Source of the DNA: Adhaeribacter rhizoryzae
GTDB lineage: Bacteria; Bacteroidota; Bacteroidia; Cytophagales; Hymenobacteraceae
Assembly: GCF_008629685.1 (NCBI RefSeq)
Contig: NZ_VWSF01000003.1
Location: 222,795-286,794, forward strand
DNA length: 64,000 nucleotides
Direction of reading: 5' to 3'
Part shown: positions 1-64,000 of the stretch, piece by piece
Position numbering within the stretch: position 1 is the first letter of the stretch
Layout of the letters: each line of letters begins with the position of its first letter
Translations under genes and position numbers: made by a program
The notes under the pieces: generated by a model
Seen by the model: the letters and a program-made list of their open reading frames with translations, nothing else
Databases searched by the model: none
Told to the model about the DNA's origin: nothing

Positions 1-350
1 TGCCGCGTTTGTTCTTCCACCGTAAAATCATCGCGCAGTTTGTTCTCCAAATTTGTAAAGTCATCGGCAAAGCCTAAGCGCTTGTTTTTTTGGTAATGGT
101 CGGCGTGTACGTTGCGGGCCAAGTGGTACATCCAGGTTTTAAATTCCCCTTCGCCCGTGTAAGTATGCCGGTATTTCAGCATCCGCAGAAAAACATTTTG
201 CACTAAATCTTCGCTCACCTCACTGCTGCTGGTAAGCCGGTAAAAAAAACTGTACAAGGCCCGGTGGTAGCGTTCGAACAACAAACCTAACCGGTCGGTA
301 TCGCCGGCTTTTACTTTCAGCATCAGGGCATTATCGGTAACTGCTTCCAA
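1..350 (-). CDS. RNA polymerase ECF-type sigma-70 factor, 5' part only (runs off the window start)
   Basis: Translating the minus strand gives an N-terminus reading LKVKAGDTDRLGLLFERYH, then a helix with LYSFFYRLTSSSEVSEDLVQ and FLRMLKYRHTYTGEGEF, followed by FKTWMYHLARNVHADH. This is the region 2 core-binding helix of extracytoplasmic-function sigma factors. The C-terminal region 4 lies outside the window. A stop codon lies just upstream of the frame. The first usable starts are a TTG at 350 (giving MEAVTDNALM) and an ATG at 323. The TTG is preferred because family members usually carry the short acidic lead before the LMxxVKxG motif. No anti-sigma factor is visible on this side, so the signal it responds to cannot be inferred. 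Confidence 0.85.
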   Translation of the reverse strand, partial: MEAVTDNALMLKVKAGDTDRLGLLFERYHRALYSFFYRLTSSSEVSEDLVQNVFLRMLKYRHTYTGEGEFKTWMYHLARNVHADHYQKNKRLGFADDFTNLENKLRDDFTVEEQTR

Positions 351-694
351 GCGTTCAGGTGGTTAGGATTTCTAAAAGCAAACAGGGAAACTGCGGGTTG
401 GTAGAATAGTTACAGTAATTTAATATTATTTTTTAGAAAATGCATGATGGAGGTTTGCGTGGCAGTTAGCAAACTCGTAAGCGTCTTTTTTATGATAACA
501 TTTTTGGCACTGGAAAGAGAGATAAACTAGAAAGTAAAATTTATACCTTTTGTGTATACTTACATCTATATATAGTATATAGGTTAGTCCTGTTCTAATT
601 ATCTGCAACTCTCCGTATAATGCAGATAATTAGATTGCCTCAACATATTTTGTATTTATTTCCATTCAATTTTATCCCTATAGAAAAATATAGA
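351..694. other. A+T-rich intergenic region upstream of the FRG gene
   Basis: No convincing gene is seen between the sigma factor and the FRG gene. The gap becomes strongly A+T-rich after about 400. Its only clear structure is the perfect inverted repeat at 595-633, annotated separately. A 60-codon minus-strand frame here (426-608) begins inside that repeat and has no recognisable features. Confidence 0.5.
595..633. repeat. 13-bp perfect inverted repeat upstream of the FRG gene
   Basis: CTAATTATCTGCA (595-607) and its exact reverse complement TGCAGATAATTAG (621-633) flank a 13-nt spacer. The symmetry and its position about 60 bp before the preferred FRG start suggest a regulator-binding site or a leader hairpin. 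The spacer is A+T-rich with no T-run after the right arm, so it is not a typical terminator. Confidence 0.55.
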
Positions 695-1414
695 ATGCAT
701 GAGATTTTGATTAATTCATTTGAAGACTATCATAATGAAGTATCATCATGGCCCTCTCAGACTAGATATTATTTTAGAGGAATGTCAAGAAGTTATTATG
801 AATTACGTCCATCTTTAGGAAGAAGCGTTGATAGCACAGGTTATTATGACGAGAAAAGATTGCTTACTGAATTTAAGAATCAAAGCTTGGCTTATAATAA
901 AAATATACCAGATAACGATTGGGAATGGCTAGCATTAGCCCAACATCATGGTCTTCCAACAAGATTGTTAGATTGGACTACAAACCCTTTAGTAGCATTA
1001 TACTTTGCAGTAAAAGACAATTTATACTTAGAAGAAGAGAAGAAAATTAGGCCTGATTATGATGGAAGTAGTGTTGTGTACTTTTTAATATTTAAATCTC
1101 TCCCAATTAATATAATAGAAGCTAACTCCCCATTTGAATATTCTGAACCTACTATTTTTTGGCCTCCTCATACAACTCCAAGAATCAAAGCACAGTCAGG
1201 AGTATTAACAATACAACCAGATCCTTATATGAATTTTAATTTTGGAAGCAGATTAACAAAGCTTGTAATCCCCTATGGCATTCGCTTAAAATTAAGAAGC
1301 ATTTTAAATAGTTATGGAATTCACGACTCGTCAATGTTTCCTGATTTAGATGGATTAGCTAAGCATTTGAAAAATATAAGAGAAGGCCATTATTGTTCAT
1401 GGGATAGGGAATGA
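695..1414 (+). CDS. FRG domain-containing protein
   Basis: The 239-residue product carries the hallmark FRG signatures. YYFRGMSRSYYELRPSLGR lies near the N-terminus and gives the family its name (Phe-Arg-Gly). A second block, QHHGLPTRLLDWTTNPLVAL, follows in the middle. The biochemical role of FRG domains is not established. They are often found as small single-domain genes in accessory regions, sometimes near defence genes. A longer frame starts at 620, but that ATG sits in the right arm of an inverted repeat and adds 25 residues unlike the family, so the ATG at 695 (MHEILINSF) is preferred. The gene is clearly richer in A+T than the genes downstream and has no operon partner, which fits horizontal acquisition. 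Confidence 0.8.
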   Translation: MHEILINSFEDYHNEVSSWPSQTRYYFRGMSRSYYELRPSLGRSVDSTGYYDEKRLLTEFKNQSLAYNKNIPDNDWEWLALAQHHGLPTRLLDWTTNPLVALYFAVKDNLYLEEEKKIRPDYDGSSVVYFLIFKSLPINIIEANSPFEYSEPTIFWPPHTTPRIKAQSGVLTIQPDPYMNFNFGSRLTKLVIPYGIRLKLRSILNSYGIHDSSMFPDLDGLAKHLKNIREGHYCSWDRE

Positions 1415-1584
1415 GATAAAGCTAAAACTAAATTTGAATTCCAATTGGCTTGTTTTCTAAGTTTACCAACTTACCCTTCATAATCTATAATAAGTATTCA
1501 CCCCCTATAAGTAAATATTCCGGCCACTGTTTAGCCGTTAACGGGCATTGCTAAATACGGCACTACAACGACAGACCAGACAAA

Positions 1585-1947
1585 ATGAAAATTGAACCCC
1601 ATATTTTTAACAACATACAAATTGCCGAAGTAACTTCGGATAGCATAATCATAAACAAAAACGAAGACGGCTTAGACTTATTAGGGAATTTATACTACCA
1701 GGGGTTCGACAAGATTGTGCTTTACGAAAAAGACATCACGCCTGATTTTTTTGACCTTAAAACTGGTATGGCGGGCGAAATACTGCAAAAATTTTCAACT
1801 TATCGGGTGCGGCTGGCTATAGTCGGAGATTTTTCGAAGTACCAAAGCAAGAGTTTAAACCATTTCATATACGAAAGCAACAAAAGCAGGAATATCAATT
1901 TTGTAGCTTCAACTACAGAAGCATTAGAAATTTTTGCGGGAGAATAA
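1585..1947 (+). CDS. DUF4180 domain-containing protein
   Basis: This is a 120-residue single-domain protein. The pattern of an N-terminal beta strand (IQIAEVTSD), a central GNLYYQGFDKIVLYEKDI block, DFFDLKTGMAGEILQKF, and a C-terminal NFVASTTEALEIF motif matches the DUF4180 family. DUF4180 resembles a STAS-like alpha/beta sandwich and has no assigned function. The start is the first ATG after an A+T-rich leader. The gene is monocistronic, with nothing on the same strand nearby that suggests a pathway. Confidence 0.8.
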   Translation: MKIEPHIFNNIQIAEVTSDSIIINKNEDGLDLLGNLYYQGFDKIVLYEKDITPDFFDLKTGMAGEILQKFSTYRVRLAIVGDFSKYQSKSLNHFIYESNKSRNINFVASTTEALEIFAGE

Positions 1948-2065
1948 ATTAGCGTAAAAATCAAATCTTAAATATTACCATTTCCCACTTCTAGAATGTT
2001 TGCAATGCCTTATTAAGTTGGCTGGCAGAAAGTTTAGTATTGGTGGTGATAACACCACCTATGGC

Positions 2066-2253
2066 TCTAATACCCTTATCAAATGAATACTGCGATTTTA
2101 AATAAAGCTAAGGCTATACCTCCCATCGCGGTCATTCTGAAAGAATCTTACCAGCAAGTAGCCAATAAGATTCTTTCAGAATGACCGCGATGAGGGGATA
2201 TTTGGTTGTAATTATTTTATTGTTTTTAAAACGCAATTTCTGTTTAATATGGT
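2066..2253 (-). repeat. Family A palindromic element, copy 1 (MITE-like, about 190 bp)
   Basis: The core is a 27-bp perfect inverted repeat. The left arm is 2124-2150 and the right arm 2166-2192, built on GCGGTCATTCTGAAAGAATC. The reverse complement of the whole 2066-2253 stretch aligns by eye with 29573-29765, including flanking blocks AATTGCGTTTTAA, AATAAAATAATTACAACCA and CATTTGATAAGGGTATTA. This similarity extends far beyond the hairpin, so the unit is a dispersed element and not an isolated terminator. The outer ends are weakly inverted (TTGCGTTTTAA against CTGCGATTTTAA). Confidence 0.75.
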
Positions 2254-2300
2254 TCTAAGTTCTTTTATATATTTAAATACGAAACAGTTTCAGGAATAAA

Positions 2301-2326
2301 AAAAAGCCACTACTGGAGAGTGGCTT
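2301..2326 (-). terminator. Rho-independent terminator of the DUF3140 gene
   Basis: AAGCCACT, a 7-nt loop and AGTGGCTT form a GC-rich stem. On the minus strand it is followed by a run of T (the A-run at about 2299-2306 on the plus strand). It lies about 110 bp after the DUF3140 stop codon. Confidence 0.7.
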
Positions 2327-2432
2327 GGTAACAGGTTTATTTATACGGAAGCAGTTCTGGTCCGGTAATATTTAGCTTAAAGTAAAAAGCTTTCAATCAA
2401 AATAAAGTTGTATAAATATACTATTCGGGGTA

Positions 2433-2807
2433 TTAGTTTTCGAGAACTTTAACCGGGTCGTGGCCCAGGTTCATGAGGGCATAGCGCCAGGTAGATACCA
2501 AAATATCATCGGTGGGTTTATGGCTATACAGCTTGCTTACATGATTTACCACTTTATCCATAAACTCGTAATCGCCTTTGGTAAGCATAAATTTACGCTT
2601 CAGTAATATTTTAATCAGCTTACGCGAAAACTTTTTATCAATTACCAGTTCCGATTCGCACGTATCCTGCGCAGGCGTTTGGGAAGTTTTGGTTTCGAGC
2701 CAGTTTTCCAGTTCCAACGGCGACATATTAACCAAGGTACTAAATTCAGCGTAAATATCTTCACGGGTTCTTACCCCTGTCTGGGCCTTTTTTAATAAAT
2801 GAAGCAT
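2433..2807 (-). CDS. DUF3140 domain-containing protein
   Basis: The 124-residue product matches the DUF3140 layout. FSTLVNMSPLELENWLETK near the N-terminus corresponds to the family F..vVNMtpkELE.WL block. A basic helix IDKKFSRKLIKILLKRK is followed by LTKGDYEFMDKVVNHVSKLY. The C-terminal TWRYALMNLGHDPVK contains the diagnostic W-R-x-x-L-x-N-x-GHDP signature. The family is small and widespread, and its function is unknown. The gene stands alone with its own terminator downstream. Confidence 0.75.
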   Translation of the reverse strand: MLHLLKKAQTGVRTREDIYAEFSTLVNMSPLELENWLETKTSQTPAQDTCESELVIDKKFSRKLIKILLKRKFMLTKGDYEFMDKVVNHVSKLYSHKPTDDILVSTWRYALMNLGHDPVKVLEN

Positions 2808-2969
2808 AGTAATCGTAAATTTAAGGTCAAACGGGTAATTAATATTTAGTTGCTATTAAGCTTTACTGCTTCTGGCTTATTTTGTTTAAGCAATATTGGC
2901 TTATTCAAATATTTTATACCCTAAAACGTAAAATAAAAGGGTTTATAGCTGATTTTGGCTTTAAAAGTA

Positions 2970-4817
2970 CTATTTTACTTTGGTAACAGTGCCTTTAAAT
3001 TCTTTATCGGTGTAAGTAATTACGTAATAGTACACCCCTTCGCTTACGCTGTTACCGTCCCATTTAAAGGTGCGGTCGGTGCTTTTGTAAACCAGGCTGC
3101 CCCAGCGGTTGTAAATTTTAATATCCGAGAAAATACTTTCGCAAAAGTCGGGCGGCAAGGTAGGCATTTGAAAATAATCGTTCAGGCCATCGTTGTTAGG
3201 CGTAAAAATATTGGCCGGAATAAAAGCTACGGGCACTTCATAGCCAATATTTATTTCGATGGTGGTGGTACTGGTTACGGGTACGCCGCATTTAATGGTA
3301 GTGGCCGTAAAATCCAAAATATAGGTGGGCTGACTTAGCGCGGCGCAATCGATGCGCCAGGAAAAAGGACTCGTGACATTGCCGTTACCGGTTTTAGGCG
3401 CAAATGTTATAGGCAGCGTTGCCAGGTCAAAATTACGGCCTTTCAGGTTTAGTTTTATTTCGTCGTTTTCGGCATCGGTGCCTGTTACGTCAAAGGCAAT
3501 TAAATCGCCTACTTTGGGCGTAAGTTGGCTGGCGGGGGCGGTGGTAGCAATTAACGGCGGGGTATCCGGCTCGGGTACAAACACAAACGATACCCGCACG
3601 GTATCTTTCTTGGGCAAACTACAGCCGTCATCCGAAACAATAAAATCTACAATAAATGGTTTGCCCTGCGAATCGAGGCAGGTTTTAAAACAGGCCGAAG
3701 AAGTTAAGGTATCTAGGAGACCGTTCCGGTTAACTATGCCGCTGGAAACGCTTAATATTTTTTCGGTTAATTTAAAGTTTACGCCTTTAGCTTCTACCGT
3801 TAAATTTTCGTTGGCATCCGGGTCGGTCATAAAAAAGTCGAAACACCGGTTGTCGTTGGGGCGAATGGTAATAACATCGCCTTCCTGGTAATACGTAGTG
3901 GCGCCGCCGGCTTTCATTTTTATACCGGGTTTTTCGTTGCGCGGACAATTTAAAACCAGCAGTTGGTAATCGCGCCTTACTTCGCCAATTTTTACTTTAT
4001 TCCGGTATTCAGAACAACGAATGCCAAAAACAAACAAACCTAGCTGCGTAGGTTGCACCTGAATTTGGCCGGTATGCTGGTTAATGGTTAAGGTAGGACT
4101 GCCGGGAATCTGGTTGCTGGTACTTAAACCGGCCGTCCATTGCACCGGTACGTAAGGCCCCGGCAAAGCCATAGGCGCCGGATCTAGTTGGTTGCTGTAA
4201 CCGTTTAAAGGCGTAACAACTTCGTAAACCAGCGAATCGCCATCGGGGTCTTGCCCGCCAAATTCGTAGTAAAATAATTCGTTTATACAGGCATAGTCGC
4301 TTACCGGCTGAAATAATTCGGCCGAGGAATTAACAAACGCCTGGTTGTTGCGGGTTACGGCCGGAAACTCCAGGTAAAAAGTTTGCCCGGCGGCCCCCGG
4401 ATTAATAATATTATTGATAACGCCGTTACGGCAGCACCTTTCCCAAACCAAATAATACCCGTTGGGGTTGTTAAAAACCGAAGGCGAAAGCGTAATATCT
4501 TCTACGTACACAATTTTATCGGTGCTGAGCGAACCGCTTGTGCACACAATAGAGGTATACTTAACCGGCGTTATCTTCGGGCTGCTCATGTTAATATTTA
4601 CCATGCGCCGATTGGTAACTTTTTCGAAAATACTAACCGTAATAACCGGGTCTATAGCTCCCGGATTACCGTTTATCTTATCGAAATACATATTAAGGGT
4701 TATCTGGTAATCGGCGCCGGCAATGTGCCTTAACTGGAACTCCCCTCCTACAATATGCGTGGCCCAACCAGGTAAAAGCCACAAAAAGAACAGCAAGAAA
4801 AGTAAAAGTTTTTTCAT
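2970..4817 (-). CDS. T9SS type B sorting domain (gliding motility-associated C-terminal) protein
   Basis: From the ATG at 4817 the product has 615 residues and opens with a typical signal peptide (MKKLLLFLLFFLWLLPGWA). The longer frame from 4856 adds a Cys/Arg-rich stretch that would spoil the signal, so 4817 is preferred. The body is a large extracellular region without a clearly recognisable catalytic motif. The last 85 or so residues contain FIPANIFTPNNDGLNDYF and IYNRWGSLVYKS..KWDG, the CHU_C/type B sorting domain used for export through the type IX secretion system in Bacteroidota. A surface-attached or secreted protein is inferred. It is divergent from a second type B cargo gene at 5238. 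Confidence 0.88.
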   Translation of the reverse strand: MKKLLLFLLFFLWLLPGWATHIVGGEFQLRHIAGADYQITLNMYFDKINGNPGAIDPVITVSIFEKVTNRRMVNINMSSPKITPVKYTSIVCTSGSLSTDKIVYVEDITLSPSVFNNPNGYYLVWERCCRNGVINNIINPGAAGQTFYLEFPAVTRNNQAFVNSSAELFQPVSDYACINELFYYEFGGQDPDGDSLVYEVVTPLNGYSNQLDPAPMALPGPYVPVQWTAGLSTSNQIPGSPTLTINQHTGQIQVQPTQLGLFVFGIRCSEYRNKVKIGEVRRDYQLLVLNCPRNEKPGIKMKAGGATTYYQEGDVITIRPNDNRCFDFFMTDPDANENLTVEAKGVNFKLTEKILSVSSGIVNRNGLLDTLTSSACFKTCLDSQGKPFIVDFIVSDDGCSLPKKDTVRVSFVFVPEPDTPPLIATTAPASQLTPKVGDLIAFDVTGTDAENDEIKLNLKGRNFDLATLPITFAPKTGNGNVTSPFSWRIDCAALSQPTYILDFTATTIKCGVPVTSTTTIEINIGYEVPVAFIPANIFTPNNDGLNDYFQMPTLPPDFCESIFSDIKIYNRWGSLVYKSTDRTFKWDGNSVSEGVYYYVITYTDKEFKGTVTKVK

Positions 4818-5237
4818 ATTACGTTGGCAGCAGTAAAGTATTAACCGGCGAAACAAAGTTCTTATCCTTTAAATTATCCTGAATATAATAAATATTTCAA
4901 TAAACTTTAACTACTAACATAATCTGGTTAATTACCGAAATATTGCTTTAAATTTCAGCATAAAAGCCTGGCATTTGCAGAAAATAAATATTGCGGATTT
5001 ACAAAAATTTACGTACCCTTAGCTTTTTTGCCTTGCCTGCGTTCCTGCTTAATATTTTTAAATATTGCGAATGCAGCAATATTAATTTAACCAATATTTG
5101 GCAGCTTAACTACTACCAATTAAGCTTAATTTTTACCCAAATTACTTTTGCCGGAATATTGTGCCGGAAAATGCAGAAAAAAATTTAATTTGATTACTGA
5201 TTTCTAAGCCCAGCGTAAATTTCTACTCTTATTTGGT
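4818..5237. other. Divergent intergenic region between two T9SS cargo genes
   Basis: This 420-bp A+T-rich gap must hold the promoters of both divergent cargo genes. I see no exact TAnnTTTG element correctly placed for either gene. A 65-codon plus-strand frame (4991-5188) has no family resemblance and is not called. Confidence 0.4.
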
Positions 5238-8057
5238 ATGCGCCCTGTATTCCTTTTTATGTTGCTGTTATTCTTTTTTACCAGCGTTAAGGCCAATGAG
5301 CCGGTAAAAGGTAAGGCTATAGCATTTATTCAGAATAAAAATCAGTGGCAGCAGCAAATATTGTTTACCGCTAATTTGCCGCAGGGCTGGTTATTTCTGG
5401 AGCAAAACCAACTCACCTACAACTTTTTAGAGCCCGCCTATTTTAATATAGAAGATAACCCTGCTGAAATTTCTGCTAAAAAAGAGTCATTTAAAGGCCA
5501 CGCTTTCAGAATTAAGTTTGTGGGTGCAAATCCGCAGGCAAAGGTTACGGCAGCAAGCAAACTACCGGGTTACCGCAATTATTTTATTGGTCGGGAGGCC
5601 GCAACCTGGGCCACCGGGGTACCAGCCTTCGAAGAAATTACTTACGCGGGTTTGTTCCCGAATATTGATTTGCACCTTTACCAGGCCGGCAATAATTTAA
5701 AATATGATTACGTGGTGGCGCCCCGGGGGCAAATTTCCTTAATCCGAATGCAGTACGACGGTGTAAATAAACTGGCTTTACAAAACGGCCGCCTAAATAT
5801 CCAGACCTCGGTTAACGAAATAATAGAAGAAAAGCCTTATGCGTACCAAATAATCAATGGCATTAAAAAGGAGATACCCTGCGTATTTACCTTAGCCCAA
5901 AACACCGTTGGGTTTAAAGTTACCGGCCCTTACAACCCAAATCTGCCTTTAATTATTGATCCGGAAGTAATATTTGTGACTTATGCCGGCGCCAGCAGCG
6001 GCTTATCGGCGAACTGCGCTACCGGCGATGCGGCAGGTAATGTTTATTTTGCGAGCCGTACCCTGGGGCTCATTTATCCGGTATCGCCGGGCGCTTACCA
6101 GACCCAAAGGCGGGGTAACAACAACGCTATTACTAAATTAACCCCCGATGGTAAAACCCTGGTTTACGCCACGTATTTGGGCGGTTCCGGCAACGACGAG
6201 TACCCGCTCTCGCTGGTTGTTAATCCGCAAAACGAATTAATTATTTTGGGCCACACCAGTTCTTTTGATTTTCCGGTTTCAGCTACGGCTTTAGATAAAA
6301 CTTTAGGCGGAGCCCGTGATTATTTTGTATCTAGGTTATCGGCCGATGGTACAACCTTAGTAGCCAGCACCTTATTAGGCGGCGGCGAAGAAGAAGGCGG
6401 CGTGATTGGCAGTACTCCCGCTAAATTAGCCTTAGACGGAACCGGTAATATTTACGTGGGCGGGTGCACCCAATCTTTCGATTTCCGGATTGTGAACGGG
6501 TTCCAGAGTGCCCGCAAGGGCGGCGTAGACGGCATTGTTTGTAAATTAAACAGTTCTTTAACTACGCTTATATGGTCTACGTTTATTGGCGGCGAAGCCG
6601 AAGATTTAATATACGATATTAAAGTGGGCAGCGCGGGTAATATTTACGTGGCCGGCGGTACTACCAGCGCCGAATTCCCGACCACCAACGGGGTAGTACA
6701 AAAAACCCGGCTGAGCCAGCGCGACGGATTTCTGGCTATAATTGGGCCTACCGGTAATCAGTTGCAAGCGGCCACTTATTTAGGCACCCGGCAAAACGAT
6801 TTCGTGAAAGCTTTGGATATTGATAAAGATGGCAATATTTACGCCGCCGGTTATACAAACGGTTCTTACCCGATTACGCCCGGCACCTACGGCACGGCCA
6901 ACAGCACGGGCGGGTATTTTATTCATAAACTAAACGGCACGCTTACCGGCACCGCTTTTTCTACCCACCTGGGCAGCAATAATACTTTCGTCGAGAAAGC
7001 CCCGACCGCTTTCCGGGTAAATGCCTGCGGTAATATTTACCTGGCCGGCTACGGCTTAACGGCTGCTCCTTTATCCGCCGATGCCCTGGAACAAACCAGC
7101 AAAACCATGTCCGTTTGTCACCTCGATACCGACGCGAAAAGACTGGTTTACGGCAGTTACCTGGGCGGCACCGAAACCCAGGCCCACACCCATTTGGCCA
7201 ATTCCAGCTTAATTACCGAAGACGGCGTGCTTTACCAGATAGAATGCACCTATTCCCGCGATCAGCCGGTTACGGCCGGCGCCTACGATGGTACTTATTT
7301 TAGCTCGCCGGATGGTGCCGTTACTAAATTTAAGTTTACGCCGGTTTTAATTAACCAGGTAAAAGCGCTGGCTGAGGCACCGCCGGTTTCGTGTGCGCCG
7401 TACACCGTTTCTTTTAAAAATAACTCTGAGCACGGCCTTACCTACACCTGGAATTTTAACGATAACAGCCCCAATAGCAACGAGGCAAATCCTTCCCATA
7501 CCTTTCAACAACCGGGCAATTACCGGGTTAAGCTCCTGGCTCTTAACCCGGCCAGTTGTATTCCCCGGGATTCTGTTTTTATAAATGTGGTGGTGGCAGA
7601 ACCGCTTACCCCCGCCCTACCCCAAGAAGTACTTTACTTGTGTAACCAACAACTTACCTTAGATGCAGGCAATCCTGGTTTTAATTATTTATGGTCTACG
7701 GGGGCAACTACCCAAAATATTACCGTAGCCGAACCTGGTACTTACACAGTTAAAATTAGTTTGGGCGCGTGCCAAATAACCGATAGCATTACCGTAGCCA
7801 GCCCTTTACCAAAGTTAGAAGTACCTACTATTTTTACCCCTAACCAAGATGGCCGGAACGATTATTTTGTAATCCGGAACAGTGGGGTAAATACCAAACT
7901 TAAAATATATAACCGCTGGGGGCACCTGGTTTACCAAAGCAATAATTACCAGAACGATTGGGATGGGCGCAATGTAACCCAAGGCACTTACTTTTACCAC
8001 GTTGAAAGCGCCGAAAACTGTACCACTAAAAAAGGATGGCTCGAAATTGTGTGGTAA
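5238..8057 (+). CDS. SBBP-repeat / PKD / T9SS type B sorting domain surface protein
   Basis: This 939-residue secreted protein starts with a signal peptide (MRPVFLFMLLLFFFTSVKA). Residues about 25-245 form the N-terminal domain typical of SBBP-repeat proteins (KGKAIAFIQNKNQWQQQILF ... NLPLIIDPEVIF). Residues about 250-700 hold repeated beta-propeller-type SBBP units of the form L..ST.lGG...D....i..d..GNIYVaG.T. A PKD domain follows at about 713-785 (YTWNFNDNSPNSNEANPSHT). The end (about 863-939) is a type B sorting domain with PTIFTPNQDGRNDYF and IYNRWGHLVYQS..DWDG. An extracellular adhesin-like or matrix role is inferred; no enzymatic motif is visible. Confidence 0.9.
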   Translation: MRPVFLFMLLLFFFTSVKANEPVKGKAIAFIQNKNQWQQQILFTANLPQGWLFLEQNQLTYNFLEPAYFNIEDNPAEISAKKESFKGHAFRIKFVGANPQAKVTAASKLPGYRNYFIGREAATWATGVPAFEEITYAGLFPNIDLHLYQAGNNLKYDYVVAPRGQISLIRMQYDGVNKLALQNGRLNIQTSVNEIIEEKPYAYQIINGIKKEIPCVFTLAQNTVGFKVTGPYNPNLPLIIDPEVIFVTYAGASSGLSANCATGDAAGNVYFASRTLGLIYPVSPGAYQTQRRGNNNAITKLTPDGKTLVYATYLGGSGNDEYPLSLVVNPQNELIILGHTSSFDFPVSATALDKTLGGARDYFVSRLSADGTTLVASTLLGGGEEEGGVIGSTPAKLALDGTGNIYVGGCTQSFDFRIVNGFQSARKGGVDGIVCKLNSSLTTLIWSTFIGGEAEDLIYDIKVGSAGNIYVAGGTTSAEFPTTNGVVQKTRLSQRDGFLAIIGPTGNQLQAATYLGTRQNDFVKALDIDKDGNIYAAGYTNGSYPITPGTYGTANSTGGYFIHKLNGTLTGTAFSTHLGSNNTFVEKAPTAFRVNACGNIYLAGYGLTAAPLSADALEQTSKTMSVCHLDTDAKRLVYGSYLGGTETQAHTHLANSSLITEDGVLYQIECTYSRDQPVTAGAYDGTYFSSPDGAVTKFKFTPVLINQVKALAEAPPVSCAPYTVSFKNNSEHGLTYTWNFNDNSPNSNEANPSHTFQQPGNYRVKLLALNPASCIPRDSVFINVVVAEPLTPALPQEVLYLCNQQLTLDAGNPGFNYLWSTGATTQNITVAEPGTYTVKISLGACQITDSITVASPLPKLEVPTIFTPNQDGRNDYFVIRNSGVNTKLKIYNRWGHLVYQSNNYQNDWDGRNVTQGTYFYHVESAENCTTKKGWLEIVW

Positions 8058-8218
8058 ATCACAAAAATCAGCCCTTAAACTAAGTATCTAGACAAATTAA
8101 AGTAAGTATGAGGACATAATTAGTTCAAATAATCTTTATTTATATCAGGCTGTATATCATGACATTGTCTCAATGATATTATAAGATAAATTTGTCACTA
8201 TACTTATATATAATTAAA

Positions 8219-8272
8219 GGTGCTGGAAACTCCCCGCCTGTTTTAGGAGGGGCAGGGGTGGTAAATATTTAC
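8219..8272 (+). repeat. Family C interspersed repeat, copy 1
   Basis: The unit begins TGCTGGAAACTCCCC, continues through TGTTTTA and GGGGCAGGGG, and ends with TGGTAAATATTTAC. Its CTCCCC and GGGGCAGGGG arms can pair. A clearly related sequence in the opposite orientation lies at 45599-45654, where it supplies the last codons of a membrane protein gene. Confidence 0.65.
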
Positions 8273-8358
8273 TTGTTAATTTTTTGCATCCATATTTTTG
8301 TCCTGGTACTTACTTGAAATTAAAGTTACGCCTATAACACAAATCCGGCTGCAGCGGT

Positions 8359-8366
8359 TAAATTTG
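8359..8366 (+). promoter_or_regulatory. Candidate -7 promoter element of the CDGSH gene
   Basis: TAAATTTG matches the Bacteroidota -7 consensus TAnnTTTG exactly and lies 22 bp before the start codon. No clear TTTG -33 element was found at the right spacing, so this is tentative. Confidence 0.35.
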
Positions 8367-8388
8367 CAGCTACACCAAAACAAACACT

Positions 8389-8610
8389 ATGAAAACCCGC
8401 ATTACTGTTAACGATAATGGTTCGCTTAAAATAGAAGGCGATTTTGAAATTGTAGATAAAACCGGCAACCCTTACGACTTAGGCGGCCGCACTGTGGTAT
8501 CTTTATGTCGTTGCGGCATGTCGAAGAATAAACCCTTTTGCGATGCTTCGCACAAAGGCCACTTCGAACACAACGCCGTAGCTTTTGCTTTACCTCCCAA
8601 AAAAGCTTAA
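8389..8610 (+). CDS. CDGSH iron-sulfur domain protein
   Basis: This is a 73-residue single-domain protein. LCRCGMSKNKPFCDASHKG has the three cysteines and one histidine (CxC...C...H) that ligate a [2Fe-2S] cluster in CDGSH/mitoNEET-type proteins. The N-terminal half (TRITVNDNGSLKIEGDFEIV) forms the beta structure usual before this motif. Such proteins act in redox sensing, electron transfer or cluster transfer. No membrane segment is present, so it is probably cytoplasmic. It lies 340 bp upstream of a MOSC-domain gene on the same strand, and any functional link is only a guess. Confidence 0.9.
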   Translation: MKTRITVNDNGSLKIEGDFEIVDKTGNPYDLGGRTVVSLCRCGMSKNKPFCDASHKGHFEHNAVAFALPPKKA

Positions 8611-8950
8611 CAGCAAACCTGATTATTTTGCTTTGTTTTAATAGCACACCTGTTATGCTGCCTATATAATTATTATCCAGGATGACAGGTGTTGCTAACA
8701 AAGTCTAAATATGTAAGTTCTTATACCATTATTTAACGGAACTTGCGCTTAAGGGCAAATTATTGGTCATCCTGAGCTTGCCGAAGGATCTAATACCGTT
8801 ATGAAAAATTAAATTCAGCTATTTCGACAGGCCCAACATGATCGCAATATTTTAAGCTAAGCAATAGCACCCTGATAACTGATAACCCCTCCCTCCTTTT
8901 TACTTTTAAAATCAAAAGATAGCCAGACAATCCAGATGTTGCCTTAATTC
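8611..8950. other. Intergenic region with a family B element
   Basis: This gap contains a family B palindromic element (8740-8846, listed separately). No other structure, promoter match or reading frame was recognised in the remaining sequence. Confidence 0.5.
8740..8846 (-). repeat. Family B palindromic element, copy 1
   Basis: GGTCATCCTGAGCTTGCCGA (from 8765) followed by AGGATCTAATA pairs imperfectly with ATTTCGACAGGCCCAACATG (from 8821). The flank contains TTGCGCTTAAGGGCAAAT. The reverse complement aligns with copies at 15086-15214, 29760-29886 and 37432-37558. The shared segment includes the flanks as well as the stem, so it is a mobile or formerly mobile short element. Confidence 0.7.
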
Positions 8951-9787
8951 ATGGAAAACTTGTTAAAAATTAGCCAGATTAATATTTACCCCATAAAATC
9001 ATTAGGTGGAATTTCGGTGGAAGCCGCTACGGTGGAGCCCCGCGGCCTGCAACACGACCGCAGGTGGTTGCTGGTAGACGAAAACGGTAAATTTTTAACC
9101 CAACGTACTTTTGCCGAAATGGCTTTGCTCCAGGTTTCGCTGGTTCCGGATGGGTTGGCCGTAAAACACAAAACCAACAATATTGCGCCACTGTTTATTC
9201 CGTTTAAACCCACTACCAATAATATTCTGGAGGTTCAGATTTGGGATGATAGCTGCCAGGCCGTAGAAGTTAGCCCTGCGGCCAACAAGTGGTTTTCGGC
9301 AACACTCGGTCGGTTTTGCCGCCTGGTTTACATGCCCGATACTACCCAAAGGCAAGCCGATCTGGATTATGCCCATCCGGGTGATATTGTAAGTTTTGCC
9401 GATAGTTACCCGCTGTTATTTATTGGGGAAAGTTCTTTAAACGATTTAAATAGCCGGCTTCCCGAAGCAGTACCCATGAACCGTTTTCGGCCCAGTGTGG
9501 TATTTACCGGCGGGCTGCCCTTTGCTGAAGATACCTGGGCGCACTTTCAAATCGGCAACCTTTCGTTCCGAGGCGTAAAGCCTTGTGCCCGCTGTGTTCT
9601 TACCACCATCGATCAGGCTTCGGCTCAGAAAAGCCCGGAACCTTTGCGGACATTGGCTACTTACCGCACAGCGCCGGGTAAAAACAAGGTATTATTTGGC
9701 CAGAATGTTATTCCGGATAATTTTTATAGTCAGCTAAAAGTTGGCGATTATATAACGGTTAAAAAAATTGTTTCGGCACCTGTTTAA
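8951..9787 (+). CDS. MOSC domain-containing protein (MOSC_N + MOSC, YcbX/mARC type)
   Basis: The 278-residue product has an N-terminal MOSC_N beta barrel (ISQINIYPIKSLGGISVEAA ... GLQHDRRWLLVDENG) and a C-terminal MOSC domain. MNRFRPSVVF and GVKPCARCVLTTID are the conserved blocks. The Cys in KPCARC is the residue that coordinates molybdenum in the eukaryotic mARC and E. coli YcbX families. The protein stops after the MOSC domain and lacks the C-terminal ferredoxin domain of YcbX, so it would need a separate electron donor. The likely role is molybdenum-dependent reduction of N-hydroxylated compounds, inferred from the family. The gene is 11 bp from the downstream GNAT gene and probably co-transcribed. 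Confidence 0.87.
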   Translation: MENLLKISQINIYPIKSLGGISVEAATVEPRGLQHDRRWLLVDENGKFLTQRTFAEMALLQVSLVPDGLAVKHKTNNIAPLFIPFKPTTNNILEVQIWDDSCQAVEVSPAANKWFSATLGRFCRLVYMPDTTQRQADLDYAHPGDIVSFADSYPLLFIGESSLNDLNSRLPEAVPMNRFRPSVVFTGGLPFAEDTWAHFQIGNLSFRGVKPCARCVLTTIDQASAQKSPEPLRTLATYRTAPGKNKVLFGQNVIPDNFYSQLKVGDYITVKKIVSAPV

Positions 9788-9798
9788 ATTGCGCACCC

Positions 9799-10302
9799 AT
9801 GCATCTATTTAACATAAAACCCGCAACACCAGACAATATACCAGCTATTCAGGAAATAATTGCGGAAACCTGGGAGCCTGCTTACCGGGAAATATTATCG
9901 CTGGAGCAAATCCGGTTTATGCAGGCAGAAATTTACCAGACCGAAGCCTTGCAACAACAAATGGCCGCCGGTCAGCAATTTTTTATATTATACGAAAATG
10001 AAATACCGTCCGGCTTTGCTTCCTACTCGCCCTACCAGGACCACACTTTTAAATTAAATAAATTATACGTAAAGCCTGCTTACCAAGGAAAAGGTTACGG
10101 CAGTTTGCTTATTCGCCACATAGAGCAGGAAGTTCTAGACCAAGGCGGCGAATATTTAATCTTAAATGTAAACCGCTACAACCAAGCCCGTCAAAAATAT
10201 GAACGCGTTGGTTTTATAGTTATAAAAGAAGAAGATATCCCCATTGGCCCTTACTGGATGAACGATTATGTCATGCAGAAAGCCTTAACAGCCAGGAAAT
10301 AA
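9799..10302 (+). CDS. GNAT family N-acetyltransferase
   Basis: This 167-residue protein spans one GNAT fold. LNKLYVKPAYQGKGYGSLLI is motif A, with the acetyl-CoA-binding Q-x-x-G-x-G loop, and LNVNRYNQARQKYERVGF is motif B. The opening NIKPATPDNIPAIQEIIAET and the ending YVMQKAL are typical of small-molecule GNATs. The substrate cannot be read from the sequence. It lies 11 bp after the MOSC gene and probably shares its transcript. Confidence 0.85.
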   Translation: MHLFNIKPATPDNIPAIQEIIAETWEPAYREILSLEQIRFMQAEIYQTEALQQQMAAGQQFFILYENEIPSGFASYSPYQDHTFKLNKLYVKPAYQGKGYGSLLIRHIEQEVLDQGGEYLILNVNRYNQARQKYERVGFIVIKEEDIPIGPYWMNDYVMQKALTARK

Positions 10303-10537
10303 TACCATATTCCTTGAAGGTGGTGTTAGTACCATAACCATCAGGCTAAGAAATATTTGAGAATAATTTCCATCTGCTCGCGCCAGCTAAAGTATTCGTC
10401 TAATCTAAAGTTTTTACCAGACTAAATGCTGGAACCTCTGCAGCAAGGGTAACAGTTTCAGCCATTATAGAAAACGCTAAACAGCTTCGCACTTAAAACT
10501 TATAGAGCAGTGGCTGGAATAATAAACTGCTAATAAA

Positions 10538-11044
10538 CTAAATTGGGATATCGCTAATTAAGTTGCGTTTGGGCACGCGTACGTATTTCCGGAAAATTGG
10601 CAGGGTAATAAAATAAACCAACGCGGTTATGGGAATACTTAAAAGCAGCCACACTGCCACACCCAATAAATTAGCGAGCCAAACCTTTTCTAAAGCGTCC
10701 AGCCAGTCTTCCTTAAACATAATTAATAATTGTTCAAAAGTCATCCGGAATTCATCAGCGCCAAAAATTAAGATACCCATCCGGATGAATGGCAGGTAAA
10801 GCAGCAGATGAATTGGCGCTACTAAATAACAAATAAGCAATAGCGCCGGAATATTTAACCGGAACCGTAAACCCAATAACGTACAAAGCAAGGTTGCCAG
10901 GCCAAACAACGGCATAATACCCACCACAACCCCAAAGGCCACTGTTAAAGCTAATTTTTGCGGCGTTATGCCCATCGTAAGCAAAGCCAGCAACGGGTTA
11001 ATTATTCTGCGTCGGAAATAAGAATGGGGACGGGGGTGTTTCAA
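10538..11044 (-). CDS. DUF2062 domain-containing membrane protein
   Basis: This 168-residue protein has about three hydrophobic segments. KLALTVAFGVVVGIMPLFGL contains the conserved DUF2062 motif (a,G.f.G..P..G), followed by LLICYLVAPIHLLLYLPF and a last segment VWLLLSIPITALVYFI. DUF2062 proteins are small inner-membrane proteins of unknown function, sometimes fused to or beside glycosyltransferases. None is adjacent here. The gene is a single unit with non-coding sequence on both sides. Confidence 0.85.
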   Translation of the reverse strand: MKHPRPHSYFRRRIINPLLALLTMGITPQKLALTVAFGVVVGIMPLFGLATLLCTLLGLRFRLNIPALLLICYLVAPIHLLLYLPFIRMGILIFGADEFRMTFEQLLIMFKEDWLDALEKVWLANLLGVAVWLLLSIPITALVYFITLPIFRKYVRVPKRNLISDIPI

Positions 11045-11180
11045 AATACCATTTTTAAAAGGGCATTACGTTGGCTATTTACTTAAAATATACCCGTATA
11101 AACCCAACACTGCCGGCTTCTATGCCGATAATACTTAATATTATAAGTTTCTGAATTAAAGCTACTAAAATAAATAAAAA

Positions 11181-11208
11181 AAGGCTGCATTTTAAAATGC
11201 AGCCTTTT
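11181..11208. terminator. Bidirectional Rho-independent terminator
   Basis: AAGGCTGCATTTT and AAAATGCAGCCTT form a perfect stem with a minimal loop, preceded by A-rich sequence and followed by a T-run. It lies 20 bp past the stop of the minus-strand subtilisin gene. Confidence 0.8.
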
Positions 11209-11228
11209 TAAATAATGGTTAGTATTCT

Positions 11229-12503
11229 TTATAAATGAGCAATCGGGTCTTTTTGGCCATCCGGATCATTATTTACATAGCCCAGAATGGTAAAACTTTT
11301 CCCTTTCAGCAACAAAACGCCAGCCATGTGCGGCGTAGCCATAGACGTACCGCTAATAGTATTATAGGCGCCATTTAGCCAGGTAGAATTTATATAAACG
11401 CCAGGCATGCAATAATCTACCGGCGGATTGCCGTAGTTAGAAAAAGAAGCCCAGTTATTGTAGCTATCCATAGCCGAAACAGTAAAAATATTAGCACCAT
11501 TTACACGGGCCGGTGAGGAATAAGCAGCATTAGATCCAGAATTTCCGGCTGCAATGGCAAACAGAATACCTGCATTCGAAGCACGCAATACCGCATCATC
11601 AATGGCTTGCATGGCGCTGCCGCCTAAACTCATATTAGCCACATCGCCAGGTTTTCCATTAGCTGCTACGTAATCTATACCGGCAATTACACCCGACGCG
11701 GTTCCGTTACCAGATGCATCCAATACGCGCACTGCCACCACAGAAGCATTAGCGGCAACGCCAACTACGCCATAAGTATTATTTTTAGCGGCAATAGTGC
11801 CGGCTACGTGGGTACCGTGTCCGTTGGCATCATCGGCTGAATAAGAACCTGATATAAAAGACCGGCTACGCGTAACATCTACGTTTAAATCCGGGTGGTC
11901 TAAATCAATACCAGAATCTATAACCCAGGCAGTTTTGCCGGTACCGTCGCCGTAGCCCACCCGGTAAATGCCGTACGGAATTACTTGGGTGCTATTAACA
12001 GGATCTGGCGTAGGTTCTGGCGTAGGTGCCGGCTCGGTTGGCTTAGGGCCTTTCGGGCTTTTAAGGGGCTTTCCTAAAGAAATAATCTGATCTTGTTCTA
12101 CGTAAGCCACCCGTTCGTCTTTCCGCAGCAAAGCGGCTTCGGCCGGAGTAAATGCGCCGGCAAATCCTTTAATGGCCTTACCGTAGGCTACTTTAATTTT
12201 TTCAGAACCAATACCTTTTCTTTTGAGTAAGGCCTGTCCGTAATTTTTAACCTTCCCGGTACGCTCTTCATAAGTAGTACCAGGCGTAAAACCTAAAGAA
12301 GCATCTTCTTCTTTTAAAACTACAATATACTGGCCGGTAATTCCCTGTTCCGCTCGCGCTTCGTTGGTGGCGTTCAGGTTTTCGGTAGGTGCTATTGTAT
12401 CAGTAGCTTTGTCGGAGCAGGCTACAAACAAGCCGGAAGATGCTCCGAGAAAGGTAGTAAAGGCCGCCACACGGGCGGTGCTAAGAAAGTTTTTGTTCTT
12501 CAT
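11229..12503 (-). CDS. S8 family serine peptidase (subtilisin-like lipoprotein)
   Basis: From the ATG at 12503 the product has 424 residues. The N-terminus MKNKNFLSTARVAAF ... GLFVACSDKA is a lipoprotein signal with the lipobox Cys, so it is probably membrane-anchored. An inhibitor I9-type propeptide follows (GQYIVVLKEED ... VAYVEQDQIISL), then a Pro-rich linker. The peptidase has all three catalytic blocks: Asp in AWVIDSGIDLDHPDL (about 193), His in NGHGTHVAGT (about 230) and Ser in SGTSMATPHMAG (about 385). An active subtilase is expected. The longer frame to 12557 runs across the promoter and is rejected. It lacks a T9SS sorting domain, unlike many secreted subtilases in this phylum. Confidence 0.9.
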   Translation of the reverse strand: MKNKNFLSTARVAAFTTFLGASSGLFVACSDKATDTIAPTENLNATNEARAEQGITGQYIVVLKEEDASLGFTPGTTYEERTGKVKNYGQALLKRKGIGSEKIKVAYGKAIKGFAGAFTPAEAALLRKDERVAYVEQDQIISLGKPLKSPKGPKPTEPAPTPEPTPDPVNSTQVIPYGIYRVGYGDGTGKTAWVIDSGIDLDHPDLNVDVTRSRSFISGSYSADDANGHGTHVAGTIAAKNNTYGVVGVAANASVVAVRVLDASGNGTASGVIAGIDYVAANGKPGDVANMSLGGSAMQAIDDAVLRASNAGILFAIAAGNSGSNAAYSSPARVNGANIFTVSAMDSYNNWASFSNYGNPPVDYCMPGVYINSTWLNGAYNTISGTSMATPHMAGVLLLKGKSFTILGYVNNDPDGQKDPIAHL

Positions 12504-12554
12504 TTTAAATAATAAATATCCTAAATATTTAATAGTGAGATAGTTAAACCGGCG

Positions 12555-12585
12555 CAAAACTATAAATAACTTTTAGGATTGCAAA
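12555..12585 (-). promoter_or_regulatory. Bacteroidota-type promoter of the S8 peptidase gene
   Basis: On the minus strand TTTG (12585-12582), a 19-nt spacer and TAGTTTTG (12562-12555) match the -33/-7 consensus TTTG...TAnnTTTG exactly. The -7 element lies about 50 bp upstream of the ATG at 12503, which also supports that start. Confidence 0.7.
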
Positions 12586-12745
12586 TCGCTTAGTACAATG
12601 GCAGAACCCTTTAAGAAGGTAATTTATAAATTAAATTAAATCAGTTATTATACTATATTCAGACTACCCATATTTTATAATTTCAAATTATAACCTGAAT
12701 ATTTATAAGATTATACCTATATAAGCAGAAAACAAGCTGTTTTCT

Positions 12746-12753
12746 TATCTTTA
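12746..12753 (+). promoter_or_regulatory. Candidate -7 element of the cyclophilin gene
   Basis: TATCTTTA differs from TAnnTTTG at one position and lies 22 bp before the start codon. No confident -33 element was found. Confidence 0.35.
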
Positions 12754-12775
12754 CCCAAAACTTTACCGGAGCCTT

Positions 12776-13495
12776 ATGTTGCGTAAAAAACCTGTATATA
12801 TTCCATTATTTTTTTTGCTGATTTTTTTTTCGTTAGGAGCTTGTAACAATAAAAAGGCCGTGGCACCTTTACCACCGCTCACAAACGAAAACGTACGCGA
12901 AGAGCTATTAAAATATGGTAAAGAAAACCCCGAAACTGTGGTTTTGCTAAGTACCAGCGTGGGCGAAATTAAATTGAAATTATATAAAGAAACGCCGCTG
13001 CACCGCGCTAATTTTATTCGTTTGGCCAATGCCGGCTATTACAATGGCACCGTTTTTCACCGGGTAATTAAAGGCCACATGGTACAAGGCGGCGACTCCC
13101 GCGAGCCCAAAAGAGATATTGGAAAATACGGCGTACCCACGGAAGTAAACCCGGCTTTTATTCACGTGCGCGGCGCACTAGCCATGGCCCGCTACGACGA
13201 TGAATTTAACCCGACCAAAGCTTCCTCGCCGGACAATTTTTACATGGTGCAGGGCTCTAAAGTTTCGGAAGCCGAATTGCAGCAGGTTGGTCAGAAAAAT
13301 AATATAAATTATACGCCTGAGCAGAGAAAAACCTACTTAACCAAAGGGGGCGTACCTACCCTTGATATGAAATATACCGTTTTTGGCGAAGTGCTGGAAG
13401 GCATGGACGTAGTAGATAAAATTGCCCGGGTACCGGTAGATACCCACGATTGGCCCAGTCAGGAAATATATATTACCATGCAGGTACTCGAATAA
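12776..13495 (+). CDS. Cyclophilin-type peptidyl-prolyl cis-trans isomerase, lipoprotein
   Basis: This 239-residue protein begins with a lipoprotein signal (FFSLGACNN, lipobox Cys). The cyclophilin fold follows: LSTSVGEIKLKLYKETPLHR, NFIRLANAGYYNGTVFHRVI (with the catalytic-site FHR), MVQGGDS, and near the end YTVFGEVLEGMDVVDKIA. An insertion around KVSEAELQQVGQKNNINYTP is longer than in minimal cyclophilins and is common in Bacteroidota members. The expected role is proline isomerisation of periplasmic or envelope proteins from a membrane anchor. The gene stands alone. Confidence 0.9.
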   Translation: MLRKKPVYIPLFFLLIFFSLGACNNKKAVAPLPPLTNENVREELLKYGKENPETVVLLSTSVGEIKLKLYKETPLHRANFIRLANAGYYNGTVFHRVIKGHMVQGGDSREPKRDIGKYGVPTEVNPAFIHVRGALAMARYDDEFNPTKASSPDNFYMVQGSKVSEAELQQVGQKNNINYTPEQRKTYLTKGGVPTLDMKYTVFGEVLEGMDVVDKIARVPVDTHDWPSQEIYITMQVLE

Positions 13496-13656
13496 TATTC
13501 TCCTGATTTATACGCAATCACCTCCGAAAAATAAATTTTAGCGGAGTAAAGCAAAATATTAAAACCTTATTTACCAATACTTTTTGTTATGGTAACTTTA
13601 CGTAACCCGCATTTACTAAAATACGGTACACGTTAATTTTAAACAGTAACTTAATT

Positions 13657-14634
13657 TTGACAGAAACTTTAGATATAATAATAGTAGGTGCCGGGCCCAT
13701 TGGTTTAGCCTGCGGCATTGCCGCCCAAAATGCCGGTTTAAGTTACCTGATTCTGGAAAAGGGTTGTTTGGTAAATTCGCTGTACAATTATCCGCTGAAT
13801 ATGACGTTTTTTTCCACGGCCGATCGCCTGGAAATTGGGGGCTTACCTTTTCCGTCTATTCACCCCAAACCCAATCGTTCCGAAGCGTTGGAATATTACC
13901 GCCGGGTAGCAGATGCCAAACATTTAAATATTAATTTATTTGAAGAAGTTAGTGGCATTACTTCCGCAGGTGAATTGTACCGGGTGCAAACCAATAAAGG
14001 AACGTACCAGGCCTACCACGTAATTATTGCGGTGGGTTTTTACGATATTCCTAATTTGCTTAATGTTCCGGGCGAGGAACTGCCCAAAGTAAGGCATTAT
14101 TATTTCGACCCGCATTATTATTACCGCCAGAAGGTTTTGGTAGTGGGCGCCAACAACTCTTCCGCGGATGTTGCCCTGGAAACCTGGCGCAAAGGCGCTG
14201 AAGTAACCATGGTTATCCGGGAAGCGGACCTCGGCCGCATTAAATACTGGACCAAACCCGATTTACAAAACCGCATTGCCGAAGGCTCGATTAAAGCTTA
14301 TTTCAACGCCAAGCTTACCGCCATCCGGGAAACAGAAGCAGATATTCTTACGCCCGAAGGTGCGCTAACGATTGATAACGATTACGTTATGGCCATGACC
14401 GGGTACCAGCCTAACTTTAACTTTCTGCGGAAAATTGGGGTAGACCTAAGTCCGGATTTTAAACGCTACCCTTTTTACAACTCCGAAACCATGGAAACTA
14501 ACCTGAAAAATATTTTTCTGGCGGGTGTTATTTGCGGTGGTATGGATACCCACGTTTGGTTCATTGAAAACTCCCGCGTACACGCCGACCAGATAATTAC
14601 TACCATTATGGCCCGCCGGACTGCTCTAGTTTAG
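13657..14634 (+). CDS. ypdA: YpdA family putative bacillithiol disulfide reductase
   Basis: This 325-residue flavoprotein has an N-terminal FAD-binding motif (IIIVGAGPIGLACG, residues 7-20) and a second Rossmann motif for NAD(P)H in the middle (VLVVGANNSSADVALE). YNYPLNMTFFSTADRLEIGG and the C-terminal FLAGVICGGMDTHVWFIEN fit the YpdA family, which reduces bacillithiol disulfide. The start is a TTG. No in-frame ATG precedes it and the Rossmann motif would be lost from any later start. A bshA gene lies at 30172 in the same window, so the organism probably makes bacillithiol. The gene is monocistronic and faces a terminator shared with the next, convergent gene. Confidence 0.87.
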   Translation: MTETLDIIIVGAGPIGLACGIAAQNAGLSYLILEKGCLVNSLYNYPLNMTFFSTADRLEIGGLPFPSIHPKPNRSEALEYYRRVADAKHLNINLFEEVSGITSAGELYRVQTNKGTYQAYHVIIAVGFYDIPNLLNVPGEELPKVRHYYFDPHYYYRQKVLVVGANNSSADVALETWRKGAEVTMVIREADLGRIKYWTKPDLQNRIAEGSIKAYFNAKLTAIRETEADILTPEGALTIDNDYVMAMTGYQPNFNFLRKIGVDLSPDFKRYPFYNSETMETNLKNIFLAGVICGGMDTHVWFIENSRVHADQIITTIMARRTALV

Positions 14635-14787
14635 ATTTTAAGTAAGTGGAAAGTAATAAGTTATAAGTTTTAAGTGTATAGACTATTGAAATATTCCATG
14701 CTATTGAAATTTGTATATCAAAGTAATTATGTCCTCTTGCTTATACTTAAATACCAGACTATTGATTGTTTAAATATTCAAACTTGT

Positions 14788-14902
14788 ACCAAATAGTAAA
14801 AAACAGTTTGCCTAGCGGAAAAGAATAGCTAATCTCACCTATCTGGGTCATTCTGGAAGAATCTTCTGATTAGGTAACGCAGAAGATTCTTTCAGAATGA
14901 CC
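14788..14902 (+). repeat. Family A-related palindrome
   Basis: GGTCATTCTGGAAGAATCTT (from 14846) pairs with AAGATTCTTTCAGAATGACC (to 14902) with one G-T mismatch. Upstream, ACCAAATAGTA (14788-14798) is the same 11-mer that bounds the 20331-20518 element, so the two probably belong together. The right boundary was not resolved. Confidence 0.6.
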
Positions 14903-14975
14903 GAGTTGAGCAGGAGGCAAAAATATCCTGCATCTATGGCAGATTGTTCATGCTATTGGCTATTAATATTTATAA

Positions 14976-15018
14976 AAAATAAACCCGACGGAAAGTAATT
15001 TCCGTTGAGTTTATTTTT
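14976..15018. terminator. Bidirectional terminator between convergent genes
   Basis: AAATAAAC-CGACGGAAA and TTTCCGTTG-GTTTATTT form a long stem around GTAA, A-rich on the left and T-rich on the right. It can end both ypdA (plus strand) and the beta-helix gene (minus strand). Confidence 0.7.
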
Positions 15019-15085
15019 GTAAGTTTTAATAATCCTGATATTCAACCAAATTTCATTAATTACAAAATAGCGGTTTAATACCTAT

Positions 15086-15214
15086 ATTAAGTGGATAATG
15101 CGCCAGCTACAGGCGTCATGTTGAGCTTGTCGAAATAGCTGAATCTTTTTTTACATAACTGTGATAGATCCTTCGGGAAGCTCAGGATGACCAATAGTGT
15201 ACACTTATGCGCAA
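15086..15214 (+). repeat. Family B palindromic element, copy 2
   Basis: It begins ATTAAGTGGATAATGCGCCA, contains GTCATGTTGAGCTTGTCGAA and, after a spacer, GATCCTTCGGGAAGCTCAGG, and ends near TGTACACTTATGCGCAA. The first 60 bp are nearly identical to 37432-37492, and the right part aligns with 29760-29886. Confidence 0.72.
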
Positions 15215-15241
15215 TAACTAATTAATAATAGTATTTTATAT

Positions 15242-18200
15242 TTACTGCAGCACAATTTTCCGTTGAATTATTCCTTGCTGGGTCTGGAGGTGCAATACAT
15301 GTACCCCCTTTAGCTGATTTGCCAGGTTTAACTTTTCGGCAACGCGTCCGTTCCGGACCGGCAGCATTTGCCGGAATACCACCTGCCCCAGGTTATTATA
15401 AAGAACAGCGGCTACGCTTTGCTCCTGGTTTAAACCGTTTAAACTAACCTGCAAAAATCCTTTTACCGGATTAGGATAAACCGCTACTGTATTTGCTGCT
15501 TCTTTTACCGAAATATTATCTGGCGTAAAATGGATAAAAAAGCGGTTAGTAGTCTCCGGGCTGCTCAGGTTAAAGTTATAAACCGGATTCTCCCGCAAAT
15601 TCTGAAAGATGCCGGTTTCGCGGTCCTCCAGGAAAATAAATAAGTTTGGAGCAAAGTTTAATAACAGCCTGGCCTGTAACGTAATCTCCTCGCCTTCCTT
15701 CCCGCTTACTCCCATTGGAATTACAACCGCCTGACCAGCCTCTAAATTAGCCAACCCGTTAATTGCTAACTTTTCGTTCTCAGACTGAGAGTACACCATT
15801 GGGTCGGTTGCATTAACGGCAGGTAATTTATAGGCATCGTAACGGCTATCCGGCTGCGCAGTAGCACCGGCTTCGAAATAAATAATAGTAACATCTTTTT
15901 TAGCACCGGCCGCAATTTGTAAATGTAGCTGCGACCGGTTTTCAGTCTGAACTGGCGTTGGGCTTTCCACGGCATTTGCTAACTGGTTTGGATTGAAGCG
16001 GAAATTAACGGGGCCTTCCTGTACCCGCACAAAAAAACCGTTCATGGGTTGAATTAAGGGTTCTTGCGCATTGGTACTGAACCCATTTACATAACTGTTG
16101 TAATTTCCGGATTCACCTAGGGTATACAGCGCGTGGCCCATGCCGGCGGGCACTTCTATCCGGCGCCAATCGAGTGGTGCTGCGTAAGGGTTACCCAATA
16201 AATGCCAGCCACTTTGCCGACCAGTGCTCCGGGTTAAACCACTAACTTCTACTGCCTGGTTTTGGAGCGTACCTGTAATCATGATGGTTTGGCCTTGTTC
16301 ACTTTTCGCCCGAATGGCCAGACCAGCCTGCAAAGGGGCATTAAAGTTTGTAATTGGCTGCCAACCTTGTTCAAAATTGTTTACCGAGTTATCGGCAGTA
16401 CGAACTTCATTATATGCAAATGGCTGCACCAATGCCTGGTTCTCGGGTAATTCAGCCCCAAAAAAATCCTGCATAGAAGCACTGGTAAAAGGCGTAGCTA
16501 ATATTTCGTAGCCCGTAGTAGGGGAAGTTTCGGCAGCAAATTTGCGCTGCATGGTTACCAACCCTGCTATATTACCTTTATCTAAGCCAGTTACCTGAGC
16601 GGTTCCTGCCGGACCAGCCAAAAGAATGAGCGGGAAATTATTGGTATACAGGGTACCGTTTAGCGAAAGTTTATTTTTAATATTTATTGGTCCGGCTAAC
16701 TCCAGGCCCGCTGCCCCAACTTGCAGGTTCTGAACTTCCAGGGTTTTAGTACCACCTAAGGTTTGCCGCTGCACCCCAGTAAAAGTTAATTCACCAACAT
16801 TGCTTTGAATTAAAGTACCTTCATTCCTTAAATAGCCTTGTAATTGTAAAGCCCCTTCCTGTACCGCTAAGCTGGCGCCTTCGGCAATTTTTATATTATT
16901 TACAGCTTGAACATCGGTAATAATTGGGTCATGAGGCGTACCAGCCGGAATAATAACATCCGAAGTAGCAGTAGGCACGGCCTCTTCCTGCCAGTTACTT
17001 GCTTCTCCCCACTCCGCAGATAAAGTTCCTATCCAGGTGCGGTCAAATTCGGGCGGAGCCGGTAAACCAACGTAACGGGTATCGGTGATATTTCCGTCAA
17101 AAATATTATCCCGAATCACGCCTGAACTGCCCGGCGTGTTGCCCCGGCCAAAATATTCATCGGTTAAATTGCCCTGGTCGCCGTCGGTGGTGGTAAGGGC
17201 ATTATAAGGCAAGTGGCCAGCCTGCATTTGTATAGCCACATCGCAGCCCGACACTGTGTTATTTAGCACCTGCATATTGTTACCTTCTACCACAATGCCG
17301 AAACCATCGCTGGCACTGGCTTGCCGGTAACCCAATACGGTATTTTGTTTTAACACCACGCCTTGCGGAATATCTAAGTTAGCCGCCGTCCAGTTGCGGC
17401 GGTAAACCGCAATACCAGCCAAATCGCGCAGTTCGGTAGCGGCAATGGGCAGAGTACGTTCTACCCGGTTATTCATCAGCAAAATACTGCCGTCGCCGGT
17501 TTCCTGGCCATTACCCGCTGGCAATTTTACTTCAATGCCAAACCGGCCATTGTTGGTTAAGGTGTTGCCGGTTATCAGGTTAGCCCCGGCCCCAGCCGAT
17601 AAACCCACCAGCGACATACCCGAATCTTTGTTATTCTGAATAATATTATCTGTAATGGTAATTCCGGAAGCGGTTCCGTCTTGGAGTTCTAAGCCGGCCA
17701 GGTTGTTGTTACTAATGGTGCAGTTCGAAATAGTTATGCGTTCTTTTAACCCGTTCCAGATAACAATGCCGCGGGTGCTGTTGTATTGCGCATCAATATT
17801 CTGTAACGTTATATCGGCAATTGGCCCGTTCAGGTGAATACCGGCTTCGGCACTGGAACCGCCTAAATTCTGATAAACCTGTACCTGCTGGATGCGTAGG
17901 TTATTGTTTCTGCCGCTGCCGTAAATACCGCTTCCTCCCCCAAAGGCCTGCACCCGCAAATCTTTAATAGTAATATTGGCAACGCCTGCGGCCAACGTAA
18001 TGCCCCGGCCACTTAAAGCCGGCGCGTTACCGGTAATAATGCTGTGCACATTTGGGTTAGTACCGGCACCAGCGCCTTGTAAGGTAATGGGTTTGTTAAT
18101 AGTCGCTTTTTGGTTGTAAGTACCTGGTGCCAACTGCACTACATCGCCGGCACTAGCTACTTGTATGGCATAATTTAAGGTAGCACAAGGGCTGCCCACC

Positions 18201-18328
18201 GGACAGTTTCCCGCATCGGTACCAGCAGGAGCTACATAGCGGACGGTTTGCGCCTGTGATTCAAGGGTAGCATTTATCAGTAAACTTAAAAAAAGCACCG
18301 GTAAAAACTGGTGTAAATGTATTTTCAT
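15242..18328 (-). CDS. Right-handed beta-helix protein with T9SS type A sorting domain
   Basis: This 1028-residue secreted protein starts with a signal peptide (MKIHLHQFLPVLFLSLLINA). Residues about 28-110 carry the lead-in RYVAPAGTDAGNCPVGSPCA and GDVVQLAPGTYNQ. They run into a parallel beta-helix of Asn-rich rungs (GITLAAGVANITIKDLRV, ITISNCTISNNNLAGLELQD, ITDNIIQNNKDSGMS) to about residue 420, the fold of pectate-lyase-like and surface adhesion proteins. A second region (WIGTLSAEWGEASNWQEEAV onward) has short beta motifs. The end (from about 949) VAVYPNPVKGFLQVSL ... LHLQTQQGIIQRKIVLQ is a type A sorting domain. No lyase active site could be identified, so polysaccharide binding or cleavage is only a possibility. 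Confidence 0.9.
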   Translation of the reverse strand: MKIHLHQFLPVLFLSLLINATLESQAQTVRYVAPAGTDAGNCPVGSPCATLNYAIQVASAGDVVQLAPGTYNQKATINKPITLQGAGAGTNPNVHSIITGNAPALSGRGITLAAGVANITIKDLRVQAFGGGSGIYGSGRNNNLRIQQVQVYQNLGGSSAEAGIHLNGPIADITLQNIDAQYNSTRGIVIWNGLKERITISNCTISNNNLAGLELQDGTASGITITDNIIQNNKDSGMSLVGLSAGAGANLITGNTLTNNGRFGIEVKLPAGNGQETGDGSILLMNNRVERTLPIAATELRDLAGIAVYRRNWTAANLDIPQGVVLKQNTVLGYRQASASDGFGIVVEGNNMQVLNNTVSGCDVAIQMQAGHLPYNALTTTDGDQGNLTDEYFGRGNTPGSSGVIRDNIFDGNITDTRYVGLPAPPEFDRTWIGTLSAEWGEASNWQEEAVPTATSDVIIPAGTPHDPIITDVQAVNNIKIAEGASLAVQEGALQLQGYLRNEGTLIQSNVGELTFTGVQRQTLGGTKTLEVQNLQVGAAGLELAGPINIKNKLSLNGTLYTNNFPLILLAGPAGTAQVTGLDKGNIAGLVTMQRKFAAETSPTTGYEILATPFTSASMQDFFGAELPENQALVQPFAYNEVRTADNSVNNFEQGWQPITNFNAPLQAGLAIRAKSEQGQTIMITGTLQNQAVEVSGLTRSTGRQSGWHLLGNPYAAPLDWRRIEVPAGMGHALYTLGESGNYNSYVNGFSTNAQEPLIQPMNGFFVRVQEGPVNFRFNPNQLANAVESPTPVQTENRSQLHLQIAAGAKKDVTIIYFEAGATAQPDSRYDAYKLPAVNATDPMVYSQSENEKLAINGLANLEAGQAVVIPMGVSGKEGEEITLQARLLLNFAPNLFIFLEDRETGIFQNLRENPVYNFNLSSPETTNRFFIHFTPDNISVKEAANTVAVYPNPVKGFLQVSLNGLNQEQSVAAVLYNNLGQVVFRQMLPVRNGRVAEKLNLANQLKGVHVLHLQTQQGIIQRKIVLQ

Positions 18329-19000
18329 ACAGGGTTAATTAAACTTTAATATAATTTTATAAATAAGGCTTAAACAATAATATTAAAACAATTCTTGTTT
18401 GATGACATAAATATATTATAATTTTATTTGTTTAAATCAACTCGCCAAAATATTATTTTTCACAATGAATTATCTTATCAATAAATATTACTTTACCGGT
18501 ATAAAGTAAGCAATAAAGCCAATAATATTTAGTCATGCACTACTATATCTTAAGAATATTATTCCGCATTTATGTGCTATACATAATTTATATCTCATAA
18601 TATTAACAAATATTCAATAGTTTACATATTATAAGTCCACAAAGAAAATCAAGATTAACCTAACTATACTATTTACAAATAATATGATTAATCGTCTCTT
18701 ATCAATAAAAATGCACAATATTTGAGAGCAAAATTTAATATTCATAAATATGGAATTAATTATAAATATCATTATTAATAATACTAAACATTAAATTCCC
18801 ACAAATATTGCATTACCAATTTATTATTCATTCTGCTTACTGAAATGCTGATTAAAACCAAATCGTTAATCCATCCGGATTTTATTCTTAATCGAAAACG
18901 ATTTTTTACCTGGAGATTAATAATTATAAATGATTAAAATTTTTCTGGTAATTATTGTAACTTAAAACATTAGTTTACAATAGCTTAATTAATAGCTGCT
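18329..19000. other. Very A+T-rich intergenic region
   Basis: This 672-bp gap separates two divergent genes and is much richer in A+T than the rest of the window, with many TAAT, ATAATATT and AATATT runs. I saw no open frame of note, no DnaA-box cluster and no exact promoter match. It must contain the promoters of both flanking genes. Confidence 0.6.
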
Positions 19001-20224
19001 ATGATAACTGTAAGCCCTAGAAAATCGACACCAACGTTCCGGGTACCTGTATTGGAAAACCCCAATCGCATTAGTTCTATTGATTTTTTGCGCGGATTGG
19101 TTATGATAATTATGGTTTTGGATCATGTGCGGGCTTTCTTTCATGCAGATGCCCATGGAGCAGACCCCATGAATATGGAAACAACTACCCCTCTTTTGTT
19201 TTTTACACGGTGGATTACCCACTTTTGTGCCCCAACTTTTGTGTTTCTCTCGGGTATTTCGGCGTATAAAGCCGGGGAAAAGCTCCAGACTACAAAAGCA
19301 CTTTCTTTGTTTTTACTATCGCGGGGGCTTTGGCTTATCTTCCTGGAAGTTACCTTAATCACCTTTGGCTTAACTTTCGATATTTATTACCGCATGATGG
19401 TTTTGCAGGTAATTTGGGCCATTGGAGTAAGTATGGTGGTGTTGGCGGGCTTAGTATTTTTGCCGCGGGCTGCTATTCTAACTTTTGGAATATTGCTGGT
19501 AATCGGTCATAATCTTCTCGATTCGGTTCAGGTAACTGCTCCACCTTTAAACTTTTTATGGTCGGCTTTGCACGTACCGGGTATGCTGCATCCAGACCCG
19601 GATTTTACAATTTTTATGATTTACCCGGTTTTGCCTTGGATAGGATTAATGGCGCTGGGATTTTACGCGGGCAAATTATACCGGAATAATTTTGAAGCAA
19701 CTACTCGTAGGAGCATATTGGTACTGGCGGGGCTTGGTTGTATAGCGCTTTTTCTGTCGCTAAGGTTTACGCAGGCTTACGGCGATGGTCAGTTGTTTGA
19801 ACACCAATCCGTTATCTGGAAATCAGTATATGATTTTTTAAACACCACCAAGTACCCACCTTCGTTTCATTTTTTATTGATGACGATTGGTCCGGCTTTG
19901 TTGCTCCTGGCCATTTCGGAGAACTTTCGATTTGAAGTGGCTTCAGTGCTGGTTACGGTGGGGCGGGTACCTTTATTCTTTTACGTGCTGCATATTTACC
20001 TTATTCATGCAACGGCCTATTTTGCGGCTTTAGCTTTGGGGTACACGTGGCACGATATTCAAACTTCGCAAAATTTTGGCTCATTGCCGACTGGTTTTGG
20101 TTTTAGCCTGGGCGTAGTTTATGTGTTCTGGATATTGGTACTTTTAATATTGTATCCGCTCTGTAAATGGTTTGCGCAGTATAAAGCCCGGCACCGGAAT
20201 AACCCTTTTCTGAGTTACTTGTAA
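19001..20224 (+). CDS. DUF1624 / heparan-alpha-glucosaminide N-acetyltransferase-like membrane protein
   Basis: This 407-residue polytopic protein opens with ISSIDFLRGLVMIIMVLDHV and continues ITHFCAPTFVFLSGISAYKA. These are the DUF1624/HGSNAT signatures (R-G-x-x-M-x-x-M-x-x-D-H and a histidine-containing loop). About ten hydrophobic segments follow. The family shares its fold with membrane acyltransferases such as lysosomal HGSNAT, which acetylates terminal glucosamine. The bacterial substrate is unknown and a cell-wall or surface sugar is a reasonable guess. The gene stands alone after the A+T-rich gap. Confidence 0.85.
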   Translation: MITVSPRKSTPTFRVPVLENPNRISSIDFLRGLVMIIMVLDHVRAFFHADAHGADPMNMETTTPLLFFTRWITHFCAPTFVFLSGISAYKAGEKLQTTKALSLFLLSRGLWLIFLEVTLITFGLTFDIYYRMMVLQVIWAIGVSMVVLAGLVFLPRAAILTFGILLVIGHNLLDSVQVTAPPLNFLWSALHVPGMLHPDPDFTIFMIYPVLPWIGLMALGFYAGKLYRNNFEATTRRSILVLAGLGCIALFLSLRFTQAYGDGQLFEHQSVIWKSVYDFLNTTKYPPSFHFLLMTIGPALLLLAISENFRFEVASVLVTVGRVPLFFYVLHIYLIHATAYFAALALGYTWHDIQTSQNFGSLPTGFGFSLGVVYVFWILVLLILYPLCKWFAQYKARHRNNPFLSYL

Positions 20225-20616
20225 AATATTAAATATTAATAAAGTTCTTTCAAACGCGACTTAAAGTTCTAAATATCCCGGTATTCTCAAGAATACAGGC
20301 TGTTGTTTTCGGAATCAGGCCAATATTTAAACCAAATAGTATAAAAAGCTTTCCCTAGATACGCTCTCTGTCATTTTGAAAAAATCTATTGTTTAGATGT
20401 TCTTACAGGCAACTAGCGTTAAAAGGTATATTACCTTCTTGATTTTCTAACCAAAAGGTCCTTCCAGGATGACAAAAATAAAGGTGTGTTTTATGGAAGG
20501 TAATATTTACTATTTGGTATTAAGCCTGGTTTAATTAAAGACTTTAATCAGCAAGGTTAAGCAGTTAATAATATTGGGGCGAAATATAAAGGATAAAATA
20601 TACAAGGTAGCAGTAG
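20225..20616. other. Intergenic region holding an element with 11-bp terminal inverted repeats
   Basis: No gene is seen in this 392-bp gap between converging genes. Nearly half of it is the palindromic element at 20331-20518, listed separately. Confidence 0.55.
20331..20518. repeat. MITE-like element with perfect 11-bp terminal inverted repeats
   Basis: ACCAAATAGTA (20331-20341) and TACTATTTGGT (20508-20518) are exact inverted termini 188 bp apart. Inside lie degenerate family A arms: CTGTCATTTTGAAAAAATCT (from 20370) and AAGGTCCTTCCAGGATGACA further right. The 11-mer also begins the element at 14788. No transposase frame is present, so any movement would have to be in trans. Confidence 0.65.
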
Positions 20617-20961
20617 CTACAAAAGCTCTTTGGCTGGGTCCCAGAAAAGTTTATCGAAATTTACTACCCGATCGTCTTTTACCTCAATGCCTTCCTGCTC
20701 CAGACTTTCCTGCATAGCGGTAGGAGTGGCAAAATGCTGCTTGCCGGTAAGCAAGCCATTGCGGTTTACTACGCGGTAAGCCGGCACATTTACATTTTGC
20801 TGGTGCGAGCTTATAAGGGCCCACCCTACCATCCGGGCCGAACCTTTGCTGCCCAGGTAAGCTGCAATTGCTCCGTAAGAGGTAACCCGGCCCACCGGAA
20901 TAAGTTTTACCACCTCAAAAACATTCTCAAAAAAACTATAATCTTCTTTTCCGGCCGGCAT
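20617..20961 (-). CDS. MGMT family alkyltransferase-like protein (ATL)
   Basis: This 114-residue protein is a single DNA-binding domain of the O6-methylguanine-DNA methyltransferase family. VKLIPVGRVTSYGAIAAYLG and ARMVGWAL are the conserved helix-turn-helix and arginine-finger region. The active-site motif PCHR reads PAYRVVNRNG here, so the alkyl-accepting cysteine is missing. This is the pattern of ATL proteins, which bind alkylated bases without repairing them and flag them for nucleotide excision repair. The start at 20961 gives a normal ATL length. Confidence 0.88.
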   Translation of the reverse strand: MPAGKEDYSFFENVFEVVKLIPVGRVTSYGAIAAYLGSKGSARMVGWALISSHQQNVNVPAYRVVNRNGLLTGKQHFATPTAMQESLEQEGIEVKDDRVVNFDKLFWDPAKELL

Positions 20962-21009
20962 AGGTGAAATAAAGTTGCTTTAAAAAACACACAGCAGACG
21001 CAATAAAGG

Positions 21010-21037
21010 CCAGGGTTCTTAGCTAAACCCTGGCCAT
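21010..21037 (-). terminator. Terminator downstream of the RND efflux operon
   Basis: GGCCAGGGTT and AACCCTGGCC form a strong GC-rich stem around CTTAGCTA, 9 bp beyond the TolC stop. On the minus strand it is followed by TTTATTG. On the plus strand it is followed by ATTTTTA, so it may work both ways. Confidence 0.7.
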
Positions 21038-21045
21038 TTTTAGAC

Positions 21046-22362
21046 TTATAAATTAATATTACCCGCTATTTCTTTTAAAGAAATTTCGGCGAGTTTGGCT
21101 TGGTACATGGCCGTGCTTAAACGCACCTGGGCAGCCACCAGGTTTAATTGGGCTTCCCGGAGTTCGATGGGTGCAATACTACCTATTCTAAATTTATCGA
21201 GGGTAATATCTAAGTTGCGCTGGGCAATATCTTGATTTTTGGATTCTAAATTTACCAGCGCCAGGTTAGTAGAATACGTTTGGTAAGCGGCGGCTAACTG
21301 GGCTTTAATATTCTGGTTAATTTTGTTCAAGTTTAGTTGAGAATTATCGATCCTGACAGCGGCATTGCGCTCGTTCTGACGTTGCAGAAAACCATTAAAA
21401 ATATTAAGCGAAGCGGTAACGCCGTAAGTAAAGCCCCGGCCCGTATTTTGGGTAGCAAACCCCAGCGCAGCCTGCGATTGGTTAAAATTATAACCAGTAT
21501 TAAGGCCAATCCGGGGAAAACGGGCTGCCCGAACTGCCTTTTGATCCAACTCGGCAATTCGCCGGCTCACCAAAGCCGCCTGTAAGGACGGGTTCTGTTG
21601 TATGGCCCGCTCCGACATTTGCGCCAACGTTAAATTATTATCAATAATAACCGTATCGGCTACTTTAAAGGCAATATTTACATCGCGGGCCAATAGTTCG
21701 TTCAACAAAATTTGGGTATTCCGGTAAAGGTCTTGCTGCCGCAAATAATTGGTAGTATCGGTATTTAAATCTACTTGCGCATTTAATACTTCTAAGCGGG
21801 CAGCTTTACCAATCTCAAAACGGCTTTGGGCGGTTTTTACCCGAAACCGCGAAATATCGATAGCGGTTAAGTTTGCCTGTAGTTGTTGTTGCTGTTGTAC
21901 CAGCGCAAAATAATTGGTAATAACATCGGCTACCCGCCCCAGTATGGTTAGTTGCAACTCAGCTTCGCCCAGCCGTTGAAATTCCTGTAACTGGTTGTAG
22001 CGGGCAAACATACCAAACCCGTCAAAAATATTCCAGGTTAAACCTACGCCGTAGTTCAGGTTAGAACTGCGCGCATTGTTTCGCTCTTGCACTTCGCCGT
22101 CGGCCCGCACCTGCCGGCTGTTCTGAATGCTGTTGTTGTTGGTTAAAGTACCCGTAACGGCCGGCAGTATACCGGCATTCGCCAGGTTTACATTATTTTT
22201 ATCAATCCGGAGATCGTTGGCCGAAAGCTTAATATCATAATTATTTTCCAGGGTAATTTTAACGGCGTCTTCCAGGGTTAAGAGTTCCTGGGCCTGACTT
22301 TTATTAACCACTCCTGCGGTTAATAAAAGCAGACTGCACAGGAAAGCAAATTTTTGCTTCAT
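21046..22362 (-). CDS. TolC family outer membrane efflux protein
   Basis: This 438-residue protein has a signal peptide (MKQKFAFLCSLLLLTAGVVN) and two TolC-type repeats. ELLTLEDAVKITLENNYDIK opens the first repeat, and the second holds IGLNTGYNFNQSQ plus long helices such as SIAPIELREAQLNLVAAQVR. The family forms trimeric outer-membrane channels for RND pumps. It is the third gene of an operon (adaptor, pump, channel), 42 bp after the pump gene, and is followed by a strong hairpin terminator. The transported compounds cannot be read from the sequence. Confidence 0.92.
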   Translation of the reverse strand: MKQKFAFLCSLLLLTAGVVNKSQAQELLTLEDAVKITLENNYDIKLSANDLRIDKNNVNLANAGILPAVTGTLTNNNSIQNSRQVRADGEVQERNNARSSNLNYGVGLTWNIFDGFGMFARYNQLQEFQRLGEAELQLTILGRVADVITNYFALVQQQQQLQANLTAIDISRFRVKTAQSRFEIGKAARLEVLNAQVDLNTDTTNYLRQQDLYRNTQILLNELLARDVNIAFKVADTVIIDNNLTLAQMSERAIQQNPSLQAALVSRRIAELDQKAVRAARFPRIGLNTGYNFNQSQAALGFATQNTGRGFTYGVTASLNIFNGFLQRQNERNAAVRIDNSQLNLNKINQNIKAQLAAAYQTYSTNLALVNLESKNQDIAQRNLDITLDKFRIGSIAPIELREAQLNLVAAQVRLSTAMYQAKLAEISLKEIAGNINL

Positions 22363-22404
22363 ATTATATTGAATGGATGGTAAGCTACAGATTTAAATAT
22401 TGGT

Positions 22405-25400
22405 TTAGTGTACCAGTTCTTTTTCAAAAGCTTCGGCTTGGGCCAGCTCCGGATTAGGTTTGTACTCGCGCGACCACATGGCGTAAAATGCCGGAATCAC
22501 AAACAAGGTCAGGATTAACGAAAACATGGTTCCGCCTACAATTACAATACCCATCCCCATTCGGCTTTGCGCAGCCGCGCCTAAGGCCATAGCAATAGGC
22601 AAGGCCCCCAGCGCAATCGCCAAACTGGTCATTAAAATAGGCCGCAAACGCGCTTCGGAAGCTTCCAGAATAGCTTCGGCTTTAGATTTACCCTGTTCTT
22701 TCAAATGGTTGGCAAATTCCACAATCAAGATACCGTTTTTCGTAACCAAACCAATGAGCATGATGGTACCAATCTGGCTGAAAATATTCCAGGTCTGGCC
22801 AAACAACCACAGCGATAACATGGCACCGGCCACCGCCATCGGAACGGTAATAATAATAATCAACGGGTCGATAAAGCTTTCGAACTGGGCCGCCAGAATC
22901 AGGTAAATTAACAATAAGGCTAAACCAAAGGCGAAGGCGGTGTTGGAACTACTTTCGACAAAGTCGCGCGACTCCCCACCCAAATCCGTGGTAAAAGTAG
23001 GATCAAGTACTTTGGCGGCAATTTCGTCCATGGCTTCAATGCCATCGCCAATACTTTTACCCGGGGCTAAACCCGCCGAAATGGTAGCCGACATATACCG
23101 GTTGTTGTGGTATAATTGCGGCGGACTGCTGCGTTCTTCTAACTCAACCAGGTTATCTAACTGAATAAGCTGGCCGCTGCTGCTCCGGACAAACAACGAA
23201 GTTAAATCCATGGGGTCGTCCCGATCAGGCCGATCGAACTGTCCCATTACCTGGTATTGCCGTCCGTTCATAATAAAATAACCAAACCGCTGGCCACTGA
23301 GCGATAATTGCAAGGTCTGGGCCACATCAATCACCGAAACGCCTAAACTTTGAGCTTTTTCGCGGTCAATGGTAATATTTATTTCGGGTTTGTTAAACTT
23401 CAGGTTTACATCGGGGTTAGATAAGGCCGGATGCTTACTGGCTTCTTCTAAAAATTCCGGTATTTTTTCTTCCAGCTTTTTAAATGTTTGTGCCTGAATA
23501 ATGTACTGAATAGGCTGGCCGCCCCGGCGGTTTACCGAGATAGTAGGTTGCTGGGTTACCGTAGTCCGGGCTTGCGAATAACGCCGCGTCATTTTAGTTA
23601 GGTGGTCTGCCACATCTTTTTGCGAACGTTCCCGCTCACTCAGGTCTTTCAGCGTTAAGCGCATCATACCGTTGTTAACCGAGCCGGCCCCGCCAAAGCC
23701 CGGCGACGTAATTACCAAGTTTACTTTTTTCTCCGGAATAGAATCGTTTACCAATTGGGTTAATTCTTCCATAAACCGATCGGTATATTCAAAAGAAGAG
23801 CCTTCGGGAGCGGTTACCATTACCCGTAACATACTGCGGTCATCGTAAGGCGCGGTTTCTTTTTGCAGCGTAATATAAAACAAAACAATTATGCCAATAC
23901 ATATACCTACAATCGGGAAACTGAGCCATTTGCGTTTCATAAAGCTAGCCAGCGACTCTGCATAACCTGTATTCAGCTTCTGAAAATAAGGTTCGGTAAA
24001 CTCATAAAACCTCGATTTTTTGTGGCCGCCCTTTTTCATCAGGTAGGCATTTAGCATGGGGGTTAAGGTTAAAGACACAAACGCCGATATTAATACCGCG
24101 GCCCCAATTACTACCCCAAATTCCCGGAATAAACGGCCCACAAAACCTTCGAGAAAAATTACTGGTAAAAATACCGCCGCCAGGGTAATAGAAATAGAGA
24201 TAACCGCCAGGAATATTTCGTTCGAGCCTTTAATGGCCGCTTCAATCGGCGACATGCCTTCTTCTACCTTTTTAAAGATATTTTCGGTAACTACAATTCC
24301 ATCGTCCACCACCAAACCGGTAGCCAGTACAATTGCCAGCAGCGTAAGCACGTTTACCGAGAACCCGGCCAGGTACATTATAAAGAAGGTCGCAATTAAA
24401 GAAACCGGAATATCTATTAAAGGGCGGAAAGCAATACTCCAATCGCGGAAGAACAGGTAAATAATCATAATTACCAGAATCAGGGCAATTATAATGGTTT
24501 CGGCCACCTCAATTACCGAACGCTTAATGAATAAGGTATTATCCATTACAATATCCAGTTGCAAATCCTGCGGCAAATCACCTTTCAGCTTTTCGAACTG
24601 GTCGTAGAAGTTACCGGCAATTTCGAGGTAGTTGGTGCCGGGCTGCGGCACGAGGGCTAAACCCACCATGGGTACCCCCGATTCGGTCATTTTGGTTTCC
24701 AGGTTTTCAGGCCCCAGTTCGGCCCGGCCCAAATCGCTAAAACGAATAATGCGATCGCCTTCGGATTTTACAATCAAATTATTAAACTGCTCTTCCGTAG
24801 ACATGTTGCCCAAGGTTTTAACCATTAGCTCGGTGTTGGCGCCGCTTACTTTACCCGAAGGCAATTCTACGTTCTGGCGGTTTAAGGCGGTACGCACATC
24901 GGCTACGGTTAAGCCGTAAGAAGCCAGCTTCATGGGGTCGAGCCACAGGCGCATGGCAAAACGCTTTTGCCCCCAAATTTGCACACTACTTACGCCCGGA
25001 ATGGTTTGTAAACGCTGCGAAATTACGTTTTCGGCGTAATCACTTAATTCCATCTGGTTGCGGGTCTGGCTCCTTACCGTCATGGTAATAATAGGTTCAG
25101 AGTCCGCATCAGCTTTAGAAACTACCGGCGGCGCATCAATATCCTGCGGCAAATTACGGATAGCCTGCGACACTTTGTCGCGCACATCGTTGGCCGCTTC
25201 TTCCAGGTTTTTCTCCAGGTTAAACTCAATATTAATATTGCTCCGGCCCTGGTTACTCGTAGAAGAAATATTCCGGATACCATCGATGGAGTTAATGGCT
25301 TTCTCCAGCGGTTCGGTAATCTGGGATTCAATAATATCGGCGTTAGCACCGGAGTAACTGGTGCTCACCGACACAATAGCCGGGTCGATAGACGGATATT

Positions 25401-25506
25401 CCCGGACACCCAGGAACGTATAACCAATAATGCCGAATAAAATCAGCATCAGGTTAATTACTATCGTAAAAACCGGCCGCTTGATACTGGTGGTTGATAA
25501 ACTCAT
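22405..25506 (-). CDS. Efflux RND transporter permease subunit
   Basis: This 1033-residue inner-membrane pump starts SLSTTSIKRPVFTIVINLML, the typical first transmembrane helix of HAE1 RND pumps. It contains GVREYPSIDPAIVSVSTSYS, and LATGLVVDDGIVVTENIF in TM4 with the paired acidic residues of the proton relay. MLIGLVTKNGILIVEFANHL marks the second half. Twelve transmembrane segments and two large periplasmic loops are expected. The gene sits 24 bp after the adaptor gene and 42 bp before the TolC gene, which makes a complete tripartite pump. No regulator is adjacent. Confidence 0.95.
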   Translation of the reverse strand: MSLSTTSIKRPVFTIVINLMLILFGIIGYTFLGVREYPSIDPAIVSVSTSYSGANADIIESQITEPLEKAINSIDGIRNISSTSNQGRSNINIEFNLEKNLEEAANDVRDKVSQAIRNLPQDIDAPPVVSKADADSEPIITMTVRSQTRNQMELSDYAENVISQRLQTIPGVSSVQIWGQKRFAMRLWLDPMKLASYGLTVADVRTALNRQNVELPSGKVSGANTELMVKTLGNMSTEEQFNNLIVKSEGDRIIRFSDLGRAELGPENLETKMTESGVPMVGLALVPQPGTNYLEIAGNFYDQFEKLKGDLPQDLQLDIVMDNTLFIKRSVIEVAETIIIALILVIMIIYLFFRDWSIAFRPLIDIPVSLIATFFIMYLAGFSVNVLTLLAIVLATGLVVDDGIVVTENIFKKVEEGMSPIEAAIKGSNEIFLAVISISITLAAVFLPVIFLEGFVGRLFREFGVVIGAAVLISAFVSLTLTPMLNAYLMKKGGHKKSRFYEFTEPYFQKLNTGYAESLASFMKRKWLSFPIVGICIGIIVLFYITLQKETAPYDDRSMLRVMVTAPEGSSFEYTDRFMEELTQLVNDSIPEKKVNLVITSPGFGGAGSVNNGMMRLTLKDLSERERSQKDVADHLTKMTRRYSQARTTVTQQPTISVNRRGGQPIQYIIQAQTFKKLEEKIPEFLEEASKHPALSNPDVNLKFNKPEINITIDREKAQSLGVSVIDVAQTLQLSLSGQRFGYFIMNGRQYQVMGQFDRPDRDDPMDLTSLFVRSSSGQLIQLDNLVELEERSSPPQLYHNNRYMSATISAGLAPGKSIGDGIEAMDEIAAKVLDPTFTTDLGGESRDFVESSSNTAFAFGLALLLIYLILAAQFESFIDPLIIIITVPMAVAGAMLSLWLFGQTWNIFSQIGTIMLIGLVTKNGILIVEFANHLKEQGKSKAEAILEASEARLRPILMTSLAIALGALPIAMALGAAAQSRMGMGIVIVGGTMFSLILTLFVIPAFYAMWSREYKPNPELAQAEAFEKELVH

Positions 25507-25530
25507 ATATCAGATAAATACTAAATAGAA

Positions 25531-26643
25531 TTACATGTTAGTCACTTTAACTTTTACCGGGGCATCCGGTTTCAGGGTCATGATACCCGTGGTTAGCACG
25601 GTATCGCCGGCTTTTAAGCCAGAGGTAATTAATATATCTTTTTCGGTGCGGGTTGAGGCTTCTACCATTACTTCTTTGGCTTTACCGTTTTCGGTTACAA
25701 ATACTTTTTTACCGTTTTGCACCGGCACAATGGCTTGCGTTGGCACAAGCAGGGCATCGTTTATGGTAGTTAAAGGCAACAGCACATTGGCAAATGAGCC
25801 TGGCCGTAAGGTGCCTTTGGGGTTTGCTGCCCTGGCTCTTAATTGTAAAGTACGGGTAGTTGCTTCTATACCGGGTTCAATGGCGTAAACTTTGGCGGTA
25901 TATTTTTCGGTTGTACCGGCCACTGTAAAGGTAATTTCAGTATTATTTTTAACCTGGTTGGCATATTTTTCGGGTACCGAAAAAGTAAGTTTTATTGGGT
26001 CGGTATTAACCAGGTTGGCTATTATGGTTTCGGGAGTAAGGTAGCCGCCCGCTGATACATTACGCAAGCCAATGCGGCCCGAAAAAGGTGCCCGAATAGT
26101 GGTTTTGGCTAACTGCGCCTGGATTAATTGGGTTTGCGCCTGCAACGATTTTAATTCAGCCGCCGCTACATCAAGTTCTTCGCGGCTGATAGCTTCTTTT
26201 TGCAATAGCAACTGCGCCCGGCGGGCATTTTCGGCGGCCAGACTTTGGCGGGTTAACGCTTGCGACAGTTGGGCCCGCAATTCGGTATCGTCTACTTTTA
26301 CCAGTACCTGGCCTTTTTTAACCAAACTACCTTCGTCAAAAGTAATACTCTGAATAATACCGGCTACCTGGCCCCGCATTTCTACTTGCTCGTTGGCTTC
26401 GATAGATCCGGTAACGGCTAAGGTATTGGCAAATTCCTGGGGCTGTACCACTATGCCACTAACGCGCATGGCCATACCGCCGCCTTTGCCACCCGGTCCA
26501 CCTCCCCCACGGGCACCGCCACCACCGCCGGGGCCGCCAGCACCACCCGTTGCTGCCTGGGTTTTGTTTTTATTAATCCGATAGACTACCAACGAACAAA
26601 AACCAACCAGGAGTAAGGTGTAAATAATATATTTTAATTTCAT
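25531..26643 (-). CDS. Efflux RND transporter periplasmic adaptor subunit (membrane fusion protein)
   Basis: This 370-residue protein has an N-terminal membrane anchor (KYIIYTLLLVGFCSLVVYRI). It continues with a lipoyl/hairpin pair (VAGIIQSITFDEGSLVKKGQ and TTIRAPFSGRIGLRNVSAGG) around a coiled-coil hairpin, and a beta-barrel region (TLQLRARAANPKGTLRPGSF). An unusual run of glycine with a few Pro, Arg and Lys (residues about 33-57) links the anchor to the body. It is the first gene of the efflux operon. The promoter should lie in the 586-bp gap upstream, but no exact -7 element was recognised. Confidence 0.93.
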   Translation of the reverse strand: MKLKYIIYTLLLVGFCSLVVYRINKNKTQAATGGAGGPGGGGGARGGGGPGGKGGGMAMRVSGIVVQPQEFANTLAVTGSIEANEQVEMRGQVAGIIQSITFDEGSLVKKGQVLVKVDDTELRAQLSQALTRQSLAAENARRAQLLLQKEAISREELDVAAAELKSLQAQTQLIQAQLAKTTIRAPFSGRIGLRNVSAGGYLTPETIIANLVNTDPIKLTFSVPEKYANQVKNNTEITFTVAGTTEKYTAKVYAIEPGIEATTRTLQLRARAANPKGTLRPGSFANVLLPLTTINDALLVPTQAIVPVQNGKKVFVTENGKAKEVMVEASTRTEKDILITSGLKAGDTVLTTGIMTLKPDAPVKVKVTNM

Positions 26644-27229
26644 AACTAATTAAAGGTGTTTTACTTATATATAGGCTAACGAAAAGAATCAAAAACAATA
26701 ACAAAGAAAACGGAAGCTTGTTCGTATCCTGGCGTTTCTAGTAGGGCTTCAATATATTGTTCCGGAGGCTAAATTTAGATGCTATAACTTATAAAACTAA
26801 ATTTTTTGACCCTTATTCCGGGTAAATTATTGAATAATTATGGCGCTGCGAAGTTACCCCCTACTATTAGATCTTGTTTAGACTATTGTGATAGTAATTG
26901 GTTTAATCGGGCTTGCTTTTTATTTCACTTGCCTAAATATTACCGGTTTGGCTAATTATTTAAACCGTTATTACCATAAAGAAAATAACTTACCGGAACA
27001 GGCTGGTTAATTTTTAGGAGCAGGCTATTAAAGAGTTTTTCAGCGGAATAATATTTAAACCTACCAGAAAGCCGGCGCGCCAGCAATCTAAAATGTAGCG
27101 GAGAGGAAATAATAGCAACCAGTTAATTAACCAGACTATGCGGCAGGAATACGGTAGAAACAAAAAAACTGTTAAAGCTAAAGCCAAACTTTAACCTCAA
27201 CAGTTTAACTGTTAAAAGCAGGAAAAAAT
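26644..27229. other. Intergenic region upstream of the efflux operon
   Basis: No gene is seen in this 586-bp gap. It must hold the efflux operon promoter, but no clear promoter was found. The far end contains the response-regulator terminator (27161-27204). Confidence 0.4.
27161..27204 (-). terminator. Terminator of the response regulator gene
   Basis: On the minus strand CTGTTGAGGTTAAAG pairs imperfectly with CTTTAACAG and is followed by TTTTTTTG. It lies 26 bp past the stop codon. Confidence 0.65.
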
Positions 27230-27910
27230 CTAGCTGATAATGCCTTTGCCTATGGCATATTTTATAAGTGCGGCAGTATTTTTAGCTTTTGTTTTTTCAA
27301 TAATATTTTGCCGGTGGGTTTCTACGGTTCGTTTGCTGGTAAAAATTTTATCGGCAATTTCGGCGTTGGTTAAGCCATCGGCTATTAATTTCAAAATTTC
27401 AATTTCGCGTTGCGATAAATCGCGGGTTTGTTTTTCTTCGGTATTTTCGGCGGGCTTAAAGCTGGGGCTCTTAAGTTTGTTTAAAAGGTTAAAGCCTATT
27501 TCGGAGCAAAGATAACGGCCACCTTTGGCTACAATTCTAATAGCACACACCATTTCTTCGCGGCCCGTATTTTTAAGCAGGTAACCATTGGCACCGGCAT
27601 CAAATACTTTAGCAATGTAGCTTTCGTGGTCCAGCATCGAGAGCACCAGCACTTTTACCTGCGGAAATCTTTCCTGGATATAACTGGTAGCTTCAAAGCC
27701 ATCCATTTCGGGCATGTTTATATCCATCAAAATTACATCGGCTTCTAAGGTTGGCAGCAGATCGATTAATTCCCGGCCGTTACCCGCCTCACCTACCACA
27801 CTTACCCCATCGCTCTCGCGGAGCAATGCTTTTATACCATCCCGAATAATGGTGTGATCATCTACCAAAACTACCTTAATCAGATCTTGCTCCTGCATTG
27901 TTTCTGCCAT
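27230..27910 (-). CDS. NarL/LuxR family response regulator
   Basis: This 226-residue two-domain regulator has an N-terminal receiver with the acidic pair VDDH (17-18), the phosphoacceptor D63 in VILMDINMPEMDG, and the Thr/Lys region VLVLSMLDHE ... LLKNTG. The C-terminal LuxR helix-turn-helix is LSQREIEILKLIADGLTNAE followed by IFTSKRTVETHRQNI. It should act as a phosphorylation-dependent transcription factor. No histidine kinase is adjacent, so the partner is elsewhere. Three STAS-domain genes follow divergently, which may hint at a shared signalling role. Confidence 0.93.
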   Translation of the reverse strand: MAETMQEQDLIKVVLVDDHTIIRDGIKALLRESDGVSVVGEAGNGRELIDLLPTLEADVILMDINMPEMDGFEATSYIQERFPQVKVLVLSMLDHESYIAKVFDAGANGYLLKNTGREEMVCAIRIVAKGGRYLCSEIGFNLLNKLKSPSFKPAENTEEKQTRDLSQREIEILKLIADGLTNAEIADKIFTSKRTVETHRQNIIEKTKAKNTAALIKYAIGKGIIS

Positions 27911-28256
27911 AGCACTACTATTTTGAAAATACCAACCTAAAAATTAAAATTACAGAAAGGCCCCTAAATTATTCTGCCAAACGCTTAGCGCTTATTTAAG
28001 TTCCTTAAAAAATTAATTAAGTATAGAAGATAAAATATTAAGGGGCAACTTCTTATTGGTATCTAATCTAAAATTACGCGGTTCTACGTAGTTGCCGGTT
28101 ATATATACGCATAATTATACGTTTGCAGCTAACCAAAACCAGTAAATAATACATTTCAAAGGAAAAATAGTAATAGTATCTTTGGTAAGACCTAGGTTAG
28201 GCAAGGTAATTCCGCTTTTTGTTACTTTTTGGTCTGAAATTTAATTTCATTTTTAT
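27911..28256. other. Divergent promoter region between the response regulator and the first STAS gene
   Basis: This 346-bp gap is non-coding. Its plus-strand promoter (28154-28184) is listed separately. No matching minus-strand element was recognised for the response regulator. Confidence 0.45.
28154..28184 (+). promoter_or_regulatory. Bacteroidota-type promoter of the first STAS gene
   Basis: TTTC (28154-28157), a 19-nt spacer and TATCTTTG (28177-28184) match the TTTG...TAnnTTTG consensus with one difference in the -33 box. The -7 element lies 72 bp before the ATG. Confidence 0.6.
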
Positions 28257-28601
28257 ATGAAAGTAGCAGTACACGAGGATTTGCAAAGCTTTGTAATAAA
28301 ACCTTTCGGCAATTTTGAGGATGGCGATTGCCAAATGCTACAGGCCGTACTGGAGCAGGGCGCAAAAAGCCTTCGGCAACATATATTTATTGATTTAAAA
28401 GACCTGCACAATATTACAACTTCGGGCCAACGCATGTTACTGGCTTACTCCGGGCAACTGGCAGCTTTGCACCGCCTGCTGGTGTTGTTTAGCGTAAATC
28501 AGCAAATTATGCAGGCTTTTGAAGCATCTGGTCTGGCCAAAGTAATAAATATTGCGGCCAGTCTGCAAGAAGCGAAAACGCTAACCCTCACCCGAAAGTA
28601 A
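28257..28601 (+). CDS. STAS domain protein (anti-sigma-factor-antagonist-like)
   Basis: This 114-residue protein is a single alpha/beta STAS domain: FVIKPFGNFEDGDCQMLQAV, then HIFIDLKDLHNITTSGQRML, then LFSVNQQIMQAFEASGLAKV. The segment NITTSGQ stands where SpoIIAA/RsbV-type antagonists have their phosphorylated Ser/Thr. It is the most divergent of the three STAS proteins here. Such proteins usually work by binding a kinase-type anti-sigma factor, but none is present nearby. Confidence 0.8.
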   Translation: MKVAVHEDLQSFVIKPFGNFEDGDCQMLQAVLEQGAKSLRQHIFIDLKDLHNITTSGQRMLLAYSGQLAALHRLLVLFSVNQQIMQAFEASGLAKVINIAASLQEAKTLTLTRK

Positions 28602-28763
28602 TACCCATCTGCTTTCACCTATATAGTTGCAATTTTATTAACTAATTGATATATTGTTAGTTACCAAAACGAGACAAATAAAATATATTAGGCTTCTTAC
28701 TTGTTATTAAAAGCTTTTTAAAATAATCAGCAATCAATTATTAATCTGTGAATATCTGCCTTT

Positions 28764-29111
28764 ATGTACGTAAATAGTGAGAGAACACCCGATAGCTTTG
28801 TAATTAGCATTGAAGGCGATATTGATGCAACTACCTCTATTCTGGTAGATAATGAAATAAGCAAAATATATGATTTGCCGTTAAAAAACCTTTGGATTGA
28901 TTGCTGCCAGGTAAAATATATTTCATCGGCCGGAGTGGGCGTTTTTATCTCGCATTTGCAAAAGCTGAAGAAGCACAAAATTAACATGACTTTATACGGT
29001 CTCAAGCCGAAACTAAAATCTATTTTTAAAGTACTCGGATTAGAGCATTATCTTTCTTTACAACCCGAGTTTAAAGATTTAGCCGACCAGACCGTAGAAG
29101 ATTTAGATTAA
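28764..29111 (+). CDS. STAS domain protein
   Basis: This 115-residue single-domain protein has FVISIEGDIDATTSILVDNE, LWIDCCQVKYISSAGVGVFI and MTLYGLKPKLKSIFKVLGLE, a standard STAS fold. SSAG (54-57) occupies the phosphorylation-loop region. It is 10 bp upstream of a close paralogue (29122) and the pair is probably co-transcribed after duplication. An anti-anti-sigma role is inferred from the family only. Confidence 0.87.
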   Translation: MYVNSERTPDSFVISIEGDIDATTSILVDNEISKIYDLPLKNLWIDCCQVKYISSAGVGVFISHLQKLKKHKINMTLYGLKPKLKSIFKVLGLEHYLSLQPEFKDLADQTVEDLD

Positions 29112-29121
29112 CACAAAACAA

Positions 29122-29463
29122 ATGGAGCTATACCACGAAATAAAAGCGCAGGCTTATGTCCTTATTTTATCGGGCAACCTGGATGAGCACAATGCCGGCG
29201 AAATAGATAACCTCTTAAAAAAAGCCATTAAGAGCCGGAAAAAAAACTTGCTGATTGATTGCCGTAATCTTAATTATATTTCATCGGCTGGGTTAGGAAT
29301 ATTCTTGTCGAACTTGCCCGAGTTAAAAGAAAAAGAAATCAGCCTTATATTCTTCGGCATGAAGCCGGGCGTACGCCAGGTATTTTCGTTCCTGGGCCTG
29401 GATGCCGTTTTGACGATAAAAGATAACCTGGAAGAAGAACAATACGATGAAACCCTAATTTAA
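29122..29463 (+). CDS. STAS domain protein
   Basis: This 113-residue STAS protein (YVLILSGNLDEHNAGEIDNL, LLIDCRNLNYISSAGLGIFL, FFGMKPGVRQVFSFLGLDAV) closely resembles the preceding gene product, including the ISSAG loop. It is the last gene of the small cluster and is followed by a very strong terminator. Confidence 0.87.
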   Translation: MELYHEIKAQAYVLILSGNLDEHNAGEIDNLLKKAIKSRKKNLLIDCRNLNYISSAGLGIFLSNLPELKEKEISLIFFGMKPGVRQVFSFLGLDAVLTIKDNLEEEQYDETLI

Positions 29464-29490
29464 CTTAAACGACTGGTAATAATATGGTTA

Positions 29491-29551
29491 TTAACAATAA
29501 AAAAAGGTAAGAGCGCTTGAAAAAAGCGCTCTTACCTTTTTTTATTGTTAA
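29491..29551. terminator. Very strong bidirectional terminator after the STAS genes
   Basis: A 28-bp perfect stem (29491-29518 with 29524-29551) around a 5-nt loop has the core GGTAAGAGCGCTT. It is flanked by a run of seven A on the left and seven T on the right, so it can end transcription in both directions. Confidence 0.9.
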
Positions 29552-29572
29552 TTATCGATCTTAATCATATTA

Positions 29573-29765
29573 TACCAATATTAAGTAGGAATTGCGTTTT
29601 AAGAACAATAAAATAATTACAACCACATATCCACCCACCGCGGTCATTCTGGAAGAATCTTATTGGCTGGCTACTAATAAGATTCTTCCAGAATGACCGC
29701 GGTGAGTGGTACAGACTTTACTTTGTTTAAAAGCGCAGTATGCATTTGATAAGGGTATTATTAAG
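29573..29765 (+). repeat. Family A palindromic element, copy 2
   Basis: The core arms are 29 bp and perfectly complementary (29636-29664 and 29676-29704), built on GCGGTCATTCTGGAAGAATC. The whole unit aligns with the reverse complement of 2066-2253 along about 190 bp. Its right edge touches a family B element, so the two families are found side by side. Confidence 0.75.
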
Positions 29766-29886
29766 TGAGTTAAGCGCTTACATTATTATAGTCACGTTGC
29801 GCTTGTCGAAATAGGTGAATCTACTTTACTGTAATAGATCCTTCGGCAACCTCAGGATGCCCCAGTAGTAAACAATTAAGCGCAAG
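29760..29886 (+). repeat. Family B palindromic element, copy 3
   Basis: It starts ATTAAGTGAGTTAAGCGC, has GCGCTTGTCGAAATAGGTGA on the left and GATCCTTCGGCAACCTCAGG on the right, and ends near AATTAAGCGCAA. It aligns along its full length with 15086-15214. Confidence 0.7.
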
Positions 29887-30171
29887 TTTCGTTTTGTAGG
29901 GAAATAAATAATGACATGCTAAAACGTTAATGAAAGAATATTCTATTAACTAACAATCGCCATTCTACATGCAACAAACCGTTGTTAAGCTGCCTTAATT
30001 CTAATATCTAAAATTAAATATTTCCTTTCCAGATTAGTATGGCCCGGCGAATTTTACTTTAATCAAAACAATTTACTTACTTTGGAGTCTAATAATTTAT
30101 TCGGGTCATAGATTAGCCTTATTTAATTAGACCTTCGTACAAATAGTACACTTTAACGTTTTCCTGCATTC

Positions 30172-31308
30172 ATGAATATAGGTATTGTTTGTTACCCCAC
30201 CTTTGGCGGCAGTGGTGTGGTAGCCACCGAACTCGGAAAAGAACTGGCTTTAAAAGGCCACCGGGTACATTTTATAACATACAGCCAGCCCGCCCGGCTC
30301 GATTTTTTTAACGAAAACCTTTTTTACCACGAAGTTATAGTTCCCTCCTACCCGCTGTTTCAGTACGACCCGTACGAACTGGCTCTGGCGAGTAAAATGG
30401 TAGATATAGTACAGTTCGAAAAGCTGGATGTGCTGCACGTGCATTATGCTATTCCGCACGCCTCGGCGGCCTTTATGGCCAAACAAATATTAAAAACCAA
30501 AGGCATTCAGATTCCGGTAATTACCACCTTACATGGTACCGATATTACGCTGGTCGGTAAAGATCCTTCGTTTGAGCCGGTGGTAACCTTTAGCATTAAC
30601 CAGTCCGATGGCGTTACGGCTGTTTCGGCGGACCTCCGCACCGAAACCTACAACCATTTCCGCATCGAAAAAGACATTGAAGTAATTCCGAACTTTATTA
30701 ACCTGGAGCGTTTTCAGCGGCAGCGCAAAGAACATTTCAAAACCGCCATTAGTCCGTTTGGCGAAAAATTGCTGGTGCATACTTCTAACTTCCGCAGCGT
30801 AAAGCGCGTGCAGGATGTAATTAAAATATTTTACAAAGTGCGCCAGCAAATTCCCAGCAAGTTGCTGATGGTAGGCGACGGACCAGACCGCATTAAAGCC
30901 GAAAAACTTTGCCGCAAACTCGATGTATGCAGCGATGTCCGTTTTTTAGGTAAGCTCGAAGCCGTAGAAGAAGTACTTTCGGTAGCCGATTTGTTTTTAA
31001 TGCCTTCAGAAAAAGAAAGCTTTGGTTTGGCTGCCCTCGAAGCTATGGCCTGCCAGGTACCGGTAATTTCGTCTAACGCCGGCGGCATACCCGAATTAAA
31101 TATTCATGGCGTAACCGGATTTTCGAGCCCCGTAGGCGATGTAGCCGATATGGTAAAGAATGCCCTTTTTATACTGGATGATGCCAACTTGCCCCAGTTT
31201 AAAGCCAATGCGCTGGCTCGCGCCAAAGACTTTGAAACCAGTAAGATTGTGCCATTGTACGAACAGTTTTACCAGAAAATAAAAGACGCCCAAATGGTAA
31301 CCGTTTAA
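30172..31308 (+). CDS. bshA: N-acetyl-alpha-D-glucosaminyl L-malate synthase BshA
   Basis: This 378-residue GT4 glycosyltransferase joins GlcNAc from UDP-GlcNAc to L-malate, the first step of bacillithiol synthesis. It opens MNIGIVCYPTFGGSGVVATE, and continues with VLHVHYAIPHASAAFM, VITTLHGTDITLVG and NFINLERF, all characteristic of BshA. The C-terminal EKESFGLAALEAMACQVPVI holds the GT4 E-x7-E motif. The length is normal for the family. With the YpdA-type reductase at 13657 it points to a bacillithiol system. A terminator follows. Confidence 0.93.
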   Translation: MNIGIVCYPTFGGSGVVATELGKELALKGHRVHFITYSQPARLDFFNENLFYHEVIVPSYPLFQYDPYELALASKMVDIVQFEKLDVLHVHYAIPHASAAFMAKQILKTKGIQIPVITTLHGTDITLVGKDPSFEPVVTFSINQSDGVTAVSADLRTETYNHFRIEKDIEVIPNFINLERFQRQRKEHFKTAISPFGEKLLVHTSNFRSVKRVQDVIKIFYKVRQQIPSKLLMVGDGPDRIKAEKLCRKLDVCSDVRFLGKLEAVEEVLSVADLFLMPSEKESFGLAALEAMACQVPVISSNAGGIPELNIHGVTGFSSPVGDVADMVKNALFILDDANLPQFKANALARAKDFETSKIVPLYEQFYQKIKDAQMVTV

Positions 31309-31341
31309 AACCGGTATCTTTCTTATTCTAATATGTAAAAT

Positions 31342-31370
31342 AAAATCCTGCCCGCAACGGCAGGATTTTT
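31342..31370 (+). terminator. Terminator of bshA
   Basis: AAAATCCTGCC and GGCAGGATTTT form a stem around CGCAAC, followed by more T, 33 bp past the bshA stop. Confidence 0.8.
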
Positions 31371-31524
31371 AATTTTGGCCCGCAAAAGTTTCGGATTTTG
31401 ATTCTTAATCAAGCTGCAGGGGGTGTTTACTTAAAATTTTGAATAATTTATCCTGATGTTTAGATAAATTATAAAAAATACAGAACTTAGCGGCTCCATA
31501 GCTACTCCAACATTCTATTATTTT

Positions 31525-33417
31525 ATGAGCAAAGACAAATATTTTATTATAGACTTTGACAGTACCTTTACCCAGGTTGAAGCATTAGATGAATTGTGTG
31601 AGATTGCTTTACACGACGACGAAAATAAAGACCAAATATTGCAGGAAATTAAAAACCTGACCAACAGCGCCATGGAAGGTAAAAGTTCTTTTACCGAAGG
31701 CCTGACCAAACGCATTGCTTTACTGAAAGCTCATAAAAAGCATTTAGCGCCACTTATTTCCCGGCTCAACACCAAAGTATCGGAATCTATTAAGCGCAAT
31801 CCCGAATTTTTTAACCAGTACGCCGACAATATTTTTATTGTATCGAGCGGCTTTAAAGAATTTATTACCCCTATTGTTACGCAGTACGGCATTAAAGAAG
31901 AAAATATTTACGCCAACACTTTTGAGTACGACGAGCAGGGCAATATTATTGGTTTCGACCAGGAAAACGTGCTTAGCCTGGATAAAGGTAAAATAAAGTT
32001 GCTGGAGAGCCTGGCCTTGCAGGGCGATGTTTACGTGCTGGGCGATGGCTACACCGATTACGAAATAAAAGAAGCCGGATTGGCCAATAAGTTTTATGCT
32101 TTCACCGAAAATATTACCCGCGACAATGTAGTGGCCAAGGCCGAACACATTGCCCCCAGCCTGGATGAATTTTTATACCAGAACAAATTACCGATGGCTA
32201 TTTCTTATCCTAAAAACCGCATCAGCGTGTTGCTGCTCGAAAATATTCACCCTAAAGCGGTAGAATTATTTAAACAGGAAGGCTACCAGGTAGAATCCAT
32301 GACCGGAGCCATGAACGAAGAAGAACTGTGCGAGCGAATTAAGAACGTATCTATTCTGGGTATCCGGTCTAAAACGCAGGTAACCGCAAAAGTACTGGCC
32401 AACGCCAATAAATTAATGAGCGTAGGCGCTTTCTGCATAGGTACCAACCAAATAGACCTGAATACCTGTGTGCAGTCGGGCATTGCCGTATTTAACGCGC
32501 CTTACAGCAACACCCGCAGCGTGGTTGAGCTAGCCATTGGCCAAATAATTATGCTGGCCCGTAATATTTTCCCAAAAAGCGAAAAAATGCACCAGGGCGA
32601 ATGGGACAAATCGGCTACCGGCAGTTTTGAAGTGCGGGGCAAAAAATTAGGCCTTGTGGGTTACGGCAATATTGGCGCGCAATTATCGGTTATAGCCGAA
32701 GCGTTGGGCATGGAGGTATATTATTACGATGTGGTAGAGAAACTGCAACTAGGAAATGCCCGCAAATGTAATACCTTAAAAGAATTATTAGGCTTAGCCG
32801 ATTTTGTATCGCTGCACGTAGACGGTCGCGCCAGCAATAAAAATATGTTTGGCGCTGCCGAGTTCGAAGCCATGAAAGACGGGGCTATTTTCCTGAATTT
32901 AAGCCGTGGCCACATTGTAGATATTCCGGCCCTGGTACAAAACCTGAAATCCGGCAAAATAAAAGGTGCCGCCGTAGACGTGTTCCCGTACGAACCGAAA
33001 AATAATGCCGAAGAGTTTGTGAATGAATTACGTGGTTTACCCAACGTAATATTAACGCCGCACATTGGCGGCAGCACTTCCGAAGCCCAGGAAAATATTG
33101 CCAATTTCGTACCCAACCGGATTATGCAATATATTAATACCGGCAATACGTACCAGAGCGTAAACTTCCCGAATATTCAGTTGCCTGCCTTGGTAAATGC
33201 CCACCGACTAATTCACATTCACGAGAACGTGCCAGGCGTTCTGGCCAATATTAATAATGTGCTGGCCGGCAATCACGTTAATATTCTGGGCCAATATTTA
33301 AAAACCAACGAACACATTGGTTATGTAATTACCGACATTGATAAAGAATACGACAAGAACCTGATTGCGGACCTGAAAAGCGTACCCCATACCATTAAAT
33401 TCCGGATTCTTTACTAG
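31525..33417 (+). CDS. serA: Bifunctional phosphoserine phosphatase - D-3-phosphoglycerate dehydrogenase (SerB-SerA fusion)
   Basis: This 630-residue protein joins two enzymes. Residues about 1-215 are a HAD phosphatase of the SerB type: motif I DFDSTFT with D10 and D12, motif II in IVSSGF, and motif III GDGYTDYEI. Residues about 225-550 are a 2-hydroxyacid dehydrogenase with the NAD-binding GLVGYGNIGAQL, NLSRGHIVDIPAL, and the catalytic His in LTPHIGGSTSEAQ. The end (about 555-630, HENVPGVLANINNVLAGNHV) is an ACT regulatory domain. The fusion would carry out the first and third steps of serine synthesis. The middle step, serC, follows 85 bp downstream. All key catalytic motifs look intact. 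Confidence 0.9.
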   Translation: MSKDKYFIIDFDSTFTQVEALDELCEIALHDDENKDQILQEIKNLTNSAMEGKSSFTEGLTKRIALLKAHKKHLAPLISRLNTKVSESIKRNPEFFNQYADNIFIVSSGFKEFITPIVTQYGIKEENIYANTFEYDEQGNIIGFDQENVLSLDKGKIKLLESLALQGDVYVLGDGYTDYEIKEAGLANKFYAFTENITRDNVVAKAEHIAPSLDEFLYQNKLPMAISYPKNRISVLLLENIHPKAVELFKQEGYQVESMTGAMNEEELCERIKNVSILGIRSKTQVTAKVLANANKLMSVGAFCIGTNQIDLNTCVQSGIAVFNAPYSNTRSVVELAIGQIIMLARNIFPKSEKMHQGEWDKSATGSFEVRGKKLGLVGYGNIGAQLSVIAEALGMEVYYYDVVEKLQLGNARKCNTLKELLGLADFVSLHVDGRASNKNMFGAAEFEAMKDGAIFLNLSRGHIVDIPALVQNLKSGKIKGAAVDVFPYEPKNNAEEFVNELRGLPNVILTPHIGGSTSEAQENIANFVPNRIMQYINTGNTYQSVNFPNIQLPALVNAHRLIHIHENVPGVLANINNVLAGNHVNILGQYLKTNEHIGYVITDIDKEYDKNLIADLKSVPHTIKFRILY

Positions 33418-33429
33418 ACATTAGTAGCA

Positions 33430-33478
33430 GGTATCTGGTAGCAGGATTAAATAAATATAAGTCCTGCTACCAGATACC
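33430..33478 (+). repeat. 17-bp perfect inverted repeat between serA and serC
   Basis: GGTATCTGGTAGCAGGA (33430-33446) and its exact complement (33462-33478) flank a 15-nt A+T-rich spacer. A third partial repeat, TTCCAGATACCA, follows. There is no T-run, so it is more likely a repeat or mRNA-processing/stability hairpin in the serA-serC message than a terminator. Confidence 0.65.
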
Positions 33479-33502
33479 AACTTCCAGATACCATTCAAAA
33501 CT

Positions 33503-34591
33503 ATGAACAACAAGGTATATTTTACCCCTGGTCCTTCTGAATTATACCCCACGGTACCGCAACACATGCAGGCGGCCATGGCGAATAAAATAGGCAGTAT
33601 TTCGCACCGCAGTCAGCAGTTTAAAGATATTTACGCCCACGCCGAAAAAGGCTTACGCGAATTGTTACAGTTACCGCAGAACTGGGAAATATTGTTTTTG
33701 GCCTCAGCCAACGAAATTTGGGAACGCGCCATTCAGAACTGCGTGGAAAAAGAAAGTTTTCATTTGGTAAACGGTTCTTTTTCCAAGCGTTTTTTTCAGA
33801 TTTCCGAAGAGCTAGGCCGCAAAGCCACGAAACACGAAGTGCCTTTTGGTGAAGGCTTCCAGGCCGATAACATTAATATTCCAGCTTTGGCGGAGTTGAT
33901 TGCCTTGGTGCAGAATGAAACCAGTTCGGGTGCCAGCCTGCCGGTAGCGGAAATAAATAAATTCCGGGCAAAGGCTGGTGCCGACGCATTAATATTTGTG
34001 GATGCTGTTTCGTCTATGCCGCACCCGGCTTTTGATTACAACTTAGTAGATTCTATTTATTTTTCGGTGCAGAAATGCTTTGGTTTGCCGGCCGGCTTAG
34101 GCGTTTGGTTGGTAAACGAGCGGTGCATTGCTAAAGCCGAAGCATTGCAGGCCAAAGGTTTTTCTATAGGTTCGTACCACAGCATTCCTTCTTTGCTGAG
34201 TAAAGCCAAAACTTTCCAAAACCCTGAAACACCTAATGTGCTGAATATTTATTTACTGGGCCACGTGGCCGAAGAAATGAATAAAAAAGGCATCCAGACC
34301 ATTCGGGAAGAAACCGAAACCAAAGCTCAACTTATTTACGATTACTTAGCCGCTAGTCAGAATTTTGACATTGCGATGCAGGAGCCCGGCCACCGTTCGG
34401 TAACTACTATTATTGCCAACACCAAAATACCGGCTTCGGAGGTTATTAAAAAATTAACGCCTTTTGACATGGTTATCGGCAGCGGCTACGGCAACTACAA
34501 AGAAACCCAAATCCGGATTGCCAACTTCCCGACACATTCCGTCAGCCAAGTGCAAGCGCTGGTTTATAAGCTCAAAGAATTAATCGGCTAA
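33503..34591 (+). CDS. serC: Phosphoserine aminotransferase
   Basis: This 362-residue class V PLP-dependent aminotransferase opens VYFTPGPSELYPTVPQHMQA and contains ISHRSQQFKDI, FVDAVSSMPHPAFDYNLVD and YFSVQKCFGLPAGLGVWLV, where the lysine of QKCFG is the PLP-binding residue. It should convert 3-phosphohydroxypyruvate and glutamate into phosphoserine. The position directly after the SerB-SerA fusion supports this over the related alanine-glyoxylate type enzymes. Together the two genes would cover the whole phosphorylated serine pathway. Confidence 0.88.
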   Translation: MNNKVYFTPGPSELYPTVPQHMQAAMANKIGSISHRSQQFKDIYAHAEKGLRELLQLPQNWEILFLASANEIWERAIQNCVEKESFHLVNGSFSKRFFQISEELGRKATKHEVPFGEGFQADNINIPALAELIALVQNETSSGASLPVAEINKFRAKAGADALIFVDAVSSMPHPAFDYNLVDSIYFSVQKCFGLPAGLGVWLVNERCIAKAEALQAKGFSIGSYHSIPSLLSKAKTFQNPETPNVLNIYLLGHVAEEMNKKGIQTIREETETKAQLIYDYLAASQNFDIAMQEPGHRSVTTIIANTKIPASEVIKKLTPFDMVIGSGYGNYKETQIRIANFPTHSVSQVQALVYKLKELIG

Positions 34592-34613
34592 AAACCGTTT
34601 CGCATCAATATAT

Positions 34614-34647
34614 AAAAAAAGCAGGAAAGTGTATTTCCTGCTTTTTT
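34614..34647 (+). terminator. Terminator of the serA-serC unit
   Basis: AAAAAAGCAGGAAA and TTTCCTGCTTTTTT form a stem around GTGTA, with a T-run on the right, 23 bp past the serC stop. Confidence 0.88.
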
Positions 34648-34713
34648 ATTATTGCTCTTATGCAAGTTGGGCTATTTACATTTTGCTAGTGTACCGGCTG
34701 TTGGGCCCACTTT

Positions 34714-34770
34714 TGTCATTCAGGAGGAAACTTTTTGGCTGCCTGCTACATAGTTTCCTCCTGAATGACA
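34714..34770. repeat. Family A-related palindrome
   Basis: TGTCATTCAGGAGGAAACT (34714-34732) and its exact complement (34752-34770) form a 19-bp stem with a 19-nt loop. The arm shares the GTCATTC core with family A but has GGAGGAAACT in place of GGAAGAATCT, so it is a sister type. Confidence 0.65.
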
Positions 34771-34844
34771 GGGGTGGATTTCTTGAACTTCTATTCTTGT
34801 ATTGATTATGAAATTATAATTCTCCATTCAGAATAGTGAGCTAT

Positions 34845-35612
34845 TTAACCTTTCACGGTTTCTAACCAAGCCTGCGACATTAAGCGGGCACCCGCCAGAC
34901 TGGGATGCACCCCATCGTACGTCCAGTAAACGCCGGGGGCAGATTTTTGGGCTTTATCGAAAACAGTTTGGTACGGAATAAAAGTGGCGCCGTAAGCGTC
35001 GGCAATTTCGCGGGCGGCCTGCCGGTATTCGTTAAAAGCCGGATACCATTTTTCGTTCACGGCTTTAATACCAGTTACAGCAAAAGGCTCGCCAATAATC
35101 AGTTTTACTTCTGGCAGCCGCTGTTTGGTGTTATCCAGTAGTTTTTTAAAATCATCGCGGTAAGTCTGAATAGTGCCATCATAATTGCCATTAAGCTTAT
35201 GCCAGAAATCGTTCACCCCAATCAAAATGCTGAGCACATCTGGTTTCAGGCCTAGTGCATCGTTCTCCCAACGTTCGGCCAGTTGGTAAACTTTGTTGCC
35301 GCTAATGCCTTTATTGTAAATCCGTAAATTTTTACCAGGGTGCTGCAGCAACAAATCCGAAGCAGCCAGAAAAGCATAGCCGCTACCCAATGCCGATGGG
35401 CTGTTGAAATCCATATTATCTTTCTTGCGACCGGCATCGGTAATAGAATCGCCCTGGAAAAGAATAACGGCATCTTGCTTCAGGGTTACTTTTTTTGGTT
35501 TATTTGCAGCAAAAGCCTCGGTTATAATTGCAGGAATTCCTACGGTCAGGAGCCCCCCCAAAGCAGCTTTTTTCAGAAAGCCCCGGCGGTCTGATGGGTT
35601 TGTGGTAGACAT
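34845..35612 (-). CDS. SGNH/GDSL hydrolase, Tat-exported
   Basis: The 255-residue product has a Tat-type signal (DRRGFLKKAALGGLLTVG). The four SGNH blocks are GDSIT (Ser56), GISGN, GVNDFW and the DGVHP Asp/His pair, so it should be an active esterase or deacylase. Related proteins remove acyl groups from carbohydrates. Export by Tat, after folding, places it in the periplasm. It runs in the same direction as a rhamnose mutarotase gene 75 bp upstream, which weakly suggests sugar metabolism. Confidence 0.9.
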   Translation of the reverse strand: MSTTNPSDRRGFLKKAALGGLLTVGIPAIITEAFAANKPKKVTLKQDAVILFQGDSITDAGRKKDNMDFNSPSALGSGYAFLAASDLLLQHPGKNLRIYNKGISGNKVYQLAERWENDALGLKPDVLSILIGVNDFWHKLNGNYDGTIQTYRDDFKKLLDNTKQRLPEVKLIIGEPFAVTGIKAVNEKWYPAFNEYRQAAREIADAYGATFIPYQTVFDKAQKSAPGVYWTYDGVHPSLAGARLMSQAWLETVKG

Positions 35613-35686
35613 AGTTTTAATTTAGTATAATTAATTTATTAGCTTTTAATTATTTTAAACAGAATACATGCTGCCCGGTATTAACT

Positions 35687-36022
35687 TCATAAAGCAAAAA
35701 TCTTTTCCATTAATACCCATTTTTCGCCAGGTTTAGCCCAGGCTAAGGGTTGCTGAAACGTAGCCATTAGGTTTTCCCAATCCTGTACTTTTGCGTTGGC
35801 GGCATCCATCGCGCTTTTTCTTTCAAACGAAAACGAATCTTCCGCTTCCATAATCATAAATAGCCGGTTGCCGGTGCGGAAAATTTCCATGCCGGTAATG
35901 CCGGCTTCCCGGATATGTTGCAGGTTTTCGGGCCAGGCATTTTCGCTTTTATGCCAATATTCGTATTCGGCAATTAGGGCCGGATCATCTTTTAAATCTA
36001 AAGCAAAGCAATATTTTTTCAT
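35687..36022 (-). CDS. L-rhamnose mutarotase family protein (RhaM/DUF718)
   Basis: From the ATG at 36022 the product has 111 residues: KKYCFALDLKDDPALIAEYE, then EAGITGMEIFRTGNRLFMIM, then VQDWENLMATFQQPLAWAKP. This matches the RhaM family, which interconverts the anomers of L-rhamnose (or fucose-like sugars). A longer frame to 36058 adds 12 residues not found in the family, so 36022 is chosen. No other rhamnose genes are present. Confidence 0.88.
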   Translation of the reverse strand: MKKYCFALDLKDDPALIAEYEYWHKSENAWPENLQHIREAGITGMEIFRTGNRLFMIMEAEDSFSFERKSAMDAANAKVQDWENLMATFQQPLAWAKPGEKWVLMEKIFAL

Positions 36023-36083
36023 GAATAAACCAGTATAAACATTAAAGTTAAACAGCACAACTTTCAGCTTAAAATTTGCCCGC

Positions 36084-37013
36084 CTATACTTGCTTGGGTT
36101 CTTCTGCGTGTAACGTTTCGTTTACCTTCTGAATAAATATATCGTTGATACTCGGGATTTTTTCGCGGAAAGCATGTACCTCAACGTGGGCAATCAGGTA
36201 CCGCAGCAAATCGTTAGGGTTGGTATTATTTTTTAGCCGGATAGTGGCCCGGAAAAAGCCGTGATGTTCGGATTGCTCCAGCACTTCAAAATCTGGTGAT
36301 AAAACAAGTAATTGGCCTTTGCCTTCTACCAAATAGGTGGCGGTTTTGTACAGGTTCTTAATATTCTGCACTGAGCCGTCCAATACTTTCCGCGAGCGGT
36401 TAATCAAAGCAATATTATCGCACAATTCTTCAACCGATTCCATGCGGTGCGTCGAAAAAATAATGGTGCTGCCTTTTTCGCGGAGTTCCAGAATTTCGTC
36501 CTTTACAATATTAGCATTAATGGGGTCGAAACCCGAAAAAGGCTCATCCAAAATAATTAATTCGGGTTGGTGGAGCACGGTGGCAATAAACTGCACTTTC
36601 TGTTGCATCCCTTTCGAGAGGTCCTCCACGTTTTTATTCATCCAGGAACCAATATCAAACTTAGTTGCCCAGCTTTTTATTTTAGCCGTGGCTTCGGCTT
36701 TGTTTATTCCTTTTAATTGCGACAGGTACAAAAGCTGCTCGCCCACTTTCATTTTTTTATACAGGCCGCGCTCTTCGGGCAAATAACCCATATTTTTTAT
36801 ATGATCCGGCCGTAATGGTTCACCTTTAAAAAATATTTCCCCGGTATCGGCACCCGTAATTTGGGTAATAATGCGAATGAGCGAAGTTTTACCGGCACCA
36901 TTAGGGCCTAATAAGCCAAAAATACTTTGGGCGGGAATTTCAAAACTAATGTCCTGCAGGGCCTGGTGGTTTGCATATTGCTTCGACACACCAACTACTT
37001 TAAGAATACTCAA
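36084..37013 (-). CDS. ABC transporter ATP-binding protein (with DUF4162-type C-terminus)
   Basis: This 309-residue ATPase has Walker A GLLGPNGAGKTSLI, the Q-loop region GYLPEERGLYKKM, signature LSKGMQQKVQF, Walker B LIILDEPFSGFDP and the His-switch STHRMESVEEL. The last 85 or so residues form a DUF4162-like domain seen in ATPases of Na+ or drug exporters. A permease gene would be expected beside it, but neither neighbour encodes one, so its membrane partner must be elsewhere or lost. Confidence 0.9.
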   Translation of the reverse strand: MSILKVVGVSKQYANHQALQDISFEIPAQSIFGLLGPNGAGKTSLIRIITQITGADTGEIFFKGEPLRPDHIKNMGYLPEERGLYKKMKVGEQLLYLSQLKGINKAEATAKIKSWATKFDIGSWMNKNVEDLSKGMQQKVQFIATVLHQPELIILDEPFSGFDPINANIVKDEILELREKGSTIIFSTHRMESVEELCDNIALINRSRKVLDGSVQNIKNLYKTATYLVEGKGQLLVLSPDFEVLEQSEHHGFFRATIRLKNNTNPNDLLRYLIAHVEVHAFREKIPSINDIFIQKVNETLHAEEPKQV

Positions 37014-37034
37014 GGCTTATCGGGTTAAAAGAAT

Positions 37035-37065
37035 CAAAATTACAGGATAAGTTAGCAACTGCAAG
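37035..37065 (-). promoter_or_regulatory. Candidate promoter of the ABC ATPase gene
   Basis: On the minus strand TAATTTTG (37042-37035) matches TAnnTTTG exactly. CTTG lies 19 bp upstream and differs from TTTG at one position. The -7 element is 22 bp before the ATG. Confidence 0.5.
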
Positions 37066-37198
37066 AATTACCTTTCTACAATCTGGTAATCTATTTTAAA
37101 AAAATTTATTAGAAATTTTGCGCTGGCTATATTTTCAACGGGATAAAACTTTTGATTTTTAGAGTTGTCAGGATTATTGAGAAAAGCCTTTGCCCGGG

Positions 37199-37376
37199 GT
37201 CATCCCAAGCTTGCCGAAGGATCTATTAGCACCCTTAGTAAAATATTTATTACTTCCGGTTGTTACTCATTTCTAAAAGGAAGGTAAGAATCAGAAGGAT
37301 ACTACAAGCTTATGACGTAGCTTTTATAATTCAGTTGGCTTTTAGTAATAGATCCCTCGACAGGCTCGGGATGACC
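37199..37376. repeat. Family B element with 31-bp terminal inverted repeats
   Basis: The left end (37199-37229) begins GGTCATCCCAAGCTTGCCGA and the right end (37346-37376) is its inverted copy with four mismatches in 31 positions. The interior is about 116 bp and has no coding potential. This is the longest and best-defined member of family B. Confidence 0.7.
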
Positions 37377-37431
37377 CAGAGCAAAGGCAGATCTAAGTAA
37401 GTAGAGGTTAATGGTTAGTGAATGCCAATAT

Positions 37432-37558
37432 CAAGTGGTTAATGCGCCAGCTACAGGCGTCATGTTGAGCTTGTCGAAACATCTAAATCTATTTTTATAC
37501 GGTAGTAATTATTCCTTAGACAAACTCAGGATAACTAAACGTGTACACTTAAGCCAAA
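37432..37558 (+). repeat. Family B palindromic element, copy 4
   Basis: TCAAGTGGTTAATGCGCCAG continues into CTACAGGCGTCATGTTGAGC, and the first 60 bp are nearly identical to 15086-15145. The right arm has decayed (CCTTAGACAAACTCAGGATA). The end, TGTACACTTAAG, is shared. Confidence 0.7.
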
Positions 37559-37728
37559 TTACTTTTTGAAAGTAGTATTAGGTATTAAAAAGGCTTTTTT
37601 TGCCGTATTCTCTAAATATTAAAACCGGTGGTTCCTGCATTTATTTAATCTTGTTCATAGCTTGGGTTGTGCGCTTAGCAATATCTGTTTTTATTGCACA
37701 AATAATCAGGAAAACATTTTAAAACAAA

Positions 37729-37752
37729 AGCCCCCGGATTTTTCCGGGGGCC
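37729..37752 (-). terminator. Terminator of the grpE-dnaJ operon
   Basis: On the minus strand GGCCCCCGGA, a 4-nt loop and TCCGGGGGC are followed by TTTTGTTTT, 28 bp past the dnaJ stop. The stem is very G+C-rich. Confidence 0.85.
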
Positions 37753-37780
37753 TTGTTAATTATTTCTAAGAGTTTGGCTA

Positions 37781-38929
37781 TTAAGCAAAATATTCTTTCA
37801 TCTTTTCGAAGAAGCCTTTTTCGTGCTTACCCGGATGTGGTGTAAAGTTATCGGAGCTGCGGAGTTTCTCCAGCATGGCCCGCTCTTCGTTGCTCACGTT
37901 TTTCGGTGTCCAGACATTAATATGAATTAGCTGGTCGCCTTTGCCGTAGCCGTTAATATCTTTAATACCCTTGCCCCGCAACCGCAATATTTTACCGCCC
38001 TGGGTACCCGGATCAATCTTAATTTTCACCTTGCCTTCAATGGTTGGTACTTCTATGTTCGCGCCTAAAGCAGCATCCACAAAACTAATATATTGATCGA
38101 AAACGACATTGTTGCCATCGCGTTTCAGGAATAGATGCGGTTCTTCTTCTATCTGAATGAGTAAATCACCGGCTACACCACCTCGCTCGGGTACGTTGCC
38201 TTTACCACTCATCGATAACTGCATGCCGTCGGCAACACCAGCCGGTACGTTAATCGAGATTACTTCTTCTTTTAGTTCGCGACCTTCACCGTGGCAGGCA
38301 TCGCATTTCTGGGTTACTTTCTGGCCTTCGCCGTCGCAGGTTGGGCAGGTATTCGTAGAAACCATCTGGCCCAACATGGTATTTACCACTTTGCGTACCT
38401 GGCCGGAACCCTGGCAAGTATTACAGGTTTGCAGCGACGCACCGTTTTTAGAGCCGTTACCACCGCATATGTTACAAGCTACATAACGCTTAACCTTTAT
38501 TTTTTTCTCAACGCCGTTGGCTACTTCTTCCAGATTTAGTTTAAGCTTAATGCGCAGGTTAGAACCTTTACGCACCCGCCGACCACCGGAACGGCCGCCA
38601 CCAAAGAAATCGCCAAACGGACTGCCTTGGCCACCGCCAAAAATATCGCCGAACTGCGAGAAAATATCCTCCATGTTCATGCCACCGCCGCCAAAGCCGC
38701 CACCGTTTACACCCTGGTGACCAAAACGGTCGTAGCGGGCGCGTTTGTCCTGATCGCTCAAGACTTCGTAGGCCTCGGCTGCTTCTTTAAATTTATCTTC
38801 GGCCGTCGGGTCGTCAGGGTTTTTATCCGGGTGAAACTTGATCGCTATTTTGCGGTAAGCTTTTTTGATTTCGTCGGCACCGGCACCTTTCTCAACCCCT
38901 AATATCTCGTAATAATCTCTTTTCGCCAT
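37781..38929 (-). CDS. dnaJ: Molecular chaperone DnaJ
   Basis: This 382-residue co-chaperone has an N-terminal J domain with HPD at 33-35, then a Gly/Phe-rich region ([20 protein letters not shown]). The zinc-finger region has four CxxCxGxG units ([32 protein letters not shown]), followed by the C-terminal substrate-binding domain. The architecture is that of type I DnaJ, which stimulates the DnaK ATPase. It lies 3 bp after grpE and the two form an operon. dnaK is not in the window. Confidence 0.97.
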
Positions 38930-38932
38930 GAC

Positions 38933-39499
38933 CTAAGCTCCAATTACAACTTTTGCAAACCGGATAACTTTGTCGTGCAAATAATATCCTTTTTCAACTT
39001 CATCAATTATTTTACCCTTTTGGCTTTCGTCGGGTGCCGGAATTTGCGTAATGGCTTCGTGTACATCCGCATCAAACGATGAACCTACGGCTTCCATTGG
39101 CTTCAGGCCTTTTTGCTGCAGAATGCTAAATAATTTATTATAAATTAAATCAACACCTTCTTTTACAGCCGCCACATCCTGGGCTTGATCCATCGCCTGC
39201 CGGGCCCGTTCAAAATCATCGATTACGGGCAATAAAGCCACTACCATTTCCTGGTTAGCGGTTTTTAGCATATCCAGGCGTTCTTTAGATGTCCGGCGCT
39301 TATAATTATCAAACTCCGAATAAAGACGCAGGTACTTATCTTTCATGTCACTTAACTCCTCTTCCAGCTTTGCCGCCGGATCGGCAATCGCTTCGGCGTG
39401 GTCAGGCAATCCCTGTTCTTCTACGGTCGAGGTTTCGGTTGGCGATGCGTTATTTTCCTGCTGTTCTTCTTCTGGTAAATTATTTTTATCTGCTGACAT
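38933..39499 (-). CDS. grpE: Nucleotide exchange factor GrpE
   Basis: This 188-residue protein has an acidic, disordered N-terminus and a long helix (LEEELSDMKDKYLRLYSEFD NYKRR). The typical C-terminal core follows: VALLPVIDDFERARQAM, GLKPMEAVGSSFDADVHEAI and KGYYLHDKVIRFAKVVI. GrpE releases ADP from DnaK. It is the first gene of the grpE-dnaJ operon and has a good candidate promoter at 39528-39556. Confidence 0.96.
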   Translation of the reverse strand: MSADKNNLPEEEQQENNASPTETSTVEEQGLPDHAEAIADPAAKLEEELSDMKDKYLRLYSEFDNYKRRTSKERLDMLKTANQEMVVALLPVIDDFERARQAMDQAQDVAAVKEGVDLIYNKLFSILQQKGLKPMEAVGSSFDADVHEAITQIPAPDESQKGKIIDEVEKGYYLHDKVIRFAKVVIGA

Positions 39500-39527
39500 A
39501 GCTTATCTTATTCTCAGTTATTCTTGC

Positions 39528-39556
39528 CAATCTTACTAATCAATTTGTTTGCCAAA
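39528..39556 (-). promoter_or_regulatory. Candidate promoter of grpE-dnaJ
   Basis: On the minus strand TTTG (39556-39553), a 17-nt spacer and TAAGATTG (39535-39528) fit TTTG...TAnnTTTG with one mismatch in the -7 box. It lies 29 bp upstream of the grpE start. Confidence 0.5.
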
Positions 39557-39583
39557 CCCTTTTTTGTGACAAACTGACATTTA

Positions 39584-39730
39584 TTTAATGTGCTAATTAG
39601 TTAATGTGCTGATGTGCTAATTGTTTAATGGGATAATTCGGTAATGTGAGAATTTTCGAATTCATTTAATTTTCGAATTTCCACATTAAATAATCAGCAC
39701 ATTAGCACATTACCCAATTAGCACATTAAA
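39584..39730. repeat. Large imperfect inverted repeat built of TAATGTGCTAATT units
   Basis: The left arm (39584-39657) contains tandem variants of TTAATGTGCT(A/G)ATT. The right arm (about 39666-39730) is its reverse complement with a few changes, and the centre is TTCGAATTCATTTAATTTTC. It lies between the obgE stop codon and the grpE promoter. The repeat-within-palindrome layout is unlike the other repeat families in this window. Confidence 0.7.
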
Positions 39731-40726
39731 CTATTCTGCATTTAAAGTTTGCCAGATAAGGTCTTTTAGCTGCATGATATTTTTTTGCGTGATGCTGGAA
39801 ATAAAAACGGTAGGCAAATCTTTGGGTAAAGTTTTGCGCATTTCTTTTTCCAGTTCATCGTCTATCAGGTCTGTTTTCGTGATGGCTAACAAACGTTGCT
39901 TACTTAGTAGTTCCGGATTAAAGGTTTGCAGCTCATTTAATAATACCCGGTATTCGTCGGCTATGTCTGCACTTTCTACCGAAATCATAAACAACAAAAT
40001 AGAGTTGCGTTCAATGTGTTTCAGAAACCGGATACCTAAACCCTTACCTTCCGAGGCGCCTTCGATAATTCCGGGAATATCGGCCATCACAAACGATTTA
40101 TAATCGCGGTAAGGCACCACGCCCAGGTTAGGCACCAGCGTAGTAAAAGGATAATTGGCAATTTTGGGTTTGGCCGCCGATACCACCGATAACAAAGTAG
40201 ATTTACCGGCATTCGGGAAACCAACTAAGCCTACATCGGCCAGCAGTTTTAACTCCAGAATCACCCATTCTTCTATACCGGGTTCGCCGGGCTGCGCATA
40301 ACGCGGGGTCTGGTTCGTGGGCGATTTAAAATGGGCATTGCCCAAACCGCCCCGACCGCCCGGCGTTAATATTACCGTTTGGCCATCTTCTATTATTTCG
40401 GCCATTTTCTCGCCGGTTTCAACATTCCGGGCAATGGTCCCAATGGGCACTTCCAGAATCACGTCTTCGCCTTCCGCCCCCGAAGAATGGCTGGAACCAC
40501 CCGATTCGCCGGGCTTGGCAATCACGTGCTTTTGGTATTGCAAGTGCAGCAGGGTCCAGAGCTGTTTATTTCCTTTGAGAATTATATGCCCGCCGCGGCC
40601 GCCGTCGCCGCCATCCGGACCGCCTTTGGCGTTTTTCTTATCGCGGTGTAAATGCGAAGAGCCAGGGCCACCGTGACCGGAGCGGCAACAAATTTTTACG
40701 TAATCAATAAAGTTGGATGAAGCCAT
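39731..40726 (-). CDS. obgE: GTPase ObgE/CgtA
   Basis: This 331-residue protein has the glycine-rich Obg fold at its N-terminus ([34 protein letters not shown]) followed by a G domain. The G domain has P-loop [12 protein letters not shown], switch region [29 protein letters not shown] and TKTDLI. It is a ribosome-associated essential GTPase of 50S assembly. The C-terminal extension found in some Obg proteins is absent, as is usual in Bacteroidota. It follows adk on the same strand, with a terminator between them. Confidence 0.96.
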
Positions 40727-40794
40727 CTTGTGCTGAAAAATAGTAAAAGAAAAAGTATTGTCTTTTTTACTCCTTTTACTATTTTGGGTTAAAA

Positions 40795-40822
40795 ATAAAA
40801 CCAGCCTTAAAATTCAGGCTGG
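40795..40822 (-). terminator. Terminator of adk
   Basis: On the minus strand CCAGCCTGAA and TTAAGGCTGG form a stem followed by TTTTATTTTTA, 8 bp past the adk stop. It separates adk from obgE. Confidence 0.82.
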
Positions 40823-40829
40823 CTATAAC

Positions 40830-41423
40830 TTATATAGTTTTTGGTTGCGTAAGGTAGCTATCTATAATAGAACAGGTTTGGTTAAATATTTCGTCTATTT
40901 CGCCAATGCCATTTACCGCGTGGTATTTGCCTTGCTGGGCGTAAAAACCGGCTACCGGCGCGGTTTTGGTATTATATTCCTGCACGCGCTTGCGCACCAG
41001 GCTTTCGTCCTGGTCATCGGGGCGGCCCGAAGTTTGTCCGCGCAGCAACAAACGCTTAGTCAGTTCTTCTTCGCTTACTTCCAGGGCAATCATGCAGGTA
41101 ATGGCAGTATTATTTTGAGCCATTAGCTCGTCCAATCCTTCAGCTTGCGGTACGGTGCGCGGAAAGCCATCGAAAATGAAACCGGCTGCCGATTTATTTT
41201 CTTTTAATTTGCTGTCAATCATGCCAATTACAACTTCATCGGGCACCAGCAAACCTTGGTCCATCAGGGTTTTGGCCCGTAAACCCAATTCTGTACCGGC
41301 CGCAATCTGCGACCGCAACAAATCGCCGGTAGATAAATGAATTAACTGATAAGTATCTATTAACTTCTGGCTTTGGGTGCCTTTGCCTGCTCCCGGAGGT
41401 CCGAACAATACAATATTTAGCAT
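40830..41423 (-). CDS. adk: Adenylate kinase
   Basis: This 197-residue kinase has the P-loop GPPGAGKGTQ (8-17), then LSTGDLLRSQIAAGTELG, FIFDGFPRTVPQAEGLD and a short LID (GRPDDQDESLVRKRVQEYN). The short LID without zinc cysteines is the short type. It catalyses ATP + AMP to 2 ADP. hpt lies 89 bp upstream on the same strand and the two may be co-transcribed. Confidence 0.96.
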   Translation of the reverse strand: MLNIVLFGPPGAGKGTQSQKLIDTYQLIHLSTGDLLRSQIAAGTELGLRAKTLMDQGLLVPDEVVIGMIDSKLKENKSAAGFIFDGFPRTVPQAEGLDELMAQNNTAITCMIALEVSEEELTKRLLLRGQTSGRPDDQDESLVRKRVQEYNTKTAPVAGFYAQQGKYHAVNGIGEIDEIFNQTCSIIDSYLTQPKTI

Positions 41424-41512
41424 ATAGTTTAATAAATAAGCAGTAAAAATAAGACTTATCGGTAAGTTTTACTATTATTTAGCTTAATCTTTTGAAATTT
41501 TGAAATATATAG

Positions 41513-42052
41513 CTACAATACTTTATAAATATTGCGCAGATTACGGCCCAGGCCATTATAATCTAACCCATAGCCCACCACAAAATCATTAGGGATGGTT
41601 AAGCCAATATATTTTACCTGCAGTGGATGTTGTACACAATCGGGTTTTAACAGTAAAGCCGCTATTTCAATAGAAGCTGGTTCCCGTGCAATCAGGTTCT
41701 GCAGCAACGCGTAAACTGTTTGGCCGGTATCTACAATATCTTCCAGAATAACAATGTGCCGGCCTTTAATATCTTCCTTCAAACCTATTACTTCACTTAC
41801 CTGCCCGGTGCTGTGCATGTCCTGGTAAGATGATACCCGCAGAAAAGAAATTTCACAATCCAGGTTGGTTTCCTTCATTAAATCGGAGGCAAACATAAAG
41901 GCTCCGTTCAGAATAGCCAGAAAAAGCGGTTTTTTGTCTTTGTAATCGGCGTTTATCCCGGCTGCCACTTGCCGAATGGCCGCCAGAATTTCTTTTTCCG
42001 GAATATTTATTTCGAAAGACTTGTCGTGGAGCGAAATGCGGTTGGGAGCCAT
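41513..42052 (-). CDS. hpt: Hypoxanthine phosphoribosyltransferase
   Basis: This 179-residue type I phosphoribosyltransferase has PLFLAILNGAFMFASDLM near the N-terminus and the PRPP-binding motif IVILEDIVDTGQTVYALL. The C-terminal VKYIGLTIPNDFVVGYGLDY contains the hood region typical of hypoxanthine-type enzymes. It salvages hypoxanthine and guanine into nucleotides. The neighbour adk handles nucleotides too, which agrees with the assignment. Confidence 0.93.
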   Translation of the reverse strand: MAPNRISLHDKSFEINIPEKEILAAIRQVAAGINADYKDKKPLFLAILNGAFMFASDLMKETNLDCEISFLRVSSYQDMHSTGQVSEVIGLKEDIKGRHIVILEDIVDTGQTVYALLQNLIAREPASIEIAALLLKPDCVQHPLQVKYIGLTIPNDFVVGYGLDYNGLGRNLRNIYKVL

Positions 42053-42132
42053 AATGGTAAGTTAAAAACGGAAAGTTATACCTTAAAACTTGCAAATAAA
42101 AACCACAGTAGCAATTGCCAAGTAAAAACAAG

Positions 42133-42174
42133 CAAAAGAAAAGCCCTTCCGTTTCCAGAAGGGCTTTTCTTTTG
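42133..42174 (-). terminator. Terminator of the membrane pyrophosphatase gene
   Basis: CAAAAGAAAAGCCCTTC and GAAGGGCTTTTCTTTTG form a 17-bp perfect stem, A-rich on the plus-strand left (so T-rich on the minus strand), 11 bp past the stop. Confidence 0.88.
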
Positions 42175-42184
42175 GTTTTAAAAC

Positions 42185-44401
42185 TTAGCGCGCTGAGCGG
42201 GCTGTAATTAATTCTATTGTTGCCGGTAAGCTTTCAGGCTGAACCGAAACCTGTTCTATCTGAATTTTATTTTCCGGAATAGCTGGCATTTGCGTAGTGC
42301 CGGCGGTATCGGGTACGGCAATGTGCGGCGCAATTACCAGCGACACAATCGACATTAATTTAATCAGAATATTCATAGAGGGGCCGGAAGTATCTTTAAA
42401 AGGATCGCCAACGGTATCGCCGGTTACGGAAGCTTTGTGGGCATCTGAACCTTTGTACTCCATTTTGCCATTAATCATTACCCCTTTTTCGAAAGATTTT
42501 TTCGCGTTATCCCAAGCACCACCGGCATTAGACTGGAACATAGCCATTAAAACACCCGAAACGGTAACACCGGCTAAAACCCCACCCAGAACTTCCGGGC
42601 CCATGGTATAACCCACAATAATAGGAACAATTAGAGCAATAGCGCCCGGCAACATCATTTCGCGGATAGCTGCTTTCGTAGAAATAGCCACGCACTTGTC
42701 GTATTCCGGTTTGCCGGTGCCTTCCATAATACCCGGTATTTCGCGGAACTGCCGGCGTACTTCCTCTACCATCGCCATAGCGGCCCGGCCTACCGCCGAA
42801 ATAGCCAAAGCCGAAAAAATAAACGGAATCATGCCGCCCACAAAAAGGCCGGCTAATACCCGGGCGTTGCTAATATCTATTACGGTAATATTGGCGGTAC
42901 CCATAAAAGCGGCAAATAAGGCAAGCGAAGTAAGCGCCGCCGAAGCAATGGCAAAACCCTTACCCGTAGCGGCGGTGGTATTACCTACAGCATCCAGAAT
43001 ATCGGTCCGTTCGCGTACTTCTTTGGGCAATTCGCTCATTTCGGCAATACCGCCGGCGTTATCGGCAATCGGACCGAAGGCATCAATGGCCAACTGCATG
43101 GCGGTGGTGGCCATCATACCGGCAGCTGCAATCGCAACCCCGTACAAACCGGCTACTTCATAAGAAAATATTATACCGGCAGCCAGCACTATAATCGGCA
43201 TCACCGTCGATTCCATACCTACAGCTAACCCGCCAATAACGGTAGTAGCATGACCGGTGCTGCTTTGGCGAACAATGCTGTTAACCGGCCGCCGGCCCAT
43301 GGCGGTATAATATTCGGTAATAATACTCATAAGCGTACCCACAATTAACCCGATGATAATTGCCCAGAAAACACCCATGCGGGTGAAGTCGAAGCCACGC
43401 AGGCTTAAGGTTTCTGGTAACATCCAGTTAACCAGAAAATAAGAAGCAATAGCGGTTAATACCACCGAGGACCAGTTACCTAAGTTTAAAGCGGCCTGCA
43501 CATTACCTCCTTCTTTTACGCGCACAAACAAAGTACCAATCATGGAGAAAATAATGCCCATACCCGCAATTACCATGGGTAATAATATCGGCGAAATACC
43601 GCCAAAATTATCCTGCACGGTAATTTCCCGGCCCAATACCATGGTTGCCAGAATCGTAGCCACGTAAGAACCAAATAAGTCGGCACCCATACCGGCTACG
43701 TCGCCTACGTTATCACCTACGTTGTCGGCAATAGTGGCGGGGTTGCGGGGGTCATCTTCCGGAATTCCGGCTTCTACTTTACCTACCAAGTCAGCGCCTA
43801 CGTCGGCGGCTTTGGTGTAAATACCGCCGCCTACCCGGGCAAATAAGGCAATACTTTCGGCCCCTAACGAAAAGCCCGTTAATACCTCCAGGGCAATTTC
43901 CATGTCTTCGGCATTGTAAGTATCGCCTACAAAAATGGCTTTAAATACAATAAATAAACTGCCTAAACCCAGCACCGCCAGGCCGGCAACACCCATGCCC
44001 ATTACCGAACCACCGCCAAACGACACATCCAAGGCTTTCGATAAACTGGTTTTAGCAGCTTGCGCGGTGCGCACATTGGCTTTGGTAGCGATGCGCATGC
44101 CAATAAAACCGGCCAAAGCCGAAAATACGGCGCCTATTAAAAAAGAAACGACAATTAGTGGATGAGAATTTTCGCCTACTGTACCCAGGTACCCTAAAAA
44201 CAAACAGGCGATAACTGCAAAATAAGTAAGTACTTTATATTCGGCTTTGAGAAAAGCCATGGCGCCCTCGGCAATAAAACGGGCAATTGTTGACATTTTT
44301 TCACTCCCGGCATCTTGCCTGGTTACCCAGGCAGACTTCACGGCGGTGTACAGCAAGGCAACGATTCCGAAAGCAGGAATTAGGTAAATAATGTTTTCCA
44401 T
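42185..44401 (-). CDS. hppA: Membrane-bound ion-translocating pyrophosphatase, K+-dependent type
   Basis: This 738-residue protein has about 16 hydrophobic segments. The active-site signature is [20 protein letters not shown], then [20 protein letters not shown]. It hydrolyses pyrophosphate and pumps ions across the membrane. The motif [13 protein letters not shown] has Ala where K+-independent enzymes have Lys, so it should be the K+-stimulated subclass, whose members include Na+ pumps. Na+ versus H+ cannot be settled from this alone. A strong terminator follows. Confidence 0.94.
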
Positions 44402-44609
44402 TTAAAGCTTTTTATGGTTGTGGATTTAAAAATTTGTAGTGGACGTTTTTAACCTATAATGGGCGTAACATACAAATTAAAATCTTAAAAACAATAGCTC
44501 TAATAGCTGCCAGATAGCTTTTTTATGCTGCTGTTGAGTCCTTTCTATTTTCAGGTTTGGGGGTACGAGGGGGCTACTATATTGTATATTCAATATTAAG
44601 TCTAAAACA

Positions 44610-45524
44610 TTAAAGTTCTTTCATCAACACCCGGTATAAAGCCACCATATTTTCAATATCTTTTTTATGCACAATTTCGTCCGGCGAATGCACATTATCT
44701 TCGGGTGCGCCTACAAAACACCAATCCCACGGAATACTGCCGCGCTGCAATTCCTTGGCATCGCTGCCGCCTGCACTTTCTACTTCTAATTGGTAAGGTA
44801 TGCCAGCTTCTTTGGCAATAGCAACAAGTTTCTGCACAAAACTGCGCCGCGGAATTAAGCTGTCGCGCAACGATATGGCCGGTCCCTGGCCGGGGAATAC
44901 GCCTTCGGTAACCCAGGTAATGTCGGAGATGAGCGCCTGGTTTACGCCGTATTTTTCGTAAATATATTTGGCCAGGTAAGCCACCGAGCCGCCGCCGTGC
45001 TCCTCCCAGCAGCTAAAAGCAATAATTCCGTCTTCCAAAGTTTCTGCCACCCGCAAAGCATTCCACACGCCCAATCGGTTATCGAGGTAACACGATTGCA
45101 CCGTATTCTCGGTCTCGCGGAAATCGCACTTAAATACCAACTCTGTACCTCGCTCAATTTCCCGGTGGTAGGCGTAACTTAGTTGTCTGTTTTCTTCCGA
45201 AACTTCCAGGGTACATTCAATTTCACCTTGTTCGTCGCGGCCTACCAATTGGTAACCCGTTTCGGTATCTGGTCCGCCAATTTTAATTAGTTGCTTGCCG
45301 TACCGCACCATAAACCCAATAGAATCGAGGTGAGCAAAAATAGCGGTACGCGGCTTCCCGAAAACCAGCAGAATGCAATCCTGGAACTCGCGGCCGGTAA
45401 TTACTTCGGGCATAACTTTCCAGGTATGTTTATTATTTTGAATATAATCCAGTAAAAAGTTAGTCAGTTGGGTTTCGTTGCCCGAAGGCGCATGCACCCG
45501 GCACAGTTGTTCGAGTAGTTTCAT
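44610..45524 (-). CDS. M42 family metallopeptidase (aminopeptidase)
   Basis: This 304-residue protein has the M42 metal-site blocks: IFAHLDSIGFMV (first His), CYLDNRLGVWNAL (bridging Asp), CWEEHGGGSVAYL (Glu pair) and PEDNVHSPDEIVHKKDIEN (last His). ISDITWV and SAGGSDAKELQRG complete the core. Such enzymes are dodecameric aminopeptidases. It has an exact -7 promoter motif upstream (45574-45581) but no operon partner. Confidence 0.88.
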   Translation of the reverse strand: MKLLEQLCRVHAPSGNETQLTNFLLDYIQNNKHTWKVMPEVITGREFQDCILLVFGKPRTAIFAHLDSIGFMVRYGKQLIKIGGPDTETGYQLVGRDEQGEIECTLEVSEENRQLSYAYHREIERGTELVFKCDFRETENTVQSCYLDNRLGVWNALRVAETLEDGIIAFSCWEEHGGGSVAYLAKYIYEKYGVNQALISDITWVTEGVFPGQGPAISLRDSLIPRRSFVQKLVAIAKEAGIPYQLEVESAGGSDAKELQRGSIPWDWCFVGAPEDNVHSPDEIVHKKDIENMVALYRVLMKEL

Positions 45525-45573
45525 AGTTTTATAATTCTATTATTTTAGCGTCATGGTAAGTTAAGTACAAGTA

Positions 45574-45581
45574 CAAAAATA
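45574..45581 (-). promoter_or_regulatory. Candidate -7 element of the M42 peptidase gene
   Basis: TATTTTTG on the minus strand fits TAnnTTTG and lies 49 bp before the ATG. No -33 element is seen at normal spacing. Confidence 0.3.
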
Positions 45582-45598
45582 AGAAGGCACAAAATAAC

Positions 45599-45654
45599 AG
45601 GTAAATTTTTACCGCCCCTGCCCGTCTTAAAACATGAGGGGAGTTTCCAGCAAC
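45599..45654 (-). repeat. Family C interspersed repeat, copy 2, at the 3' end of a gene
   Basis: The reverse complement TTGCTGGAAACTCCCC ... GGGCAGGGGCGGTAAA aligns with 8219-8272. The last eight or nine sense codons (LLETPLMF) and the TAA of the membrane protein gene are read from this repeat. Confidence 0.7.
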
Positions 45655-46316
45655 TTTTTTGCTGTTGTAAAATTAAAATCCTTTAAAAAATAAAAGCCAA
45701 CCACCAGGTACAACATACCCAAATGCGGCTTTAGTACCGTTACGAAGGCCAGCAACAAACCCGATAAGAGCAATAATTTAGTGGAAGGCCGGTTTAAATA
45801 CGAGTAAAAGCAGTAAGCAAAAAATATTAACAAACCAACCGATAAACTATCGGGCAATACAATAATACTATAAAACGAAACTGTCCAACTAAGCAAACAT
45901 AAAAGATAAGTCAGGTAAAACATAGTCCGGCTAGCCATTATCCGGCCGACTAAAAGTGCCAAAACAACAATGCTTATTGCCTCTGTACCAAGTTGCACCA
46001 ACAGCACCATGAAATCGGCGAACGCAACATTTAAAAATTGCCGAAAAAATAGGTATAACAAACTAAAATGCGGTAAGCGCCCGGCGTACACGTTTTCTTT
46101 ACCATTAAAAAAATAATACGTACCGGACTGGATATAATTCTCCATTGCCGCATGGTACGAAAAATAGTCGTGGCCCCGGATTACTAACTCGTCGAGGTGA
46201 TAACCAAGGGGAGCGCAGCTAAGCAGGTACCGCAGAAAAACAGCCGTCAGAAACTTCAGGGTAAATGCCAATAAAAATAAAGCAATCAGTTTTCTTCTAC
46301 CGGGGTAAGGCTTCAT
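45627..46316 (-). pseudogene. Truncated polytopic membrane protein gene, glycosyltransferase-like, ending in a repeat
   Basis: This 229-residue product has about five hydrophobic segments (LIALFLLAFTLKFLTAVFLR, FMVLLVQLGTEAISIVVLAL, VGLLIFFAYCFYSYL, LLLLSGLLLAFVTVLKPHLG). The last block resembles the L...GL..GL...KP....l segment of GT-C/ArnT-like membrane glycosyltransferases, which are usually about twice as long. The reading frame ends inside a family C repeat that supplies the last codons and stop, so the gene appears to have lost its 3' half. A functional short protein cannot be excluded. No remaining 3' part is seen next to it. Confidence 0.55.
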
Positions 46317-46507
46317 AAAATATTCCTAAACTAAAAATAAGTGCGCTGGAGCAGCCGCCTAATGAACTTTTAAAATTAAAATTCTCGTTTAAAATAGGTA
46401 ACATTTATTTTCTGCTTTCAGAATATATAAAATATTAATATTTAACTTAATTTAGAATTCCCTTTTTTTCAGCCTCCTGGGGTTAATATTTAACTATGAA
46501 GAAGTTG

Positions 46508-46515
46508 TATCTTTG
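46508..46515 (+). promoter_or_regulatory. -7 promoter element of the TPR gene
   Basis: TATCTTTG matches TAnnTTTG exactly, 17 bp before the ATG. Transcription would begin with a very short leader. No convincing -33 element was placed. Confidence 0.45.
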
Positions 46516-46532
46516 TCCCGGCATTTAATAAA

Positions 46533-47789
46533 ATGAAAAAAACTTTTTTACTTTTTTTCCCCTTATTTTTCCTGGCTATCGTGTCCCGGGCCCAAACCAC
46601 CGACCCCAAGCAACAAGCAGCTATCGATTCGGTTATTCGCCACATGGTAATCGACTCGGTTGATGTTACGCCCGAGGTTATTGACACCGATGGCTGGTTA
46701 TTATTAGACGAAAGCATTAAAAACGAATTATCCGGAGCCGTAGATAATCTCTACAACTTCAAGTACGCCCGAGCTGAACGGCAATTCCGTTCGTTGCGCC
46801 GACGTTACCCCGAGCACCCCATGCCTTATTTTTTAATGGGCTTGAGTCAATGGTGGAAAATAGTGCCAACTAATATTTTAAGCAAGCAATACGATAATGC
46901 TTTTTTCGCCTACATGGATACAACCATTACGTACGGCGAGAAATTATTAGTTAAGAAAAAGAATAATTACGAAGCCGCCTTTTTCCTGGCGGCGGCCCAC
47001 GGTTTTGCGGCCCGCCTGCATTCCGAGCGCAAAAACTGGCGCAAAGCTACCGTTCATAGCCGGCACGCCCTAAATTTTATGAACAAAGCCAAAGAAGCCA
47101 ACGGCCTGAGCCCGGAGTTTATGTTTGGCGAAGCGCTCTATAATTATTACGCCGTCTGGATTGGGCAGAATTACCCCTTGCTCCGTCCGGTATTGCTTTT
47201 CTTCCCCGACGGCAACAAACAACTGGGCCTTACCCAATTGAAGCAAGTAGCCGACAATGGCTTTTATACCGGCCTCGAAGCCAAATTCTTCCTGATGAAA
47301 ATATTGGCCAACGAAGAAAATAACCAGATGGGCGCCTACCCTATCTCTCGCTTCCTGGCTACCAAATATCCCGATAATGCCTACTTTCAGCGATTCTACG
47401 CCCGCTTATCCTTTGTTATTGGCAATCTTTCTGAAACTGAACGAATGTCCCTGCAAATCCTGGATAAGCTTAACCGCAAAATGCCGGGTTACGAATCTAT
47501 TAGTGGCCGTTATGCCGCCTACTTTTTAGGCTACATCAACCAAAACCGGAAAAACATACCCAAGGCCAAAGAATATTACCAGCAAGCCATTACCTTCGCC
47601 GAACAAACCGACGAAACCAAATCAGGCTACGCCGTACACGCCTACCTCAATCTAGCCCGCATGAGCCACGAAGAAAACAACATTAAGCAAGCCAAACAAT
47701 ACTACGAAATGGTAAAAGATCTGGCCGATGATGATAAGCGGGCGGAGAAGGAAGCGAAGCAGTATTTAAAAAAGTACCGGAAGGTTTAA
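46533..47789 (+). CDS. Tetratricopeptide-repeat protein, exported
   Basis: This 418-residue protein has a signal peptide (MKKTFLLFFPLFFLAIVSRA). TPR-like helical repeats follow: LYNFKYARAERQFRSLRRRY (about 70-90), YEAAFFLAAAHGFAARL, YFLGYINQNRKNIPKAKEYY and AYLNLARMSHEENNIKQAKQYYEMV. It probably serves as a periplasmic scaffold. It lies 47 bp upstream of a polytopic membrane protein gene on the same strand, so the two may form a unit at the edge of the polysaccharide cluster. Confidence 0.8.
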   Translation: MKKTFLLFFPLFFLAIVSRAQTTDPKQQAAIDSVIRHMVIDSVDVTPEVIDTDGWLLLDESIKNELSGAVDNLYNFKYARAERQFRSLRRRYPEHPMPYFLMGLSQWWKIVPTNILSKQYDNAFFAYMDTTITYGEKLLVKKKNNYEAAFFLAAAHGFAARLHSERKNWRKATVHSRHALNFMNKAKEANGLSPEFMFGEALYNYYAVWIGQNYPLLRPVLLFFPDGNKQLGLTQLKQVADNGFYTGLEAKFFLMKILANEENNQMGAYPISRFLATKYPDNAYFQRFYARLSFVIGNLSETERMSLQILDKLNRKMPGYESISGRYAAYFLGYINQNRKNIPKAKEYYQQAITFAEQTDETKSGYAVHAYLNLARMSHEENNIKQAKQYYEMVKDLADDDKRAEKEAKQYLKKYRKV

Positions 47790-47836
47790 TAAAATCGATA
47801 CTTTAATTAATATTCACATTTAAAAACTTTAATAGT

Positions 47837-49186
47837 TTGGGAGTTAGCGATTTACTTCTTGTTCCATTGTACTTGCTACTTATTTACGGCTTAGCTGCCG
47901 GAGTAAGGAAAAGTGTTACGAATAGATTTACGAGAAGATATTTCATGCCCGCCCTTACTGTAAAATTGGTTGGAGCGATAGCATTAGGTATAATTTTTCA
48001 ATTTTATTATGGCCGAGGCTCAATGCCCAGTGGTGACACTGGTAATTATTATAAACAAAGCCGGATAGTAATGCAGGCATTTTACGATTCTCCGGCTACT
48101 GGTATTAAACTGCTTCTTTCTAAGGGCGAATACAATTCAAGCACCGTCAGGTACGCAAGCCGTATGTACTGGTATACATCCTCCACTGAATTCTTTGTAA
48201 TTAAAGTAGCTAGCTTTTTTGGCATAATAGGATTAGGTAGTTATGCCGTTATAGCTTTGTTCTTCGCATTTACCAGTTTTAGCGGTATGTGGTCAATGTA
48301 CCTTACTTTTCTTAAACTATATCCAAATCTACACAAGCAATTAGCTATAGCCATCTTTTTCCTACCTTCGGTTTTTTTCTGGGGCTCAGGCCTGATGAAA
48401 GATTCTATAACCATAGGGGCTTTAGGGTGGTTGTTTTATGGGTTTCATACCTTTGCTATTGAAAAGAAATCATTATTGAAAGCAGCATTTATTATTTTTA
48501 TTTCCGCTTATGTACTATATACAGTGAAAGTATATATTTTATTAGCGTTCCTACCACCTGCCTTGTTCTGGATTTTTATTGAAAACAATCGCAAAATCAG
48601 AAACACTTTACTTCGCAATTTAGCTAAGCCGTTTTTTATTTTAATAGGTTTAGGAGTTGCTTATTTGGGGGCTACTAATCTAACAGAAGGTGATTCAAAA
48701 TATGACATAGATAACATAGGTGAACGCACTAAAATAAATGCTATCTATTTAACTGAACAAGTAGCTACAGGCTCAGCCTATAATATAGGTATATTTGATG
48801 GTAGTTTAAGTAGTATGATTACAGTTGGGCCGCAAGCCATCGTAGTTGCCCTCTACCGACCTTTTCTTTGGGAAGTACGTAATCCGGTAATGCTGCTTTC
48901 GGCTATTGAAGCCACAATCTTTATCTATCTTACTTTAACTTTGTTTTACAAAACAGGTTTCTTTAAAAGCATAAAACTTATTACCTCTACACCTATTTTA
49001 TTATTCAGTATACTATTTTCGATTGTTCTGGCATTTGCGGTGGGCACTAACAGTGGCAATTTCGGGACTTTGGTTCGTTATAAAATTCCCTTGATGCCTT
49101 TTTACTTGTCTGCCTTATATATTATGCGTTATCATTACTTGGTAAAAAGACCTAAGAAATTAGTACGATTAGCAACAACAGCGTAA
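47837..49186 (+). CDS. Polytopic membrane protein, candidate glycan polymerase-like
   Basis: This 449-residue protein has about ten transmembrane segments (for instance LAIAIFFLPSVFFWGSGLMK, VYILLAFLPPALFWIFI, ILLFSILFSIVLAFAVG). The FFLPSVFFWGSGLMKDS block recurs in membrane proteins of Bacteroidota exopolysaccharide loci. A Wzy-like polymerase role is possible from context only. The start is a TTG: an in-frame stop lies upstream and the next ATG would remove the first helix. Its last 52 bp overlap the converging glycosyltransferase gene. Confidence 0.65.
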   Translation: MGVSDLLLVPLYLLLIYGLAAGVRKSVTNRFTRRYFMPALTVKLVGAIALGIIFQFYYGRGSMPSGDTGNYYKQSRIVMQAFYDSPATGIKLLLSKGEYNSSTVRYASRMYWYTSSTEFFVIKVASFFGIIGLGSYAVIALFFAFTSFSGMWSMYLTFLKLYPNLHKQLAIAIFFLPSVFFWGSGLMKDSITIGALGWLFYGFHTFAIEKKSLLKAAFIIFISAYVLYTVKVYILLAFLPPALFWIFIENNRKIRNTLLRNLAKPFFILIGLGVAYLGATNLTEGDSKYDIDNIGERTKINAIYLTEQVATGSAYNIGIFDGSLSSMITVGPQAIVVALYRPFLWEVRNPVMLLSAIEATIFIYLTLTLFYKTGFFKSIKLITSTPILLFSILFSIVLAFAVGTNSGNFGTLVRYKIPLMPFYLSALYIMRYHYLVKRPKKLVRLATTA

Positions 49187-50214
49187 CATTTATCTACTTT
49201 CTCTTTAGCAGCCGTTCCCAATTTTGCTCGTAAAACCGAGTCTACTATTAATTGTTCCAAATGGTAATACCATTCTTCCGGAGAAGAACACACGTAGCCG
49301 TTATTACCGTTTTCTACTACTTCTACATTCATACCAATCGGTGATACTACTGGCGGTATACCCAATGACATGTATTGTAATGCTTTAAAGGCGCACTTCC
49401 CTTTAGCCCAAGGATCATCTTCTAATGGCATTAGGCCCACATTAAACTTAAGCAAGTCTTCAATTTCAGTTTCTTTCTGCCAAGGTTTATAAACTAATGA
49501 TCTTAGATCAAATTCAGGAGGTTTGTTTGAAATCACTAAAAATTCAAAAGCATATTTCTCCTCTAAATTTTGTAAAACCGGTAAAATCATTTCCAGGTAC
49601 TTCAAAGTGGAGTGCGTACCGGTCCAGCCAATTACCACTTTGCTTGTATTTTGTACTTTAAGTTTATTATGATGATTAATGGTATCGATAGTGGTAGGAT
49701 TTACGATAGCATGAGAATTAAACTTACCTGCATAAGCCTGTAAATAGCTATTACCACAACTAACTTTTGTAGCCCATCTACAAATTTGTCCTACCTTCTG
49801 GCTCCAACGAAGTCCGGCTACTAATTTATTGTTAGCAGACGTACTCGGAATCCAAATAGCATCATCAAAATCGTAAATAATTTTTTTCTTCAGTATCCTA
49901 GCCAATATCCACTCTACCCAAGGTGGGCCGACCGGAGTAGCTTCGCGATGAATAAAAATTAAATCAAATTTACTGGCTCGGAAGAGCAATAAGAACCGGT
50001 GCCCGAAACCCTTGATAGTTCCTGTTATTTTTTTAAATGTATGTCCGGGTTTATATAAAATTTCCCATGTTGCATCATCCAGAAATGATGCAACCTGATA
50101 AGAGAAACCAGCCTCCTTCAATATATCAAAATATTGCTCAAACCGAAATCGTTGCGACGGTGCTTTACCTAATGGATACGGTACAACAAAAAGAATATTT
50201 TTTTTTAATTGCAT
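49135..50214 (-). CDS. Glycosyltransferase, GT4-like (GT-B fold)
   Basis: This 359-residue protein opens ILFVVPYPLGKAPSQRFRFE, has FDLIFIHREATPVGPPWVEW and IYDFDDAIWIPS, and continues to VVIGWTGTHSTLKYLEMILP and a C-terminal donor-site region ALQYMSLGIPPVVSPIG. This is the layout of GT-B retaining glycosyltransferases of the GT4 group. Donor and acceptor sugars cannot be told. The gene sits 33 bp downstream of the CotH gene on the same strand. Its 3' end overlaps the 47837 gene by 52 bp, tail to tail. Confidence 0.83.
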   Translation of the reverse strand: MQLKKNILFVVPYPLGKAPSQRFRFEQYFDILKEAGFSYQVASFLDDATWEILYKPGHTFKKITGTIKGFGHRFLLLFRASKFDLIFIHREATPVGPPWVEWILARILKKKIIYDFDDAIWIPSTSANNKLVAGLRWSQKVGQICRWATKVSCGNSYLQAYAGKFNSHAIVNPTTIDTINHHNKLKVQNTSKVVIGWTGTHSTLKYLEMILPVLQNLEEKYAFEFLVISNKPPEFDLRSLVYKPWQKETEIEDLLKFNVGLMPLEDDPWAKGKCAFKALQYMSLGIPPVVSPIGMNVEVVENGNNGYVCSSPEEWYYHLEQLIVDSVLRAKLGTAAKEKVDKCYAVVANRTNFLGLFTK

Positions 50215-50247
50215 AATATAAATAAAGCAGAAACATCATTTATAATG

Positions 50248-51990
50248 TTACTGCTGGTAGCGTGCCTTTAAGGCATCTAATTCCTGGCGTTGGTATCTCG
50301 GTCTTGTTTTGGCAAATAATCGTAACACTTCAACTTGTTTCTTCCACTCACCTGCCGAATTAAAAGTTCGCCACCTAGCAATATGCTCCTCCATTTCTGG
50401 AGCAATTTCCTTCTCCATGCTGTTGATTATTTTAATAACTTTATCTGGTTGGAAGGTATTTTCTAAGTGGTACTCAAACCGTTCCAAAAACTTAATTCGA
50501 AAAGCTTTGTTATCTAATAATTTGTTAAATAACTGACCTAGCCCTTTTTTATTTAATAAGTAGTTTAACATATTATATGAAGCTGGCCTTTCAGCTCCAA
50601 AAGCAATATCGGTATCATACAAAGCCCACCGCCACCGACCATCTTTAAACGATTTTTCTTCTTTATTTTTCCCGCTATTGTATCTCCACAAATTAATGTT
50701 GTTATGGGGCCAATCCGGATTTGAACAGTAAACTTCTGCAATTATATAATCAATGAAATTATCCACGTCCATTTCTGACTCTACTACTTTGTAATTCTCC
50801 GGAATAGCCATATTATTTTTTGAAACGAAATTTAAGAGTTTAACAAAAGATGCACTATCGGCTGGTTTTCCATATTCCACAGCCATATTAACTCCCAAAA
50901 TAGATAAGCTATCCAGGGGAATATTATACTTGTGCGAGAAGTAGAATTCATCTACACGCTGACGAATGTCATGTATTCCCCAATATTCGCCGTTAATAAA
51001 TAAAATACTAGGCCTGTAGTTCTGTAAATCTAAAGTAGTATTGCCTTTTAATATTTGCTGCATTAGGGCATCTCGCATCCGCGCCTTATACATATCTTGT
51101 CCGGAGTTTCTTAACAAAAAGGTATTCTGCTGTTGTAAACTTCCGGGACCAAAAAGGGGATAATTCAATAAGGCATCGCCATACTTTTGATTGATATAGA
51201 ATTTTAAAGATTTTTGCGGACGCTCCCGTGTAGCATTGCCATGTATCCGAACACCAGCATTTATTTTAAATCCAAGATTACTTGCACCTTCAAAAAAATC
51301 CAGCACTACTGGCCGCTCCCAACGCTCGCCCCGTCTTTTATAATTAGTAGGAAAGCCTTTTCGGTAATCTTCAATGCTGATGTTATTTTTCAAATAATAA
51401 TCTTTATCATCGGTGGTAGCGCCATTTATATAAATTCCATTCTTATACCCAAATAAATTTTCTTCGTCAGTTACTAACGAAAATACTGGTAAAGAATACC
51501 TACTTCTACCAGTTGGGTGAATAAAGTAACTGGCCACCGTTTCTTGGCTTTTTATTGAATCATTAACAACCGTAATAGCCCGCACTATGCAGCCTTTAAA
51601 AACACGGCTTATCGGATAAAAGAAAACGGGCGAATTCTTAATTTCGGAGAGTTTATTCGGCTCATCAGCCCGCGAGGAGATTTGAATTGGCTCTTGATAT
51701 AAATCCGAATCAATTGTGGGTTTCGTACCATCGGTAGTAAAATAGATTTTAGCTTGCGGATTACTGGAAGTTAAGCTAAGAAAAAAAGAGCTGGTGTAAA
51801 ACCCCGATGGCTGGGATAATTGCGGTTCCGCAATTACATTATTCACAATTAACGCACGTTCTGCCTTAGGCTTCTTTAAGAAAGCATACCCCGAAAGACA
51901 AAAAACAAAAGCAATCAGCAACACTATCACTGCCTGTACTCTAACTTGTTTCTTCTTTCTATTTGAGCTCCTTTCTAGGATTGCTTTCAT
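50248..51990 (-). CDS. CotH kinase family protein with chitobiase/BHB C-terminal-like domain
   Basis: This 580-residue protein has a single N-terminal membrane anchor (about residues 19-37). An immunoglobulin-like chitobiase C-terminal domain follows (FFLSLTSSNPQAKIYFTTDG). Its CotH domain contains FLLRNSGQDMYKARMRDALM, GEYWGIHDIRQRVDEF, VYCSNPDWPHNNINLWR and WRWALYDTDIAFG, which matches the conserved R...N..D and D-T-D kinase residues. Family members phosphorylate secreted proteins (as in Bacillus spore coat assembly). It lies 12 bp after the VTC-domain gene, so the two are clearly co-transcribed. Confidence 0.9.
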   Translation of the reverse strand: MKAILERSSNRKKKQVRVQAVIVLLIAFVFCLSGYAFLKKPKAERALIVNNVIAEPQLSQPSGFYTSSFFLSLTSSNPQAKIYFTTDGTKPTIDSDLYQEPIQISSRADEPNKLSEIKNSPVFFYPISRVFKGCIVRAITVVNDSIKSQETVASYFIHPTGRSRYSLPVFSLVTDEENLFGYKNGIYINGATTDDKDYYLKNNISIEDYRKGFPTNYKRRGERWERPVVLDFFEGASNLGFKINAGVRIHGNATRERPQKSLKFYINQKYGDALLNYPLFGPGSLQQQNTFLLRNSGQDMYKARMRDALMQQILKGNTTLDLQNYRPSILFINGEYWGIHDIRQRVDEFYFSHKYNIPLDSLSILGVNMAVEYGKPADSASFVKLLNFVSKNNMAIPENYKVVESEMDVDNFIDYIIAEVYCSNPDWPHNNINLWRYNSGKNKEEKSFKDGRWRWALYDTDIAFGAERPASYNMLNYLLNKKGLGQLFNKLLDNKAFRIKFLERFEYHLENTFQPDKVIKIINSMEKEIAPEMEEHIARWRTFNSAGEWKKQVEVLRLFAKTRPRYQRQELDALKARYQQ

Positions 51991-52002
51991 AAAGTAAAAT
52001 AA

Positions 52003-52704
52003 TTACAAAAAGAGGCGTTCTAACCCTTGCACATACTTAGAACTCTTGGTTAAAGGAAAAGGGAATAAAGCCGATACTTCTCTGGCTTCCTGATCAGCCC
52101 CGTGGGCATACTTTAACTCCATAATTAGGGTATTACGATCATGAGAATTTTCCAGAAATAATGGATTATGATAACTAATTCGATGGTAATTCATTTTTTG
52201 ATCAATGGTTATTCTGAACTTTCTATCGAATGACAAGTAGTAGTGCCGATGGTATTGGTTTAAAATTGCAGGTTGCAACGAAGCGAGGTCCTTTTTGATC
52301 TGGACCGGCACATCATTACGGTTTAAAGCATCTAAAATAGAATCTTTAGAAAAATTTTTATCTAATACAAAAGGATTTAATTTGTAAGATTTCTTAATGC
52401 CTAACAATCCCTCCTTAATTTTTAATTCCAGAACAGGCTTTTTTATCTCACCAAACAAATTGCCGTACCATCTTATACGCACCTTTAAACGTTGCTGATT
52501 TCCCTCTACATTATCGGCGTAATGCTTAAAGCCAAAAGTATCAAAATAAATGTTGTTTATGGTCCTGGGATGGAAAACAGGCCTAAAGCCTTTGGGATGT
52601 AACTGGCAAGCTAACTTCACTTCAGCAAAAGAAATTCCTTCTATCAAATACTTCCGCTCATATCTAAATTTATCTAAACCCAACTTTTTATTAACCGACT
52701 TCAT
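52003..52704 (-). CDS. VTC-domain (polyphosphate polymerase-like) protein
   Basis: This 233-residue protein has the CYTH-like tunnel fold of VTC domains: KFRYERKYLIEGISF with the ERKY motif, LKVRIRWYGNLF, PVLELKIKEGLLGIKKSY, YYLSFDRKFRITIDQKM and the closing LIMELKYA. Basic and acidic residues of the tunnel (K-x-R-x-R, E-x-K, R, E-L-K) are present. In yeast the VTC4 domain makes polyphosphate from ATP. Bacterial versions beside CotH and DUF4956 have no proven substrate. It overlaps neither neighbour and has 12-bp gaps to both. Confidence 0.88.
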   Translation of the reverse strand: MKSVNKKLGLDKFRYERKYLIEGISFAEVKLACQLHPKGFRPVFHPRTINNIYFDTFGFKHYADNVEGNQQRLKVRIRWYGNLFGEIKKPVLELKIKEGLLGIKKSYKLNPFVLDKNFSKDSILDALNRNDVPVQIKKDLASLQPAILNQYHRHYYLSFDRKFRITIDQKMNYHRISYHNPLFLENSHDRNTLIMELKYAHGADQEAREVSALFPFPLTKSSKYVQGLERLFL

Positions 52705-52716
52705 CTATATAATCAA

Positions 52717-53415
52717 TTAAAAGTCGCGGGTAGTATCAACAAAGGTAAGGTTTAAATGCGGGTACTGGCTTTTTAATGATGAACGGGCTTTTTCCAAGGC
52801 TTGATAATCTTCTACATCCACTACAAACGAAGCTTCTAAAGTATCCTCGGTTTCATCCAACCTTTTTAACTTAACTCCCTGAACACAAGAACGCAGAATT
52901 TGTACAACTTGATTTAAATCTGGCATTTGCCCGTTGTTGTTTGAAATGGTAAAATATAAATTTTGATTATCCAATGGTTTCTGTGAACGGTTTCTAAACC
53001 AGATTACAATCATAAACCCAGCAAAGGCTATAATAGTTAAGATGGTTAAACCCGCACCGCAACCTAAACCAATAGCAATAGTCAAAAACAAATAGGTAAG
53101 TTCTTCCGGCTCTTTGATAGCAGAACGGAAGCGAACAATTGAAAGTGCCCCTACCAATCCTAAGGATAAAGCTAAAGATGTTTTAACTACCGAGATAATG
53201 AACATGGTGGTAAGAGCCAAAATAACAAAGTTCCGGGAAAACACCTTACGATTAGATAATGCATGACCGTATTTGGTATACATTTTACCTAATAAAAAGG
53301 CTAATATAGCACAAACTAAAAAGCTAAAAATAAAATTTGGAATATTTCGATAAGAAAACCCTGCTAAATTATCAATTATTAATCCTCTTACAAATTGGGA
53401 AATATCCATCGTCAT
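52717..53415 (-). CDS. DUF4956 domain membrane protein
   Basis: This 232-residue protein has about four transmembrane segments (IFSFLVCAILAFLLGKMY, FVILALTTMFIISVVKTS, TYLFLTIAIGLGCGAGLTIL, IIAFAGFMIVIWF) followed by a soluble C-terminal region of about 85 residues. SLGLVGALSIVRFRSAIKEP is the DUF4956 signature. The family often occurs beside VTC-domain and CotH genes, as here. Its role is unknown and a membrane partner or transporter is plausible. It is the first gene of the three-gene operon. Confidence 0.9.
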   Translation of the reverse strand: MTMDISQFVRGLIIDNLAGFSYRNIPNFIFSFLVCAILAFLLGKMYTKYGHALSNRKVFSRNFVILALTTMFIISVVKTSLALSLGLVGALSIVRFRSAIKEPEELTYLFLTIAIGLGCGAGLTILTIIAFAGFMIVIWFRNRSQKPLDNQNLYFTISNNNGQMPDLNQVVQILRSCVQGVKLKRLDETEDTLEASFVVDVEDYQALEKARSSLKSQYPHLNLTFVDTTRDF

Positions 53416-53464
53416 TAATTAAATAAAAAAAATGTGGAAAAGATTAGCTAAATATAATTAAATA

Positions 53465-53494
53465 CAAACTTAATCAATTTCAGTTACTAACAAT
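53465..53494 (-). promoter_or_regulatory. Bacteroidota-type promoter of the DUF4956-VTC-CotH operon
   Basis: On the minus strand ATTG (53494-53491), an 18-nt spacer and TAAGTTTG (53472-53465) fit TTTG...TAnnTTTG with one mismatch in the -33 box. The -7 element lies 49 bp upstream of the DUF4956 ATG. Confidence 0.6.
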
Positions 53495-53497
53495 AAA

Positions 53498-54544
53498 CTA
53501 AGGTTTAAACTCCTCGCTAATCCAATCAGCTATTTTTAACTCTTCAAAAAGATTCGTTACTTTTTTATGATGCCTAAATAAGTTCGTTATAAATCCAAAA
53601 TGACTTTCTAAATCGGATCTAACCTGATAGTAATTTTTGCCGAAAAAAGCTAAAGGAAGTTCAAAAAAAATATTTTTGATAATCAAATATAAACCAGTAA
53701 CATAAAGCCAAATAATACCGTGATTAAATCGCTCTTTTTGTTTATTAATTAAAAGTTTGTAAGGCATAAGAAAAGGATAGGTATTGCCAAAACCTTTTTT
53801 CATTTTTTTATAATAAGCCCAACTTAAGCGTCCTTTTGGTAAAAAATGCTGAAATTGCATTCTTTCATCATAATAGATTTTATTCCCGGTTAAAATTAAA
53901 GCGTAACAAAGTTCAACATCTTCTCCAGGATTTAAATTTTTACCTGTTCGACCAGTAAGAATTTTAATAAAGCCTTTTTTTTCAATATCTTTCAATACAG
54001 ATTTCCGAAAAACACCGCCTGCTGTATATATAAACCCCCTAATCTTTGATATTTCACCATGTTTAACAGGACCTTGGCCACCAATGGCATAGGCTGACTT
54101 CAATGATTCAAACCAAACAGGTGGTGTAATTTCACAAATGTCATTAGCGTGTCCTCCTAAAGCACTTATATGTGGATTTGAAATCATTATCTCATAGGCT
54201 AGCTCAACATAATTTTCTGCTAACCAATTATCATCATCGCAAAATAATATAAACTCAAAGTTTGCTTTTTCAATACCCAAATCCCGAGCGGGTCCTGTGC
54301 CTGGTATAGGTTGAGGTATAATAAATAAAGGAGCATTATTTTTATACTTTTCCCATTCATTTCTAGCCACTAAAGCCGTATTATCAGTTGAGGCATTATC
54401 AATCACAAGAATCTCCCATTGGAGATTTGGCTTTGTTATTTTTTGCTTAGCTAAATGCTTTAAAGTTTGTGGTAAACGACTGCTACTATTATAGCAACAA
54501 ATTACAACGGAAATTCCCAAAGGGGATCCTGTATTGGAGGGCAT
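53498..54544 (-). CDS. Glycosyltransferase family 2
   Basis: This 348-residue protein has the GT-A fold: SVVICCYNSSSRLPQTLKHL, WEILVIDNASTDNTALVARN, and the metal-binding cluster FILFCDDDNWL. GGHANDICEITPP and NPGEDVELCYAL follow, matching GT2 residues for acceptor handling. The C-terminal 90 residues are hydrophobic in part (IIWLYVTGLYLIIKNIFF), so it may associate with the membrane. The sequence is more A+T-rich than the housekeeping genes. The donor sugar is unknown. Confidence 0.87.
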   Translation of the reverse strand: MPSNTGSPLGISVVICCYNSSSRLPQTLKHLAKQKITKPNLQWEILVIDNASTDNTALVARNEWEKYKNNAPLFIIPQPIPGTGPARDLGIEKANFEFILFCDDDNWLAENYVELAYEIMISNPHISALGGHANDICEITPPVWFESLKSAYAIGGQGPVKHGEISKIRGFIYTAGGVFRKSVLKDIEKKGFIKILTGRTGKNLNPGEDVELCYALILTGNKIYYDERMQFQHFLPKGRLSWAYYKKMKKGFGNTYPFLMPYKLLINKQKERFNHGIIWLYVTGLYLIIKNIFFELPLAFFGKNYYQVRSDLESHFGFITNLFRHHKKVTNLFEELKIADWISEEFKP

Positions 54545-54595
54545 GAAAATAATGAATTAATTTTGTCTGCTTTTTTGATCTTATTTAAAGGTTAG

Positions 54596-54603
54596 CAAAA
54601 ATA
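54596..54603 (-). promoter_or_regulatory. Candidate -7 element of the GT2 gene at 53498
   Basis: TATTTTTG on the minus strand fits TAnnTTTG and lies 51 bp before the ATG. No -33 match was placed. Confidence 0.3.
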
Positions 54604-54711
54604 ATTCAAAAATGGATAATTCTAATACATTAAAGAAAATATTTTTTCATAAAAAGAATAAGGATAAAATTTAATATTTAAAAATTATTTTTAGTCCTTA
54701 ACCTTATAGAG

Positions 54712-55617
54712 CTATAAATTTCTTTCTTTTTCTTTGATTAACTCGTAAATATACTTTGCTGTTGATTTTTCGTCACAAACATTCTGCCACCATTTCAGTG
54801 TTTCTTTATGCAGGTTTGCTAATTGCTGCGGACTATTTATTAACTCTTTTAAAATTGAATCTATCTCATTCCAATGTTCAACAAAAATCATAGGCGAGTT
54901 TTGGTATGTATGCACATTGGGCATTCTTTCACTGATTATTATACTGCCGGCTTTCATAGATTCGAAATGCCGCATGGTTTCTTTTTGATTTAACCCTGGT
55001 GGACATAATACAATTTTACTTTTGTATATCATTTTATTGTATTCAGTTGAGGAAAGACCAGTATGGAAGCCGTTATTAAACTGAATATGCGAATTCGGGA
55101 ATTTATAACTAAAATTACTCTGTGAACGTTTTTGTAGCCTATATAGAATAGCAAAAGGTAAAAACCTGAGTTTTGTAAAGTAACGGTATAACCTGGCGCG
55201 CCCAAGATGTAAATTGCCTGAAAAAAACACGTTAATACTTCTTCTTTCTATAGGCACAACCGGTTGGCTGTCAAAGTTACGGCTATATCCAACAGGTAAA
55301 TAAAAAAGCTTATTTTTAAATGACTTACAAGGCAAATAATGCCTAAAACCTAAAAAAATTTGATTTAAAATAAAATCATCAGGATACACATCAGATTCAT
55401 CACAAACAAAAAAAACAATTTGCTTTTTTGAACTTGGCTCAATTTCTATTTTCTTTTTGTCGTTATTTAATTTAAAATAAATAATAACTTCATAATCTGT
55501 TAAATTAGAAATTTTAAAAAGCTCATCCAGCACTTTATCAATGTAGCCTAACTCCCTAAAACTTAAAAGTTTTTCTTCTGGAATATTTATTTTAATACGC
55601 TGATCTAACATGCGCAA
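54712..55617 (-). CDS. Exostosin/GT47-like glycosyltransferase, tentative
   Basis: This 301-residue protein lacks strong GT2 or GT4 motifs. The segment SKIVLCPPGLNQKETMRHFE, followed by MKAGSIIISERMPNVHTY, resembles the C-terminal donor-binding part of exostosin-type and spore-maturation (CgeB-like) glycosyltransferases (CPxG....R.fE....G). The N-terminal half is divergent. The gene is very A+T-rich, like the GT2 gene after it, which fits later acquisition. A sugar-transfer role is probable from context, but the family call is weak. Confidence 0.6.
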   Translation of the reverse strand: MRMLDQRIKINIPEEKLLSFRELGYIDKVLDELFKISNLTDYEVIIYFKLNNDKKKIEIEPSSKKQIVFFVCDESDVYPDDFILNQIFLGFRHYLPCKSFKNKLFYLPVGYSRNFDSQPVVPIERRSINVFFSGNLHLGRARLYRYFTKLRFLPFAILYRLQKRSQSNFSYKFPNSHIQFNNGFHTGLSSTEYNKMIYKSKIVLCPPGLNQKETMRHFESMKAGSIIISERMPNVHTYQNSPMIFVEHWNEIDSILKELINSPQQLANLHKETLKWWQNVCDEKSTAKYIYELIKEKERNL

Positions 55618-55752
55618 CTTGATATACTTTTTAATTTATTAAAAACCGGAAACCCTATTAAATTAGTAAAGAATATAACTGAGTGCTATAACTATTATTA
55701 AATTTTATAAAAGACGTAACTGTATGTGCACCTGCTATTTCAATTTAAAATA

Positions 55753-56895
55753 CTAATTTGGCGAAACTATTTCCCGGTACAGTTTCCCCAAGTTTAAATA
55801 GGTATTTTTGGCATTAAACTTTTCACGAACATAACGTCTGCTTTCTTTTGCAAAAGCAAGTTGTTTTTCTCGGTCCTTAGCTAATTGCAGGATAGCACTT
55901 GTCATAGCTTCCACATTCTTATTTGGTACAAGTAAACCAGATTTATCATTTTCAAAAAGCTCGGCTGGTCCTCCACAATCAGTCGCAATTAGCGGTGTTC
56001 CAAAGAATAGGGCATCTAAACAGGTTAAAGAAAATGATTCCGACTCAGAAAAATTTAGAACAATATCTGCTTCTTTAATAGCACCCTCAACATCTTCTAC
56101 AAACTCCCTGAATTTTACAACATTTTTTAAATTTTCTTTTGTTACTTCCTCTATTAATCCATTCTTAAATACCCGGTTTTTTTCCAGTCCCATATCGCCT
56201 CCGGCAAAAGTTAAGTGTAAAGATTTGTCTTTCTCGTAAGCCTTCTTAAAAGCTTCCAAGGCATAATCTTGTCCTTTCCCCTTAATAAAGTTACTTAAAT
56301 ACAATAGCCTGACTGGAGAAGTTTGTTGTATTAATCTTTCTTTTGATGGAAGTACTTCTCTTTCTGGCAGTGGATCATAAATAACTAACGTTTTATCTGA
56401 TTTGGGAAAGAAGGTTTTTACAGCATTAGATACGCAGATAATTTTAGTGGCAAATTGCAAATTTAACTTAGCCCATGTATTTGCCAATGCCGGCATAAAC
56501 TTTTGTGGCAGAAAACGAACATGGGTTATTAATACAACATTGGCACCTAGTATTTTAGCCATTATACCCGTCAAATTATAGAAATCGTTCATATGAATAA
56601 CTTTAGCTTTATGCTGGCGGGCTATTTTTCGCAGCCTAATCCCATTTAGAATTAAAAACGGAAAATACTTAACCAGATTTACGGGATCCTTGCTAATTTC
56701 TATAAAGGGGATTGTTTTATAATTAAGTTGCAGGCTTTGCAAAAAAGGTAATGCCTTACTGTTTTCTGGCAAAACATACAGAAAATTAAATTCTGAAGTT
56801 AATTTTGAGGTGGAGTTGACAATTGCCTTTAAGGCGCCTGTAATGGCTACAGAATTATCTACAATTACTATTGCTGGTTTATGATCCGTTCCCAT
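55753..56895 (-). CDS. Glycosyltransferase family 4
   Basis: This 380-residue GT-B protein has AIVIVDNSVAITGALKAI at the N-terminus and KVIHMNDFYNLTGIMAKILG in the acceptor domain. The donor domain holds RLLYLSNFIKGKGQDYALEA and SESESFSLTCLDALFFGTPL with the E-x7-like donor motif, then TDCGGPAELFENDKSGLLVP. Its start overlaps the end of the upstream GT4 gene by 28 bp, so translation is probably coupled. Confidence 0.88.
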   Translation of the reverse strand: MGTDHKPAIVIVDNSVAITGALKAIVNSTSKLTSEFNFLYVLPENSKALPFLQSLQLNYKTIPFIEISKDPVNLVKYFPFLILNGIRLRKIARQHKAKVIHMNDFYNLTGIMAKILGANVVLITHVRFLPQKFMPALANTWAKLNLQFATKIICVSNAVKTFFPKSDKTLVIYDPLPEREVLPSKERLIQQTSPVRLLYLSNFIKGKGQDYALEAFKKAYEKDKSLHLTFAGGDMGLEKNRVFKNGLIEEVTKENLKNVVKFREFVEDVEGAIKEADIVLNFSESESFSLTCLDALFFGTPLIATDCGGPAELFENDKSGLLVPNKNVEAMTSAILQLAKDREKQLAFAKESRRYVREKFNAKNTYLNLGKLYREIVSPN

Positions 56896-58088
56896 TGGTT
56901 AGTGATTGTCTCCGGGGTAAAATCCGACATACGCATTTCGGCATTTTTAGCGTAAGTTCTTAAGTTTTCATCTTCTAACAAGGCATCTATTGTTGCCGCC
57001 CACATTAGTTTTACCTTATCATTATTTTGGTTTAATAAAGGCATTAAAACACCAAACTTTGTATATTCAGCTTTATCTAAAACAAAATTTGGTTTAGTAC
57101 CAGGAGCCATAATTTCCCGGGGACCAGTTGGACAATCGGTGGTTATTACGGGCGTGCCACAAATCATTGCTTCTGCTAAAGCATTCGGGAATCCTTCCCA
57201 GGAAGAAGAAAAGGCAAATAGTTTAGCTTTTTGAATAAATTTGAATGGGTTGTGCTGATAACCCAGAAAATATACATGGTAATTTGAACTTATTTCCTCC
57301 TGCTGATTCCACCAATAGGCTTTCAAGTTCAACTCTTTCGCTTTTTCCAGCAAAGGCATAATTAAGCCGCCATCTCCAATAATTATTAATTTCACATTTG
57401 TTGTGGCCCTGGTTAAAGCAAATACTTCCAGTAATTGGGTATGAGCCTTCTGTATATGCAAACGGCCAGAATTTATAATAACAGGTCCATTAAAAATATG
57501 TTGGTATACAGCATCTAACGGTTCATTGGCCAGCTGGAGAATTTTTTTAGTTTCATAAAAGTTATAAATGGTTATTATTTTGTTCTTATCCAGATTAAAA
57601 TCTTGTATTAACTCTTGCTTAATTCCTTCACTAACAGCCACAATAGAATCTGCTCTCTTATAAAGGTAAGGCATAAGTACCTTTTTCCGAATCCAGCCGA
57701 TGGTTCCACTTATCTCAGCATCAAAAGTCTTGGAGCCCCGAATACTAATAATAACTTTTTCTTTACCTTTCGTTAAAAGATTTATATAGTCAGCACCTTC
57801 CAGGAAACTGATGCAAACATCAATAGCTAACCTTTTCTTAATTTCTTTTATTTTTTTTACACGGTTATAGAAGCTTGATATTTTGCCAGCAATGGAATCT
57901 GCTCCAAGAATCTCCAGGTCAATTAAGGTACCACCAAAAGGAAATGCAATTCCTTCTAGTTTATTAAAAACTGCTACATATACCTCATGGCTTTTAGCAA
58001 TTTCCAAGCTTAACTTACTCAACGATCGCTCAGCACCACCGGCACCTAAGCCTGGAATCAGAAATAAAACTTTCTTTTTAACCGGCAT
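56868..58088 (-). CDS. Glycosyltransferase family 4
   Basis: This 406-residue protein has the N-terminal KVLFLIPGLGAGGAERSLSK, a hallmark GGAE motif of GT4. VIISIRGSKTFDAEISGTIG and the donor site VIINSGRLHIQKAHTQLLEV follow, then SSWEGFPNALAEAMICGTPV (the E-x7-E motif) and TDCPTGPREIMAPG. It overlaps the epimerase gene upstream by 11 bp and the next GT4 gene downstream by 28 bp, a tightly packed operon. Confidence 0.9.
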   Translation of the reverse strand: MPVKKKVLFLIPGLGAGGAERSLSKLSLEIAKSHEVYVAVFNKLEGIAFPFGGTLIDLEILGADSIAGKISSFYNRVKKIKEIKKRLAIDVCISFLEGADYINLLTKGKEKVIISIRGSKTFDAEISGTIGWIRKKVLMPYLYKRADSIVAVSEGIKQELIQDFNLDKNKIITIYNFYETKKILQLANEPLDAVYQHIFNGPVIINSGRLHIQKAHTQLLEVFALTRATTNVKLIIIGDGGLIMPLLEKAKELNLKAYWWNQQEEISSNYHVYFLGYQHNPFKFIQKAKLFAFSSSWEGFPNALAEAMICGTPVITTDCPTGPREIMAPGTKPNFVLDKAEYTKFGVLMPLLNQNNDKVKLMWAATIDALLEDENLRTYAKNAEMRMSDFTPETITNQWERIINQQ

Positions 58089-59052
58089 TCAAATTATTTT
58101 TATACTGCTGGTTAAACCATTGTGCAAAAGCCTCTAAGCCATCTTTTATTCCTGTTTTAGGATTATAATTTAATAATTCCTGAGCTTTAGAAATATCGGC
58201 ATAAGTAGCTGGTACATCCCCCTCCTGCTCTTCCTGATAAACCAATTTTGCTTTTTTGTTAAAAGCAACTTCTAATTCCTTTATCAAATCTGATAATTTA
58301 ATAGTTTGATGATTGCCCAGATTAATAATTTCGTACAATGATTTGTTATAATCTAAAGCAGATATAACGCCGTTCACAATATCATCTACATAAGTGTAAT
58401 CGCGCCGGGTAGAACCGTCACCGTAAACGGTTATTGGTTCTTCATTAATCAACATTTTAGCAAACTTATGAATTGCCAGGTCTGGCCTTTGCTTTGGACC
58501 GTATACTGTAAAAAAACGCAGTCCTATAAACCTAATACCAAATAGATGACTATAAGTGTGACCCAATAATTCGCATGCCACTTTAGATGCAGCATAAGGA
58601 CTTATTGGTTTTAAACCTTGATCAGCTTCTGACCAAGGCATATTTGGGTTAATACCATATACACTGCTGGAGGAGGCAAAAACAAATTGTTTAATTCCCC
58701 GGCTACGCGCAAATTCTAATAAGTTTTGGGTACCCACATAATTAACAGTTTGGTAAGCTACCGGATCTTTTATACTAGGGCGAACGCCAGCTTTTGCCGC
58801 CAGATGTACAATAACATCAAAATCAGTGTCAAGAGACTGGCTTAACTCCGGAAAATCCAATAAAGAAGCCTCAACTAATTTAAAATTAGGGTTTTGGATA
58901 AGATTAGAAAGATTATTTTCTTTTATAGATCTATCATAAAAAGTATCAAAATTATCAATACAAGTAATTCTGTATTTACTTGTTTCTAATAATTTTTCCG
59001 CGAGATTACTTCCTATAAATCCAGCACCTCCGGTTAAAAGCAAATTCTTCAT
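58078..59052 (-). CDS. NAD-dependent epimerase/dehydratase (UDP-glucuronate 4-epimerase-like)
   Basis: This 324-residue short-chain dehydrogenase has the NAD-binding LLTGGAGFIGSNLAEKL at the N-terminus and the catalytic YAASKVACE (Y-x3-K). FFTVYGPKQRPDLAIHKFAK and YGDGSTRRDYTYVDDIVNGV complete the extended-SDR core. The FDTFYDRSIKENNL segment is typical of UDP-glucuronate 4-epimerases and related enzymes, so it may supply UDP-galacturonate to the cluster. The exact substrate is inferred. Confidence 0.87.
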   Translation of the reverse strand: MKNLLLTGGAGFIGSNLAEKLLETSKYRITCIDNFDTFYDRSIKENNLSNLIQNPNFKLVEASLLDFPELSQSLDTDFDVIVHLAAKAGVRPSIKDPVAYQTVNYVGTQNLLEFARSRGIKQFVFASSSSVYGINPNMPWSEADQGLKPISPYAASKVACELLGHTYSHLFGIRFIGLRFFTVYGPKQRPDLAIHKFAKMLINEEPITVYGDGSTRRDYTYVDDIVNGVISALDYNKSLYEIINLGNHQTIKLSDLIKELEVAFNKKAKLVYQEEQEGDVPATYADISKAQELLNYNPKTGIKDGLEAFAQWFNQQYKNNLNAG

Positions 59053-59075
59053 TAAGTTAAATTTTTTTTGCGGCC

Positions 59076-59083
59076 CAAATATA
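59076..59083 (-). promoter_or_regulatory. Candidate -7 element of the epimerase-GT operon
   Basis: TATATTTG on the minus strand matches TAnnTTTG exactly, 24 bp before the epimerase ATG. No -33 element was placed. Confidence 0.4.
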
Positions 59084-59122
59084 GATAATTAGGCTAGAAG
59101 TTCTTTGTTATTTATGTTTAAA

Positions 59123-60331
59123 CTAGAGGTTTAAAGTTTCTAGTTGGTTCTTCTTCTTATTATACAAATCTACATAACTACTAACACAGTTATCCATATT
59201 AAATTTTTGCGCGGCTAGCAGGGCATTCTTTGCATGTTCCCGGAAAAGAGTTTTATCATTTATATAACGCTGCATTTCATTTTTAAGAAGTTCTGAAGAA
59301 ACTTTGTTGCCATTTAAAGGGACTATATTACCAGCCGCATTACCATTTGGTAATGCAATCATGTTTTTAATTTCTCCAACATCTGATGCAATTACTGGTT
59401 TTCCGCAGAATAAATATTCTATAATTACGGTTGGTAGGTTATCTGAATTGGAAGGAAGCAAACCAACATCAAAGTTGTTTATCCAGTTTATAGGTTCCGA
59501 CGAATAGCCAACAAAATGAATATTTTTATGGTGGCCATTCATTGCTTTCAATGAGTTTAAATAATCACTGTGGCCAACTAAAATCAGATTTGTATTAGGT
59601 TCTGCCAGCTTAATAAATGCCTCTATTGCAACATCCCAACCTTTGCCGGGGATACCCCTCGAAACCATCCCAAAAACAAAATTTTCGGGTGGTATATTAA
59701 TTTTTTGTTTTAGGCCCCTCCCGTTTTGTAATAAAGCCGGGTAAAATGGATATCCATTGTATATTTTAACTAAATTAATTTTTTTACTTACTAGTGGTTG
59801 AATCTTCTCCTGGAAAAAGGCTAATTGATAATCCGAAATACAAACAATTGCATCAGTAATAGCAACGCATTCAGCTATTTTGGTTTTAAAACTAATAATT
59901 GATTTTGGAGGCTCCTCCCAAAAACGCAAATAATCACCGTGAATAGTGGTAACAATTGGAATATTAAGAGAATTGGCTACCTCAGTTGTAACATAATCTA
60001 CTTTAAACTGGTTGCTGTGTACAACTTGTATATTATGCTTCTTTATTATTTTCTTGAGGTGTTTCTTAATAAGTAAATTTCTTAAACTATGTTCTATATT
60101 AATTTTATTAAGCAGAGAATCAAACTTTCGTAAAAACTCATCCAAGGAATGTTTAAAGGTGAGCTTTTTAACATCGGGAGCAAGTTTATTTACAATATCC
60201 TGGTCAATTAAATTATCATAAAATCTATACAAAAAAACTTTGTGGTCTTTGCTCAAGGCTTGCGCAAAACGCAAAGCAAAAGTTTCTGCTCCTCCGGTTA
60301 CTAAAGTTTCTACCGTAATAAGAATATTCAT
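59123..60331 (-). CDS. Glycosyltransferase family 4
   Basis: This 402-residue GT-B enzyme opens NILITVETLVTGGAETFALR and has VVHSNQFKVDYVTTEVANSL, VTTIHGDYLRFWEEP and the donor domain FVFGMVSRGIPGKGWDVAIE. LPSNSDNLPTVIIEYLFCGK is the late donor-binding region, with Asp-Asn in place of the usual first Glu of E-x7-E. Membership in GT4 is clear; the sugar is not. It is the gene before the epimerase in the minus-strand order. Confidence 0.86.
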   Translation of the reverse strand: MNILITVETLVTGGAETFALRFAQALSKDHKVFLYRFYDNLIDQDIVNKLAPDVKKLTFKHSLDEFLRKFDSLLNKINIEHSLRNLLIKKHLKKIIKKHNIQVVHSNQFKVDYVTTEVANSLNIPIVTTIHGDYLRFWEEPPKSIISFKTKIAECVAITDAIVCISDYQLAFFQEKIQPLVSKKINLVKIYNGYPFYPALLQNGRGLKQKINIPPENFVFGMVSRGIPGKGWDVAIEAFIKLAEPNTNLILVGHSDYLNSLKAMNGHHKNIHFVGYSSEPINWINNFDVGLLPSNSDNLPTVIIEYLFCGKPVIASDVGEIKNMIALPNGNAAGNIVPLNGNKVSSELLKNEMQRYINDKTLFREHAKNALLAAQKFNMDNCVSSYVDLYNKKKNQLETLNL

Positions 60332-60549
60332 AAGTATTTGCAGTTTCGCTATGGTGATAACCTTGCCAGATTTAAGTATAAATCCAACTGAATTACCAAT
60401 CTAGTTCAACTTTTAGCTTTAAATTATATATCTCAATTTCTAAAATTGAACAAAGTTCATTTAAGTTCTTAAAATAATTAGTGTATAAATTTAAACTGAA
60501 GTTAATTAGCCACCTCCAAAATTATACTCTATTCCCTTTATTACATTCA

Positions 60550-61515
60550 TTAGCTGTTTCTAATAATAGACTTAAATAAATAAAATAAGGTTCTGTAAGA
60601 TTTAAGACTTTTTAAATTTAGCTTTAACGATTGGGTAAGTAATTCAACGGCATTCTTATAATTCTTTTCATCAATTTTTATAGCTGCCACCCTACGGTAG
60701 CATTCTGCCTGCCAAGCTTTATCGTTTATTAAAGCATTAATATAATTATCGGCTTCTTTATAATTTGCCTGGCTTAACCAATCCTGGCCGGTAGTTAATC
60801 TTTGCGTAATTAGTTCATTTACCAACCGTTGCCCGGCAAGGCGTTTATAATTTAAGGTTTTAGTAACAGAGTTAGGATTATGCCGATAATAGTAAAGCGG
60901 TTCTTCAATAAATTGTATTTTGCTTAATTCTAAAATTTCGTAAATCCAGTATAAATCTTCATAGCAGGCCATATCATTAAAATAGCTATGGTATCCGCCA
61001 ACTTTTTGTAGAAGATTTTTGGTAATCATAATAGAGGGTAACCAAAAAGGCAGTTGGTAAATATCTTCTTTTGATATTATTTGCTTACTAACACCCTTAG
61101 AATTCTTAATTATTTCACCGTTTAAATAAGCAGCAAAGTAATTTGTACCCACTGCTTCTACTTTGGATGCTATTAGTATATTAACCTGCTTTTCTAATTT
61201 GGTTGGCGCAATCCAATCATCGGCATCCAGAAAAGCAATTAAACTACCTTGGGTATTCTCTAACAATTTATTCCGGGTTCTTACTATTCCCTGATTATAA
61301 GAGTTATGAAATACTTTAATCCTTACATCCTGCCCTGCATACTTATTCACAATTTCTTTAGTAGCATCATCCGATTTATCGTCTGCTACTAATAATTCCC
61401 ATTGAGAATAAGTTTGTATAAGAACACTTTCAATTGCTTTTGAAACAAACAATTCGCAATTAAAAGCCGGCATTATTATGCTTACTAAAGGGGGTACAGG
61501 CTTAACTTCTGGCAA
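60550..61515 (-). CDS. Glycosyltransferase family 2
   Basis: This 321-residue GT-A protein has VSIIMPAFNCELFVSKAIES, WELLVADDKSDDATKEIVNK and LIAFLDADDWIAPTKLEKQV with the DxD motif, then CYEDLYWIYEI. The C-terminal 70 residues (AVELLTQSLKLNLKSLKSYR) look like a short TPR-type helix pair, unlike the bare GT2 core. It is separated from the next upstream gene by 57 bp and is probably in the same operon. Confidence 0.87.
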   Translation of the reverse strand: MPEVKPVPPLVSIIMPAFNCELFVSKAIESVLIQTYSQWELLVADDKSDDATKEIVNKYAGQDVRIKVFHNSYNQGIVRTRNKLLENTQGSLIAFLDADDWIAPTKLEKQVNILIASKVEAVGTNYFAAYLNGEIIKNSKGVSKQIISKEDIYQLPFWLPSIMITKNLLQKVGGYHSYFNDMACYEDLYWIYEILELSKIQFIEEPLYYYRHNPNSVTKTLNYKRLAGQRLVNELITQRLTTGQDWLSQANYKEADNYINALINDKAWQAECYRRVAAIKIDEKNYKNAVELLTQSLKLNLKSLKSYRTLFYLFKSIIRNS

Positions 61516-61572
61516 TATTGATTAAATAAAAGGTTTTATAACAGCTAGAGATTTTAGGATTAAGTAGCTGCG

Positions 61573-62733
61573 TTAAATTTTAACTACGTTATTAGAACTT
61601 AAATGAGCCTGTAATAAAACTTTCAAAAAGGTTTCTGGTGCATTTAAATTAACTGCATTGAGAGCTGTCTGATAAGCTTGCATTCCTATACTTTCCCATT
61701 GATTTTTATTTTGCCATGCCCGCTCCAATGCCTCATCAAAAAGATTGGCTGTAGCTGCCCCTGCTATAAAACCATTATAACCATCTTTAACGACTTCGGG
61801 TACCCTTCCAACATAAGTAGTAACTACAGGCCTACCACATAACATAGCTTCTGTAAGTACCATGGGGCCGGTTTCTATTCTGGAACTCAAAAGCAATAAA
61901 TGATTTTCCCGCCAAATAGCGTTAATATTTTGTACGTGCCCTTTAAAAATCACCTTATCTGCTATGCCAAAATAAGAAACCAACTGCTCCAGATATTTTT
62001 TGTCTTTCCCACCACCATATATATTAAGCTGCCAGTTTCTATTTTGCCATTTCTCCTTGCTTAATACCTCAAAAATAATGTCCTGCCCTTTCCGGTCTAC
62101 GTCAAAACTGGCTACACAGGCAAAATGCACCTTATCTAAAGCAGGAAATTTTATGGGCCCGACATCCTGCAAATTTACCGGATTATCAATTAAACTCACA
62201 TTGGGAAGCCTTTTTACTATTTGTTTCATAATAGTATCCAACTGAAGCTGACATATCATAAAAACATTTTTTGCCTTACTAAATAAATTTAATAGTATTC
62301 TCCTCTTTTCCTCTGTAAGAACCAGGGTTTCGTTATAATTATGGCAAATTATATAATAAGGCTTATTTACCGATAAAAGATATCTTTGAAAATTAGCCAT
62401 TTCTGTAATCTCATAAGCACCGCACTGATTAAATACAATAACATCAGGGTCAAAAGCTTTAAGTAATTTTTCTGCCTCTGACTCTTTTACAATGGTATTT
62501 TTCAAACGCCTGAGTATACGTACGGTAATAGCAGGGTCATACCCTTTCATGAAATGAGTAGCTGCTCCTAGCCTCGCCAGTTCCTTAATTTTATCCGGTA
62601 TATCATTAAAGAAATGCGTAATGGTAAGTACTTCATGCTTTTCGGTTAACGCTTTTTTGGCGGTTTCATACCATAATGCTTCGCTTCCACCCCATGATAC
62701 GTGCCCCAAAGTTGAAATGAAAGCTACTTTCAT
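61573..62733 (-). CDS. Glycosyltransferase family 4
   Basis: This 386-residue protein opens KVAFISTLGHVSWGGSEALW, with the WGGSE motif of GT4. VIVFNQCGAYEITEMANFQR and VHFACVASFDVDRKGQDIIF lie in the middle. LLLSSRIETGPMVLTEAMLC holds the E-x7-E donor motif and VVTTYVGRVPEVVKDGYNGF follows. Distance to the GT2 gene upstream is 86 bp. The acceptor is unknown. Confidence 0.88.
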   Translation of the reverse strand: MKVAFISTLGHVSWGGSEALWYETAKKALTEKHEVLTITHFFNDIPDKIKELARLGAATHFMKGYDPAITVRILRRLKNTIVKESEAEKLLKAFDPDVIVFNQCGAYEITEMANFQRYLLSVNKPYYIICHNYNETLVLTEEKRRILLNLFSKAKNVFMICQLQLDTIMKQIVKRLPNVSLIDNPVNLQDVGPIKFPALDKVHFACVASFDVDRKGQDIIFEVLSKEKWQNRNWQLNIYGGGKDKKYLEQLVSYFGIADKVIFKGHVQNINAIWRENHLLLLSSRIETGPMVLTEAMLCGRPVVTTYVGRVPEVVKDGYNGFIAGAATANLFDEALERAWQNKNQWESIGMQAYQTALNAVNLNAPETFLKVLLQAHLSSNNVVKI

Positions 62734-62819
62734 ATTCCCAATTTATTTTCTTTAACTTTTATGTAAAGTAATTAATGGCTGATTTACTTAATTCCAAAAT
62801 CACCAAACCTTTTTGCGCA

Positions 62820-63812
62820 CTATTTAAGGTTGCTTTTTTTTATTCGTTCCTTAATCCAGTATGCACCATCGTAAAGTGCTGAATGAGGGTTTCCAGAAAA
62901 ATAACCATATAAAAAAACCGATTCTAAACCTTGAAAAAATTTATCCTTGAAAAATATATAATACTTTATTTTGTCTTTATTAAGTAAAGCTTTATGCTGA
63001 TTAATAATTTTATTTACATACATGGGGTTTAAGCTAAGCTTACCCCTCTTTTGTAATTCTCTAATATTATTCAGTACCAGTTCTCTTGCTTGTATACGCC
63101 CTAAAAGCATTTTATCGTGTTTCCGAGCCGTGCTCGTATAATGAGCCCTAATAATACCCTGCGCCTCCACAGTAGTATCATAATAAAACTCAAAACCTAA
63201 TAAAGCTGCGCGGTACCAAAAATTCCAGTCTTCAAGGCCATGTAGGCCTTCTACAAAACCGCCTACCTGTTCGTAAACTTTACGTCTGAAAATGACTGAT
63301 GGCGTTAAAAAAAAGTTATCAGCTAGAAGGTTATCTATGATTAGCTCATTTTTGCCCGACACCTGGGTACTGCCAGGTAATTTAAAAAGGCGAAAATTAT
63401 GTTCAGCTTCTCCATTATCCTCAAATATTAAGGCATTACTATAGACCAAATCAATATGAGGACTTGCATCTAATAATTTTACATGCAGAGCCAATTTATC
63501 AGGCTTCAACATATCATCTGCATCCAGGAGCTGAAAATACTCTCCTCTTGCTTTTTTTAAAGCGGCATTTCGGGCTGCCGAAACGCCTTTGTTTTCCTGC
63601 TGAATGTAAATAATCCGTTCATCCATTTTAACATAACCAGCAACCACCTCTTTTGTGTTGTCCTTAGAACCATCATCCACAATAATACATTCCCAATTAG
63701 TGTAGGTTTGTGCTCTAAGACTTTCCAATGCATCACTAATAAACCTACCATAATTATAACTAGGCATTATAATCGATACTAAAGGATTGATTGCGATGGT
63801 GGTATTCGACAA
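62820..63812 (-). CDS. Glycosyltransferase family 2
   Basis: This 330-residue GT-A protein has VSIIMPSYNYGRFISDALES, WECIIVDDGSKDNTKEVVAG, AARNAALKKARGEYFQLLDA and DADDMLKPDKLALHV with the metal-binding Asp cluster, and GLEDWNFWYRAALLG. It is a normal-length GT2 of the surface-polysaccharide type, the most upstream complete gene of the minus-strand series in this window. Confidence 0.88.
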   Translation of the reverse strand: MSNTTIAINPLVSIIMPSYNYGRFISDALESLRAQTYTNWECIIVDDGSKDNTKEVVAGYVKMDERIIYIQQENKGVSAARNAALKKARGEYFQLLDADDMLKPDKLALHVKLLDASPHIDLVYSNALIFEDNGEAEHNFRLFKLPGSTQVSGKNELIIDNLLADNFFLTPSVIFRRKVYEQVGGFVEGLHGLEDWNFWYRAALLGFEFYYDTTVEAQGIIRAHYTSTARKHDKMLLGRIQARELVLNNIRELQKRGKLSLNPMYVNKIINQHKALLNKDKIKYYIFFKDKFFQGLESVFLYGYFSGNPHSALYDGAYWIKERIKKSNLK

Positions 63813-63866
63813 AATGATTATAGAAAAATTATGTATTTATATATTGAAGTATGCAGAATATTTATA

Positions 63867-64000
63867 TCAGAAATTTATATTGGATAACAGACCAATCTTT
63901 TTAAGTACGTTAATCATTCTAGATGTCTTAACATGGGCCACAACATTATTGGCTTTGACAAACTCATCAAACAAAATTTTGGAGAAGTCTTTTGTAATAA
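63867..64000 (-). CDS. C-terminal end of an unidentified protein (runs off the window end)
   Basis: The minus strand gives 44 residues before a stop (ITKDFSKILFDEFVKANNVV ... INVLKKIGLLSNINF). The residue pattern looks coding and the frame is open to the window edge. Position and strand suggest another member of the polysaccharide cluster, but the fragment is too short to name. Confidence 0.45.
   Translation of the reverse strand, partial: ITKDFSKILFDEFVKANNVVAHVKTSRMINVLKKIGLLSNINF

Follow-up and report, generated by a model that had tools for sequence, protein, structure and literature searches.

ATP is normally absent outside the cell membrane, and how bacteria nevertheless attach phosphate to extracytosolic molecules is an open question. 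A stretch of 64,000 nucleotides from Adhaeribacter rhizoryzae, analyzed here as a whole and referred to as the window, raises this question in concrete form. Within a glycan cluster, it carries a trio of genes encoding a CotH, a VTC, and a DUF4956 protein, which may supply phosphate to decorate molecules beyond the membrane.

Layout of the locus

Open reading frame calls and Pfam matches on the window place all three genes on the minus strand with gaps of 12 bp between neighbors (Table 1), in agreement with the tightly packed DUF4956-VTC-CotH arrangement described in an earlier note on this DNA. The trio's own promoter, reported there as TTTG-N18-TAnnTTTG, did not hold up. An exact TTTG-N17-20-TAnnTTTG motif is absent from the 82-bp upstream gap, and the whole window contains two such matches vs 2.8 expected. 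The gap does contain a one-mismatch site (ATTG-N18-TAAGTTTG, 53465-53494); such sites are no commoner than chance in the window (11 vs 16.7 expected), and the promoter as described was rejected.

The GT4-type gene downstream of cotH is part of a conserved anchor that, by synteny, is common to family-mates without the trio. The GT2 product on the other side scores 157.7 bits against the NCBIfam HpsE model, below its cut-off of 300. Within the remaining glycan cluster, the Pfam annotation covers only 54712-55617 and 58078-59052, leaving aside 55753-56895, 56868-58088, and 59123-60331; gene 56868-58088 served as seed of our GT4 profile. The genome itself holds one match each for VTC, CotH, and DUF4956, together with two PPK1 genes, so that VTC would be dispensable for bulk polyphosphate. 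No plasmid record was matched by the window VTC or by one DUF4956 protein (from locus L175).

Table 1. Positions of the trio, its upstream gap, and the flanking glycan genes in the window
Feature	Position	Strand	Properties
GT4-type glycosyltransferase	49135-50214	-	Pfam Glycos_transf_1; 33 bp downstream of cotH
cotH (type 1)	50248-51990	-	580 aa; Pfam CotH and CHB_HEX_C_1
VTC gene	52003-52704	-	233 aa; full-length Pfam VTC
DUF4956 gene	52717-53415	-	232 aa; Pfam DUF4956
Upstream gap, 82 bp	53416-53497	-	one-mismatch Bacteroidota-type promoter match only
GT2 glycosyltransferase, HpsE-like	53498-54544	-	Pfam 79 bits; 82 bp upstream of trio
Remaining glycan cluster examined	54712-60331	-	RXYLT1_C-type, GT4-like, and epimerase genes

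Features of the three proteins

The only Pfam match of the VTC protein (PF09359, 98.7 bits) spans residues 13-232 and the complete profile (1-235 of 235). A profile comparison led to yeast Vtc4 (3g3q, E 8.8e-21), and a Foldseek search of the PDB with the AF2 model (pLDDT 93.5) returned VTC chains in the first 13 rows (best E 1.1e-11), active Vtc4 and inactive Vtc2/Vtc3 not being separated among them. The tunnel-fold domain proposed earlier is thereby corroborated. In the profile alignment, R76, R78, and E196 correspond to R264, R266, and E426 of yeast Vtc4 and are invariant across 56 sequences; changing R264/R266 (and E426) inactivates the yeast enzyme. The window VTC is, on this sequence basis, a predicted polyphosphate-making enzyme. 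In yeast, the VTC complex (Vtc4/Vtc3/Vtc1) acts as polyphosphate polymerase and translocase (PMC9911596). The window protein shares with it the VTC/TTM catalytic domain, the fold, and the three residue equivalents, but lacks both an SPX domain and a TM segment, the membrane part being the separate DUF4956 protein.

The CotH domain (PF08757) is matched at 170.8 bits over profile positions 1-321 of 322. A TM segment at 20-38, the only hydrophobic one, is followed by a chitobiase-like domain at 61-106 (CHB_HEX_C_1, 50.5 bits) and the kinase domain at 247-566, confirming the membrane-anchored, chitobiase-bearing CotH of the earlier note. Neither a single-sequence search nor the narrow alignment A6 matched a solved CotH; only alignments of greater diversity (A9 and A10) reached one. 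With a profile built from 14 CotH sequences, the match to Spore coat protein H (5jd9) has an E-value of 7.3e-45. Its two Asp located 23 residues apart are the counterparts of D426 and D459 in the alignment, which are probably the equivalents of B. subtilis D228 and D251, a naming based on this 23-residue spacing. Both are retained in the CotH of the window as well as in 13 further canonical members. Loss of the key residues of VTC or CotH had been named beforehand as evidence against the linked function; the alignments revealed the opposite for both proteins.

Like the Bacillus spore-coat kinase, which uses ATP on CotB/CotG during coat assembly (PMC7821199; structure 5jd9), the window protein combines a CotH domain with both catalytic Asp; unlike it, it is TM-anchored and predicted to lie where ATP is absent. 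Most trio loci of other phyla encode a second type of CotH without the NxDW motif that bears the Asp228 equivalent. By a crude pattern, NxDW is absent from 48/51 long CotH proteins, a Beta_helix match is found in 16 of 24 type-2 members, and hhalign aligned only a single 51-column motif between the two types. CotH reading frames containing X were left out of this sequence set.

The DUF4956 protein (PF16316, 65.3 bits; cut-off 30.6) shows four hydrophobic segments by hydropathy, as claimed in the earlier note. Its AF2 model (mean pLDDT 88.9), however, displays five helices in residues 22-144 and a C-terminal ferredoxin/ACT-like domain (148-232) that the description as a four-helix protein had missed. 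Fold searches assigned a ferredoxin/PII-like fold to this C-terminal domain, and all ferredoxin-like matches concerned 148-232 only; with the membrane part barely covered by these searches, no relation to Vtc1 was found. The helical part carries the motif LGLVGALSIVRFRSAIKEPEEL, which is MgtC-like in some relatives. MgtC (PF02308) is matched at E<=0.01 by 15 of 61 aligned DUF4956 members, the window protein not being among them; against the NCBIfam MgtC/SapB model the latter yields E 0.0054, far below the cut-off. DUF4956 relatives look like an MgtC-type protein with an ACT-like domain, and a regulator would fit as well as a channel.

Hydropathy was evaluated over loci L106-L185, plus-strand reading frames starting at a locus edge being excluded from the counts. 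Three to five hydrophobic segments occur in 75/75 DUF4956 proteins, a TM segment is absent from 57/58 VTC proteins (the window VTC shows no hydrophobic segment either), and 82/83 CotH proteins have one within the first 100 aa. This suggests a location of CotH outside and of VTC inside the inner membrane.

Linkage, neighbors, and published relatives of the trio

The earlier note had considered a rare and random occurrence elsewhere as an argument against a joint function, but across genomes the trio proved to be non-random. VTC and CotH are both present at 38 of 41 loci picked by DUF4956 alone with at least 4.5 kb on either side. These stem from the best 80 of 426 relatives, 39 of which were set aside because at least one flank of DUF4956 was shorter than 4.5 kb. 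The 41 loci do not represent 41 independent events: L107-L126 are closely related to each other, one species name is shared by L119 and L176, and L064 and L153 come from one genome. On a same-strand criterion, 54 of the 80 loci contain all three genes, nine lack CotH, 12 lack VTC, and five lack both. The 55 complete loci occur in three permuted orders (DUF-VTC-CotH, 23; DUF-CotH-VTC, 21; CotH-DUF-VTC, 10) plus one mixed-strand case. Among the best 80, complete trios carry eight phylum-level labels; these were read off the titles of the records, for the most part binned genomes. Many of the 80 loci with an incomplete trio lie at contig ends. An apparent VTC fusion in L052 was rejected as an ORF-caller artefact of high-GC DNA.

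Among the 247 genomes examined from the phylum of the window, DUF4956 was found in 43/43 VTC genomes vs 25/204 others and CotH, counted from per-genome rows, in 42/43 vs 54/204. The genome scans gave 51 VTC loci, and at 46 of them DUF4956 is no more than 300 bp away from VTC. A HlyD-like adaptor family occurs within 6 kb of VTC in 30 of the 51 loci and a DUF2490 barrel-family gene in 14, the two never together within this distance. An adaptor, OEP, or DUF2490 neighbor is present in 44 loci and missing from seven; CotH is absent within 6 kb from 33, and five have none of the four. The adaptor family is defined by one local profile; with Pfam HlyD, the L103 member scores above the cut-off, the L037 member has one of two matches above it, and no family was matched by the L044 member.

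The tie to glycosyltransferase genes claimed before is strong where Bacteroidota loci resemble the window (81 of 255 neighboring genes) and weaker elsewhere, with 27/415 at the other loci selected by DUF4956 (more distant Bacteroidota and other phyla) and 6/505 around the VTC-DUF4956 pairs found by scanning the phylum, L064 included; as the profiles were seeded from the window's own glycosyltransferase genes, other families are undercounted in these numbers. Because ORF calls cannot be trusted where GC content is high, the counts were redone with six-frame translations and came out alike: 81 glycosyltransferase reading frames in 392 kb at window-like loci, 28 in 816 kb at other DUF4956-selected loci, four in 851 kb at phylum-scan VTC loci without L064, and none in 269 kb around DUF4956 without VTC.

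The earlier statement that the trio has no described function applies at most to Bacteroidota. In two papers, cotH-PPP-DUF4956(-DUF4832) are accessory genes of Gram-positive pel loci (PMC7112168, PLoS Pathog 2020; PMC12345266, mBio 2025), and the three genes SIR_1592-1594 were deleted in Streptococcus intermedius. Loss of the DUF4956 gene raised Pel and loss of CotH lowered it, opposite effects not expected of a simple linear pathway; for the VTC gene (SIR_1593), no changed phenotype was reported. The authors of the 2025 paper also pointed out a possible common phosphate theme (PMC12345266). Going by these papers, the same three families are adjacent near polysaccharide genes there as well, CotH is secreted, and the SIR_1592 protein combines four TM segments with ACT. 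The present trio differs in its occurrence in other phyla, in its three gene orders, and in the lack of PelG, the only Pel family searched for, which was not matched in the window genome and is absent from 19 of 20 trio genomes.

A possible phosphate route and competing explanations

Linkage, hydropathy, retention of catalytic residues, and glycan-locus context are features of the sequences themselves; product, orientation, translocation, and the activity, donor, and substrate of CotH would follow by analogy with yeast VTC and Bacillus CotH. On these grounds we tentatively propose, with less than even confidence, that the trio is one envelope system. Cytosolic VTC would convert the gamma-phosphate of ATP into polyphosphate, and DUF4956 in the inner membrane would dock VTC and pass the growing chain across, as thought for the yeast membrane subunits. 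CotH, held by its single TM anchor with the catalytic domain outside, would take phosphate directly as donor or via another acceptor and act on the surface glycan of the surrounding locus or on proteins exported alongside. Like the earlier note, we infer a cell-surface phosphorylation or polyphosphate system. If true, a VTC-like enzyme, a membrane partner, and an extracytoplasmic CotH give a concrete, testable answer to the question of phosphorylation without ATP, and prokaryotes gain a VTC-like way of exporting polyphosphate that is distinct from PPK1. As far as the published accounts of the Gram-positive Pel accessory genes go, these represent a single instance of a module that extends well beyond them. 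A broader version of the proposal, which we regard as unlikely, makes VTC-DUF4956 a polyphosphate synthase-translocase common among prokaryotes, whose outer partner can be exchanged (HlyD-type adaptor and TolC, outer-membrane barrel, or CotH). With CotH as partner, the exported polyphosphate would be the energy and phosphoryl source of a kinase working on surface glycans or secreted proteins beyond the membrane, in a place lacking ATP.

That DUF4956 may instead be regulatory is suggested by the MgtC matches of its relatives, its ferredoxin/PII-like C-terminus, the 25 of 68 DUF4956 genomes of the phylum without a VTC match, and the S. intermedius deletions, raised Pel without DUF4956 and no reported change without VTC. 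DUF4956 would here sense a cytosolic ligand and VTC bind or turn over a triphosphate signal, both tuning glycan synthesis, and CotH would have its own, independent target in a secreted protein. We consider this somewhat unlikely, as the invariant Vtc4 catalytic set is kept and a cytosolic regulator would not need the export-type neighbors at 44/51 VTC loci. Exported polyphosphate might also be the end product, serving the capsule or matrix as structural anion or metal chelator, with CotH as a matrix-protein kinase needing none of it. Three order-mates (L103-L105) with the order adaptor-VTC-DUF4956-OEP and no CotH within 6 kb favor this explanation, suggesting that no kinase has to take part when the core exports something. 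At DUF4956-selected loci, however, no adaptor, OEP, or DUF2490 gene was found within 6 kb, and of the 41 sufficiently flanked ones only two have no CotH; there CotH looks like the functional partner, making a pure end product doubtful.

A CotH serving mainly as carbohydrate- or protein-binding scaffold with dispensable kinase activity would accord with the chitobiase-like domain and with type-2 members, mostly devoid of NxDW and often bearing a beta-helix; given both catalytic Asp in the window CotH and the 13 canonical proteins, we judge it improbable. Mere chance neighborhood in a variable glycan island could account for the patchy occurrence: a relative of the window VTC was detected in seven of 241 genomes of the order, window genome included, by a single-sequence search that will miss distant VTC proteins, and five family-mates (of six matched family genomes, G433 being left out) have most anchor genes, yet no trio beside them. 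It is already contradicted by the 38/41 linkage in three gene orders and is hardly credible. One genome without the trio (G166) has DUF4956 and CotH matches elsewhere, this DUF4956 having been missed by our custom profile.

A further published locus, NELoc-2 of C. perfringens, resembles the window in uniting VTC (two genes), CotH, and a chitin-synthase-like glycosyltransferase; it differs in its VTC-adjacent genes, which are annotated there as tubulin/FtsZ GTPases (PMC2879425).

The trio and its linkage across genomes

The genes for the membrane protein DUF4956, the polyphosphate-polymerase-like VTC protein and the CotH kinase-family protein lie on one strand with 12 bp between neighbours, as the earlier note had described and as coordinates and Pfam matches now confirm. 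Family searches of the genome returned a single DUF4956, VTC and CotH each, namely those of the window. Upstream, a GT2 glycosyltransferase (GT) gene ends at a distance of 82 bp; on the downstream side, 33 bp separate the trio from the start of a GT4-type gene. A promoter of its own, also proposed for the trio, did not hold up: the upstream gap contains only a site with one mismatch, and the window holds 11 such sites in total versus 16.7 expected.

Coordinates of the trio and of features in other loci (L, loci fetched from other genomes)
Feature	Locus	Position	Strand	Pfam
DUF4956	window	52717-53415	minus	well over cut-off
VTC	window	52003-52704	minus	well over cut-off
CotH	window	50248-51990	minus	well over cut-off
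PMT_2-like ORF (229 aa)	window	45627-46316		slightly below cut-off
Type-2 CotH	L131	10639-13224
Type-2 CotH	L175	5832-8492
~352-aa protein after type-2 CotH	L114	18088-19146		no match at 1e-3
Adaptor-VTC-DUF4956-OEP row	L103	8436-12321		searched
Adaptor-VTC-DUF4956-OEP row	L104	3366-7272
Adaptor-VTC-DUF4956-OEP row	L105	7472-11355
CYTH-domain protein (308 aa)	L102	13031-13957		barely over cut-off

Named genomes were scanned with a DUF4956 alignment, VTC and CotH being unused in the selection, and the best 80 of 426 relatives were kept (L106-L185). Of these loci, 41 have 4.5 kb or more to either side of DUF4956; VTC and CotH were both found within 8 kb in 38 of them, the exceptions being L130 (no VTC), L180 (no CotH) and L177 (neither). 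On any strand, all three genes occur in 55 of the 80 best relatives, in the orders DUF4956-VTC-CotH (23), DUF4956-CotH-VTC (21) and CotH-DUF4956-VTC (10), with one mixed-strand case; in 54 of the 80, all three are present with DUF4956 and VTC sharing a strand. Among the taxa named in the record titles of these 54 are Bacteroidota, KSB1, Omnitrophota, Patescibacteria, Planctomycetota, Verrucomicrobia, proteobacterial bins and one Woesearchaeota bin. Far from being rare or random among DUF4956-selected loci, the linkage is kept while the order is shuffled, a pattern expected of a functional set. In a set of 247 Bacteroidota genomes, VTC was found in 43, DUF4956 in 68 and CotH in 96; uncorrected for kinship, the 43 VTC genomes contain DUF4956 in 43 and CotH in 42 cases, compared with 25 and 54 of the 204 genomes lacking VTC. 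The trio is a real, conserved module, partly published and encountered here in a new setting.

Conserved residues and predicted membrane placement

A profile of 14 VTC relatives matched yeast Vtc4 best (E 8.8e-21), Vtc2 and Vtc3 ranking behind, and a fold search with the AF2 model of the window VTC (pLDDT 93.5) gave VTC chains in all of its first 13 rows, inactive Vtc2 and Vtc3 included. The window's R76, R78 and E196 are the counterparts of Vtc4 R264, R266 and E426; like K18, K95, K104, R153, R164, K198 and K223, they are invariant across 56 sequences. The key tunnel residues are retained. Excerpts of PMC9911596 and PMC8749416 describe a loss of Vtc4 activity when R264/R266 (and E426) are altered.

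The catalytic aspartates of CotH are likewise kept. A profile built from 14 diverse CotH proteins matched spore coat protein H (5jd9, E 7.3e-45), and D426 and D459 of the window CotH align with two 5jd9 aspartates 23 residues apart, the spacing of Bacillus subtilis CotH D228 and D251. Excerpts of PMC7821199 describe mutants of the latter two as inactive. Hydropathy supports the membrane anchor claimed for the window CotH. Across L106-L185, it placed a transmembrane segment within the first 100 aa of 82/83 CotH, none in 57/58 VTC and three to five in 75/75 DUF4956. The AF2 model of DUF4956 (pLDDT 88.9) has five helices in residues 22-144, followed by a ferredoxin-like domain (148-232); MgtC was matched by 15 of 61 members.

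Beyond the window-like Bacteroidota loci, the usual trio partner is a second, longer kind of CotH (type 2, ~860 aa), which is also the second CotH in many window-like operons. Its profile matches 5jd9 with an E of 1.6e-9, a Beta_helix match was obtained for 16 of 24 members, and by a crude pattern the catalytic NxDW motif is absent from 48 of 51 long CotH. Type-2 proteins, spanning several phyla (e.g., L131 and L175), mostly carry a GxxH...NxxFYYNP pattern in its place, and many show a C-terminal beta-helix region. The order DUF4956-VTC-CotH1-(~440 aa)-CotH2-(~352 aa)-GT4, CotH1 being the window's kind, was found in 10 of 23 window-like loci, the 440-aa protein being Wzy_C in L109, as is its counterpart in L064. 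The ~352-aa protein (L114 and relatives, 23 loci) is conserved and secreted-looking with GD...GNHD-type motifs, and by eye appears phosphoesterase-like.

Glycan context, outer partners and local exchange

The proposed glycan context stood for window-like Bacteroidota, where 81 of 255 neighbours are GT-tagged, and is weaker in the remaining DUF4956-selected loci (27/415); VTC-DUF4956 pairs of the phylum scan gave 6/505 and DUF4956 without VTC 0/203. In agreement with these counts, Pfam on 69 neighbours sampled from window-like loci (pool 253) returned 16 Glycos_transf_1, 8 Wzy_C and 7 acyltransferases; among 68 drawn from the other loci (pool 420), no GT family exceeded 7 matches.

Two genome scans gave 51 VTC loci, of which L064 and L102 are of the window's type; in 46 of the 51, VTC and DUF4956 lie within 300 bp of each other. 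Within 6 kb, an HlyD-like adaptor family was found in 30, DUF2490 in 14, a TolC-type OEP in 4 and CotH in 18, adaptor and DUF2490 never occurring together; in the 80 DUF4956-selected loci, adaptor, OEP and DUF2490 profiles had no match within 6 kb. The inner pair stays fixed while its outer partners alternate, an arrangement for which we found no description in open-licence PMC literature and which gives the strongest indication of some outward transport. The row of HlyD-like adaptor, VTC, DUF4956 and TolC-like OEP in three order-mates (L103-L105; Pfam on L103 only) may form a three-part set that spans the envelope, VTC serving as the cytosolic enzyme. Adjoining DUF4956-VTC in L102, a CYTH-domain protein has a signal-peptide-like start and thus might be a tunnel-fold protein outside the cytosol. 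Elsewhere, a short DUF4956 (185-186 aa; L086-L089) adjoins a 625-631-aa protein, the L087 copy having a PPDK_N domain, and in 11 loci (L090-L100; Pfam on L093 only) DUF4956 without VTC is followed by an HlyD-like protein (~330 aa), a 410-aa protein and an SDR.

Relatives of the window VTC were detected by single-sequence search in 7 of 241 genomes of the same order, the window's own included. Five members of the window's family, one of them from its own genus, retain most flanking anchor genes (H+-pyrophosphatase-like and peptidase, both labelled by reading the sequence, TPR, a 449-aa protein and the downstream GT4), with different genes at the trio's position and no trio within the 20 kb covered. 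Rufibacter immobilis carries it at the same site in a different order, with 80% (DUF4956), 55% (VTC) and 48% (CotH) identity. This absence and reordering mark the trio as an exchangeable cassette lying on the margin of a variable glycan locus. The PMT_2-like ORF of the window, without counterpart at the same position in the family-mate L192, is perhaps a gene remnant.

Proposed phosphate-polymer export and the relation to Pel

We propose that the trio would export a phosphate polymer, the best-fitting reading, each biochemical step of which we infer. Deletion results for the published trio of Streptococcus intermedius count against it: in the excerpts of that study, no change is reported for the VTC deletion, while Pel exopolysaccharide rises upon deletion of DUF4956 and falls upon deletion of CotH. 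Its authors, in the same excerpts, did not find the synteny beyond the Pel locus in their analyses. In our survey of 20 genomes picked from the 54, the Pel marker PelG was absent from 19, the exception being the genome of L149, and also from the window's genome, so this module is not confined to Pel loci. VTC is present in all 20, as given by their selection, and the distinct polyphosphate kinase PPK1 in 11; the nine lacking it include ~1-Mb Patescibacteria and Woesearchaeota bins, possibly incomplete. Some genomes thus have VTC as a predicted second polyphosphate enzyme, and in others it may be the sole one; the window's genome has two PPK1 matches.
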